In this document: one piece after another, positions 1-42,544 of the stretch
Layout of the letters: the number at the start of each line of letters is the position of its first letter
Position numbering within the stretch: position 1 is the first letter of the stretch
Source: Clostridiales bacterium DTU070
Lineage (GTDB): Bacteria; Bacillota; Clostridia; DSM-8532
Length of the DNA stretch: 42,544 nucleotides
NCBI GenBank assembly: GCA_001513105.1
Contig: LFSH01000097.1
Span: forward strand, 1-42,544
Direction of reading: 5' to 3'
Program-made: the position numbers and the translations under genes
The notes under the pieces: generated by a model
Seen by the model: the letters and a program-made list of their open reading frames with translations, nothing else
Databases searched by the model: none
Told to the model about the DNA's origin: nothing

Positions 1-85
1 CAGTCAGCTAACTACTGGCTACCAAACGGAAACCGATTTTGCGAAAAAATCTTGACGGTACCTTTTCACGCTGACTGCAATTATA

Positions 86-1825
86 ATGTCAATTATAATT
101 GTCGGATCGGTTTCGTTGATATACAATGCCTTCGCAATTTCGGTATCTGATCGATCCAGGTACCTGGGAATGCTGTCGAGCGTCGGAGCAACCAGGAAAC
201 AGAAAAGGAACTCGGTGTTTTTTGAAGGCGTGGTAATCGGTGCCATAAGTATCCCGCCGGGAATTATTGCCGGGCTTGCCGGTATTGGAATTACATTTTA
301 TTTAATAAATCCCATGGTAAAAAACGCGCTGTTGATGTCAGAAAACCTGCGCCTTGTTGTATTGCCGGTAACAATAGTGCTTGCCGTACTGATATCTGCC
401 ATAACCATATTTGTTTCAACCTGGGTTCCTGCAAAAAGGGCATCAAATATATCCGCCGTTGAAGCAATAAGGCAGACGATGGATGTGAAACTTACGGGCA
501 GGGAGGTACGGACTTCTAAGTTTACCCGCATGATATTCGGTATTGAAGGAGACCTGGCGCTTAAAAACATTAAGAGGAACAAGAGAAGATACAGGGCAAC
601 CTTATTCTCAATAATTATCAGTATTATATTATTTCTCGTGGTGTCGCAGTTCACCCTTAACTTAAAGAAGTCAGCATTGCTTACGCAGAATGGTATAAAC
701 TTTGATATTATGGTGACCATTCCCGAAGTAAATAACACCCGGGATGTAATTATTGAAAGCATAAAATCACTGGATAATATAACTTCCCTTAGCCAGATTC
801 AGAAGATAAGCGCAAATGCCAAGACAGATGCCGGCCGTTTGGCCGAATACTACAGGAAGAATTATCCGGTTGGCCAGGGAAATGAAGAAATCACGTTCCA
901 GGTTTTTATCAATGCACTGGATGATGAGTCGTTACTGGAATATGCAAATGAGGTTGGGGCAGATTTTGCAAGGTTAAAGGATGCGGAAAACCCCGGTGCC
1001 ATAGTTATAGACACTGTAAAATACAGGGATACGGATGAAAATAAATATTCTGAAGGCAAAGTAGTAAAACTGGATATTGGAGAAAAACTTCCTGTATATG
1101 CTTACGACGGTGAGCTCGAAAAAGATGTGCCTCTTCAGCCTTTGGAAGTGATTGCCCTTACCGATAAGGCACCTGTGGGCGTTATACCCGGAGGATTGTA
1201 TGCAAACCTGCATGTGGTTGTATCAACGGAAACACTTACGAAAATTACTGCCGGAAATGAAAATGTTGCAGGAAGCATCAGCACCGGGCTGTATATAAGA
1301 AGCAGCAACCCTTTGATCCTGCAGGAAGATATTGAAGCCATCCAGAAGAATCTTCCCGATAACGCGTTTTATCTTTACAATGTTTACCTGCAAAACAGGA
1401 GAGAAGAACAGATGATAATACTGATATCTGTTTTCTCATACGGGTTTATCAGCCTTATTACCGCCATATGCATTGCAAATATAATTAACACGATATCAAC
1501 CGGCATTGCCCTTCGTAAAAGAGAATTCGCAATGCTGAAGTCTGTAGGCATGACACCGGAGAGTTTCAAAAGGATGATAAACTATGAAAGCCTGATGTAT
1601 GGTTTTAAGGCAATACTTTTTGGTTTGCCGGTAAGTTTCATTATCATGTATATAATGCACCTGGTTCTGGGCATGAAATTCAGCTTTGATTTCAGCCTGC
1701 CATGGGCCGATATATTCGTTGCAGTCATCTCGGTTTTCTTAATAGTCGGTACAGCAATGCTTTATTCAGGTTCAAGGATACAAAAAGAAAATATTGTTGA
1801 TGCCCTGAAACAGGAGTTTACCTGA
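86..1825 (+). CDS. FtsX-fold ABC transporter permease, N-terminally truncated
   Basis: This is the C-terminal two thirds of a large ABC permease of the FtsX/MacB fold, the kind that works with a separate ATPase in antimicrobial-peptide export or sensing. The motif SVSLIYNAFAISVSDRSRYLGMLSS near the start is typical of the cytoplasmic loop after a membrane helix of the first FtsX domain. Hydrophobic segments lie near residues 45-75, 90-112 and 175-195, a soluble extracellular region spans about 200-430, and three helices at about 435-465, 505-530 and 545-565 form the second FtsX domain. Family members are usually longer than 579 residues. No ribosome site precedes the ATG at 86, and the same frame upstream (2-85) reads like more of the protein but has a TGA at 53-55. 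The true start lies outside the window, or the gene is broken. The cognate ATPase is not in the window. Confidence 0.75.
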   Translation: MSIIIVGSVSLIYNAFAISVSDRSRYLGMLSSVGATRKQKRNSVFFEGVVIGAISIPPGIIAGLAGIGITFYLINPMVKNALLMSENLRLVVLPVTIVLAVLISAITIFVSTWVPAKRASNISAVEAIRQTMDVKLTGREVRTSKFTRMIFGIEGDLALKNIKRNKRRYRATLFSIIISIILFLVVSQFTLNLKKSALLTQNGINFDIMVTIPEVNNTRDVIIESIKSLDNITSLSQIQKISANAKTDAGRLAEYYRKNYPVGQGNEEITFQVFINALDDESLLEYANEVGADFARLKDAENPGAIVIDTVKYRDTDENKYSEGKVVKLDIGEKLPVYAYDGELEKDVPLQPLEVIALTDKAPVGVIPGGLYANLHVVVSTETLTKITAGNENVAGSISTGLYIRSSNPLILQEDIEAIQKNLPDNAFYLYNVYLQNRREEQMIILISVFSYGFISLITAICIANIINTISTGIALRKREFAMLKSVGMTPESFKRMINYESLMYGFKAILFGLPVSFIIMYIMHLVLGMKFSFDFSLPWADIFVAVISVFLIVGTAMLYSGSRIQKENIVDALKQEFT

Positions 1826-1830
1826 CAGAA

Positions 1831-1867
1831 AATGGCTGTGACGGATTTTGCATCTGTCACAGCCATT
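1831..1867. terminator. Hairpin terminator between convergent genes
   Basis: A perfect 12-bp inverted repeat (1831-1842 with 1856-1867) and a 13-base loop begin five bases after the permease stop. It lies between the convergent permease and speE. The minus-strand side ends in a short T-rich run, so it may end transcription from both sides. Confidence 0.7.
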
Positions 1868-1896
1868 GTTCTCCGCATTTCTGTTTACTCAGTGTT

Positions 1897-2757
1897 TCAT
1901 CCCTGTTTTTCTGCTTTCTTAAGAAGTTCCAGCACATAATTCGGCAAAGCAAAAGCACCGAGATGGAGGTTTGTATTATAGTATTTCGTTTTTATTCCCA
2001 GCTTGTTCCATCCGCCGCTGTTAAGATCCATAACCGGGTGATATTTTTTTGATGCAAATCCGAACAGCCAGTGACCCGAAGCGTATGTAGGTATATGTGC
2101 CTGGTAAACATGGCATATTTCAAAAATACCGGATATTTTTTTGTGTGCGCTTTGCATTGCAATTGCATCACTTTCATAGTACGGGCTTTCATGCTGGTTT
2201 ACCATAATCCCCTCGTCCGTTAATGCCCTGTAACAGTTTTTATAAAAATCTTCTGAAAACAGTGCCTCTCCTGGACCGAAAGGATCGGTGGAATCCACAA
2301 TTATAAGGTCATATGAATTCCGGCTGTTTTTTACAAACTCTATACCATCCTGGAAATAAATGCTTACCCTCTCATCATCAAGCTTGCACGAGGTTTTCGG
2401 AAGGAATTCCCTGCAGACATTAACCACCATTTCGTCTATTTCCACGAGGTCAATTTTTTTAACACGGTCGTAGCGTGTAAGTTCGCGTACAACGCCGCCG
2501 TCACCGGCACCAATGACAAGAACCCGTTCAGCATTAGGGTGCACCGCCATCGGAACATGAACAATCATTTCATGGTATATAAACTCGTCTTTTTCGGTGA
2601 GCATCAGGTAGCCGTCAATAACCAGAATTCTGCCGAAATCCCTTGATTCATAAACATCTATCCGCTGGAACTCACTTTGAACACTGGTAAGCTGTTTATC
2701 CACCTTTATTGAAAAAACAACACCGTCTGTGTATTTTTCTGAAAACCATAAATCCAC
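1897..2757 (-). CDS. speE: Spermidine synthase (polyamine aminopropyltransferase)
   Basis: SpeE moves the aminopropyl group of decarboxylated S-adenosylmethionine to putrescine to make spermidine in the cytosol. The protein has the N-terminal beta domain opening DLWFSEKYT, the substrate motif EFIYHEMIVHVP, the nucleotide-binding motif GAGDGGVVREL, and the catalytic motif DSTDPFGPGEALFS. The open frame extends to a TTG at 2775, but a GGGAG ribosome site sits inside that extension, eight bases before a GTG at 2757. Starting there gives 286 residues beginning MDLWF, which matches the family. It lies 37 bases downstream of speD, which makes its substrate, so the two very likely form an operon. 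Confidence 0.95.
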   Translation of the reverse strand: MDLWFSEKYTDGVVFSIKVDKQLTSVQSEFQRIDVYESRDFGRILVIDGYLMLTEKDEFIYHEMIVHVPMAVHPNAERVLVIGAGDGGVVRELTRYDRVKKIDLVEIDEMVVNVCREFLPKTSCKLDDERVSIYFQDGIEFVKNSRNSYDLIIVDSTDPFGPGEALFSEDFYKNCYRALTDEGIMVNQHESPYYESDAIAMQSAHKKISGIFEICHVYQAHIPTYASGHWLFGFASKKYHPVMDLNSGGWNKLGIKTKYYNTNLHLGAFALPNYVLELLKKAEKQG

Positions 2758-2794
2758 TGGATACTCTCCCTTCAATGCATAAGTTTATTTTCAT

Positions 2795-3553
2795 CTAAGA
2801 TCTGCAGGTGTTTCTGCCTTTGAATATGTCTTCCATTTCCTGCCGGATACTGTTTATAATCCGGATTTGAGTTTCTTCGGAAAGCTCGTCGGCTTCGGTG
2901 TTGAACAGGTAGTTGTTCAGGTCAATATCCCTGATCATCATTCTCGTGTGGAACAGGTTGCACTGGGCCATATTCATATCAATGGTTTCATACTTTTTCA
3001 GTGTTTCCTTGTCAATAAAATCCTGGATGGATGATATTCGGTGATCTATATATAGCTTGTTACCGTCCATATCCCTCGTAAAGCCTCTTATTCGGTAATC
3101 CATCGTAATAATATCCGAATCAAAACTGCTTATAAGAAAATCCAGGGTGCTAAGCGGGGAAATCTCTCCGCAGGTTGAAACATCTATATCAACACGGAAT
3201 GTAGCCAGCGAGGATGTGGGATGATATTCGGGATAGGTATGGACCGCAATATGACTTTTATCCAGGTGGGCGAGCGTTTCACTGCCGTGGAATGAATCTT
3301 CGGCAATGAGAATGGTGGCGCTTGCACCCTGGGGATCATAATCCTGCCTTGAAATATGCAGCACCTTTGCTCCTATAACATCGGTAACATGCAGCAGTAT
3401 ATTTGTAAGTCTTTCGGAATTATACTGTTCGTCAATATATGCAATATATTCCTTCCGGTCCTGCTCAGACAATGTATAACAGACATCAAAAATATTGAAG
3501 CATAAAGATTTGGTAAGATTGTTAAAACCATAAAGCCTGATTTTATTCTCCAT
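2795..3553 (-). CDS. speD: S-adenosylmethionine decarboxylase proenzyme
   Basis: SpeD decarboxylates S-adenosylmethionine to provide the aminopropyl donor for SpeE. It is made as a proenzyme that cuts itself and turns a serine into the pyruvoyl cofactor. The processing site is visible as DKSHIAVHTYPE, predicting cleavage between Lys99 and Ser100. The sequence matches the long enterobacterial type (opening RLYGFNNLTKSLCF, also RQDYDPQGAS and YRIRGFTRD) rather than the short Bacillus/archaeal type. The start at 3553 has GAAGGGAG seven bases upstream; the longer frame to 3610 has no such site. Length is 253 residues, close to the roughly 264 of E. coli SpeD. It is first in a speD-speE operon. 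Confidence 0.95.
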   Translation of the reverse strand: MENKIRLYGFNNLTKSLCFNIFDVCYTLSEQDRKEYIAYIDEQYNSERLTNILLHVTDVIGAKVLHISRQDYDPQGASATILIAEDSFHGSETLAHLDKSHIAVHTYPEYHPTSSLATFRVDIDVSTCGEISPLSTLDFLISSFDSDIITMDYRIRGFTRDMDGNKLYIDHRISSIQDFIDKETLKKYETIDMNMAQCNLFHTRMMIRDIDLNNYLFNTEADELSEETQIRIINSIRQEMEDIFKGRNTCRS

Positions 3554-3633
3554 CTCAATACTCCCTTCTGTTTTTATGATTAGCAGTGGTAAGTCAAGCC
3601 TTAACTCCACATGCCAGAGATTTATATCAGAGA

Positions 3634-3661
3634 GTTATAAAACTCACATGTGCAATATCAA
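3634..3661 (-). promoter_or_regulatory. Candidate promoter for speD-speE
   Basis: Read on the minus strand there is TTGATA (3661-3656), a 16-base spacer and TATAAC (3639-3634). It would give a leader of about 75 bases before speD. Based on consensus match alone. Confidence 0.4.
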
Positions 3662-3811
3662 CACCTAAGCTGTATATTGAGCAGGGAATAAATATCTCTT
3701 TACAGCATAAAACGGGGAATATACAGCAAAAAACTTGCTGTTCTTTTGTTGTTACAGGTGTTTTGCAAAATAAAGGGTATAGGTAAAAAACAGCAGGTCC
3801 GGTAAAACTAT

Positions 3812-3837
3812 AATTAAAGTCCGCGAGGACTTTAATT
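3812..3837. other. Short perfect hairpin in the speD-HD intergenic gap
   Basis: An 11-bp perfect inverted repeat (3812-3822 with 3827-3837) closes a GCGA tetraloop of the GNRA type. It has no T-run on either side, so it is not an ordinary terminator. The rest of the 3554-4104 gap holds the speD promoter, a palindromic repeat at 3902-4000 and a promoter at 4015-4043. The short open frames here show no coding character. Confidence 0.5.
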
Positions 3838-3901
3838 CATGGGACAAAGTAAATTCTACATTCAAAAAGAGGTATTGTCAACATCGCGCCCCGTCTCAAT
3901 G

Positions 3902-4000
3902 CTGCACTCCGCTGAAAGTTTCCTCGCATTGCACGATATCTCCAAACACTTGAAGGTAAAGATTCGTGCGAACGCCCGGAAACAGCCGCTGCATTTGCAG
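3902..4000. repeat. Palindromic intergenic repeat, copy 1
   Basis: A 99-base element begins CTGCA and ends TGCAG. Its arms are imperfect inverted repeats: an outer pair (about 3902-3924 with 3976-4000) and an inner pair (about 3927-3940 with 3961-3975), around a 20-base centre. Two related copies lie at 19121-19195 and 19317-19411; shared stretches include CTCCGCTGAAAGTTTCCTCG and GCTGCRTTTGCA. It encodes nothing recognisable. It could be a small non-autonomous mobile element or a structured RNA repeat. Confidence 0.65.
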
Positions 4001-4014
4001 GGGCATGGTAACTA

Positions 4015-4043
4015 TTGTTTAGTGCAGTATTATGTTATATAAT
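4015..4043 (+). promoter_or_regulatory. Candidate promoter for the HD-domain gene
   Basis: TTGTTT (4015-4020), a 17-base spacer and TATAAT (4038-4043). It begins 15 bases after palindromic repeat copy 1 and would give a leader of about 55 bases. Confidence 0.5.
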
Positions 4044-4104
4044 GGTAAAACAAAACCGCAGGAATGACCTTAAAAAACAGGCATCGGCACAGGGGGTGTG
4101 GTGA

Positions 4105-4740
4105 TTGTACCGGCAAATGTTTCAGTATGTTAAGGAACTGCTTGAGAGCAATCACGGTGAAGAGACAAATATCAGGAAATACCCGTTCAGAAAGCGTTCG
4201 GAGCATATAAAAAGGGTTTTCAGCTGGGCTGAAGTGCTCGTATATGATGAACCGGATATAAACGGGGAAGCTGTTTTAACAGCGGCAATTTTCCATGATG
4301 CAGGCTATACTGCACCGTGTTATGACATAAACCATGCCGAAAACAGTGTGGTTATCTGTGAAAAGTATTTGAAAGAACATGGTTTTGAACCGGGATTCAC
4401 GGATTTTGTCGTTTACCTTGTAAAAAACCATTCAAACAAGGAGTTAATGCGTGAGAAGGATACGCCAAAAGAGCTGATACTGCTAATGGAAGCCGACCTG
4501 CTTGATGAAACAGGTGCATTGTCAATAGTGTGGGATTGCATGAGTGAAGGCAATGAAGGGACGCAGTCCTATGAAAAAACATATAATCGTATTATTGATT
4601 ATACATACCGGACCATGAAAAGCAATCCGATGGTTACGCCAAAAGCAAGGGCTATCTGGGAGAGGAAACAGGAACTTGTTGAAGACTTTCTTAGACATTT
4701 GAAATATGATTTGGCGCCGGTTAAAGGTGAAAGAATTTAA
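4105..4740 (+). CDS. HD-domain phosphohydrolase
   Basis: A small cytosolic protein of the HD superfamily of metal-dependent phosphohydrolases. The metal-binding pattern is seen as SEHIKRV (first His), AIFHDAGY (His-Asp pair), KNHSNKE and EADLLDETGA (final Asp). The layout resembles the stand-alone HD hydrolases related to YedJ/YpgQ, some of which act on nucleotides or polyphosphate esters; the substrate cannot be read from sequence. The chosen start is a TTG at 4105 with AGGGGGTG about seven bases upstream; an ATG at 4117 is possible but further from that site. It lies 74 bases before tyrA on the same strand and may be cotranscribed with it, though no functional link is evident. Confidence 0.8.
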   Translation: MYRQMFQYVKELLESNHGEETNIRKYPFRKRSEHIKRVFSWAEVLVYDEPDINGEAVLTAAIFHDAGYTAPCYDINHAENSVVICEKYLKEHGFEPGFTDFVVYLVKNHSNKELMREKDTPKELILLMEADLLDETGALSIVWDCMSEGNEGTQSYEKTYNRIIDYTYRTMKSNPMVTPKARAIWERKQELVEDFLRHLKYDLAPVKGERI

Positions 4741-4814
4741 CCGGACCTGTAACAAACCGGTAGGATTGGGACAAAGAGTGTAAAACTTGAATAAAGAACT
4801 GAAGGAAGGGGAAT

Positions 4815-5933
4815 TTGATCTGTAATATGGAAGTTACAGTGAAGAAAATAGGTGTCATCGGGCTTGGTATCATAGGCGGTTCCATTGTGAAGGCTGTAAA
4901 GAGGAAGGGCCTGTGCGGGACTGTTGTGGCCTACGATCATGATACGAATACAATGGAACTTGCATTGAAAGAAGGTACAATCCATCAGGCGGCCGGTGGG
5001 ATTGACGATACATTCAGGGGCTGTGAGATTGTATTTGTCTGCGTGCCTGTAAAAAAGATACCCGAAATAGTGAAGCAGCTTAACGGTGTTGTTGACCCGG
5101 ACTGCATACTGACGGATGTCGGCAGCACAAAAGCAGATGTAATGGAAGCCGTCAGGAACATAAACCTGTCCTGCCGGTTCATCGGGGGACATCCGATGGC
5201 AGGCTCTGAAGCATCCGGCTATAAGGCTTCAAGGCATACACTGTTAGAGAACGCATATTATGTATTAACACCCCTTGAAGGAACAGAGGAGTTTTATATA
5301 AACAAGCTTGCGGACTTTCTGAAGTTACTCGGGGCTTTGCCAATCATTGTTGACCCTGCAAACCATGATTACGCAACTGCAGCAATAAGCCATGTACCGC
5401 ATGTGATTGCCAGTGCCCTTGTTAATACAATAAAACAGCTTGACGGCAGTAACAAATTAATGCACACTTTAGCTGCCGGAGGTTTCAGGGACATTACAAG
5501 GATTGCATCATCCGAGCCTTCCATATGGGAAAATATCTGCCTTACGAACCGGGACAATATCATTAAAGTGCTTAATGAACTGGGCAGGAATATTGATACC
5601 TTTGTAAAATTCCTCAGCGGCAGTGATGATGAAAAGATAAGGGATTTCTTTCACAGGGCCAAAGAGTACAGGGATACTTTCTCGGACAGAAGAGTTGGTG
5701 CGCTGATAAAGACATATGACATCACGGTGGACGTGGAAGACAAGCCCGGTGTTATTGCGGCAGTAGCGGGTGAACTGGGCAAACATCAGATTAATATTAA
5801 AAACATAGGAATAAACAACAGCCGTGAAATGGAAGGCGGTGCCATGGCAATCAGCTTTTACGACAGGGAGAGCCAGGAAAAGAGTTACCATATTCTAAAG
5901 CAAATGGGGTATTCGGTGTATTACAGGAATTAA
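4815..5933 (+). CDS. tyrA: Prephenate dehydrogenase with C-terminal ACT domain
   Basis: This enzyme oxidatively decarboxylates prephenate to 4-hydroxyphenylpyruvate, the committed step to tyrosine, using NAD. The N-terminal Rossmann motif is GLGIIGGS (about residues 16-23). The catalytic core has GGHPMAGSEASGY and the helical domain has AISHVPHVIASAL and AAGGFRDITRIASS. Residues about 300-372 form an ACT domain (DVEDKPGVIAAVAGELG), so feedback control by an amino acid is likely. The length of 372 matches the Bacillus enzyme. The start is uncertain: AAGGAAGGGG fits a TTG at 4815, while an ATG at 4827 is about 15 bases from that site. No other aromatic pathway genes are near. Confidence 0.93.
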   Translation: MICNMEVTVKKIGVIGLGIIGGSIVKAVKRKGLCGTVVAYDHDTNTMELALKEGTIHQAAGGIDDTFRGCEIVFVCVPVKKIPEIVKQLNGVVDPDCILTDVGSTKADVMEAVRNINLSCRFIGGHPMAGSEASGYKASRHTLLENAYYVLTPLEGTEEFYINKLADFLKLLGALPIIVDPANHDYATAAISHVPHVIASALVNTIKQLDGSNKLMHTLAAGGFRDITRIASSEPSIWENICLTNRDNIIKVLNELGRNIDTFVKFLSGSDDEKIRDFFHRAKEYRDTFSDRRVGALIKTYDITVDVEDKPGVIAAVAGELGKHQINIKNIGINNSREMEGGAMAISFYDRESQEKSYHILKQMGYSVYYRN

Positions 5934-5948
5934 TACACTCAATACCCC
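5906..5948. terminator. Long hairpin at the tyrA/ftsX convergent junction
   Basis: An 8-bp pair (5906-5913 with 5941-5948) encloses a 7-bp pair (GTGTATT with AATACAC). The stem overlaps the last codons and stop of tyrA. There is no strong T-run on either strand, so it may act as a partial or factor-assisted terminator, or protect the RNA 3' ends. Confidence 0.45.
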
Positions 5949-5980
5949 ATGCGTACAGATGAAACAGCCAGGGAAGGCCG

Positions 5981-6853
5981 TCAATTCCTCTTTTTTGAAG
6001 TGGAGACCCCGAACAGGCTTCCCAGTATTCCAAGGGCGGCGCTTACTGACAGCAGGAAAATGCTAAGGCCATACATCAGCTGGCTTTTGGGCGGCAATGG
6101 TATGAAAGGAATGGTGCTGCCCAGCATGCCGTAGCCCTGGTGAATAAGAGTATTTATCAGGATCGTCGCCGCAACTCCTCCGCCGAATGTCAGCATGAAC
6201 CCGAGCAGTATATACGGGAAATTGATAAAACCGTCGGGCGCTCCCAACAGCATGAGCGTCCTTATTTGTTCATGGTTCTGGTATATTCCCTGGCGAATCA
6301 TGTGGGATATAATGACCAGGGTGGTTATGCTTACCGCCGCAATCACAAGGTAGCCAAGTACTTCAAGGGCTTTTGAAATGCCTTCAATCTGTTCAAGCGC
6401 TTCCCTGTTTTCCCTTACATAGTTTATTCCCTTCAGTGCGGATATTTGCGTAAAAACAGAATCCATTCTGTCAAGGTGGATTTTTACCTCGAAATAAGCC
6501 TCAAAGGGGTTTTCATCAAAAAGGTCCAGGATACCTGACTCTTCTCCCAGGATTTTTTCCATGCGGCTGCGGGCTTCCTCTTTGTCTACCAGCCGTACTT
6601 CACGGACTCCGTCAATCTGTCCAATTAAATTCAGCAGTTCTTCGGTATTACCGGCATCCCTGTCAAAATAGGCGCTTATCTCAGCCTCTTCTCGGAGCAT
6701 AACCGTTAACCTGCTGCTGATACTCCAGACGGCGATAACAAGAGCCAGAAGGAATAATATCAGGGCAGTCCCCAGGAATGAGAATATGTTTGAAAGTTTA
6801 TTATTCCGGAATATTCTGATTGACTCTTTAATAAAGTAAAAAGTGTTCCTCAT
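5981..6853 (-). CDS. ftsX: Cell division ABC transporter permease FtsX
   Basis: FtsX is the membrane half of FtsEX, which couples ATP use in the cell to activation of wall hydrolases outside. The 290-residue protein has the family layout: a cytoplasmic start MRNTFYFIKES, a first helix at about 22-46, an extracellular domain of about 110 residues (47-165), and three C-terminal helices with the RQGIYQNHEQIRTLMLLGA loop between the first two of them. Its ATG overlaps the ftsE stop in an ATGA junction, showing translational coupling. The gene is last in a three-gene minus-strand operon whose first gene is a secreted coiled-coil protein. Confidence 0.95.
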   Translation of the reverse strand: MRNTFYFIKESIRIFRNNKLSNIFSFLGTALILFLLALVIAVWSISSRLTVMLREEAEISAYFDRDAGNTEELLNLIGQIDGVREVRLVDKEEARSRMEKILGEESGILDLFDENPFEAYFEVKIHLDRMDSVFTQISALKGINYVRENREALEQIEGISKALEVLGYLVIAAVSITTLVIISHMIRQGIYQNHEQIRTLMLLGAPDGFINFPYILLGFMLTFGGGVAATILINTLIHQGYGMLGSTIPFIPLPPKSQLMYGLSIFLLSVSAALGILGSLFGVSTSKKRN

Positions 6854-7527
6854 TTCTGTTCACCCCGGTGTTCAACGGAAATTTTCCCCTGTTCAACATG
6901 TATCAGCGAAGTATCGTGATAATTACCTATTAAGTGTGTGGCGTGGGTTGTTACAAGAACTGTGGTATTTTTGTCCTTCAAAGTATACAGCAGATCCATG
7001 ATATTGATTGCATTGTCATAGTCCAGGTTACCGGTGGGTTCATCGGCAAGAATAAGTGCGGGTTTTCTTGCAACCGCCCTTGCTATAGCAACTCTCTGTG
7101 CTTCTCCGAAGGACAGTTTTTCAACCATTACCGAAGCCTTATGCCCGAGCCCGACTTTTGTTAAGGCTTCCTTCGCACTGTTTACCATCTGGCGATTCGG
7201 AATATTCAAAAAACGCATTCCCATAAGAACATTCTCCAGGGCGGTTCTTCCTTGGATAAGCCTGAATTCCTGGAATACCGGTCCGATACTTCTGCGCAGC
7301 TTCCGTATTCTCCCTGCCTCCCTCTTCACAATGGGCTGGTCCATAACATAAAGCGAGCCTGCGGACGGGAACTCGATGCCCATTAACAGCTTAAGCAGGC
7401 TGGTTTTTCCCGAACCGCTCGGTCCGACTATGTAAACAAATTCTCCGGGCCTGATGTTCAAACTGACATCACGAAGGGCAACCGTACCGTCAGCATATGT
7501 TAAGGAAACATTTTTGGCCTGTATCAT
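6850..7527 (-). CDS. ftsE: Cell division ATP-binding protein FtsE
   Basis: FtsE is the ATPase of the FtsEX complex. Walker A GPSGSGKT is at residues 35-42, the Q-loop PVFQEFRL at about 83-90, Walker B ALILADEP at 157-164 and the switch His at 195. The signature motif reads LSFGEAQR (138-145) where the family norm is LSGGEQQR; the first glycine is Phe and the glutamine is Ala. The start used is the ATG at 7527, nine bases after GGAGG, giving 225 residues opening MIQAKNVSLTY; the open frame runs back to a TTG at 7551 that would overlap the upstream gene. It starts 20 bases after that gene ends and overlaps ftsX by four bases. Confidence 0.93.
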   Translation of the reverse strand: MIQAKNVSLTYADGTVALRDVSLNIRPGEFVYIVGPSGSGKTSLLKLLMGIEFPSAGSLYVMDQPIVKREAGRIRKLRRSIGPVFQEFRLIQGRTALENVLMGMRFLNIPNRQMVNSAKEALTKVGLGHKASVMVEKLSFGEAQRVAIARAVARKPALILADEPTGNLDYDNAINIMDLLYTLKDKNTTVLVTTHATHLIGNYHDTSLIHVEQGKISVEHRGEQK

Positions 7528-7547
7528 CCTGCCATCCCTCCACATTG

Positions 7548-8666
7548 TCAACCAAAATTCGGTGTAATCACAAATTCGAGGTAGCCGTCGAACACCTCGA
7601 CGGATTCCAATATCACGCTTCCCAGTATTTCTTCAAAATCTATGACTATTTGCCCGTTTCTGAACAGTTCGGCGAGGGAGGCTTCTGTCAGGGGCATGCC
7701 GTAAAAAGTTCCTTCCTCCACTTTAAACTTCAGAACGGTTTTATTTTCAATTTCAAAAACTCCGCGAAGGGACAGATGCTTTTCAGGGATATTAACCCGG
7801 ATTCCTTCGGGTGAGAAGTCAAATACCATTTCTGGGATTTCGGGTTGGTTTTTCAGAATATCGTTCAGCGTCTGGTCGTATATTGTACCCGAAAGTTTCG
7901 GGAAACTTATTCTAAGGTTAAGGGCCTCTATCGGGATATCGCCACGCTCAACTATTTCCGTAAAGTGAATGAGAATCTCCGAAAACAGGACCTTTATTTC
8001 ATCCCAAAGATTCTGCAGGCGCTGTAACTCTCCCTGGTATAATTCCTTCGCTTCGCCAAGGGAATTAAGAATTGCCTCCTGCTCTTCCTTGAGCCGGTAC
8101 ATCTCGTTCAGGGTTTCCTGCAGTTTTGCCATGTGCTTCTCCAGTTCCTGCTCCCTGAGATTCAGCTTTTCCCTTTCCAGGGCCAGTTCCTGTTTACGGG
8201 CTTCAAGCTCATTCAGCAGTTCATCGGTACTTCTGGTGACCTGGCGAATAATATTAAGGCTTTGAACAAAGTCAGACAGATTCCTTGACTTCAGAATTGA
8301 TTCCAGGAAAGAAGCAGGACCTCTTCTCTGGTAGCTTACAAGAACTTTTTTCAGAATGCCGAGCTGCCTGTTGTACACATTCTGCTTCTCTTCAATCTCT
8401 TTTGCAAGATTCTCTGACTCGCTTTTAAGCTGTTCAGTTTCAAACGTGATTAATTCCTTCTGCCTTTCGGTTTCTTCAATTTCCTGAGAAAGAGAAAACA
8501 AATCCTCGAGCACTGCTTCCTCAATATCCGAAATTCCCTGCAGCTTTTCCTCAACCTCGGCTATTGGCTGAACCTGCCCCGACACATGGTTTGAAAAGGT
8601 ATTTGCTGAAATAAAGGTAATGATTAATGCAACTGCAATGAAAAAGCAGAGTTTCTTTGGCCGCAC
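7548..8666 (-). CDS. Secreted coiled-coil protein, putative FtsEX partner without hydrolase domain
   Basis: The protein opens with a basic start and a hydrophobic helix (about residues 5-22), a signal peptide or membrane anchor. Two long charged heptad regions follow at about 35-115 and 135-235, joined by the segment RRGPASFLESILKSRNLSDF. That segment resembles the hinge in FtsEX-activated wall hydrolases such as PcsB, CwlO and EnvC. Those proteins end in a CHAP, NlpC/P60 or LytM enzyme domain; here residues 250-372 instead look like a beta-rich domain with no catalytic Cys/His or metal motif that I can see. The gene is first in an operon with ftsE and ftsX, so a role in outside-surface control of cell separation is inferred. 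Start is GTG at 8666 with only a weak upstream GGGGG. Confidence 0.75.
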   Translation of the reverse strand: MRPKKLCFFIAVALIITFISANTFSNHVSGQVQPIAEVEEKLQGISDIEEAVLEDLFSLSQEIEETERQKELITFETEQLKSESENLAKEIEEKQNVYNRQLGILKKVLVSYQRRGPASFLESILKSRNLSDFVQSLNIIRQVTRSTDELLNELEARKQELALEREKLNLREQELEKHMAKLQETLNEMYRLKEEQEAILNSLGEAKELYQGELQRLQNLWDEIKVLFSEILIHFTEIVERGDIPIEALNLRISFPKLSGTIYDQTLNDILKNQPEIPEMVFDFSPEGIRVNIPEKHLSLRGVFEIENKTVLKFKVEEGTFYGMPLTEASLAELFRNGQIVIDFEEILGSVILESVEVFDGYLEFVITPNFG

Positions 8667-8926
8667 AGCACTGTCAACCCCCGGAAAACAAACCTAAAAT
8701 ATTATATTTCATTACCGACAAAAATTAACAGGAATTACAAATTTAATGGCCCTGAAATACCTTTCAGGACTGCATTTAATAACGCTTGTGATATGAATTA
8801 TAGCATGACCGGAGAAAATCTTCCACAGGAAATTTATCAAATTCATAATAATGAAATATTTGTGGAGTGAAGCACTTAAGTTTGCAATTCAGCATATTTT
8901 AAAAATTGTGCCGCCCGGGATACGAA
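8667..8926. other. Divergent intergenic region
   Basis: This gap separates the coiled-coil gene (minus) from the nitroreductase (plus). On the minus strand TATAAT at 8706-8701 is a possible -10 for the ftsEX operon, but there is no good -35. A small 7-bp hairpin (8751-8757 with 8762-8768, loop TACC) lies mid-gap. Nothing here looks coding. Confidence 0.4.
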
Positions 8927-8955
8927 TTGACAATTACGGGTATATGAAATATATT
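8927..8955 (+). promoter_or_regulatory. Strong promoter for the nitroreductase gene
   Basis: TTGACA (8927-8932), a 17-base spacer and TATATT (8950-8955). This is a near-consensus sigma-A promoter 39 bases before the start codon. Confidence 0.7.
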
Positions 8956-8993
8956 CAGAAGTGATATGGTCATTTTTAAAAGGAGGTTTTGGT

Positions 8994-9497
8994 ATGGACT
9001 TTTTTGAACTGATCAATAAAAGGTACAGTGTAAGATCCTATCTCCCCGATGAAATAGAAAGTGAAAAATTGCAGAAAATACTTGAAGCGGCAAGGCTTGC
9101 CCCAACGGCATGCAATCTGCAGGCATTCAGGGTTGTAATTGCAAAAACCGAGGGACGCAGGGAACAGCTGAACAGGGTATATCCGCGTAACTGGTTTTCC
9201 GAAGCCCCGTATATAATTGCAGTGTGTGCTGAAAAGGGCAAGGGATGGGTAAGAAGCGATCAGAAGAGTTTTGCCGATGTTGATGCGGCCATTGTAATGG
9301 ATCATATAATTCTTGCGGCAACAGCACTGGGGCTTGGTACCTGCTGGATTGGAGCCTTTGACCCGAAAGCTGCTGCGGAGGTGCTGGAGCTGGATAAGGA
9401 TCTGGAGCCTATCGTATTAACGCCTCTGGGATACCCGAAGGGCGAGCAGCCGCCAAAAAGGCGGAAAGCCGTTGAAGATCTGGTTATTTACAAATAA
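8994..9497 (+). CDS. Nitroreductase-family flavoprotein
   Basis: A 167-residue member of the FMN-binding nitroreductase superfamily, which uses NAD(P)H to reduce nitro groups, quinones or other acceptors in the cytosol, usually as a homodimer. Visible features are the N-terminal RYSVRSY FMN motif, EAARLAPTACNLQ, the central DAAIVMDHIILAATALGLGTCWIGAF region, and the end TPLGYPKGEQPPKRRK. The substrate is unknown. The ATG at 8994 has AGGAGG seven bases upstream; the frame extends to a GTG at 8961 that would fall at the transcription start. It is 43 bases upstream of the glycoside hydrolase gene and may be cotranscribed with it. Confidence 0.9.
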   Translation: MDFFELINKRYSVRSYLPDEIESEKLQKILEAARLAPTACNLQAFRVVIAKTEGRREQLNRVYPRNWFSEAPYIIAVCAEKGKGWVRSDQKSFADVDAAIVMDHIILAATALGLGTCWIGAFDPKAAAEVLELDKDLEPIVLTPLGYPKGEQPPKRRKAVEDLVIYK

Positions 9498-9540
9498 CCG
9501 GTTTCCGGAAAAATAGTTTTGAAAAGGACAGGCATAAAGC

Positions 9541-12018
9541 ATGGTAAAAAACCTTAAAGAAAAATTTATAATTCCTGATGATGAATTCACGCCGATTCCC
9601 TTTTGGTTCTGGAACGGGCCGCTGAACGAAAAGGAAATAAAAAGGCAGATCCACGACTTCCGGGAAAAGGGAGTGATGGGTTTTGTCATACATCCAAGGA
9701 TTGGAATACCTGAAGACATTGAGTACCTTTCCGATAGGTTCATGCAGCTTGTTGAGTTTGCCGTAGCTGAAGCGGCCCGGCTCGGAATGAAAGTGGTACT
9801 CTATGACGAGGGAATGTACCCGTCGGGTTCGGCCCACGGTCTCGTGATCAAAAGCAATCCCGAATACGCCTCGAAGGGGCTGAAAATGACCGAATACCCG
9901 CTGGATAACATGCGGGAGGTCGAAATCCCGGTATTGGATGATGAAAATATCGTTTCGGTACTGGCGGTTGAGAAAAAATCGCCCGGTTCGTTTGTGTATG
10001 AAAGCACAATAGTTCTCCATGAAGAACAGGGCAGAATAAGGTTCAGTGTCCCCGAGGGGAAATGGTCGCTGCTTATGTTCACCCAGTGTTTTTCACGGGG
10101 AACAATCAGGGGAATCCATTTCGGCGAAGACGACGGCGAGCCGAACGCGCCTCCGTCAGCCGATCTTCTGAACACCGATGCGGTCAGGAAATTCATTGAA
10201 ATCACCCATGAAAGATATTACAGCGTACTTAAAGATTATTTCGGGAGCACCGTAATTGCAATGTTTACCGATGAGCCGTGCATCCTCGGAAGGAACCATG
10301 AAAAAGGGCTGATACCGTGGACGGATGGTTTCCTGGAATGTTATATATCCTCGGGAAATGATGAAAAGAGCCTTCCCGCGCTATGGTGGGACTGCGGCGG
10401 GAAAACCGCCGAAATCAGGAGCAGATACAGGAAAGCCGTGGACGCTAAACTGGAACAGTCATATTACAGTCAGATCTCGGAATGGTGTGAAGAGCATGGT
10501 ATTGCTTTAACGGGTCACCCCGAAAAAAGCGATGAAATCGGTCTTTTGAAATATTTCCAAATACCCGGCCAGGATGTTGTTTGGAGGTGGGTTGCGCCCG
10601 AAGACAACAAGGGCATTGAAGGTGAGCACAGCACAATGGCGAAGTGCTCGTCCGATTCCGCAAGGCACAGGGGCAGAAGGAGAAATTCAAACGAATGCTT
10701 CGGCTGCTGCGGCCCGAACGGCATCCACTGGGCATTTTCGGTGGACGACATGAAATGGTATATGGACTGGTTGTTTGTACGCGGTGTGAACCTTCTTTAT
10801 CCCCATGCCTTCTTTTATTCTGTTGAAGGGGAAAGGCGGTTTGGTGAAAGGCCGCCCGATGTCGGGCCGAATAATCTCTGGTGGAAATACTACAGGTATA
10901 TTTCGGACTATATAAAACGAATGAGCTATATTATGACCGATTCGGTGAACCAGGCCCGGGTATGCATTCTCTGCGGAAGCAGCAGCCTGCCGTGGAAAGC
11001 GGCAAAGGTCCTCTACCGGAATCAGATGGAGTTTAACTATCTTGAAGCCGATTTGCTGGTTTCGGACAGCTGCAGCGTTTCAGGCGGCAGGATCAGAATA
11101 CGGGAACAGGAATACAGCGTTGCAGTTATTGAGGATACCGGCATTCTCAATGATGGAGTGAAGGATAAACTTTCGCTGTTCATCGGCGAGGGCGGGAAGG
11201 TTTTGGTTTATGGCGGCTGCAAACAGCCGGAAAACGAGCTGGATTTAGAGTATGTGGAAGACCCGGGGAACCTTGCTGAAATAATTAAAAAATACGCAGA
11301 ATTCACCTGTTCCTTCGAGCCCGGTCATCCCGATTTGAGGTTAAGCCACGTGGTCAAGGAAAGCTGCCACTTGTTTGTTATGACAAACGAGGGTGAAGAT
11401 GAAATAAATACGGTGTTGAGAACGAAAATAACCGGCAGGGCGGAGCTTTGGGATGCCTGGAGAGGCAGTATTAAGGAGATTAAACCGTTATCGGCCGGTG
11501 AAGGGGATATGCGCATCTACGTTAGGATTCCCCGCAGGGAGAGTGTCATCGTATTTATTGATCAGGCAGGGGATATGATGACAGAAACGGTGGATTTGAA
11601 GGAAGAAAAAGAGCTGAGAACCAGGCTGGACCTGACATGGACAGTTTCGGACAACGGCAGGATTCTTGCGGAGAACACCGATTGCTTGGTTTCATGGGCT
11701 GAATGGCCGGGTATGGCGAATTATTCGGGAACGCTGAAATACACGGCGGCATTTCAGATCAAGGATTTGGAAGATTTCGTATACCTTATGGATCTCGGCG
11801 AAGTGCATGAACTGGTGCATTTATATATCAACGGCCATGATATGGGTGTAAAAATGTGGAAGCCTTATGTTTTTGATATTACGCCCTGGGTTAAAGAAGG
11901 AATGAACACTATTGAAGCCTATATTACAAACTCGATGGCCAACAGGCTGGCCGGGGCAGGACTGAAATCGGGTCTGATTGGACCTGTCAGCCTTATCAAA
12001 AAATACTGCAGCCGATAA
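9541..12018 (+). CDS. GH106-like glycoside hydrolase (alpha-L-rhamnosidase-related)
   Basis: An 825-residue protein related to the large GH106/alpha-L-rhamnosidase-like group. The N-terminus opens with PIPFWFWNGPLNEKEIKRQI followed by GVMGFVIHPR and VLYDEGMYPSG, typical of a TIM-barrel start. An acidic motif FTDEP (242-246) and GHPE later in the barrel could carry catalytic residues. The last 130 residues look like a jelly-roll sugar-binding domain of the GH2 type (INGHDMGVKMWKPYVFDI). No signal peptide is seen, so it probably acts in the cytosol on imported oligosaccharides. The ATG at 9541 has an imperfect AAAGGACAGG site. Exact substrate is not determinable. Confidence 0.75.
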   Translation: MVKNLKEKFIIPDDEFTPIPFWFWNGPLNEKEIKRQIHDFREKGVMGFVIHPRIGIPEDIEYLSDRFMQLVEFAVAEAARLGMKVVLYDEGMYPSGSAHGLVIKSNPEYASKGLKMTEYPLDNMREVEIPVLDDENIVSVLAVEKKSPGSFVYESTIVLHEEQGRIRFSVPEGKWSLLMFTQCFSRGTIRGIHFGEDDGEPNAPPSADLLNTDAVRKFIEITHERYYSVLKDYFGSTVIAMFTDEPCILGRNHEKGLIPWTDGFLECYISSGNDEKSLPALWWDCGGKTAEIRSRYRKAVDAKLEQSYYSQISEWCEEHGIALTGHPEKSDEIGLLKYFQIPGQDVVWRWVAPEDNKGIEGEHSTMAKCSSDSARHRGRRRNSNECFGCCGPNGIHWAFSVDDMKWYMDWLFVRGVNLLYPHAFFYSVEGERRFGERPPDVGPNNLWWKYYRYISDYIKRMSYIMTDSVNQARVCILCGSSSLPWKAAKVLYRNQMEFNYLEADLLVSDSCSVSGGRIRIREQEYSVAVIEDTGILNDGVKDKLSLFIGEGGKVLVYGGCKQPENELDLEYVEDPGNLAEIIKKYAEFTCSFEPGHPDLRLSHVVKESCHLFVMTNEGEDEINTVLRTKITGRAELWDAWRGSIKEIKPLSAGEGDMRIYVRIPRRESVIVFIDQAGDMMTETVDLKEEKELRTRLDLTWTVSDNGRILAENTDCLVSWAEWPGMANYSGTLKYTAAFQIKDLEDFVYLMDLGEVHELVHLYINGHDMGVKMWKPYVFDITPWVKEGMNTIEAYITNSMANRLAGAGLKSGLIGPVSLIKKYCSR

Positions 12019-12040
12019 ACACTGACTTTGCGGTGGTGTT

Positions 12041-12649
12041 ATGACTGCATATTTTGAATACGGGGAAAAAGAAACAGGATATTTGAAAAGCAGGGACAAA
12101 AAACTTGCCGAAGCAATCGACAGGATCGGCATGGTAAGGCGAAAGATCATTCCCGATCCTTTCTGCGCACTGGTACACAGTATCGTTGAGCAGCAGGTTT
12201 CGGGAAAAACAGCCCAAACCGTTTTTGACAGGCTGAACGGGAAGGCAGGCGGCATAACGCCCGAAAATATATTGAAGCTGGAGACCGAAGAGATACGTAA
12301 TTGCGGCATGTCGGCAAGGAAAGCAGGTTATATCAGGGGCATAGCCGAAGCTGCTATAACGGGTGCTGTTGATTTTGACAGCCTTAAAAGCAAAACCGAC
12401 CGGGAAATCATTGAAACGCTTACTAAGCTCCGGGGTGTAGGGGTATGGACCGCCGAGATGCTTTTGATTTTCTCCCTCCAAAGGCCGGATGTCATAAGTT
12501 TCAATGATTTCGGGATAAGAAAAGGCATAATGAAGCTGTATGGCATAAATGAGCTTACGATGGAAAAATTCTCAGAGTACCGCAGAATCTATTCACCTTA
12601 TGCCACGACTGCTTCAATATATCTGTGGGAAATAGCAAAGGGGTTATAA
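12041..12649 (+). CDS. AlkA-type DNA-3-methyladenine glycosylase (HhH-GPD family)
   Basis: This enzyme family removes alkylated bases from DNA to begin base-excision repair. The 202-residue protein has EQQVSGKTAQTVFDRL in the helical core, the helix-hairpin-helix LRGVGVWTAEMLL, and the conserved Asp156 in SFNDFGIRKG, the position of the catalytic aspartate in AlkA. No C-terminal iron-sulfur cysteines are present, which argues against the endonuclease III branch. The AlkA N-terminal TBP-like domain is absent, as in shorter Bacillus and clostridial forms. It starts 22 bases after the glycoside hydrolase, with a GGTGGTG site. Its last six bases overlap the convergent prsW-like gene. Two other DNA repair genes follow. 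Confidence 0.88.
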   Translation: MTAYFEYGEKETGYLKSRDKKLAEAIDRIGMVRRKIIPDPFCALVHSIVEQQVSGKTAQTVFDRLNGKAGGITPENILKLETEEIRNCGMSARKAGYIRGIAEAAITGAVDFDSLKSKTDREIIETLTKLRGVGVWTAEMLLIFSLQRPDVISFNDFGIRKGIMKLYGINELTMEKFSEYRRIYSPYATTASIYLWEIAKGL

Positions 12650-13342
12650 ATCAGGTTTGTTCAGGGCCTTCGATTCCTGGTAGAACCTGTTGAGTTTTCT
12701 CAGGTTCACAATCCACATGTAAATGACAAAGGGTATGAATAAAAGCATCAGCAACGGGATTCGGGCCAGAAGTATGAAGTTGAAGGTTCCATGGAACAGC
12801 ATAGGCACAACCAGCGACTGTGTAAAGTACCTTTTTGAGATTTCCGGGTCGGGGCTGAATTTTGCCAGCGACAGGTAATAGCCCATTGTTATCGCAAACA
12901 GCATATGGGCGGGAACGCTTAACAGGCCCCGGTACAGGCCGATATATGGATCGGCATCGTAACCCGATACCACGTACATTATGTTCTCAACAGTGGCAAA
13001 ACCAAGTGCGGAATACGCACAATATATTATTCCGTCGAGTTTTTCATCGAAAGCGTAATCGTGATAGGCCACCTTCATTACAACAAGGCGTTTGAAGTAT
13101 TCCTCGGTAAACCCTGCAACAATGTATGTTGTCCATGCTGTTGAAAGGATTCCCGGAAGGAAGTTCAAATTGCTTAAAAACCTTTCCACAGCAATTGTCG
13201 GTACGGCAGAAAGCATCCCGAACAGGAAAAGTTTCAGCAGAAGCCTTACAGGCTCCCTGTCGTACCTGTCGGTAAGATACAGCCCCATTGCAAGGGCTAT
13301 TCCCGGTATTACCGCAATGACAAACAACCGAAGATAATCCAT
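12644..13342 (-). CDS. PrsW-family intramembrane metalloprotease
   Basis: PrsW in Bacillus makes the first cut in anti-sigma factor RsiW; the wider family are membrane CPBP-like proteases. The 232-residue protein has about seven hydrophobic helices and the family's putative active-site residues in order: Glu80-Glu81 (FTEEYFKR), Glu119 (FATVENIMY), His146 (VPAHMLF) and His184 (LFHGTFN). No sigma or anti-sigma gene is near, so the substrate is unknown. GGAG lies seven bases before the ATG at 13342. Its 3' end overlaps that of the alkA-like gene by the six-base palindrome TTATAA, which supplies Leu-stop on both strands. Confidence 0.85.
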   Translation of the reverse strand: MDYLRLFVIAVIPGIALAMGLYLTDRYDREPVRLLLKLFLFGMLSAVPTIAVERFLSNLNFLPGILSTAWTTYIVAGFTEEYFKRLVVMKVAYHDYAFDEKLDGIIYCAYSALGFATVENIMYVVSGYDADPYIGLYRGLLSVPAHMLFAITMGYYLSLAKFSPDPEISKRYFTQSLVVPMLFHGTFNFILLARIPLLMLLFIPFVIYMWIVNLRKLNRFYQESKALNKPDL

Positions 13343-13396
13343 AATTACTCCTTTCAGTTATCTATAATCTACCACAAATTACAACAAAACGCCATA

Positions 13397-13425
13397 TTCA
13401 AAGGCGGGTCATAATATGCTAAAAT
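13397..13425 (+). promoter_or_regulatory. Candidate promoter for the HDG-Ogt fusion gene
   Basis: TTCAAA (13397-13402), a 17-base spacer and TAAAAT (13420-13425). The match is moderate and the leader would be about 90 bases. Confidence 0.3.
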
Positions 13426-13521
13426 ATTAACACTGTATTAGTCTTGGCATAAACAAGGCACGATAGCAATGTATATTTTTCCACACCGTTTTGTCAAAAT
13501 ACTTTGTAAAGGACCATAACC

Positions 13522-14517
13522 ATGCCTTATCCTGGTAAACCTGATTTAATATTAAGATCTTTTGAACCTGTTGTAAATAATAAAAGCAGGGTCCTGATAC
13601 TGGGGACCATGCCGGGTGCTGAGTCTTTACGGCAGCAGCAGTATTACGCCCATTCGCGAAACCTGTTCTGGCCTTTTCTTTACGGGATATTTGACGAAAA
13701 ACCCGAACCGGAATATGACAAAAGGATTGAATTTCTGAAGAAAAAGAACATTGCATTGTGGGATGTTTATAAATCCTGCAGAAGAACAGGAAGCCTTGAT
13801 TCAAACATTACCGACGAGGTGCCCAATGATGTGGCAGGGCTGTTAGACAAGTACCCGAACATTAAATATGTTTTCTGCAACGGCGGAACGGCTGAGAAGC
13901 ATTTCAAAAGGCATGTGCTGCCCAATGTAAAGCGCGGTATTTTCTATATGCGCCTGCCTTCAACAAGCCCTGCCAATGCCTCAATACCGCCGGAGCGGAA
14001 AATGCAGATGTGGCTTTCGGTAAGGCATACCCTTGAAAACCGTATAAGGTACAAGTCTGCTGCAGTTACGTTGCTTGGCGATATTACCGTTCTTGCCGAT
14101 GATGAGCTTGTAACCGACATATTTCTTCCGGGCAGTGAAATGCGGTATGACAATTTTGCGGTTTTTTCGGGCAATGATGTTTCAGAGCAAGCAAGAGAAC
14201 AGATAGAAGAATACTTTGAACGAAAAAGGAAGGAATTTGATATTCCCTTTGAAGTACAGGGTACTCCTTTTGAAAAAAGGGTTTATGATACCTTGTTAAA
14301 AGTGCCTTACGGATGTACAATAACCTACGGTGAGCTGGCCGAAGCTGCCGGCAACAGGAATGCTGCAAGGGCGGTGGGACAGGCCATGAGAAAGAACCGC
14401 CTGCCCCTGGTTGTTCCGTGTCACCGGGTGATTGGCTCAGCCGGGAAAAATATCGGTTTTATGGGAGTACGGGGCAATCCTGTTCAGAATATTCTGCTTG
14501 AACTGGAGTCGTCGTAA
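13522..14517 (+). CDS. Fusion: hypoxanthine-DNA glycosylase (UDG superfamily) with O6-methylguanine-DNA methyltransferase
   Basis: Residues 1-165 match the DNA-deoxyinosine glycosylase branch of the uracil-DNA glycosylase superfamily: LILGTMPGAESLRQQQYYAH, NLFWPFL, ALWDVYKSC, a VPND segment, and STSPANAS at 147-154. Such enzymes remove hypoxanthine left by adenine deamination. Residues about 175-331 match the Ogt/MGMT suicide methyltransferase: VPYGCTITYGELA, RAVGQAMRKN and the acceptor motif VPCHRVIG with Cys300, then GFMGVRGN. The frame is continuous, with no stop or shift between domains. The ATG at 13522 has AAAGGA ten bases upstream. It is followed by hslO and a DUF4130-type gene on the same strand and preceded by an AlkA-like glycosylase. 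Family assignments are strong; coordinated action of the two domains is inference. Confidence 0.88.
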   Translation: MPYPGKPDLILRSFEPVVNNKSRVLILGTMPGAESLRQQQYYAHSRNLFWPFLYGIFDEKPEPEYDKRIEFLKKKNIALWDVYKSCRRTGSLDSNITDEVPNDVAGLLDKYPNIKYVFCNGGTAEKHFKRHVLPNVKRGIFYMRLPSTSPANASIPPERKMQMWLSVRHTLENRIRYKSAAVTLLGDITVLADDELVTDIFLPGSEMRYDNFAVFSGNDVSEQAREQIEEYFERKRKEFDIPFEVQGTPFEKRVYDTLLKVPYGCTITYGELAEAAGNRNAARAVGQAMRKNRLPLVVPCHRVIGSAGKNIGFMGVRGNPVQNILLELESS

Positions 14518-14563
14518 GTTAGGGTAATCACCTGCATACATTAAAAGGAGTGAGTTAAAGGAT

Positions 14564-15481
14564 ATGAAAGACTATATGCTCAGGGCAATGACAAAAGACG
14601 GCCAGATTCGTATATATGCCGCCATTACTACGGAGACCGTGGCATATGCAAAAGAAATACATGATATGTATCCTACTTCAGCGGTAGCTTTGGGAAGGGT
14701 TCTTACCGCTGCGGCGATGATGAGCGGTACGCTGAAAAGCGATAAAAGCACCATAACCGTTCAGATTAAGGGGGATGGCCCGATAGGAAGCATCCTTGCC
14801 GTAACCGACAATAATTCGAATGTCAGGGGATATGTGCAGAACCCTTACGTGGATATCCCGCTGAATGACAATGGCAAGTTTGATATTGCAGGTGCTGTGG
14901 GAGAAGGTTATTTAAACGTAATTACCGACCTGGGTCTGAAGGAGCCCTACATCGGCCGGGTTAAACTGGTATCGGGCGAGATTGCCGAAGATATTACCTA
15001 CTATTATGCCGCATCTGAACAGACCCCGACTGTTACAAGCCTTGGCGTGCTGGTCGGACGGGACGGTAACATTATAAATGCCGGCGGGATTTTTATCCAG
15101 TTAATGCCGGGCACCGGGGAAGATGATATATCGTGGCTTGAGAAATGCGTTGAGAACATGCCGCCCGTGACAAAACTGCTTGAGCCGGGGAAAAAGATCG
15201 AAAGCATTATTGAAGAGGTGCTTCCGGGAAGAGAACTGGTATTCCTGGATACAAGACCCGTAAGGTATCAGTGCAACTGTTCGAGGGAGAGGATGGAAAG
15301 GAACCTCCTGAGCCTTGGTATCAAGGATTTGGAGGAATTGGCTGCCGATGGGAAGGAACAGGAGCTCGTATGCCATTTCTGCAGGACAAAGTACGTGTTC
15401 CAGCCTTCGGAAATAAGTGATATACTTGCCCGGGCAAAACAGGCTGATGTTTCCGAACCAGGCGGGCATGCCGAAGGGTGA
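14564..15481 (+). CDS. hslO: Redox-regulated chaperone Hsp33
   Basis: Hsp33 is a cytosolic holdase switched on by oxidation and heat, when four zinc-bound cysteines form disulfides and the C-terminus unfolds. The cysteines are seen as CNC (Cys237, Cys239) and CHFC (Cys270, Cys273). The N-terminal domain has ALGRVLTAAAMM and VQIKGDGPIG, both family hallmarks. Length of 305 is a little above the usual 290-300. A GGAG site precedes the ATG. It lies 46 bases after the HDG-Ogt gene and six bases before the DUF4130-type gene, suggesting a stress-repair operon. Confidence 0.95.
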   Translation: MKDYMLRAMTKDGQIRIYAAITTETVAYAKEIHDMYPTSAVALGRVLTAAAMMSGTLKSDKSTITVQIKGDGPIGSILAVTDNNSNVRGYVQNPYVDIPLNDNGKFDIAGAVGEGYLNVITDLGLKEPYIGRVKLVSGEIAEDITYYYAASEQTPTVTSLGVLVGRDGNIINAGGIFIQLMPGTGEDDISWLEKCVENMPPVTKLLEPGKKIESIIEEVLPGRELVFLDTRPVRYQCNCSRERMERNLLSLGIKDLEELAADGKEQELVCHFCRTKYVFQPSEISDILARAKQADVSEPGGHAEG

Positions 15482-15487
15482 TTCGTT

Positions 15488-16225
15488 ATGGTATATCTTT
15501 ATGACGGCAGCTTTGAAGGCCTGTTAACCTGCGTTTTTGAAGCAAATGCATCAAAGGAAAAGGAGCTGTCAATTAAAAACAGGGAAACCTACATCCCTTC
15601 GTTCCTTGATGAAGTCAAGGAAATTGAAACCGATATGGAAAAGTTTGGGCGGGTGTATTCATCGATACCGAAAAAGATATCCGGCCATGCGCAGGAGATA
15701 ATCTACCGGGCATGGCTTAGCGAGGATGAAAACGCTGCTGACTTGATTTATCATTTTTTAAGGGTGGGTTATAAAATAGGCAGCCGCGTTACCGATTTCA
15801 TACAGGATCCGCTGATAAATAAAATAATGGACCTGGACCTGAAGGTAAGAAGGGAAACCCACCGCTTTCTTGGTCTTTTAAGGTTCAGTGAATTATCAGG
15901 AGGAGTTTTTTACGCGGCTTATGAACCAGATTTCAACATTACCGGGTTAATTGCACCCCACTTTGCAGGGCGGCTTTCGATGCAGCCCTTTATTATTCAC
16001 GATAAGAAAAGAAATATCTGTGCCGTTTTTGACGGCAGCGAGGTTATACTGACAGATAAAACACCGTTGATCCCCGAGGTTGAAAACAGCACCGTGGATG
16101 AGTATGCTTCGCTGTGGAAGACATTTTTCAAAACAATAGCAATCGCGGAACGCAAAAACCCGCGCGCCCAGATGCAGTTCATGCCTAAGAAATACTGGAA
16201 AAACCTTACCGAGATGCAGGATTAG
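15488..16225 (+). CDS. DUF4130-type probable DNA metabolism protein
   Basis: The sequence opens YLYDGSFEGLLTCVFEA and ends with RAQMQFMPKKYWKNLTEMQD, which I recognise as the family known as TIGR03915/DUF4130. From memory, members usually sit next to a radical SAM protein of presumed DNA repair or are fused to uracil-DNA glycosylase-like domains; neither partner is next to this copy. No catalytic motif is evident; a run of conserved basic and aromatic residues near the C-terminus could contact nucleic acid. It starts six bases after hslO and is the last gene of the plus-strand group that begins with the HDG-Ogt fusion. Biochemical role is unknown; a DNA repair role is inferred from family context and these neighbours. 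Confidence 0.75.
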   Translation: MVYLYDGSFEGLLTCVFEANASKEKELSIKNRETYIPSFLDEVKEIETDMEKFGRVYSSIPKKISGHAQEIIYRAWLSEDENAADLIYHFLRVGYKIGSRVTDFIQDPLINKIMDLDLKVRRETHRFLGLLRFSELSGGVFYAAYEPDFNITGLIAPHFAGRLSMQPFIIHDKKRNICAVFDGSEVILTDKTPLIPEVENSTVDEYASLWKTFFKTIAIAERKNPRAQMQFMPKKYWKNLTEMQD

Positions 16226-16237
16226 TAAGTCCTGAAG

Positions 16238-16948
16238 CTAATCAAGAATCAGCTCAATACCCTTTTGCAGTAAAGTCTCGGTAAGCATTCCCGGCTGGTA
16301 TGCAATTACATAACCGTCTTTGTCGATAAACACCGACGTGGGAAGGGAATAAGCCTGGTATGTCATTGTTGCGTCCAGATCCAGGTCGTAGTAAACAGGA
16401 AAGGTATAGCCCTTCTCTTCAATAAATTTCTCTCCCTTTTCCTTTGTTTCCCTCTGTCCGTCAGTACTGTCCACCATCAGGAAATGGATATCGTCCTTGT
16501 ATTCATTGTAGTATTCTTCAAAAAGTGGCATCTCTTCCACACAATACGGGCACCAGGTTGCCCAGAAGTTTATAATAACCGGCTTTCCGAAAAAGTCCGA
16601 AAGGTTTGCCTGTTCGCCTTCACTGGTGTAAACTGTGAAATCAAAGGCTTTTATTTTTTGCGGTTCATCCTGTCCGGTATTACCTGTATCCTGTGAACCG
16701 TTGCTTTCTCCAGGCTTATTGGAATTCCGGGCGGTATCGGTGCTGTCTTCAGTGCTTTTATTGTTATTATCCGCATTATTGTCCTGCAAACCTGAATCAA
16801 CGTTATCAGCCATATCCGAGCTGCTGCGCCCGGGAACGTTGATTCCGGGCTCTCTCTTGCTGCTCAGCGTATTGTAGGCATAATAGGAACCGGCAACAAG
16901 AATTGCAAACAACAGTATTCCGATTATTGTTTTCAGTTTTGATTTCAT
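16238..16948 (-). CDS. TlpA/ResA-like membrane-anchored thiol-disulfide oxidoreductase
   Basis: An extracytoplasmic thioredoxin-fold protein anchored by an N-terminal helix (about residues 8-25). A low-complexity Asp/Asn/Ser-rich linker of about 60 residues follows. The thioredoxin domain has FWATWCPYCVEEMP with redox pair Cys133/Cys136, and the cis-proline loop SLPTSVFID. Such proteins reduce or isomerise disulfides in secreted proteins or help make cytochrome c. The start at 16948 follows GGAGG by six bases; an ATG at 16963 sits in front of that site and is less likely. It follows ccdA, which would feed it electrons from the cytosol. No cytochrome genes are near. Confidence 0.9.
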   Translation of the reverse strand: MKSKLKTIIGILLFAILVAGSYYAYNTLSSKREPGINVPGRSSSDMADNVDSGLQDNNADNNNKSTEDSTDTARNSNKPGESNGSQDTGNTGQDEPQKIKAFDFTVYTSEGEQANLSDFFGKPVIINFWATWCPYCVEEMPLFEEYYNEYKDDIHFLMVDSTDGQRETKEKGEKFIEEKGYTFPVYYDLDLDATMTYQAYSLPTSVFIDKDGYVIAYQPGMLTETLLQKGIELILD

Positions 16949-16963
16949 AAAAACCTCCATCAT

Positions 16964-17638
16964 TTATATTGAGAATAATGAAAGATACTTTCCCATAAGC
17001 CCGGTTGCCATCAGAATGCCTGTCAGGACAAGCAGCAGCCCCGAAACTGCGTTTATAATGCGGTAGTGTTTTTTAATAAACTCAAAGGATGCTTTAAGCC
17101 TGTCAATCAAAACCGCGCTAATAACAAACGGGATGCCAAGCCCCATCGAGAAACACAGGAGCATCAGGATCCCCTTTAATCTTTCACCGCTCTGGGCCGC
17201 CAGCATTAATGCCGAACCAAGGAAAGCACCGACACAGGGGGTCCACCCGATTGAAAATACCAGCCCGAAAAGGACGGAGTGAATGAAACCCGGGTCGCCG
17301 TTGTTTTTAAGATTAATCCTTGCTGTCCTGTTCAGCAAAGGGATATTGACAAGCCCGATAAAGTTGAGTCCGAATATTATTACTATAATACCCGTTACCA
17401 CATTCACGTATGCCTGGTATTTTTTCAAAAACCAGCCAACCGTGCCTGCCAGCGCACCCATTAAAACAAATATTATGGTAAATCCAAGTACAAACCCCAA
17501 TGCATTCATGGGGGCTTTTTTTCTGTTTTCCCTGGAATCCTGCCCTGCAAAATAGGAAATGTAAACAGGCAGCATGGGCAGCAGGCACGGGGATATAAAT
17601 GTTATTAATCCCTCAAGGAATGTTATCAGGTAATCCAT
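16964..17638 (-). CDS. ccdA: CcdA-family thiol-electron transporter
   Basis: CcdA carries reducing power from cytosolic thioredoxin across the membrane to extracytoplasmic thiol proteins. The 224-residue protein has six hydrophobic helices and the two family cysteines in FISPCLLPMLP and GWTPCVGAFLG. GGGAGGG lies six bases before the ATG. The downstream TlpA/ResA-like gene begins 15 bases after its stop and is the likely electron acceptor. Without cytochrome c maturation genes nearby, the pair may serve redox upkeep of secreted proteins; that is inference. Confidence 0.92.
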   Translation of the reverse strand: MDYLITFLEGLITFISPCLLPMLPVYISYFAGQDSRENRKKAPMNALGFVLGFTIIFVLMGALAGTVGWFLKKYQAYVNVVTGIIVIIFGLNFIGLVNIPLLNRTARINLKNNGDPGFIHSVLFGLVFSIGWTPCVGAFLGSALMLAAQSGERLKGILMLLCFSMGLGIPFVISAVLIDRLKASFEFIKKHYRIINAVSGLLLVLTGILMATGLMGKYLSLFSI

Positions 17639-17722
17639 GTTATCCCTCCCGGCTTAGAAATAATATTACCACCATTAAGTATGATAAACACATTAAATTC
17701 AGCAATAAATGATTTAACATGT

Positions 17723-17751
17723 TTGCCGGTCTCCAAATTGTGCTATTATAT
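17723..17751 (+). promoter_or_regulatory. Candidate promoter for the tandem aldolase gene
   Basis: TTGCCG (17723-17728), a 17-base spacer and TTATAT (17746-17751). It is followed by a TTGACA at 17754 that has no matching -10. Moderate support only. Confidence 0.35.
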
Positions 17752-17825
17752 ACTTGACAAAATTCCAGCACAATCGGAACGAACCGTTTTTCAGCTGACA
17801 AGTTTAATGCGAAGGAGAGAAAGAT

Positions 17826-19115
17826 ATGAGATTTGATTTGTTACATCCTGCTGATCAGCTTGTTATGATAATGGAAAGAATTTATGGATACGGAATGACT
17901 ACAACATCGGGCGGAAACCTGTCTATAAAGGATGAAAACGGAGATGTATGGATAACACCGGCAGGTGTGGATAAGGGCTCTCTTACAAACAGGGACATAG
18001 TCCAGGTTAAACCCGACGGGACGGTTATCGGGAAGCACAAGCCTTCCAGCGAACTCCCGTTTCATCTTTCCACCTATAAGCAAAGACCGGATGTCAGGGC
18101 TGTTTTGCACGCTCACTCACCGGCATTGGTATCTTTCAGTATTGTGAGGAGAAAGCCGGATACAAGGCTGATACCCGATGTCAACCTGGTTTGCGGCGAA
18201 GTGGGAATTGCCGAATATGGTCTCCCGGGAAGCGACGATCTTGGCGAGAAAATAGCCAAGGTGCTGAGACAGGGAATAAACACCGTATTGCTTGAAAACC
18301 ATGGTGTGGTTGTAGTGGAAAAGGACCTTTTCGAGGCGTTCATGGCTTTTGAAACTCTTGATTTCAGCGCGCGCCTGGAGATTAACGCACGGAGGATTGG
18401 AAAGCCGGTTTCGCTTACAGCCAGGCACGTAGAGATTTCAAAACAGAAAAGGCATGTTGAAATGGAGGAGTTTGTCCCGGAAAGCTATAGCAGCTTTGAA
18501 AGGCTTGCACGCAAGGAAATGTGTGAGCTGATACACAGGGCTTATGATCAGAGATTGTTCACCAGTACACAGGGAACATTCTCAACACGCTTGGATGATA
18601 ACTCGTTTATCATCACACCTTACAATGTGGACAGGAAATACCTCGGGGTGGACCAGATAGTCCGCATAGAAAACGGGAAAAAAGAGGCATGCAAAATACC
18701 AAGCCGATCTGTCCTGCTGCACAAGTATATTTACGAAAAGCACCCGCATGTGAATTCGGTTATTATCGCCCACCCGTTCAATATTATGACTTTTGCGGTA
18801 ACCGATGAGCCTTTTGATTCAAGGACCATTCCTGAAAGTTACATTCTTCTGAGAGACATTCCGAGGATCCCGTTCGGCTCAAGTTTCATGCAACCCGCCA
18901 TGGTGGCTGATTTGTTTGTGCCGCAAACGCCTATCGTGCTTGTTGAGAACGACTGTGTCATTGCAACCGGCAATTCGCTGCTGAATGCTTTTGACAGGCT
19001 GGAGGTGGCAGAATACAGCGCAAAGGCGTTAATAGCGGCAAAGAGCATCGGGGAGGTTGTTGCAATCAATGATGAACAGATTAGGGATATAAAACAGGCC
19101 TTTAAACTTGAATGA
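17826..19115 (+). CDS. Tandem class II aldolase/adducin-domain protein with degenerate second domain
   Basis: Two class II aldolase folds lie in one 429-residue chain, about 5-200 and 222-425. The first has an intact active site: Glu76 in SSELPFH, zinc ligands His95 and His97 in LHAHSPA, and His159 in ENHGVV. This matches enzymes such as fuculose-phosphate aldolase or ribulose-5-phosphate epimerase-like proteins. In the second domain the matching positions read SRSVLLH (Glu to Val), IIAHPF (first His lost, His316 kept) and ENDCVI (His to Asp), so it cannot bind zinc normally. Single-domain relatives are about 200-230 residues and tetrameric. The second half may be structural or regulatory. 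GAAGGAGAG precedes the ATG. Substrate unknown; neighbours give no clue. Confidence 0.88.
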   Translation: MRFDLLHPADQLVMIMERIYGYGMTTTSGGNLSIKDENGDVWITPAGVDKGSLTNRDIVQVKPDGTVIGKHKPSSELPFHLSTYKQRPDVRAVLHAHSPALVSFSIVRRKPDTRLIPDVNLVCGEVGIAEYGLPGSDDLGEKIAKVLRQGINTVLLENHGVVVVEKDLFEAFMAFETLDFSARLEINARRIGKPVSLTARHVEISKQKRHVEMEEFVPESYSSFERLARKEMCELIHRAYDQRLFTSTQGTFSTRLDDNSFIITPYNVDRKYLGVDQIVRIENGKKEACKIPSRSVLLHKYIYEKHPHVNSVIIAHPFNIMTFAVTDEPFDSRTIPESYILLRDIPRIPFGSSFMQPAMVADLFVPQTPIVLVENDCVIATGNSLLNAFDRLEVAEYSAKALIAAKSIGEVVAINDEQIRDIKQAFKLE

Positions 19116-19120
19116 ACACT

Positions 19121-19195
19121 TGCATTGCACGGTATCTCAAAAATCTTGAAGGCAAGATATCGTGTAAATGCTCGGAAACAGTCGCTGCGTTTGCA
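19121..19195. repeat. Palindromic intergenic repeat, copy 2 (left-truncated)
   Basis: It begins five bases after the aldolase gene ends. An inner inverted pair (about 19122-19136 with 19155-19171) surrounds a short centre, and the right arm GGAAACAGTCGCTGCGTTTGCA matches copy 1 with few changes. The left outer arm is missing, cut off where the gene ends. Its right arm is the reverse complement of the left arm of copy 3 over 16 identical bases. Confidence 0.6.
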
Positions 19196-19316
19196 AGAGC
19201 TGTGCGGTTCAGCTCGGGAAAGCCGAAATTAGAAAAATGAATATGAAACGTAATGGTATGCAGCATTTTTGCTCCGTCGGCTTGCTGTTCCTCGCTTCTT
19301 TTCGCCCATCTCTAAG

Positions 19317-19411
19317 CTGCACTCCGCTGAAAGTTTCCTCGCATTTACACGATATCTCCAAGCAGTTGACCAGTATAGAAAAGCTATCGTGCATTGCGGA
19401 AAAACAGTCGC
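19317..19411. repeat. Palindromic intergenic repeat, copy 3 (right arm shortened)
   Basis: The left arm, from CTGCA through the GATATCTCCA segment, matches copy 1 almost base for base. An inverted partner lies at about 19384-19397, followed by a shortened right arm. Between copies 2 and 3 (19196-19316) is 120 bases of unrelated sequence. The whole 19116-19486 gap otherwise holds only the hisF promoter. Confidence 0.6.
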
Positions 19412-19426
19412 CCAATAAATAAAATA

Positions 19427-19456
19427 TTGATATAGCGGGGAAATACAGGTTATAAT
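19427..19456 (+). promoter_or_regulatory. Candidate promoter for hisF
   Basis: TTGATA (19427-19432), an 18-base spacer and TATAAT (19451-19456), 31 bases before the start codon. A 17-base spacing to TTATAA is also possible. Confidence 0.6.
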
Positions 19457-19486
19457 TCTTTTAGAAATTTTCTTGGAGTTGATATT

Positions 19487-20263
19487 ATGACGGCGAAAAG
19501 AATTATTCCATGCCTGGATGTTCATAACGGACGTGTTGTCAAGGGTGTGAATTTTGTAAACCTGAAGGATGCAGGGGATCCTGTGGAATGTGCAGCAGCT
19601 TATGCCGGGGCGGGAGCTGATGAACTTGTCTTTCTTGATATTACGGCAACAAATGAAAACAGGAGCACTGTCACCGATATTATTTCCCGCATAGCGGAAA
19701 AGGTGCGCATACCGCTGATTGTGGGAGGCGGTGTCAGGAATATTGACGATTTCAGGCGGATCCTCCTGTCGGGCGCAGATAAAATTGCAATAAACTCCGT
19801 CGCAGTAAAAAATCCTGAACTTATTACCGAGCTGTCGGTGAATTTCGGGAGCAAGTGTGTCATAGCGGCAGTTGATGCAAAGAAAAGAGCAGATTCATCC
19901 GGGTGGGATGTATATATTAACGGAGGCAAAGTCAATACCGGCCTTGATGCCGTTGAATGGGCAAGGAAACTTGAAAAACTGGGTGCGGGTGAAATCCTGT
20001 TAACGAGCATGGACAGGGACGGTACGAAGGAAGGGTATGATATTGAACTGACACGCCAGGTTGCAGAGGCTGTAAACATACCTGTAATTGCCTCCGGAGG
20101 AGCAGGAAATCTTGAACACTTCCGTGAAGCCCTTACCGAGGGGAAGGCTGATGCGGTATTGGCCGCTTCCTTGTTCCACTTCGGGGAAATAAAAATAATG
20201 GATTTGAAACTGTTTCTGAAGAGTGTAGGAATTGATGTGGAAATACCCGAAAATGAAGACTGA
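19487..20263 (+). CDS. hisF: Imidazole glycerol phosphate synthase, cyclase subunit HisF
   Basis: HisF closes the imidazole ring of histidine precursors, using ammonia from its partner glutaminase HisH, and releases the purine precursor AICAR. The 258-residue TIM barrel opens with [19 protein letters not shown], including catalytic Asp11, and has the second catalytic Asp in IAAVDAK (about 130). Phosphate-binding motifs VGGGVRN and ASGGAGN are intact. TTGGAG lies eight bases before the ATG. The gene stands alone: hisH and the rest of the pathway are not in the window, and it has its own promoter. Such stand-alone copies exist in some genomes, so it may be a second copy or a split pathway. Confidence 0.95.
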
Positions 20264-20311
20264 TTCCTGTGATCCGGCCATGTAACGCGGATTCTGTGCT
20301 GACAGCAACGC

Positions 20312-20341
20312 TTGACAAAAAAATCACAAAGATGATATAAT
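20312..20341 (+). promoter_or_regulatory. Promoter for rex
   Basis: TTGACA (20312-20317), an 18-base spacer and TATAAT (20336-20341). Both hexamers are consensus. The leader before rex would be about 115 bases. I saw no clear Rex operator palindrome here, so autoregulation is not supported. Confidence 0.65.
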
Positions 20342-20461
20342 CAATCCAGACATTTACATTTAATTATTTATATTTTTGGTGCAATTGGCAGCGTATCTTT
20401 CAGTAAGGATTTGCGGCTGGATAGTGTTATACTGCGAATTGGCGCACAGGAGGGTTAAAGT

Positions 20462-21100
20462 ATGGGAAAGAAAATCTCCATGGCCGTTATCAGGAGGCTT
20501 CCCAGGTATTACCGATACCTGGCTGATCTGTTGAGAGTGGATATAAAAAGAATATCATCAAAGGAACTCAGTGAGAGAATGGGTATTACAGCCTCGCAGA
20601 TCCGTCAGGACTTAAACTGTTTCGGAGGCTTTGGACAGCAGGGATATGGTTACAATGTAGAAACGCTCTATAGAGAGATTGGTAAAATACTCGGCGTGGA
20701 AAGGCGTTTTAAAACAATCATAATCGGTGCCGGCAACATGGGTAACGCCCTGGCGAATTATGAGAACTTCAGGAATCGTGGTTTTGATCTTATAGGGATT
20801 TTTGACATAGACCCCAATCGTGTGGGTCATATTATTAATGGCATTGAAATAATGCACATGGATAAACTTGAGGGATTTATGAAGAACAACGTTGTGGATA
20901 TTGCAATTCTTACGGTTCCAAGCCATAGCATATCCGAAGTAGCAGAGAAGGTTGCCGAGCTTGGCGTTAAAGGTATATGGAATTTCTCACCGCAGGATCT
21001 GAAACTTTCTCATGACGTTGTAATTGAAAACGTACATTTAAGCGACGGATTGGCTGTTTTAGGCTACCGGATAAAGGAACAGGAACAGAACAGGGTATGA
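20462..21100 (+). CDS. rex: Redox-sensing transcriptional repressor Rex
   Basis: Rex binds DNA as a dimer and lets go when the NADH/NAD ratio rises, releasing fermentation and respiration genes. The N-terminal winged helix spans about residues 5-80 (ISSKELSERMGITASQIRQD, then FGGFGQQGYGYNV). The NAD-binding Rossmann domain follows with IIGAGNMGNALANY. The final helix that swaps between subunits is present. Length of 212 is normal. The ATG at 20462 is preceded by AGGAGGGT six bases away. It is monocistronic, closed by a strong terminator. Confidence 0.96.
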   Translation: MGKKISMAVIRRLPRYYRYLADLLRVDIKRISSKELSERMGITASQIRQDLNCFGGFGQQGYGYNVETLYREIGKILGVERRFKTIIIGAGNMGNALANYENFRNRGFDLIGIFDIDPNRVGHIINGIEIMHMDKLEGFMKNNVVDIAILTVPSHSISEVAEKVAELGVKGIWNFSPQDLKLSHDVVIENVHLSDGLAVLGYRIKEQEQNRV

Positions 21101-21109
21101 AACAAGGAA

Positions 21110-21138
21110 AAAAAGAGTACCGAAAAGGTACTCTTTTT
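21110..21138. terminator. Strong bidirectional intrinsic terminator
   Basis: A perfect 12-bp stem (21110-21121 with 21127-21138) has A-runs on the left arm and T-runs on the right, so it works on both strands. It sits between convergent rex and the ABC permease gene. Confidence 0.9.
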
Positions 21139-21140
21139 AG

Positions 21141-22742
21141 TTAACCCAAATATGCGAAAATTGCACTCCCTTTTGTTTTAAGATACCTGCGCATCCATAT
21201 GCAAAGGGCACCTAATATTATTGCAAAGGCAAACATGTAAAGTTCCGGTGACATCAGGCGTGCAAACAGCAACAGGTACAGCAGCCCCGGTATAAAAATA
21301 ACCGCCATGGATGCAAACATCGCTATTACCGTACTCAACCCCTGTTTTATTGCTATGGTTTCATTTATCCAGTCAAACTTGGGAAAATGCAGATTGACTA
21401 CCACTCCGAACAGGGCACAGAATACGGTGACCAGCACCGGAAGCAGAAAAGTAAGAAGAATTTGAACAGGTGACGCTTTATACATTAATACGCACGACAG
21501 TGAAGCCAGCAGAACCGAAGGAAGGCAAACCACCATATGCATTTTCGCCTTTGCAAGCAGGACATCACCCCCGTCAACAGGAAAGGACTGTACAATCCAG
21601 ATGCTCTTTCCTTCAAGGGATATCGACGGCGCCGATATTATGTTGGTTGACGCCAGAAAGCAGATTACAGTTGTCAGAAGCGGGTTCATATATGAAGAAA
21701 GCTGCGGCATGTTCTTTATATAAAGATTCGGCAGATCCCGGTATATAATAATTCCCACTGCAAATGCAAGCGTGAACAATATTCCTAAAGAGCCGTTCAA
21801 AATGTACATTGGAGTGGACGAAAACCGTTTCAGCTCCTTCTTCAGCAATGCCGTTTTTGCACTGCCGACTTTCAGGGGTTTTTCCCTGTACCTGATTCTT
21901 TTGAATCCCTTTTTGGCAGTAACAGTCTTTATGATATTATTCGAAAGAATGATATAGACGACAGCAAACGGGACTATGGCGCATAGCAGGAAGAATACAA
22001 GGCTGAGTATATTCTTTTCGCTGATTGCCAGTCCGAAGTGGTATACGGGAAATACGAAACTTTTGATTTTCGCACCTATCAGGCTTATATTTTCTATTAT
22101 AACCTGCAGGTAACTGTTCATTTGGGACACGAAGTAGAAATACAAAACGAAAAAAACCAGTGAGAAAACAGTGGTAAACAATGACCTGTTCCGTACTCTT
22201 TCGCTGATAACGGCAAGCAGCCATCCGAAAATACATGACAGCGTCAAGGGAATAAAGGGCAGAAACAAAAATCCGATTATATAGAAAACAACGCCGGTAA
22301 ACGTTACTCCGTAATTGATGCAGTAAATAATACCTGCGGGAAGCAAAACAAACAGCTCGCAGGCATAATTCAAAACCAGCAGCATTATAATCCTGCTTGA
22401 GAGAATATATCCCGGCGGTATTGGCATGCTCATCAGCAGTTCATTGTCCTGTGCGTCAAATAACTGGGCTTTGGTTAAAAAGACGCTTCCGACAAAGCAA
22501 AGCGTTATCGATATTAAAGCCGCGAAACTGAAATACAGCCAGGCAAAACCTGAGCTGACCATTGGCCTGCACATGCTGAAGAATAACCCGCCGAACATAA
22601 TGAAGAAGTTTGCTATGATATACAGCGCGAATATCCCTACAAGAACTTTAAAGGCAGTGCCGCGGTTCTTTCTGATTCTTGAACTGCGGAAAAAAGAACT
22701 GTATAAGGCACGAAGCCGTACGATAATCAGCGTTTTCAGCAT
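21141..22742 (-). CDS. ABC-2 type exporter permease
   Basis: A 533-residue integral membrane protein with about 12 hydrophobic helices, paired with the ATPase gene just upstream (three bases between genes). The opening RLRALYSSFFRSSRIRKNRG and the segment DAQDNELLMSMPIPP resemble the putative ABC exporter permeases of Bacillota. Near the middle a soluble stretch (SAKTALLKKELKRFSSTP) precedes the second helix bundle. The cargo is unknown. The gene ends at the shared terminator with rex. Confidence 0.8.
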   Translation of the reverse strand: MLKTLIIVRLRALYSSFFRSSRIRKNRGTAFKVLVGIFALYIIANFFIMFGGLFFSMCRPMVSSGFAWLYFSFAALISITLCFVGSVFLTKAQLFDAQDNELLMSMPIPPGYILSSRIIMLLVLNYACELFVLLPAGIIYCINYGVTFTGVVFYIIGFLFLPFIPLTLSCIFGWLLAVISERVRNRSLFTTVFSLVFFVLYFYFVSQMNSYLQVIIENISLIGAKIKSFVFPVYHFGLAISEKNILSLVFFLLCAIVPFAVVYIILSNNIIKTVTAKKGFKRIRYREKPLKVGSAKTALLKKELKRFSSTPMYILNGSLGILFTLAFAVGIIIYRDLPNLYIKNMPQLSSYMNPLLTTVICFLASTNIISAPSISLEGKSIWIVQSFPVDGGDVLLAKAKMHMVVCLPSVLLASLSCVLMYKASPVQILLTFLLPVLVTVFCALFGVVVNLHFPKFDWINETIAIKQGLSTVIAMFASMAVIFIPGLLYLLLFARLMSPELYMFAFAIILGALCIWMRRYLKTKGSAIFAYLG

Positions 22743-22745
22743 ACT

Positions 22746-23453
22746 TTATTCCCCCTCCAGTTCAAGAAAGATATCTTCAAGGGAGTCGTTGCCTTTTACT
22801 TCTTCCATGCTGCCCGATATTACAAGTTTGCCTTTTCTGATAATGGCAACTTCATCGCAGAGTCTTTCCGCCACTTCAAGAACGTGGGTGGAAAAGAATA
22901 TCGCTCCGCCGTTATTGCATATTTCCCGCATTATGGTTTTTAAATAATGGGTGGCCTTCGGGTCCAGACCTACAAAAGGCTCATCCATGATAACAAGTTT
23001 CGGGTCATGGATTAATGCCGATATTATGACCAGTTTCTGTTTCATACCGCGGGAATACGATGAAATGGGCTGTGCAAGGTCATCGGTCAGTTCAAACAGG
23101 GAGGAATATTTCCGGATCCGTTCTCCGCGTTCTGCCTTTGGAACATTAAAAATATCTGCAACAAAATTCAGGTACTGGATTCCTGAAAGAAACTCGTACA
23201 AATACGGATTGTCGGGAATGTAGGCTATCATGCGTTTACAGCCGAGAGGGTCTTCCTTTATCGATACACCGTCAATATAGATTTCACCTTCATCGAACTG
23301 CAAAATCCCGCAGCAGGATTTAATCGTGGTGGTCTTGCCAGCACCGTTGTGACCTATGAAACCATAGATCATTCCCTTCTTGATGTGCAGCGACAGGTTG
23401 TCAACGGCTGTTTTGTCCCCGTATTTCTTCGTCAGATTTTCAATTTTCAGCAT
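22746..23453 (-). CDS. ABC exporter ATP-binding protein
   Basis: A 235-residue ABC ATPase of the drug/antibiotic-exporter (CcmA-like) branch. Walker A GHNGAGKTT, the Q-loop region IAYIPDNPYLYE, signature SSYSRGMKQK, Walker B LVIMDEPFVGLD and switch His in FFSTHVLE are all present, so it should be active. AAAGGAG precedes the ATG by about ten bases. It directly precedes the ABC-2 permease and forms a two-gene unit, possibly cotranscribed with the IspF-family gene 55 bases upstream. Confidence 0.92.
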   Translation of the reverse strand: MLKIENLTKKYGDKTAVDNLSLHIKKGMIYGFIGHNGAGKTTTIKSCCGILQFDEGEIYIDGVSIKEDPLGCKRMIAYIPDNPYLYEFLSGIQYLNFVADIFNVPKAERGERIRKYSSLFELTDDLAQPISSYSRGMKQKLVIISALIHDPKLVIMDEPFVGLDPKATHYLKTIMREICNNGGAIFFSTHVLEVAERLCDEVAIIRKGKLVISGSMEEVKGNDSLEDIFLELEGE

Positions 23454-23508
23454 TACTGCTCACACTCCTTTCGGTACTTGCCAGGTATACAGTAGTTGGA
23501 ACCGGACG

Positions 23509-23997
23509 CTAAATGTCTCCGGCATCATTCACGGATGCTGTAAGTACGCAAAAACACTGAATGCCAAGACCTTTTCCAAAATCGGTAAGACCTTCGCCGG
23601 TAGTCGCTGTAATCCCTATACTTGTTTCACTGATATCAAGCAAATTTGCAATACTCTTTCTCATATCAGGTATCCTGGGAGTTATCTTCGGCTTTAAGCA
23701 TTCTATTGAAAATGAAACATGGCATATGGTTCCGTGAAAATGCTTCAGTGCTTCCCTGACGTAAGCACTGCTGTCCGTAATGCCTTCCTCAAGGCACATC
23801 CTGTCTGCTGTCTCCCCTAAAATATTGACACCCGTTATGCCCGAAATTGCATTTGTAAGTGCATGAAGGACTACATCGGCATCACTGTTGCCCTTAAGAG
23901 GCGGGCCGTCAAAAATTACTCCTCCAAGAACAAGTTTCTTATTGTTATTGTCAAAATCAAACCTGTGGCTGTCCTGTCCGATTGCAACCCTGAACAT
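23509..23997 (-). CDS. IspF-family protein (MECDP synthase-like), divergent
   Basis: IspF makes 2-C-methyl-D-erythritol 2,4-cyclodiphosphate in the non-mevalonate isoprenoid pathway. The fold is recognisable: metal ligands Asp9 and His11 in GQDSHRF, the GNSDADVVLHAL motif carrying the third ligand His, and the C-terminal ATTGEGLTDFGKGLGIQ. It departs from typical enzymes: GHSDADV is GNSDADV, DVHR is DSHR, and the GDIGxxFPDTD segment is replaced by NILGETADRMCLEEG. It may be a divergent IspF or a paralog with another job. The start at 23997 has AAGGTG six bases upstream; the GTG at 24006 lies within that site. No other isoprenoid genes are near. Confidence 0.7.
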   Translation of the reverse strand: MFRVAIGQDSHRFDFDNNNKKLVLGGVIFDGPPLKGNSDADVVLHALTNAISGITGVNILGETADRMCLEEGITDSSAYVREALKHFHGTICHVSFSIECLKPKITPRIPDMRKSIANLLDISETSIGITATTGEGLTDFGKGLGIQCFCVLTASVNDAGDI

Positions 23998-24118
23998 GTA
24001 AATCACCTTAGATCTCTTTTTATTAATTTACGAATCAAATACCGGAAATTCATGTGCTTTTGCAAATAAAATATCAGGTTATGTCTTTCCGACTCAGCTT
24101 TGTATGCCATAACTGCGC

Positions 24119-24155
24119 TGTCAGCTTTTCTATTATAGAATAAAGCAAACTGACA
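24119..24155. other. Imperfect hairpin in the ispF-like/metG divergent gap
   Basis: TGTCAG (24119-24124) pairs with CTGACA (24150-24155), and an inner CTTT/AAAG pair extends the stem past a small bulge. It lies in the 343-base gap between two divergent genes. No T-box motif was found upstream of metG. Apart from this and the metG promoter I see nothing in the gap. Confidence 0.35.
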
Positions 24156-24197
24156 ATAACTTCAATATTGATTTGGATTGTGCCTGAAATCATTATC

Positions 24198-24226
24198 TTG
24201 AAAAAAGCAGCAGATTAAGATAGTAT
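24198..24226 (+). promoter_or_regulatory. Candidate promoter for metG
   Basis: TTGAAA (24198-24203), a 17-base spacer and TAGTAT (24221-24226). The leader would be about 110 bases and contains a weak stem followed by a T6 run near 24245-24270. Confidence 0.5.
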
Positions 24227-24341
24227 AGATACATAAAAGTGACCCTGTAAAGGATTTGGACAGGTTTTTTGCATTATAACTGCAATATATAGAAAATATA
24301 ATAAATAAAATTGAAACGGAGAAACATTGGAGGATTTTAAA

Positions 24342-26297
24342 GTGGAAAACAGGAAGGATTGCAAAGCAAATCAAAAAACATACTACATTACAACGCCAAT
24401 TTATTATCCGAGCGGAAAACTTCATATAGGCCATTCATACACAACTGTTGCCGCAGATGTAATGGCCAGGTATAAGAGGCTTCAGGGATACGATGTCATG
24501 TTCCTTACCGGAACCGACGAGCATGGCCAGAAAATAGAGAGAATTGCAAAGGAAGAGGGCGTATCCCCGAAGGAATATGTCGACAAAATTGTTGACGGAA
24601 TCAAAGAACTGTGGAAGCTAATGAAGATTACAAATGACAAGTTCATCCGTACAACCGATGAAGAACATGTGGCGGCTGTGCAGAAAATCTTTAAAAAACT
24701 GTATGACAACGGGGATATATACAAGAGCGAGTATGAAGGATGGTACTGTACTCCATGTGAGTCCTTCTGGACCGAAACCCAGTTAAAGGACGGAAAATGC
24801 CCCGACTGCGGCCGTGATGTTGAACTGACGAAGGAGGAAAGCTACTTCTTCAGGCTTTCAAAGTACCAGGACCGGCTGATAAAGTATTACGAGGAGAACC
24901 CGGATTTTATTCAGCCCGTGTCAAGAAAAAACGAGATGATAAATAATTTTATAAAACCCGGTCTCGAGGATTTATGCGTATCCCGGACATCATTCAGCTG
25001 GGGCGTTCCTGTAACCTTTGATGAAAAGCATGTTGTTTATGTCTGGATAGACGCCCTTTCCAACTATATTACCGCGTTAGGCTACCTGTCTGATAACGAC
25101 GAAAATTTCAAACGGTACTGGCCTGCCGATGTTCATCTTGTCGGCAAGGAAATTGTACGTTTTCATACGATTATCTGGCCGTGTATGCTGATGGCTCTTG
25201 GCCTGCCGCTTCCAAAACAGGTCTATGGCCATGGTTGGCTTATCTTAGAGGGCGGCAAGATGTCAAAGTCAAAGGGCAATGTCGTGGATCCCGTTGTACT
25301 TGTTGAGAAATACGGCCTTGATGCGATACGGTATTTCCTGCTCAGGGAAGTCCCGTTCGGTTCGGACGGTGTATTTTCAAACGAGGCCCTGATACAGCGT
25401 ATTAACTCTGATCTGGCAAACGATTTGGGTAACCTGGTAAGCAGAACCGCAGCGATGATAAGAAAATACTTTGACGGCATTATCCCTGAGGACAGGCAGA
25501 AAGAGGATATAGACGATGACCTGGTAAAAACCGTGGAAGGGACGGCAGACAGTGTTGAGAAACTCCTTGATCAGCTGCAGTTCAGCACTGCGCTGCAGGA
25601 AATATGGAAGTCCATATCCCGCACCAACAAGTATATTGATGAAACCACTCCGTGGATCCTTGCAAGGGATGAGAAGAACAAACCACGCCTGGCCCAGGTT
25701 CTGTACAATCTTACAGAGAGCATAAGGATCATTTCTATTCTGATCCAGCCGTTTATGCCCGAAACACCGCAGAAAATCTGGGAACAGTTTGGCATTTCCG
25801 AAGATCTGAGGATTTGGGAAAGCGCCAAAACATGGGGCCTGTATAAATCAATAAAGTCTGTGCAGGAAAGGGAACCGCTGTTCCCAAGGATCGATCTTGA
25901 AAAGGAACTGGCAGACCTTGAAAAAATGAATGCGGGGAAGAATGAAAAGAATATAAACATTCCCGGTATACTTCCGCAGATCGGGATAGATGATTTTGCA
26001 AAGCTCGACTTAAGGGTTGCAAAGGTAATTTCCTGTGAAAAGGTGGAGAAGTCGGCAAAACTTCTGAAACTGCAGCTGGATATCGGTATTGAAACCCGCC
26101 AGGTTGTCTCGGGTATAGCCAAATACTATACTCCCGAAGAGTTGGTCGGCAAAAAGGTAATCATGATAGCAAATCTTAAACCGGCAAAACTGATGGGAAT
26201 TGAATCGCAGGGCATGATACTTGCAGCATGCCACGAAAATGAACTTGTATTGGCTACCGTGGACGGTGATATTCCGGCTGGCAGCAGAATAAGCTGA
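24342..26297 (+). CDS. metG: Methionyl-tRNA synthetase
   Basis: MetRS charges tRNA-Met with methionine. The class I signatures are HIGH at 28-31 and KMSKS at 306-310. A zinc knuckle has two CxxC pairs (Cys136/139 and Cys153/156). A C-terminal tRNA-binding domain of the Trbp111/EMAPII type covers about residues 545-651 (DLRVAKVISCEKVEKSAKLL, VSGIAKYY, LMGIESQGMILAA). The GTG at 24342 is eight bases after GGAGG; the TTG at 24327 that extends the frame overlaps that ribosome site. It leads a plus-strand run with tatD, a coiled-coil gene, the yabE-like gene and rsmA, matching the Bacillus order. Confidence 0.96.
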   Translation: MENRKDCKANQKTYYITTPIYYPSGKLHIGHSYTTVAADVMARYKRLQGYDVMFLTGTDEHGQKIERIAKEEGVSPKEYVDKIVDGIKELWKLMKITNDKFIRTTDEEHVAAVQKIFKKLYDNGDIYKSEYEGWYCTPCESFWTETQLKDGKCPDCGRDVELTKEESYFFRLSKYQDRLIKYYEENPDFIQPVSRKNEMINNFIKPGLEDLCVSRTSFSWGVPVTFDEKHVVYVWIDALSNYITALGYLSDNDENFKRYWPADVHLVGKEIVRFHTIIWPCMLMALGLPLPKQVYGHGWLILEGGKMSKSKGNVVDPVVLVEKYGLDAIRYFLLREVPFGSDGVFSNEALIQRINSDLANDLGNLVSRTAAMIRKYFDGIIPEDRQKEDIDDDLVKTVEGTADSVEKLLDQLQFSTALQEIWKSISRTNKYIDETTPWILARDEKNKPRLAQVLYNLTESIRIISILIQPFMPETPQKIWEQFGISEDLRIWESAKTWGLYKSIKSVQEREPLFPRIDLEKELADLEKMNAGKNEKNINIPGILPQIGIDDFAKLDLRVAKVISCEKVEKSAKLLKLQLDIGIETRQVVSGIAKYYTPEELVGKKVIMIANLKPAKLMGIESQGMILAACHENELVLATVDGDIPAGSRIS

Positions 26298-26366
26298 AAT
26301 CACCTTAAGGATGCACGGTACGGTATTGCAAATATTTCTTTCGAACAGGCAAAAACAGAGGTTATT

Positions 26367-27137
26367 ATGATAGTTGATTCCCATGCTCATTATGATGATG
26401 AACAGTTTGATACAGACAGGGATGACGTAATTAGAGGAATACAGCAACAAGGTGTGATACGGGTTGTGAATCCGGCAAGCAATCTGAATTCCGCCCGTAA
26501 ATGTATAGAGCTTTCCAAAAAATTCGATATTCTGTATTGCGCTGTGGGTATTCATCCGCATGATGCGAAGGAATTCTCTGATGAAGCCGTAAATATAATC
26601 CGTGAAATGGCTTTAAATGACAAGGTTGTTGCTGTTGGCGAAACGGGGCTGGATTATCATTATGATTTCTCGCCCAGGGAGATGCAGAAGCAGAACTTTG
26701 CTGCGCATATCCGGCTGGCCCGGGAACTGAAGCTGCCTTTGATTATCCACGACAGGGAAGCGCACGGGGATATACTGGATATCATAAAAGCTGAAAAAGG
26801 CTATGAGGCGGGCGGTGTTTTTCACTGCTTTTCGGGCAGTGTTGAATATGCAAAAACAGTGCTGGATATGGGCTTTTATATTTCGTTGGGCGGAGCAGTC
26901 ACCTTCAAAAATGCAAAAAAACCTGTTGAGGTTGCAAAATATGTACCTTTGGACAGGCTTCTTGTTGAAACCGACAGCCCGTATATGGCTCCGGTACCCC
27001 ATAGGGGTAAACGCAACCATTCCGGGTATCTGACCGAAATCATACAAAAAATAGCTGAAATACGCAGCGACGATTTTGATGTTATTGCCGAAGCAACGGC
27101 CTTTAATGCGGATAGATTATTCGGACTTGGGCTGTAG
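26367..27137 (+). CDS. TatD-family metal-dependent deoxyribonuclease
   Basis: TatD proteins are metal-dependent TIM-barrel nucleases linked to DNA quality control. All metal ligands are seen: DSHAHYD (His6, His8), GETGLDYH (Glu), IIHDREA (His), HCFSG (His) and ETDSPY (Asp). The 256 residues match YabD of Bacillus, which likewise follows metS. The ATG at 26367 has only a weak AGAGG site. It lies 69 bases after metG. Confidence 0.93.
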   Translation: MIVDSHAHYDDEQFDTDRDDVIRGIQQQGVIRVVNPASNLNSARKCIELSKKFDILYCAVGIHPHDAKEFSDEAVNIIREMALNDKVVAVGETGLDYHYDFSPREMQKQNFAAHIRLARELKLPLIIHDREAHGDILDIIKAEKGYEAGGVFHCFSGSVEYAKTVLDMGFYISLGGAVTFKNAKKPVEVAKYVPLDRLLVETDSPYMAPVPHRGKRNHSGYLTEIIQKIAEIRSDDFDVIAEATAFNADRLFGLGL

Positions 27138-27196
27138 TATGAAACCGCACCCCTGTTTGTTGATTTTTTATTAATTGTTCAACAGGAGGATGGGAT

Positions 27197-27958
27197 ATGA
27201 AACGTTTTGTTGTTATAATAACTTCTCTGTTAATTATCTTTGTTTTTGTTGCGCTTAATTATCTTTTATGGGACAGGGAAAGCCTTGTAACGCTGAGAGA
27301 ATCGAACCAGGCCAGTATTGACGCCCTGAGCCGTATAAATATGAATCTGAGCGAGGAAAACAGCAGGTTATCCCGGCAGGCGGAGGAGTTGAACAAGCAG
27401 ATAGAGGAGCTCAACATGAAATTGAAGGAGCTCGAGGAAAAGAACGAGGAGCAGCAGCTTGTTATTGAGGAGCAGAAGCAATTCATTATAGAACTGAAAT
27501 CCCATATAAATCCCGAACCTGTTAAAACAGAGGCACAGGACTGGATTAATTCCTTAACTGAAAAAAACTTTGAAAAAGCATTTCTTAAGTCATCTTCTTT
27601 GTGCAGTTTCTGGGGAAATAACTGGACACCGCGAATGTTTACCAATTATTTTGTGAAGAATATAGAAAACATTAAGTTAATTAGCAGCGAAGAGGATCAG
27701 GAGCCGCTGGTTGAAATTATTCCATACCAGACACCCGATTTCAATGTCAAGGTTGTCATGCACGCGCATGTCAGTCTGACGGAGAATGCTGTAAGCGAAT
27801 ACCTGCAGGAAGGGGAAAATATTATCGAATTGGATTTTACATACAGCGACAGGCATGAACAATGGGTCATAATGTCGGTATCGTCCGAGCCTGTTGAAAA
27901 TCCTGATTTACAGGACCAGGCTGCAAATGATGAATCAATATCGAAGGGAAGTGAGTAA
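27197..27958 (+). CDS. Membrane-anchored coiled-coil protein of unknown function
   Basis: I do not recognise this family. One N-terminal hydrophobic helix (residues 4-25) with a basic start would anchor it outside the membrane. Residues about 30-100 form a strong coiled coil rich in Glu, Leu and Gln. Residues 110-235 look like a globular domain of mixed alpha/beta type (DWINSLTEKNFEKAF, then DFTYSDRHEQWVIMSV), possibly NTF2- or DUF4878-like in shape. The tail is acidic. CAGGAGG lies six bases before the ATG. It sits between tatD and the yabE-like wall gene, where Bacillus has nothing comparable, so a cell-envelope role is a guess from context. Confidence 0.7.
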   Translation: MKRFVVIITSLLIIFVFVALNYLLWDRESLVTLRESNQASIDALSRINMNLSEENSRLSRQAEELNKQIEELNMKLKELEEKNEEQQLVIEEQKQFIIELKSHINPEPVKTEAQDWINSLTEKNFEKAFLKSSSLCSFWGNNWTPRMFTNYFVKNIENIKLISSEEDQEPLVEIIPYQTPDFNVKVVMHAHVSLTENAVSEYLQEGENIIELDFTYSDRHEQWVIMSVSSEPVENPDLQDQAANDESISKGSE

Positions 27959-27999
27959 AACAAAAGCATGGGCCGGCGCGCCGAAATATGTAAAAAAAT

Positions 28000-28028
28000 T
28001 TGACAAATGATGGTTAATGTTATATTAT
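28000..28028 (+). promoter_or_regulatory. Promoter for the yabE-like leader
   Basis: TTGACA (28000-28005), a 17-base spacer and TATTAT (28023-28028). It predicts a leader of about 205 bases before the yabE-like start, including two mini-ORFs. Confidence 0.65.
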
Positions 28029-28059
28029 TGTGTGGTTCATAATTACCAGGGGAGGTAAT

Positions 28060-28128
28060 GTGAGGCAGAGAAACCCCGAGAAATGCCCTTGCAGACTGAA
28101 AAAGAGGGTTTTTGTCCGGATACGGTGA
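28060..28128 (+). CDS. Putative leader mini-ORF 1 (22 codons)
   Basis: A GTG start at 28060 lies four bases after AGGGGAGG (28048-28055), as strong a ribosome site as any nearby. The 22-residue peptide is very basic, with a Cys-Pro-Cys motif and no known match. Its last codons and stop overlap the left arm of a hairpin (28116-28125 with 28156-28164, one bulged A), so ribosomes translating it would disturb that hairpin. Whether it is translated is not known. Confidence 0.4.
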   Translation: MRQRNPEKCPCRLKKRVFVRIR

Positions 28129-28186
28129 CGGAAAAACAGAGAAAAAATATACCGCCCGTACCGGCCAGAAAAAGGAGGATCAATCT

Positions 28187-28228
28187 GTGAGACATACTGA
28201 AAAAGGGATGTTTTCACAGGGAAAATGA
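28187..28228 (+). CDS. Putative leader mini-ORF 2 (13 codons)
   Basis: A GTG at 28187 is eight bases after AAAGGAGG (28171-28178), a near-perfect ribosome site placed just after the leader hairpin. The 13-residue frame stops at 28226-28228, which abuts the AAAGGAAG site of the yabE-like gene, a layout typical of translational coupling. No known family; translation is unproven. Confidence 0.4.
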   Translation: MRHTEKGMFSQGK

Positions 28229-28241
28229 AAGGAAGTTGATA

Positions 28242-29384
28242 ATGGGAAGTTTTAATGCAAAGCGCAGCCTGCCCCGGCTTAGAACCGCGTTTGCTGGTAC
28301 AGCAAGGTTCTTTAAGCGTCATGCCTGTGTTTTTGTATTGTTATTAATAATTGGAGTATCCGTTTCAGCCGGGTACAGAGTGTTTGATGAACTGAAAAAA
28401 GAATTAAGAATTGTAGACGGTGACAGCGAAACTCTGGTTAAGACAATGGGGAACGATATTGAAACAGCCTTCGATCAATTGGGTATCCTTGTCGAAACCC
28501 ATGATTACATCAGCGTACCCCTTTCGACAAGGCTTTCCAGCGATATTATGCAGGAGATACTGATAAAACGCGCTGTGCCGGTCACTATTACTGTTGATGG
28601 CAAAACAACCGAAGTGATGACCCATTATGATACGGTAGGCGAAACCATCGAAAACAACGGTATTGTTTTAGGACCGCTGGACAGACTGGAAGGCCTGGGG
28701 CTGGCCGATCCAATACAGGTTGGGATGGACATCAGGATTGTCAGGGTACGCGAAGAGGTGCTGACAGAAACCGAATTAATTCCATTTGCAATAGAAGAAA
28801 TACCAAACCAGACAATGAACAAAGGAGAAAAGAAGGTAGTCCAGGCCGGGGTTGACGGAACACTGGAGAAGTACTACAAACTGACATATGAAGATGGCAG
28901 GATTGTATCCCGCGAATACATGAACGAGAAGGTAATTGCAGAACCTGTTACCGAAATAGTTGAATATGGAACTGTTCCAAACTTTGTAACCTCCCGTGGT
29001 GAACTTGTAAGGTATTCAAAGGTTCTTGAAATGAGGGCAACTGCCTATACCTCGTCATTTGAAGACACCGGGAAGCATCCCGATCATCCCGAATTCGGCA
29101 TATGCTATACGGGGATGAAGGCAAGGGAAGGGATTATCGCGGTTGACCCGAAAGTAATACCTTTATACACAAAGGTTTACGTTGAAGTGCTGGGGGATAC
29201 CCCTGACTACGGTTTTGCAATTGCCGGGGATATCGGAAGTGCCATTAAGGGAAACCTGATTGATTTGTATCTCGACACGAGCGAGGCTGTTAAGAAATGG
29301 GGCGTAAAAAAGGTAAGGGTATATATCCTGAACGAACAGAATGACGACCGATGGAAAAAGACCGACTATATCAAGGATAATTAA
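28242..29384 (+). CDS. YabE-like cell-wall protein (DUF348, G5 and 3D domains)
   Basis: This matches the YabE/resuscitation-promoting-factor-like architecture of Bacillota. An N-terminal membrane helix (about residues 29-47) leads to two DUF348 ubiquitin-like repeats (about 95-185; VPVTITVDGKTTEVMTHYDT, VGETIENNGIVLG), a G5 domain (about 185-265; EIPNQTMNKGEKKVVQAGVDG) and a C-terminal 3D domain (about 270-365; EMRATAYTSS, IAVDPKVIPLYTKVYVE, AGDIGSAIKGNLIDLY) with the three aspartates that give the 3D name. It is likely a secreted peptidoglycan-cleaving or remodelling enzyme of the lytic transglycosylase type. The ATG at 28242 has AAAGGAAG six bases upstream; the TTG at 28236 is next to that site and unlikely. 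Confidence 0.9.
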   Translation: MGSFNAKRSLPRLRTAFAGTARFFKRHACVFVLLLIIGVSVSAGYRVFDELKKELRIVDGDSETLVKTMGNDIETAFDQLGILVETHDYISVPLSTRLSSDIMQEILIKRAVPVTITVDGKTTEVMTHYDTVGETIENNGIVLGPLDRLEGLGLADPIQVGMDIRIVRVREEVLTETELIPFAIEEIPNQTMNKGEKKVVQAGVDGTLEKYYKLTYEDGRIVSREYMNEKVIAEPVTEIVEYGTVPNFVTSRGELVRYSKVLEMRATAYTSSFEDTGKHPDHPEFGICYTGMKAREGIIAVDPKVIPLYTKVYVEVLGDTPDYGFAIAGDIGSAIKGNLIDLYLDTSEAVKKWGVKKVRVYILNEQNDDRWKKTDYIKDN

Positions 29385-29406
29385 CAGAAAAGCAGGATGA
29401 TTTTTA

Positions 29407-29439
29407 TGTACCGGAGCAATTTTGTTCCGGTACACTTTT
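29407..29439 (+). terminator. Intrinsic terminator after the yabE-like gene
   Basis: A 13-bp stem with one G-T pair (29407-29419 with 29422-29434) is followed by CTTTTT. It separates the wall gene from rsmA. Confidence 0.85.
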
Positions 29440-29492
29440 TCAATAACAGGGCTTAATTACAACAAGGCAGGGGTTTATGGGGAGTGCCTGGT

Positions 29493-30341
29493 ATGATAAA
29501 CACGAACGAAATTTTAAATAAATATGATTTACGCTTGACAAAGACGCTCGGACAGAATTTTCTTACCGATGCAAATATAATACGAAAGATTGCTGATGCG
29601 GCCGAGTTGTCCGAAGAAGACCTGGTTATTGAAGTAGGCCCCGGCATCGGTGCATTGACCGTTTTTCTTGCAGAGAAAGCAGGAAAAGTGATCGCAATAG
29701 AAATAGACAGAAAACTGATTCCTGCACTTGAGGAGACCACAGCCCCGTACAAAAACATAGAACTTGTTCACGCAGATGCTCTGAAAGTTGATATCGACCG
29801 GTTAATCAACGGCTGGCCCGGGCGCGTAAAAGTCGTTTCAAACCTGCCTTACTATGTAACAACCCCGATAATAATGATGTTCCTGGAAGGGAATTATCCC
29901 ATTGAACGAATGGTCCTGATGGTGCAGAAGGAAGTGGCGCAAAGGATAGCGGCCAGGCCGAAAACAAAGGACTACGGCGCTTTATCGGTAGGAGTACAGG
30001 CTCAGGGCATACCTTCAATAATGTTTAACGTATCGCCCAACTGTTTTATTCCGAAACCCGAAGTTGACTCGACAGTTGTAAGAATCATGCTTACCGATGA
30101 ATGCAGGAAAAGGATAACCGATTACAAGGTATTTCATGAATGTGTAAGGGCAGCGTTTTCACAGCGCAGAAAAACCATTATCAACTCCATAAGCAGTTCT
30201 GCATACCTCGGTATTGACAAGCAAACGGCCAGGGAAATCCTGTCCGAACTGGATTTAAAAGAGCAGGTCAGGGGCGAGGAACTGTCGGTGGACCAGTTCA
30301 TACTGCTTTCCAATCTTGTTGCTGAAAAACGCAAATCCTGA
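29493..30341 (+). CDS. rsmA: 16S rRNA dimethyladenosine transferase RsmA (KsgA)
   Basis: RsmA adds two methyl groups to each of two adjacent adenines near the 3' end of 16S rRNA during ribosome assembly. The N-terminus has KTLGQNFLTDANI, motif I EVGPGIGALT, acidic motif IEIDRKL, and the catalytic motif SNLPYYVTTPI. The C-terminal helical domain has FIPKPEVDSTVV and AAFSQRRKTI. GGGGAG lies eight bases before the ATG at 29493; the GTG at 29484 overlaps that site. In Bacillus rnmV lies between yabE and rsmA; here it is absent from the locus. Confidence 0.96.
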   Translation: MINTNEILNKYDLRLTKTLGQNFLTDANIIRKIADAAELSEEDLVIEVGPGIGALTVFLAEKAGKVIAIEIDRKLIPALEETTAPYKNIELVHADALKVDIDRLINGWPGRVKVVSNLPYYVTTPIIMMFLEGNYPIERMVLMVQKEVAQRIAARPKTKDYGALSVGVQAQGIPSIMFNVSPNCFIPKPEVDSTVVRIMLTDECRKRITDYKVFHECVRAAFSQRRKTIINSISSSAYLGIDKQTAREILSELDLKEQVRGEELSVDQFILLSNLVAEKRKS

Positions 30342-30445
30342 TCTGTCACGTCAAAAAAGGCTAATCCGTATAATAAAGGTTTCTCGTTTTATTTTGCTCT
30401 CACCTGCATATATATTTATGAAGATATATGTCAGGGGGTATTTTA

Positions 30446-31471
30446 ATGGAGCGGCCAGCCTATTTCAGAAAATACATTATTCTTGAGCAGTTGGATTCCG
30501 GGTTCGGTACACAGAGGACACCGGATGGTTTTGCCCGTCTTGAAGGAGGCCGGGAAGGGATTGCACTGTCCATCCAGGTAAGGTTTCTGAAGGACGGAGT
30601 TCAGCCTTACACCGTTATCCTGATCTATGATAAGGAAAATGAGACAGGAGTGTTCAGGGTGGGCTCTCTTCAGACTATTTCAAGGATAGGAAGTTTCAGA
30701 AGGTTTCTGGATCTCAATACGGTAAAATCGCTGGACATCAGGCCAGAAAACATTAAGTTCATTCTTATTGCGTCGGAGTATAAAGACAAGGTTCTAATAC
30801 CGCTGATAGGCTGCTGCAAAAAAACTGCAGGCTGGGATGAAGCTGTGCGCAGGCGGCTTCTGCACAGGGAGAATGCTGCCGGAACAGGGAATGAAAAGAA
30901 GGAAAGAGAGGAGGAAAGGGAAAAAGAGAGAGAAAAGGAAAGAGGGAAGGAATGGGCGGAAAAAAGGGAAAAGGAGGAGAAAGAAAAGACAGGTAATATA
31001 CCGGCTGCAAATATACCTGCGGCAAAGTCCGAACAAAAAGACAGGGAGGAAATTTCCGGGAAACCGGGCGGCAGGGTTGATGATGAAAAACTTGAGAAAA
31101 AGCTCAGGGAATCCTTTGAACCCATGGAGCCCTTTTCAAATCCACGTCATGATTATTCCTGGTACAGGGTGAATGATATAGCAAAGCTGAGCAATATCCT
31201 GTTTTCCTGCAATTTGACCATACCGTTGTTTGCAAACCCGAAGATACTGGTGGGCCTGTTTAAATACAGGCATTTGTTGTCCGGCTTTTACCGTTCGGAT
31301 ATAAACAATATGAAGTATTTCGTTCTTGGTGTTCCCGCAAAGGACGACAAGGACAGTAAACCTTTTGAAAACATATGCCGCTGGGTACCGGTTCAAAGTT
31401 CAGAATTCGGGGATATGACAGGTTACTGGCTCGTGTATATAAACCTGAAGAACGGGGAATTTGTAAGCTGA
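30446..31471 (+). CDS. Unknown protein with two globular domains and a highly charged linker
   Basis: I cannot name this family. The N-terminal part (about 1-140) is a mixed alpha/beta domain opening PAYFRKYIILEQ. Residues about 145-215 are a low-complexity run of Glu, Lys and Arg with few hydrophobic residues, likely a long single helix or disordered linker. The C-terminal part (about 225-341) has a folded look (HDYSWYRVNDIAKLSNIL, MKYFVLGVPAKDD) and ends in a beta-rich GYWLVYINLKNGEF. No signal peptide or membrane helix is present. Similar proteins occur in cellulolytic clostridia as hypotheticals, from memory. The ATG at 30446 has AGGGGG seven bases upstream; the ATG at 30428 is in front of that site. 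Confidence 0.75.
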   Translation: MERPAYFRKYIILEQLDSGFGTQRTPDGFARLEGGREGIALSIQVRFLKDGVQPYTVILIYDKENETGVFRVGSLQTISRIGSFRRFLDLNTVKSLDIRPENIKFILIASEYKDKVLIPLIGCCKKTAGWDEAVRRRLLHRENAAGTGNEKKEREEEREKEREKERGKEWAEKREKEEKEKTGNIPAANIPAAKSEQKDREEISGKPGGRVDDEKLEKKLRESFEPMEPFSNPRHDYSWYRVNDIAKLSNILFSCNLTIPLFANPKILVGLFKYRHLLSGFYRSDINNMKYFVLGVPAKDDKDSKPFENICRWVPVQSSEFGDMTGYWLVYINLKNGEFVS

Positions 31472-31520
31472 ATTTTAGTCCGGATATCTACATATTATTT
31501 CAAAATAATACGATATATAG

Positions 31521-31549
31521 TATACAAGACCTGATAAAAATGCTATAAT
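31521..31549 (+). promoter_or_regulatory. Candidate promoter for glutamine synthetase
   Basis: TATACA (31521-31526), a 17-base spacer and TATAAT (31544-31549). It predicts a transcript that begins about five bases before the first leader hairpin. Confidence 0.55.
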
Positions 31550-31560
31550 TCCTTAAAACC

Positions 31561-31669
31561 TTCAACCTGGCCTGAAACAGGCGAGGTTGAAATTTCGGAA
31601 AACATCGGGTAAAATGTATTTCTAAATTACCGTGATTTTGAAATACGGAGTTTTTCCGTACAAGGGGCT
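31561..31669 (+). promoter_or_regulatory. Structured 5' leader of glutamine synthetase III
   Basis: Three stems follow one another: 31561-31591 (8-bp outer pair plus a CCTG/CAGG inner pair), about 31616-31646 (GTATTTC with GAAATAC), and 31653-31669 (TACGGA with TCCGTA). The third ends just before the AAGGGG ribosome site region. There is no terminator T-run. It does not match a riboswitch class that I recognise; the arrangement suggests post-transcriptional nitrogen control, for example by an ANTAR protein, but the hexaloop pattern is not present. Confidence 0.4.
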
Positions 31670-31675
31670 GTTAGA

Positions 31676-33769
31676 ATGTCTGAACTGGCGAAAATTTTCG
31701 GTTCACAGGTTTTTAACGATTCGGTAATGCGTGAAAAGCTGCCCACGGCTACATATAACGCATTAAAGAACATTATCGACAATAATCTGACGCTGGATCC
31801 CAACCTGGCGGAGGTTGTGGCAAGCGCGATGAAGGAATGGGCCATCGAGCGCGGTGCTACCCATTACTGCCACTGGTTTCAGCCCATGACCGGAATGACT
31901 GCAGAAAAACACGATTCATTCATTTCAACTTCCGAAGGGAAAATCATCATGGAGTTCTCAGGCAAGGAACTGATTAAGGGTGAATCGGACGCATCGTCAT
32001 TTCCGAACGGCGGGATCCGTGCAACTTTTGAAGCCCGCGGTTATACCGCGTGGGACTTTACTTCGCCTGCCTTTGTAAAGGATAAAACTCTGTACATACC
32101 TACTGCATTCTGCTCATACAGCGGTGAGGCACTGGACAAAAAGACCCCGCTCCTGAGGTCGATGGACGCCCTTAACAGGCATGGGCTTCGTGTACTGCGC
32201 GCCCTCGGCAACAAAACTGCAAAAAAGGTTATGGCATACGTAGGTGCCGAGCAGGAATATTTCCTGATCGACAGGGAACTGTTCATGAAAAGAAAGGATC
32301 TCCTGTTCACCGGACGCACCCTGTTCGGTGCACGGCCTCCGAAGGGGCAGGAAATGGGCGACCAGTACTATGCCTCAATAAAGACGAGGGTTTTGAACTT
32401 TATGCAGGATTTGGACATAGAGCTATGGAAACTCGGCATTCCTGCAAAAACGCGTCACAACGAAGCTGCGCCTGCACAGCATGAAATCGCCCCTATATAC
32501 AATATTGTCAATGTTGCATCCGATCAGAACCAGCTGATGATGGAAACAATGAAAAAGGTTGCTGCAAGGCATGGCCTGGCCTGCCTGCTGCACGAGAAAC
32601 CCTTTGCGGGCGTGAATGGATCGGGCAAGCATAACAACTGGTCCATCGGCACCGATGAAGGAGTAAACCTGTTGGATCCGGGACCCGAACCCCATAAGAA
32701 CACCCTGTTTCTTTTGATATTGGCATCCATTATCAAGGCTGTGGATGTATATGCGGACGTTATCAGGAGTTCGGTTGCAAATTCCGGCAACGATTACCGG
32801 CTTGGTGCTCACGAGGCTCCTCCTGCGATTGTTTCAATTTTCCTCGGCGATCAGTTGACCGATATAATAGAGCAGATTGAAAGAGAAGGAGAAGCGAGAA
32901 CATCAATCTGTTCCACGAAGTTGGAAATCGGCGCGTCAGCGCTTCCTGTGCTTGCAAGGGACATTACCGACAGGAACAGGACGTCTCCCTTTGCGTTCAC
33001 CGGCAATAAATTTGAGTTCAGAATGGTGGGCGCGTCTACATCAATAGCCGGCCCGAACTTCATTATAAATACCGCAGTTGCTGACATTCTTTCCGAAGTT
33101 GCGGACAGGCTTGAGGCAGCCGGTAATAAGGAAGAAGAGGCCAAGAAAATCACGGCTGAGTTTGTCAGGAATCATAAACGGATTATCTTCAACGGTGACA
33201 ATTATTCCGAGGAATGGAAAACGGAAGCCGAAAGAAGAGGCTTATCATGTATCGACAATTTCGTCGATGCGAAGAGAACCCTTCTTGACGGGAAAAACAT
33301 CAGGATGTTTGCAAGAATGGGTGTTTTGACGGAAAAAGAGAGCCTTTCCCGTTATGAAATCCTGATGGAGAATTACAATAAAACGATAAGGATAGAAGCA
33401 CTTACCGCCATCGAGATGGTGGAACGTGATATCCTTCCTGCGGTGCACAGGTATATAACCGAGATAGCAACATGCATCAACCAGGTCAGGGAAACGGGAG
33501 TCCATATCATTATTGAAACGCAGGAGAAGCTGTTGAAGGATATTTCAACTCTGGCTGTATCTGCAAATGAAAAGGTAAGGGAACTTAAGAAAGCGGTAAA
33601 CGAAGCCGCTGCAATTGAAGATGTGTCCTCCCAGGGAGTTGCATACAGGGACAAGGTTATTCCCGTTATGAAAAGTTTAAGGGAGGATATCGACAGCCTT
33701 GAAGCAATGGTTGATTCAAGGCACTGGCCGATACCGACTTACGTGGATATGCTTTTCGGGCTGGAATAG
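31676..33769 (+). CDS. glnN: Glutamine synthetase type III
   Basis: This enzyme joins ammonia to glutamate with ATP and is the main ammonia-assimilating enzyme in many anaerobes. The 697-residue length and the motifs ATHYCHWFQPMTG, FSGKELIKGESDASSFPNGG, AYVGAEQEYFLID and FAGVNGSGKHNNWS are those of GSIII, clearly different from the 440-residue GSI. Active-site acidic and nucleotide-binding regions (EQEYF, NEAAPAQHE) are intact, and the C-terminal helical region is complete. The ATG at 31676 follows AAGGGG by about ten bases. Its last 31 bases overlap the convergent AraC-type gene. Confidence 0.96.
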   Translation: MSELAKIFGSQVFNDSVMREKLPTATYNALKNIIDNNLTLDPNLAEVVASAMKEWAIERGATHYCHWFQPMTGMTAEKHDSFISTSEGKIIMEFSGKELIKGESDASSFPNGGIRATFEARGYTAWDFTSPAFVKDKTLYIPTAFCSYSGEALDKKTPLLRSMDALNRHGLRVLRALGNKTAKKVMAYVGAEQEYFLIDRELFMKRKDLLFTGRTLFGARPPKGQEMGDQYYASIKTRVLNFMQDLDIELWKLGIPAKTRHNEAAPAQHEIAPIYNIVNVASDQNQLMMETMKKVAARHGLACLLHEKPFAGVNGSGKHNNWSIGTDEGVNLLDPGPEPHKNTLFLLILASIIKAVDVYADVIRSSVANSGNDYRLGAHEAPPAIVSIFLGDQLTDIIEQIEREGEARTSICSTKLEIGASALPVLARDITDRNRTSPFAFTGNKFEFRMVGASTSIAGPNFIINTAVADILSEVADRLEAAGNKEEEAKKITAEFVRNHKRIIFNGDNYSEEWKTEAERRGLSCIDNFVDAKRTLLDGKNIRMFARMGVLTEKESLSRYEILMENYNKTIRIEALTAIEMVERDILPAVHRYITEIATCINQVRETGVHIIIETQEKLLKDISTLAVSANEKVRELKKAVNEAAAIEDVSSQGVAYRDKVIPVMKSLREDIDSLEAMVDSRHWPIPTYVDMLFGLE

Positions 33770-34593
33770 GAATTCAGGTTCTGCCTGAACAGGTTTGGTG
33801 AAATTCCCTTAATTTTTTTAAACATCTTTGAGAAAAGAAGCGGGTCCTCATAACCCACCGAGCGTGCAATATCGCCTATGGTAAGGTCGGAATTCCGCAT
33901 TAAATCCACAGCACGCTCGATCCTGAAACTAATAAGGAACTCCTGCGGTGACATTTTCATTACCTTTTTGAATATTGAATAAAGATAGCTTCTGTCCAGC
34001 CCGATGATGGAGGCTATTTCACCTATGGATATTTTCCCGGAGTAATTTTTTGATATAAATTCAATTACTCTTTTAACATATTTCTCCTGGCTGAAATACC
34101 TTGTTTCATAGGGTGAATCCTTCCGATTGTTCTTTATCAGCAGCGAAAGGAATATGTATAGATGCCCTAAAAGCATAAGCTCGGAAGAGGTGTTCAGCCT
34201 TGCCTCGGATATCATGTTTCCAAGGCAGTCCCTAAGTTTATTGTCGGTTTTATAGGTGAAAAAAGGGGATTCACGGTATACTCCTGCCTTGTTTAGAAAG
34301 GACTCTGCCTTAAGCCCCTGGAAACCCACCCAGGAATATGTCCACGGATTCTCCGGATCTGCGGCATATGTGACAAGGCAGTTCGGGAATACAACGAAAC
34401 CGTCGCCCTCTGACAGTTTCTTTTTGGTTTTGCCGTCCGAAAATATTCCTGTGCCGCTTAATATGTAGTGGACGATAAAATGGTCACGTACCCCGGGCCC
34501 CCAGGCATATCCGGGCTTGCATTCCTCTATGCCGCACCTGTACACGTTCAGATCGGTTTGATCCGACTGGTTGAAATAGTATTTTTCTAACAT
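33739..34593 (-). CDS. AraC-family transcriptional regulator
   Basis: A 284-residue regulator with an N-terminal cupin-like sugar-sensing domain (about 15-105; VHYILSGTGIFSD, VVFPNCLVTYAADP, WVGFQG) and a C-terminal pair of helix-turn-helix motifs (about 180-277; IGEIASIIGLDRSYLYSIFK and IGDIARSVGYEDPLLFSKMFK). This layout resembles MsmR/RafR-type sugar activators. It is divergent from galT with 168 bases between them, so it is the likely regulator of the galT-galK-galE operon; the inducer could be galactose or a galactoside. A weak GGAG site lies before the ATG at 34593. Its 3' end overlaps glnN by 31 bases on the opposite strand. Confidence 0.88.
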   Translation of the reverse strand: MLEKYYFNQSDQTDLNVYRCGIEECKPGYAWGPGVRDHFIVHYILSGTGIFSDGKTKKKLSEGDGFVVFPNCLVTYAADPENPWTYSWVGFQGLKAESFLNKAGVYRESPFFTYKTDNKLRDCLGNMISEARLNTSSELMLLGHLYIFLSLLIKNNRKDSPYETRYFSQEKYVKRVIEFISKNYSGKISIGEIASIIGLDRSYLYSIFKKVMKMSPQEFLISFRIERAVDLMRNSDLTIGDIARSVGYEDPLLFSKMFKKIKGISPNLFRQNLNSYSSPKSIST

Positions 34594-34761
34594 ATCTCCT
34601 CATACAACAAAAAGACATATTACAAAAACATTGTACCATTTACATTTACCTGCCGCAATAATACAATAAGGATAAAGATAATAACATATTTACAGGTTTT
34701 ATCATACATATCGAAGCAATACTGCGTATAAATTTCATCAAAAAACGAAGGGAGAATAGTT

Positions 34762-35733
34762 ATGGCTGAATTACGCTGGCATCCGTTTATAAAGGACTGG
34801 GTAATGATAGCGTCACACAGGCAGAACAGGCCGCAGATGCCGAAAGACTGGTGTCCGTTTTGTCCGGGCTCGGGGAAGGTTCCCGACAACTATGACGTGC
34901 TGAAATACGACAACGATTTTCCCGCTTTAATGCAAAACCCTCCCGAACCGGACCCGGTAGGCAATGACTTTTTCAGGGTTGAAAAAGCCTACGGGAAGTG
35001 CGAGGTTATTCTGTATTCTCCTGAACATACCGTTACACTGCCCGAACTTTCCTATGATCACATGGAAAAACTGGTAGAGCTCTGGACACAGCGGTTTGTC
35101 GAGCTTTCAAAGGACGAAAACATAAAATATGTTTTCATTTTTGAGAACCGCGGCGAGGTAGTTGGCGTTACGATGCCGCATCCGCATGGCCAGATATATG
35201 GCTATCCCTTTATTCCGAAGAAAATAGAACTGGAGCTGGAAGCGTCAAGGGAGCATTTCGAAAAGCATCACGAATGCCTGATGTGCAGGTTTCTGAAAGA
35301 GGAACAGAAATTTGGCAAAAGGGTAATTTTTGAAAACGAGGACTTTTCGGTTGCATTGCCCTTTTTCGTTGAGTATCCTTATGGCGTGTATATTATATCC
35401 AAGAGCCATAAACAGAATCTTGCGCAGATGAATGCACGGGAAAAGCAAAATCTTGCGAAAACCGTCCGCGATACCGTGGGAATGCTGGATTCATTGTTTG
35501 ACATGCCGTTCCCGTATATGATGTGCATGCATCAGAATCCTGTGAACAGCGAAAATACCGAGGATTATTATCATTTCCACATCGAGTTTTTCCCGCCGAT
35601 GCGCTCAAAGGAGAAACAGAAGTTTAATGCGTCGAGCGAGACAGGCGTATGGGCGCATTGCAACCCTACGGCGCCTGAGGAGAAAGCTGAGGAGCTAAAG
35701 GCAGCATATCGCAGGTTTATGGATAAAAAGTGA
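34762..35733 (+). CDS. galT: Galactose-1-phosphate uridylyltransferase
   Basis: GalT swaps UMP between UDP-glucose and galactose-1-phosphate in the Leloir pathway. The active-site motif HPHGQIYGYP is intact, its second His being the uridylylated one. Zinc-binding cysteines are seen in WCPFCPG and a further C...C pair in HECLMCRF. The C-terminal YYHFHIEFFPP is present. At 323 residues it is of the class I type. GAAGGGAG lies eight bases before the ATG. It is first in galT-galK-galE, with galK starting 25 bases after its stop. Confidence 0.95.
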   Translation: MAELRWHPFIKDWVMIASHRQNRPQMPKDWCPFCPGSGKVPDNYDVLKYDNDFPALMQNPPEPDPVGNDFFRVEKAYGKCEVILYSPEHTVTLPELSYDHMEKLVELWTQRFVELSKDENIKYVFIFENRGEVVGVTMPHPHGQIYGYPFIPKKIELELEASREHFEKHHECLMCRFLKEEQKFGKRVIFENEDFSVALPFFVEYPYGVYIISKSHKQNLAQMNAREKQNLAKTVRDTVGMLDSLFDMPFPYMMCMHQNPVNSENTEDYYHFHIEFFPPMRSKEKQKFNASSETGVWAHCNPTAPEEKAEELKAAYRRFMDKK

Positions 35734-35758
35734 TTTGAAAAATAAAGGGGTGCAGGTT

Positions 35759-36943
35759 ATGTTTAAGTCATTGATTGAAGAATTTATCGGTTATTTCGGC
35801 GGCAGCAGCGAGGGCATAAGGGTTTTCAAGGCTCCGGGCAGGGTGAATCTCATAGGTGAACACACCGATTATATCGGGGGTTTTGTTTTCCCGGCAGCTT
35901 TGACAATGTGCACAACTGTACTCGCAAGACCAAGAAACGACAGGAAGATCAACCTTATTGCAACAGACCTGAAACAGATGGTGAATGCAGACCTGGACAA
36001 CCTGGACATGTACAGGAACCTGAAATGGGGGAACTACCAGCTTGGCGTTGCCGATGAACTCCAGAAAGCCGGATATCCCCTTTGCGGCTGCGATTTGCTG
36101 TACGAGGACAAGGTTCCGCTCGGAAGCGGGCTGTCATCCTCGGCGGCTATTGAAATTGCAACGGCCCTGGCCCTGGTCAGCCTGGGATATGCGGCAAACG
36201 GCATAAACAGGAAAATAAACATGACAGAGCTGGCATTGATATCGCAGAAAGCAGAGCATAACTATGTAGGGGTCAAGTGCGGGATCATGGATCAGTTCGC
36301 GTCTGCAATGGGAAAGAAAGACATGGCCATTTTCCTGGACTGCAGGGATCTGACCTATGAACTGGTTCCGCTGAAACTGAATGATTACAGGCTTGTTATC
36401 GGTTTTACAAATAAAAAGAGAAGTCTTGGCGAAGGAAAGTACAACGAGAGAAGAAAAGAATGTGAGGAAGGTCTCGCCATGCTTCAGAAGGCCATGCCCG
36501 GGATAGAATATCTCAGGGACGTATCGGTACAGGACTTTTTGAAATATGAAAACCTGCTTGTTGACGACGTAATCAGAAAACGCGTAAAACACGTTGTATA
36601 CGAAAACGAAAGGGTCCTGGAATCGGTAAAGGCCCTGAAGAACAATGACCTACGCACCTTCGGCGAACTGATGAACCAGTCCCATGATTCCCTGAGGGAT
36701 TTATATGAAGTAACGGGCAAAGAGCTCGACACATTGGTAAACGCGGCAAGAAAAGCAGACGGGGTTTTGGGCTCAAGAATGACGGGGGCAGGCTTTGGCG
36801 GCAGCACTGTAAGCCTTGTCCATAAAGACAGCATAGATGACTTCATAAAACAGGTGGGCAGCGAGTATGAAAAGGAAATAGGATACAGCGCTGATTTTTA
36901 TGTATCAGAAATCGGAGACGGAGGACGGGAGGAGGAAATATAA
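35759..36943 (+). CDS. galK: Galactokinase
   Basis: GalK phosphorylates galactose at C1 with ATP. The galactokinase signature [15 protein letters not shown] is at about residues 26-40, the GHMP ATP loop [13 protein letters not shown] in the middle, and [14 protein letters not shown] near the end. The ATG at 35759 has AAGGGGTG six bases upstream; the TTG at 35735 that extends the frame lacks a site. This gives 394 residues, the normal length. It is separated from galE by a single base. Confidence 0.96.
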
Positions 36944-36944
36944 C

Positions 36945-37931
36945 ATGGCAATATTAGTACCCGGTGGCGCAGGTTATATAGGAAGCCATACCGTTGTTGA
37001 ACTCCTTGAAGCCGGCGAAGATGTTGTTGTGATTGACAACCTCGTTAAAGGCCATAGGGATGCCGTACTGGGCGGCAAATTTTACGAGGGTGATTTAAGG
37101 GATGCAGAATTCCTGGACAAGGTATTTTCGGAAAATGACATTGAGGCCGTGATAGATTTCGCAGCTTTTTCCCTTGTTGGTGAAAGTGTTAATGAGCCTC
37201 TTGCTTATTATAACAATAACGTGGCTGCAACCATTGTGCTGCTTGAAAAAATGAAACAGTACCGTGTCCCGTATATTGTCTTTTCATCAACGGCGGCTGC
37301 GTACGGAGAACCCGAGAATATCCCGATTGTCGAAACCGACAGGACGGAGCCGACAAACCCGTACGGCGAAACCAAGCTGGCCATTGAAAAAATGCTTAAA
37401 TGGTGTGATAAGGCCTACGGAATCAGGTATACGTGCCTTAGGTATTTCAATGCCGCGGGTGCGCATGAAAGCGGTGACATCGGCGAGGATCATACACCCG
37501 AAACGCACCTGATACCTATTGTTCTTCAGGCTGCGCTTGGACAGCGGGAGGTAGTCCGGGTTTTCGGAGATGACTATGATACCCCCGATGGTACATGCAT
37601 AAGGGACTATATCCATGTAACCGATTTGGCGGATGCGCATATCCTTGCGCTGAAACGGCTGAGAAACGGCGGAGAAAGTACAATATACAACCTTGGAAAC
37701 GGAACGGGTTTTTCGGTAAGGGAGGTTATAGAAGCCGCAAGAAGGGTTACAGGAAGGCAAATCCGTGAGGAAACAGCGGACAGGCGGCCGGGTGACCCTG
37801 CAGTCCTCGTGGCTTCATCTGAAAAGATAAAAAAGGAACTCAAGTGGACACCGAGATTCAATAACCTTGAAACAATTATAGGTTCGGCATGGAAATGGCA
37901 TTCCACTCATCCGTACGGTTACAAAAAATAG
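36945..37931 (+). CDS. galE: UDP-glucose 4-epimerase
   Basis: GalE interconverts UDP-galactose and UDP-glucose with bound NAD, closing the Leloir cycle. The Rossmann motif is GGAGYIGS at about 7-14, preceded by Pro where most relatives have Thr or Cys. The catalytic Ser/Tyr/Lys set is seen in FSSTAAAYG and NPYGETK. The ATG at 36945 is chosen because it opens [15 protein letters not shown] and follows a GGAGGAGG site; the frame extends into galK to 36900. Length is 328. It ends the gal operon, with rpmE next under its own promoter. Confidence 0.96.
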
Positions 37932-37938
37932 TTTTTGC

Positions 37939-37967
37939 TTGATATGCCAAAAACGTTATGTTATAAT
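37939..37967 (+). promoter_or_regulatory. Promoter for rpmE
   Basis: TTGATA (37939-37944), a 17-base spacer and TATAAT (37962-37967). The leader is about 70 bases. Confidence 0.65.
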
Positions 37968-38042
37968 AACAGTCGGCACTTTTTCAAAGAGCATGTTCGT
38001 GCATGTAGAATAGATAATTAGCTGCTAAGAGAGGTGATAAGC

Positions 38043-38243
38043 ATGAAAGAAGGTATCCATCCTAATTACGGAAAAGCGGTTGTAAGATGCGCCTGCGGCA
38101 ATACCTTTGAAACAGGCTCAACAAAGAAGGAGCTTCGCGTGGAAATCTGTTCACAATGCCATCCGTTTTTTACAGGCAAGCAGAAATTTGTTGATACAGG
38201 CGGCCGTGTTGACAGATTCAAGAAGAAATACGGATTGGAATAA
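38043..38243 (+). CDS. rpmE: 50S ribosomal protein L31, zinc-binding type
   Basis: L31 sits in the bridge between ribosomal subunits. The 66-residue protein opens [12 protein letters not shown] and holds a zinc site from Cys16 and Cys18 (CAC) and Cys36 and Cys39 (CSQC), so it is the C+ form used when zinc is plentiful. The ending [20 protein letters not shown] is the family signature. The ATG at 38043 follows AGAGGTGAT; the GTG at 38034 lies in that site. Confidence 0.97.
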
Positions 38244-38264
38244 TTCCAGTATTTCAAATAGTCA

Positions 38265-38284
38265 AACCCAGTTTACGCTGGGTT
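38265..38284 (+). terminator. Hairpin after rpmE
   Basis: A 7-bp stem (38265-38271 with 38278-38284) is followed by a weak T-rich run. It probably acts together with the stronger hairpin at 38303. Confidence 0.55.
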
Positions 38285-38302
38285 GTTTCCTATAAAATCA
38301 AT

Positions 38303-38328
38303 ACCGGGTGTATCCCGGTTTTTCTTTT
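38303..38328 (+). terminator. Strong intrinsic terminator
   Basis: ACCGGG pairs with CCCGGT (38303-38308 with 38314-38319) and is followed at once by TTTTTCTTTT. It closes the rpmE transcript. Confidence 0.85.
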
Positions 38329-38439
38329 GCACATATATTATACCAGTATGCTATAATTATTCTGTATTTTTAAGTTGCTGAATGATTACTTGGGTTATGA
38401 ATGATACTATCAATGAAAATTTCACAAAGGGTGTTGCAT

Positions 38440-39336
38440 GTGAAGCTGTCGCTTAACAAAATCACATCATTGCTTCAGATTTTTCTTGGTGCAATGATTC
38501 TTGCCTTGTCGATGAATATTTTTCTCATCCCCTGGAAACTTGCGCCGGGTGGAGTTTCAGGGATCGCAACCGTTATTTTTCATGTGTCCGGCGAGAGAAT
38601 CCCTGTCGGTATTACCATGCTCGCAATGAATATTCCATTGTTTCTGGCCGGCATGAAAATAAAGGGCAGGAATTTTATTATAAAATCAATAATAGGCGCT
38701 GCATTCCTGTCGGTAATAATCGACATTACCGAGCCTCTGATATCCCGGTTCCTGGAACTTGTATCATCAGCACCTGGCCATAATTCCGCGGACACGCTGT
38801 TGTTTGCGCTGGCAGGAGGCTTTACTTCAGGTATCGGGCTTGGCTTTGTTTTTAAGGAAGAGGCTACGACAGGCGGTACCGACATGGCCGCGTCTTTGCT
38901 GAACAAGGTTTTTCCGTGGATTCCTGTGGGAACATTGCTGATAATCCTTGACGGACTGGTTATCCTCATGGCAACTATTGTTTTCAACAGCTTCAGGCTG
39001 GGGCTGTATTCTGTTGTTGCGCTTTTCGTGTCTGCGCGCACCCTTGACAGGTTTCTTGAGGGTATTAATTTTGCAAAGTCGCTCATGATCATCTCAAGGG
39101 AATCCGAGAAGATTGCAAAGGCCTTGATGGAGAATATCGACAGGGGTGTTACCGGGTTGTACGGAAAAGGCATGTATACCGACAACCAATACATGATATT
39201 GCTGTGCGTGGTAAAGAAAGAGGAGATTCACAGGGTCAAAAACGAAGTCAAAAAGATAGATCCAAATGCTTTTGTACTGCTTACCGACGTCCGCGAAGTC
39301 CTTGGCGAGGGTTTTACTTCTCATCTCAAAGGTTAA
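38440..39336 (+). CDS. YitT-family membrane protein with DUF2179 domain
   Basis: YitT proteins have five or six membrane helices and a C-terminal cytosolic DUF2179 domain; their substrate is not known, though transport is suspected. The hallmark opening NIFLIPWKLAPGGVSGIAT, the GLGFVFKEEATTGGTDMAAS loop, and the C-terminal RGVTGLYGKGMYTDNQYMIL are all present. AAAGGGTG fits a GTG start at 38440 (298 residues), which gives a start MKLSLNKITSLLQ; an ATG at 38401 in the same frame lacks a ribosome site. It lies alone between two gaps. Confidence 0.88.
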   Translation: MKLSLNKITSLLQIFLGAMILALSMNIFLIPWKLAPGGVSGIATVIFHVSGERIPVGITMLAMNIPLFLAGMKIKGRNFIIKSIIGAAFLSVIIDITEPLISRFLELVSSAPGHNSADTLLFALAGGFTSGIGLGFVFKEEATTGGTDMAASLLNKVFPWIPVGTLLIILDGLVILMATIVFNSFRLGLYSVVALFVSARTLDRFLEGINFAKSLMIISRESEKIAKALMENIDRGVTGLYGKGMYTDNQYMILLCVVKKEEIHRVKNEVKKIDPNAFVLLTDVREVLGEGFTSHLKG

Positions 39337-39463
39337 TTGGAATGTAAAAGACTGAGCTAAACAAAATACAGCAGAACGGATGCAATTCTTTGGAAAATCC
39401 GCCCTGACAGAAAAATGAGCACATCTGCCATTGATTCAAAATAGGTAAATTTAAAATAATATG

Positions 39464-39523
39464 GTATAATCATGAAGAGTAATTTCCGGAAGGAATGAAT
39501 GCTTTACTTTTCATGATTATACG
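39464..39523. repeat. 60-base hairpin with 19-bp near-perfect arms
   Basis: The left arm 39464-39482 pairs with 39505-39523 with one G-T position, around a 22-base loop. The left arm contains TATAAT. A GGAGGG ribosome-like site begins one base after the right arm. It lies just upstream of the aconitase-like fragment. It could be a regulatory hairpin or the inverted ends of a decayed small element. Confidence 0.65.
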
Positions 39524-39536
39524 GAGGGATTTTAGG

Positions 39537-39734
39537 GCCTGAACTTTGAAGCGGGGGATATGATTTTCATTTCCGGTATCAGGAGCAAAATCAGAAACGG
39601 TGATGAAGTTATTAATGCAAAGTTGATCCGGGAAGGCAAAACCAAGGAGCTGAAACTTTTCTTAAAGAATCTTACGGCTGAGGAAAGAAGCATTATCCTG
39701 AAAGGCTGCTTAATCAATTATTACAAAGGGTAGC
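39537..39734 (+). pseudogene. C-terminal fragment of an aconitase/isopropylmalate-dehydratase-type protein
   Basis: After an in-frame TAG at 39534 the frame is open to a TAG at 39732. It reads FEAGDMIFISGI..., a charged stretch, then LTAEERSIILKGCLINYY at the end. This resembles the end of the swivel domain of aconitase-type hydratases, where a GDxxxIPGIR segment is followed by LTxxExxIILAGGLLNY. The longest ATG frame inside is 57 codons (39561-39734). No catalytic domain is present upstream. GGAGGG at 39524 is not well placed for any start except a CTG at 39540. Most likely a remnant; a small expressed domain is possible. The gap 39337-39463 upstream and 39735-39871 downstream show no gene; a GC-rich imperfect stem with a T6 run at about 39743-39790 may be its terminator. 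Confidence 0.5.
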
Positions 39735-39871
39735 CGGTTTGCCCGTCCCCTGTGAGCCCAGACAAGGCAGTCGGGAATCAGGTTTTTTAACCGCGTTATG
39801 ATTTATATGCACAGGCCCAGGGTATATAAAAACAGGAAGCTAAAGAACACAGATTGCATAATTAAAAAAAC

Positions 39872-39900
39872 TTTACGTACTTTTATTTTTAGGTTATACT
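39872..39900 (+). promoter_or_regulatory. Candidate promoter for the split transketolase
   Basis: TTTACG (39872-39877), a 17-base spacer and TATACT (39895-39900). The leader would be about 85 bases. Confidence 0.5.
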
Positions 39901-39991
39901 TTTATTGGCTTATATGCTCTGAGGAATATAAACCCATTACTCTGTTGACTGCAGTTAAATGCAACAAATTCAGATAGAAAGGATTGTGTTT

Positions 39992-40843
39992 ATGGATCAG
40001 AAGGAAATTTTGTCTTTGAAAAGAACAGCCACGAACATCCGTAAAGGTATTCTGAAGGCGACCTGTGCCGCCGGAAGCGGCCATCCGGGAGGATCTTTAT
40101 CCATTACTGATATCATGACCTATTTGTACTTTAAAGAAATGAACATTGATCCGAAAGATCCCCATAACCCCGACAGGGATCGGTTTATCATGTCAAAGGG
40201 GCACTGTGCTCCGGTTCTTTATTCGACTCTTGCAGAAAGGGGTTTCTTCCCGAAAGAAGATTTAACAACGCTCAGAAAAACAAGCAGCTATCTTGAAGGC
40301 CATCCGAACCTGAAAAGCACACCGGGTGTGGATATGTCTACAGGTTCCCTCGCACAGGGACTGTCCACTGCCATTGGAATGGCGCTGGCCGGGAAACTGG
40401 ACAATAAGAATTATCGTGTGTTTGTCGGAATGGGCGACGGCGAACTTGAAGAAGGCCTTGTATGGGAAGCTGCGATGGCGGCTGCACACTATAAACTGGA
40501 TAACCTGATTTGTTTTGTAGACTATAACGGGCTTCAGATTGACGGTAAAATTACCGATGTTATGAATCCTGAGCCTATTGCAGATAAATTCGTGGCTTTC
40601 GGCTGGTATGTCCAGTCAATAGATGCCCATGATTTCGAGCAGATCGAGCAGGCGATTGAAAATGCGAAAAAGCAAAAAGGAAAACCGAACATGATCGTTG
40701 CCCACTCCATAAAGGGAAAAGGCGTGTCATTCATGGAAAACCAGGCAGGTTGGCACGGTGTGGCTCCAAAACCCGAGGAATGTGAAAAGGGTTTGGCAGA
40801 ACTGGACGCATATCTTGCATCGCTGGATATGGAAGGGCAGTAA
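39992..40843 (+). CDS. Transketolase, N-terminal (thiamine diphosphate binding) subunit
   Basis: Half of a split transketolase, which moves two-carbon units between sugar phosphates in the non-oxidative pentose phosphate pathway. The 283-residue chain has AAGSGHPGGSLS, MSKGHCAPVLY, and the thiamine diphosphate/magnesium motif GMGDGELEEGLVWEA through FVDYNGLQIDG. The ATG at 39992 follows AAAGGA; the ATG at 39959 lacks a site. The partner half begins 48 bases downstream. Split transketolases are usual in Clostridia and archaea. DXP synthase is excluded because that enzyme is a single chain with a different N-terminus. Confidence 0.95.
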   Translation: MDQKEILSLKRTATNIRKGILKATCAAGSGHPGGSLSITDIMTYLYFKEMNIDPKDPHNPDRDRFIMSKGHCAPVLYSTLAERGFFPKEDLTTLRKTSSYLEGHPNLKSTPGVDMSTGSLAQGLSTAIGMALAGKLDNKNYRVFVGMGDGELEEGLVWEAAMAAAHYKLDNLICFVDYNGLQIDGKITDVMNPEPIADKFVAFGWYVQSIDAHDFEQIEQAIENAKKQKGKPNMIVAHSIKGKGVSFMENQAGWHGVAPKPEECEKGLAELDAYLASLDMEGQ

Positions 40844-40891
40844 GCACGGTAATACAGGTGAGATTAAAGAAAACGGAGGGTGAACAGTAAT

Positions 40892-41827
40892 ATGTCAGGT
40901 AAAATAGCAACTCGTCAGGCCTATGGTGAAGCTTTGGCTGAATTCGGCGCGGATGAAAGAATCGTCGTACTGGATGCAGACTTGTCAAAGTCAACAAAGA
41001 CAGACATCTTTCAGAAAAAGTATCCGGAAAGGCATTTCAATATGGGTATAGCTGAGGCCAATATGATGTGTACGGCAGCAGGTTTTGCAAGCTGCGGCAA
41101 AATCGTGTTTGCAAGTTCCTTTGCAATGTTCGCTGCCGGAAGAGCCTTTGAAATGGTGAGAAATTCGATATGCTACCCGAATTTCAATGTAAAGATCGGA
41201 GCAACCCATGCAGGTATATCAGTTGGTGAAGACGGTGCCTCCCACCAGGCAATAGAAGATATTGCGTTAATGCGCTCAATTCCGAACATGACTGTTATAA
41301 GCCCCTGCGATGCAGTAAGTACAAGGTTTGCGGTAAAAGCTGCAATTGAAAAGCAGGGTCCTGTATATTTAAGGCTCGGAAGACTTGCCGTTCCGCAGAT
41401 ATATGATGAAAACGCAACCTTTGAATTCGGCAAGGGTGTTTTGCTCAAGGACGGTACCGATGTAAGCATAATAGCAAACGGACTTATGGTCCAGTATGCC
41501 TTAGAGGCGGCGAAAATCCTTGAAGAACAGAATATCAGCGCAAGAGTGATTGATATTCATACAATAAAGCCGATAGACAGGGATATTATCATAAAGGCGG
41601 CAAAAGAGACAGGCTGCATTGTCACTGCGGAAGAACATACGGTTATTGGCGGCTTCGGAAGCGCAGTAGCTGAAGTTGTATGCAGCGAATACCCTGTACC
41701 CGTCAAGATGGTGGGTATTGAAGACCAGTTCGGAAAATCGGGCAACCCGTATGAATTGCTTGAAATGTACGGATTAACAGCTCAAAACATAGCAGCAAAG
41801 GCAATTGAGGCCATGCAGATGCTGTAA
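40892..41827 (+). CDS. Transketolase, C-terminal (pyrimidine-binding) subunit
   Basis: The partner of the preceding gene. The 311-residue chain has the pyrimidine-binding domain opening ATRQAYGEALAE, the catalytic Glu region NMGIAEANMMCTAAG, ATHAGISVGEDGASHQ, and the C-terminal domain with TAEEHTVIGGFGSAVAE. Both halves together make a complete enzyme of about 594 residues. GGAGGG lies 11 bases before the ATG at 40892, a rather long gap; a GTG at 40880 overlaps the site. Confidence 0.95.
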   Translation: MSGKIATRQAYGEALAEFGADERIVVLDADLSKSTKTDIFQKKYPERHFNMGIAEANMMCTAAGFASCGKIVFASSFAMFAAGRAFEMVRNSICYPNFNVKIGATHAGISVGEDGASHQAIEDIALMRSIPNMTVISPCDAVSTRFAVKAAIEKQGPVYLRLGRLAVPQIYDENATFEFGKGVLLKDGTDVSIIANGLMVQYALEAAKILEEQNISARVIDIHTIKPIDRDIIIKAAKETGCIVTAEEHTVIGGFGSAVAEVVCSEYPVPVKMVGIEDQFGKSGNPYELLEMYGLTAQNIAAKAIEAMQML

Positions 41828-41863
41828 TATGATTTGATAATTCACGTTTGAATTCTTGTAACA

Positions 41864-41894
41864 GGCAGGGCACACTGTTTACCAGCGCCCTGCC
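41864..41894 (+). terminator. Hairpin after the transketolase operon
   Basis: GGCAGGGC pairs with GCCCTGCC (41864-41871 with 41887-41894) around a 15-base loop. A T5 run comes about 16 bases later rather than at once, so it is a probable but imperfect terminator. Confidence 0.6.
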
Positions 41895-41927
41895 AATAAA
41901 TATGGAGTAGTTTTTCATTACCGCTGC

Positions 41928-42059
41928 TTATTTATTGTTATAAGGTGTACTTGATGTGATATCAGAAATTTCATATATCTTTTCATCAAATTCATCATAA
42001 GTCCATTTTGGATTACTTGCATTATCTCCATGTATCTTTATCAAATCAATAAAAAAGAC
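41928..42059 (-). pseudogene. Remnant of a gene 3' end, unknown family
   Basis: On the minus strand a frame open from about 42115 ends at a TAA at 41928-41930. The last 43 codons look coding, with AT-rich codons and a plausible protein end (KIHGDNASNPKWTYDEFDEK and then EISDITSS). There is no start codon or ribosome site, and upstream codons look random (cysteine- and phenylalanine-rich). It starts right after the terminator of the gene at the right edge. Best read as the tail of a deleted gene. Confidence 0.4.
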
Positions 42060-42112
42060 ACAGGCGGTGAAGTTGCATAAGACACAGGAACAATACTCAA
42101 CAAACTCAAAAT

Positions 42113-42153
42113 ATAAATAAAAAAGAGAAGAAAGGCATATTTATGCCTTTCTT
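42113..42153 (-). terminator. Intrinsic terminator for the right-edge gene
   Basis: A stem of at least 12 bp (about 42128-42139 with 42142-42153) is followed on the minus strand by TTCTCTTTTTT. It lies about 60 bases after the stop of the gene at 42215. Confidence 0.8.
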
Positions 42154-42214
42154 TACGTTTAAAAATAAAAACCATCTTAAACCCCCCATACTAACCAATC
42201 CTACTAAACCTATT

Positions 42215-42544
42215 TTATTTAAAAATCTTATTAGTACCGAAAAACACAGCCGCACTTTCAGCACTTCCATTATCATTACAAACCTCTAAACCACCTAAAT
42301 CCTCTCTATACCCTGCAAAAAAGTTATAATAATTCTTCCCATTAACAAACCAATCTATACGCTCATTATCATATTCAGTAAGCGCAAATTCAAGTACACT
42401 CTGACCTAAATCCTCACCATATATAGTTTTCAACGCTATCTCAAAAGCCTTTGTAATTTTAGGCTCTCTATAATTTACAGAAGCCCAATCCTCAGTCTTG
42501 TCTGTAACAAAATTAAGCATTTGCCAAATATAATAAGTATCCTG
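42215..42544 (-). CDS. Unknown protein, cut by the right edge of the window
   Basis: The frame ends at 42215 and is open to the last base. An ATG at 42520 exists, but the eight codons before it continue the protein smoothly and no ribosome site precedes it, so the start lies outside. The visible 110 residues contain many aromatic and acidic residues (ERIDWFVNGKNYYNFFAGY, GSAESAAVFFGTNK). I see no known motif. Codons are far more AT-rich than in the rest of the window, which suggests a different origin. Confidence 0.6.
   Translation of the reverse strand, partial: QDTYYIWQMLNFVTDKTEDWASVNYREPKITKAFEIALKTIYGEDLGQSVLEFALTEYDNERIDWFVNGKNYYNFFAGYREDLGGLEVCNDNGSAESAAVFFGTNKIFK

Follow-up and report, generated by a model that had tools for sequence, protein, structure and literature searches.

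The window analysed here, i.e. the 42,544 nucleotides at positions 1 to 42,544 of contig LFSH01000097.1 of Clostridiales bacterium DTU070 (assembly GCA_001513105.1), carries on its forward strand a single open frame that starts with ATG and encodes a protein of 331 amino acids (13522..14517, +). A Shine-Dalgarno-like AAAGGA (13508..13513, +) can be read from the sequence 8 nt 5' of the start codon. The preliminary description had proposed that this one chain combines a hypoxanthine-DNA glycosylase (HDG) with an O6-methylguanine-DNA methyltransferase (Ogt), which was confirmed by the uninterrupted frame and by a domain search in which the HDG profile TIGR04274 and the Ogt profiles TIGR00589, PF02870 and PF01035 all scored above their cut-offs. 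Upstream of the fusion gene are the gene for an AlkA-like HhH-GPD glycosylase (12041..12649, +), which is syntenic in part of the family, and a divergent gene for a PrsW-type membrane protease (12644..13342, −), a conserved neighbour that serves here as a synteny marker and for which no repair role is claimed. Downstream follow hslO, encoding Hsp33 (14564..15481, +) and missing from this position in some relatives, and a conserved neighbour encoding a putative DNA repair protein of the DUF4130/TIGR03915 type (15488..16225, +).

The N-terminal half of the protein (aa 13-164; 13558..14013, +) belongs to family 6 of the uracil-DNA glycosylase (UDG) superfamily. TIGR04274 matched with 174.2 bits against a cut-off of 80 (E 1.8e-51) over the full length of the profile (1-150/150), and PF03167 also exceeded its cut-off. 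TIGR03914, the profile for the UDGX-type uracil-binding protein, gave no match in this half at E 0.001. The ordinary family-6 motifs QQYYAH..N and STSPAN are present, the latter at aa 147-152 (13960..13977, +) in the region of UDG motif 2, and the longer STSPANAS named in the preliminary description occupies aa 147-154. The presumed catalytic residue is Asn47 (13660..13662, +), which is conserved in at least 90% of the HDGs in a 45-row alignment. In a phmmer alignment it pairs with residue 39 of structure 2l3f, which we take to be the catalytic asparagine of the Methanosarcina barkeri HDG. The half resembles the M. barkeri enzyme in its full-length domain match, fold and motifs, whereas the usual TIGR04274 proteins are stand-alone enzymes of ~165-190 aa. 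Other HDGs with additional parts were seen as well. In two genomes of the same class, an HDG is joined to a NUDIX domain (PF00293, E 3e-13; L105:1433-2410, G164), which represents another repair or sanitising fusion, and to an alpha/beta-hydrolase-like C-terminal part with weak Pfam matches (L104:1447-2562, G277). Two further HDGs (L084:1492-2343, G245; L086:1411-2559, G330) carry a C-terminal extension of ~100-200 aa that has no Pfam match.

The Ogt half (aa ~175-331) is complete and consists of two domains. The N-terminal ribonuclease-like domain (PF02870, aa 183-244; 14068..14253, +) was matched marginally, with 22.5 bits against a cut-off of 21, and the C-terminal DNA-binding and alkyl-acceptor domain (aa 248-329; 14263..14508, +) clearly, with 96.7 bits against 27 for PF01035 and 87.6 bits against 46.4 for TIGR00589. 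The PCHRV motif (aa 299-303; 14416..14430, +) contains the acceptor Cys300 (codon 14419-14421), as the preliminary description had stated. In comparison to M. tuberculosis OGT (4bhb) and human MGMT, both Ogt domains, the PCHRV motif, the arginine and asparagine of the helix and the C-terminal glutamate are alike, whereas the window protein adds the N-terminal glycosylase and has GFMGVR where a GY-x-GG stretch is usual. A similar form, GYMGKR, occurs in a HAD-hydrolase-Ogt fusion of the same family (L013:769-1980, G022), whose Ogt has the GYMGKRNNPLQ form common to the window fusion. This protein groups with the fusion Ogt in an Ogt tree that is too small and long-branched to date the Ogt half and leaves the fused group without clean resolution. 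As in E. coli Ada, Ogt forms the C-terminal part of a larger repair protein, but the zinc-binding N-terminal methyl acceptor and the AraC-type regulator part of Ada are absent: neither the Ada zinc-binding domain nor an AraC-type HTH gave a Pfam match in the fusion protein, and NF011964 remained far under its cut-off.

An AlphaFold2 model of the fusion, computed from 45 aligned sequences of which few were Ogt, reached a mean pLDDT of 82 and a pTM of 0.80, with values below 50 near the Ogt active site (residues 298-301 and 310-318). Modelled residues 9-173 superimpose on the Methanosarcina protein 2l3f with a Z score of 18.9 (157 residues, 2.2 A, 35% identity), followed by MUG and TDG as the next fold matches. 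The fold of residues 175-331 corresponds to that of full-length OGT from M. tuberculosis and of human MGMT, with Z scores of ~14 and 31-33% identity. The hinge between the two halves is short in the model and lies around residues 173-175.

In a survey of further genomes, seven members of the family besides the window genome proved to carry the same stop-free chain, with identities of 55-76%. The eight carriers represent four genera of one bacterial family of anaerobic Clostridia-type organisms. Among the matches listed, 398 genomes of the phylum yielded no further chain spanning both halves, and no HDG-Ogt chain came from 349 genomes of a Pseudomonadota sample, 148 genomes of an archaeal phylum or 195 genomes of a Verrucomicrobia-centred phylum. 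A TIGR04274 search of 391 genomes of the class gave no further long frame ending in Ogt among the matches inspected. Six peptide patterns of the fusion protein were the only queries run against a named genome collection, in which two of the carriers recur as MAGs (L021, L022) with identical coordinates. Within these sampling limits, the fusion seems confined to a part of a single family. A mobile or phage origin was considered and rejected, as no match covering at least 80% of the query was present in 72,556 plasmid and 50,697 phage records, none occurred in viral contigs, and conserved synteny also opposes it. In a gammaproteobacterial MAG (L056), separate HDG and Ogt-like genes lie within ~2 kb of each other (about 6001-6480, +, and 8024-8293, −), possibly an unfused neighbourhood of the same pair.

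Across the eight fusions, N47, S149-P150-A151-N152, R283, N292, P299-C300-H301-R302-V303 and E329 are invariant. At unsaturated synonymous divergence, codon comparison put dN/dS at ~0.07-0.15 for the HDG part as well as for the catalytic part of Ogt, and at higher values of ~0.2-0.5 for the intervening region. Both halves are under purifying selection. In a tree of 108 HDG rows, the fused HDGs form one clade with a support of 100/100 and a long stem (0.45); its wider placement is weakly supported. The single clade shows a single origin of the HDG half; the fusion thus arose once, in an ancestor of part of the family. Other genera of the family have stand-alone HDGs, which form a clade of their own well apart from the fused one; the fused HDG lineage thus differs from that of these sister genera. 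One genome of the window genus (G024, 97% complete; L133) contained no HDG that could be found, and its only Ogt is unfused and cut by a contig end, an apparent loss of the fusion. An Ogt fragment in G019 was dismissed, as it sits at the end of a contig in GC-rich sequence.

In all eight carriers, the fusion was the single match to PF01035, and the three carriers tested with TIGR04274 (the window genome G000, G025 and G026) gave one match each. All eight genomes therefore have no visible Ogt other than the fusion, which is also the only HDG where this was tested. Endonuclease V (PF04493) was found in none of 32 genomes of the family, while control genomes gave matches. Other hypoxanthine-removing enzymes may coexist in the carriers, for instance the product of the AlkA-like gene upstream of the fusion.

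Because of the family membership of both halves and their conserved residues, the fusion is very probably a bifunctional DNA-repair protein, predicted to excise hypoxanthine and to accept alkyl groups from O6-alkylguanine. The family-6 half would flip out hypoxanthine, i.e. deaminated adenine, and cleave its glycosidic bond by hydrolysis; the resulting AP site would be passed on to base excision repair. At O6-alkylguanine, the Ogt half would take the alkyl group onto its Cys300, a suicidal reaction that allows a single turnover, and O4-alkylthymine is probably a substrate as well. Linkage of the two could let them scan DNA together, keep their dosage equal and respond jointly to alkylating or nitrosative damage.

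Two other functional readings are improbable. Only one half might be active, for example a working Ogt attached to an HDG that has been reduced to binding DNA or sensing damage, or vice versa. Repair domains may indeed lose catalysis and still bind DNA, and alkyltransferase-like proteins that lack the acceptor cysteine are described in PMC10779285. Against this stand the catalytic residues of both halves, which are invariant in four genera at a dN/dS of ~0.1 in each half, and the lack of a paralogue replacing either half in the genomes tested. It is similarly doubtful that the HDG half has shifted to alkylated or etheno purines or to uracil mispairs, which would turn the protein into a pure alkylation-repair fusion. 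The broad specificity of the fold relatives MUG and TDG, the AlkA-like gene close by and the separate, long-stemmed clade of the fused HDGs would fit such a shift, and this clade could deviate from the substrate range of family 6; the standard family-6 score and the ordinary motifs of the half argue against it. Finally, a sequencing or assembly frameshift that merged two neighbouring genes was rejected as extremely implausible: other genera of the family (g2, g7) do have HDG and Ogt as two genes, but uninterrupted orthologues exist in independent assemblies including a single-contig genome of 2.97 Mb, G006 carries its HDG and its Ogt on two contigs with neither gene near the other, and the separate HDGs belong to another clade than the fused ones.

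The fusion is encoded in a conserved gene order, PrsW – fusion – [Hsp33] – DUF4130, which extends across the four genera and includes Hsp33 in some of them. Besides the window, a DUF4130 gene lies nearby on the same strand in all seven other fusion loci examined. No terminator-like site was found on the + strand between 13522 and 15488, and promoter-like matches around the locus were too common to be informative; the fusion and the DUF4130 gene are possibly co-transcribed. PMC3765255 describes an association of DUF4130 with uracil DNA glycosylases and radical SAM proteins of the SplB-like type. The radical SAM protein TIGR03916 is present in the window genome and five other fusion genomes, and was not found in the fusion genomes G015 and G018. 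In the window genome it is encoded on another contig (G000:C104:104-1324), apart from DUF4130, whose usual partner it is, and no homologue of twelve window genes was found in short stretches flanking the radical SAM gene in six relatives. Compared to the known association (TIGR03914/15/16), a UDG-superfamily gene again lies beside DUF4130 with the radical SAM gene elsewhere in the genome, whereas the UDG member is here a family-6 protein fused to Ogt. It may be speculated, at rather long odds, that the two active sites cooperate as one DNA-scanning unit which would repair clustered nitrosation damage, i.e. deaminated adenine together with O6-alkylguanine, in a pathway with DUF4130 and the radical SAM partner.

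No description of an HDG-Ogt fusion was found in the literature searched. It represents a real, inherited and lineage-specific domain combination that apparently has not been described before. Both component enzymes are well known, and the pairing of their lesions, which the preliminary description did not know as a standard pair within one chain, already occurs in an archaeal fusion. According to PMC10779285, which cites Kanugula et al. 2005, AGT-EndoV of Ferroplasma acidarmanus joins O6-alkylguanine transfer in a single chain to an enzyme that acts on deaminated bases. The archaeal protein follows the same logic and covers the same pair of lesions, including hypoxanthine, but there the alkyltransferase is paired with endonuclease V, an enzyme of unrelated fold that nicks DNA. 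In the window protein, the partner is a glycosylase of the UDG fold, the Ogt keeps its N-terminal domain, and no endonuclease V domain was detected with Pfam.

For the carriers within this family, the locus ties a UDG-superfamily protein to DUF4130 in a new way and offers an entry point into this uncharacterised association of repair genes; if the two active sites do cooperate, the fusion would give the DUF4130/radical SAM system a defined substrate context. Beside the archaeal AGT-EndoV, the fusion represents a second, independently built one-chain solution for the repair of hypoxanthine and O6-alkylguanine. The convergence of two unrelated fusions on the same pair of lesions suggests that both lesions arise or are met together.
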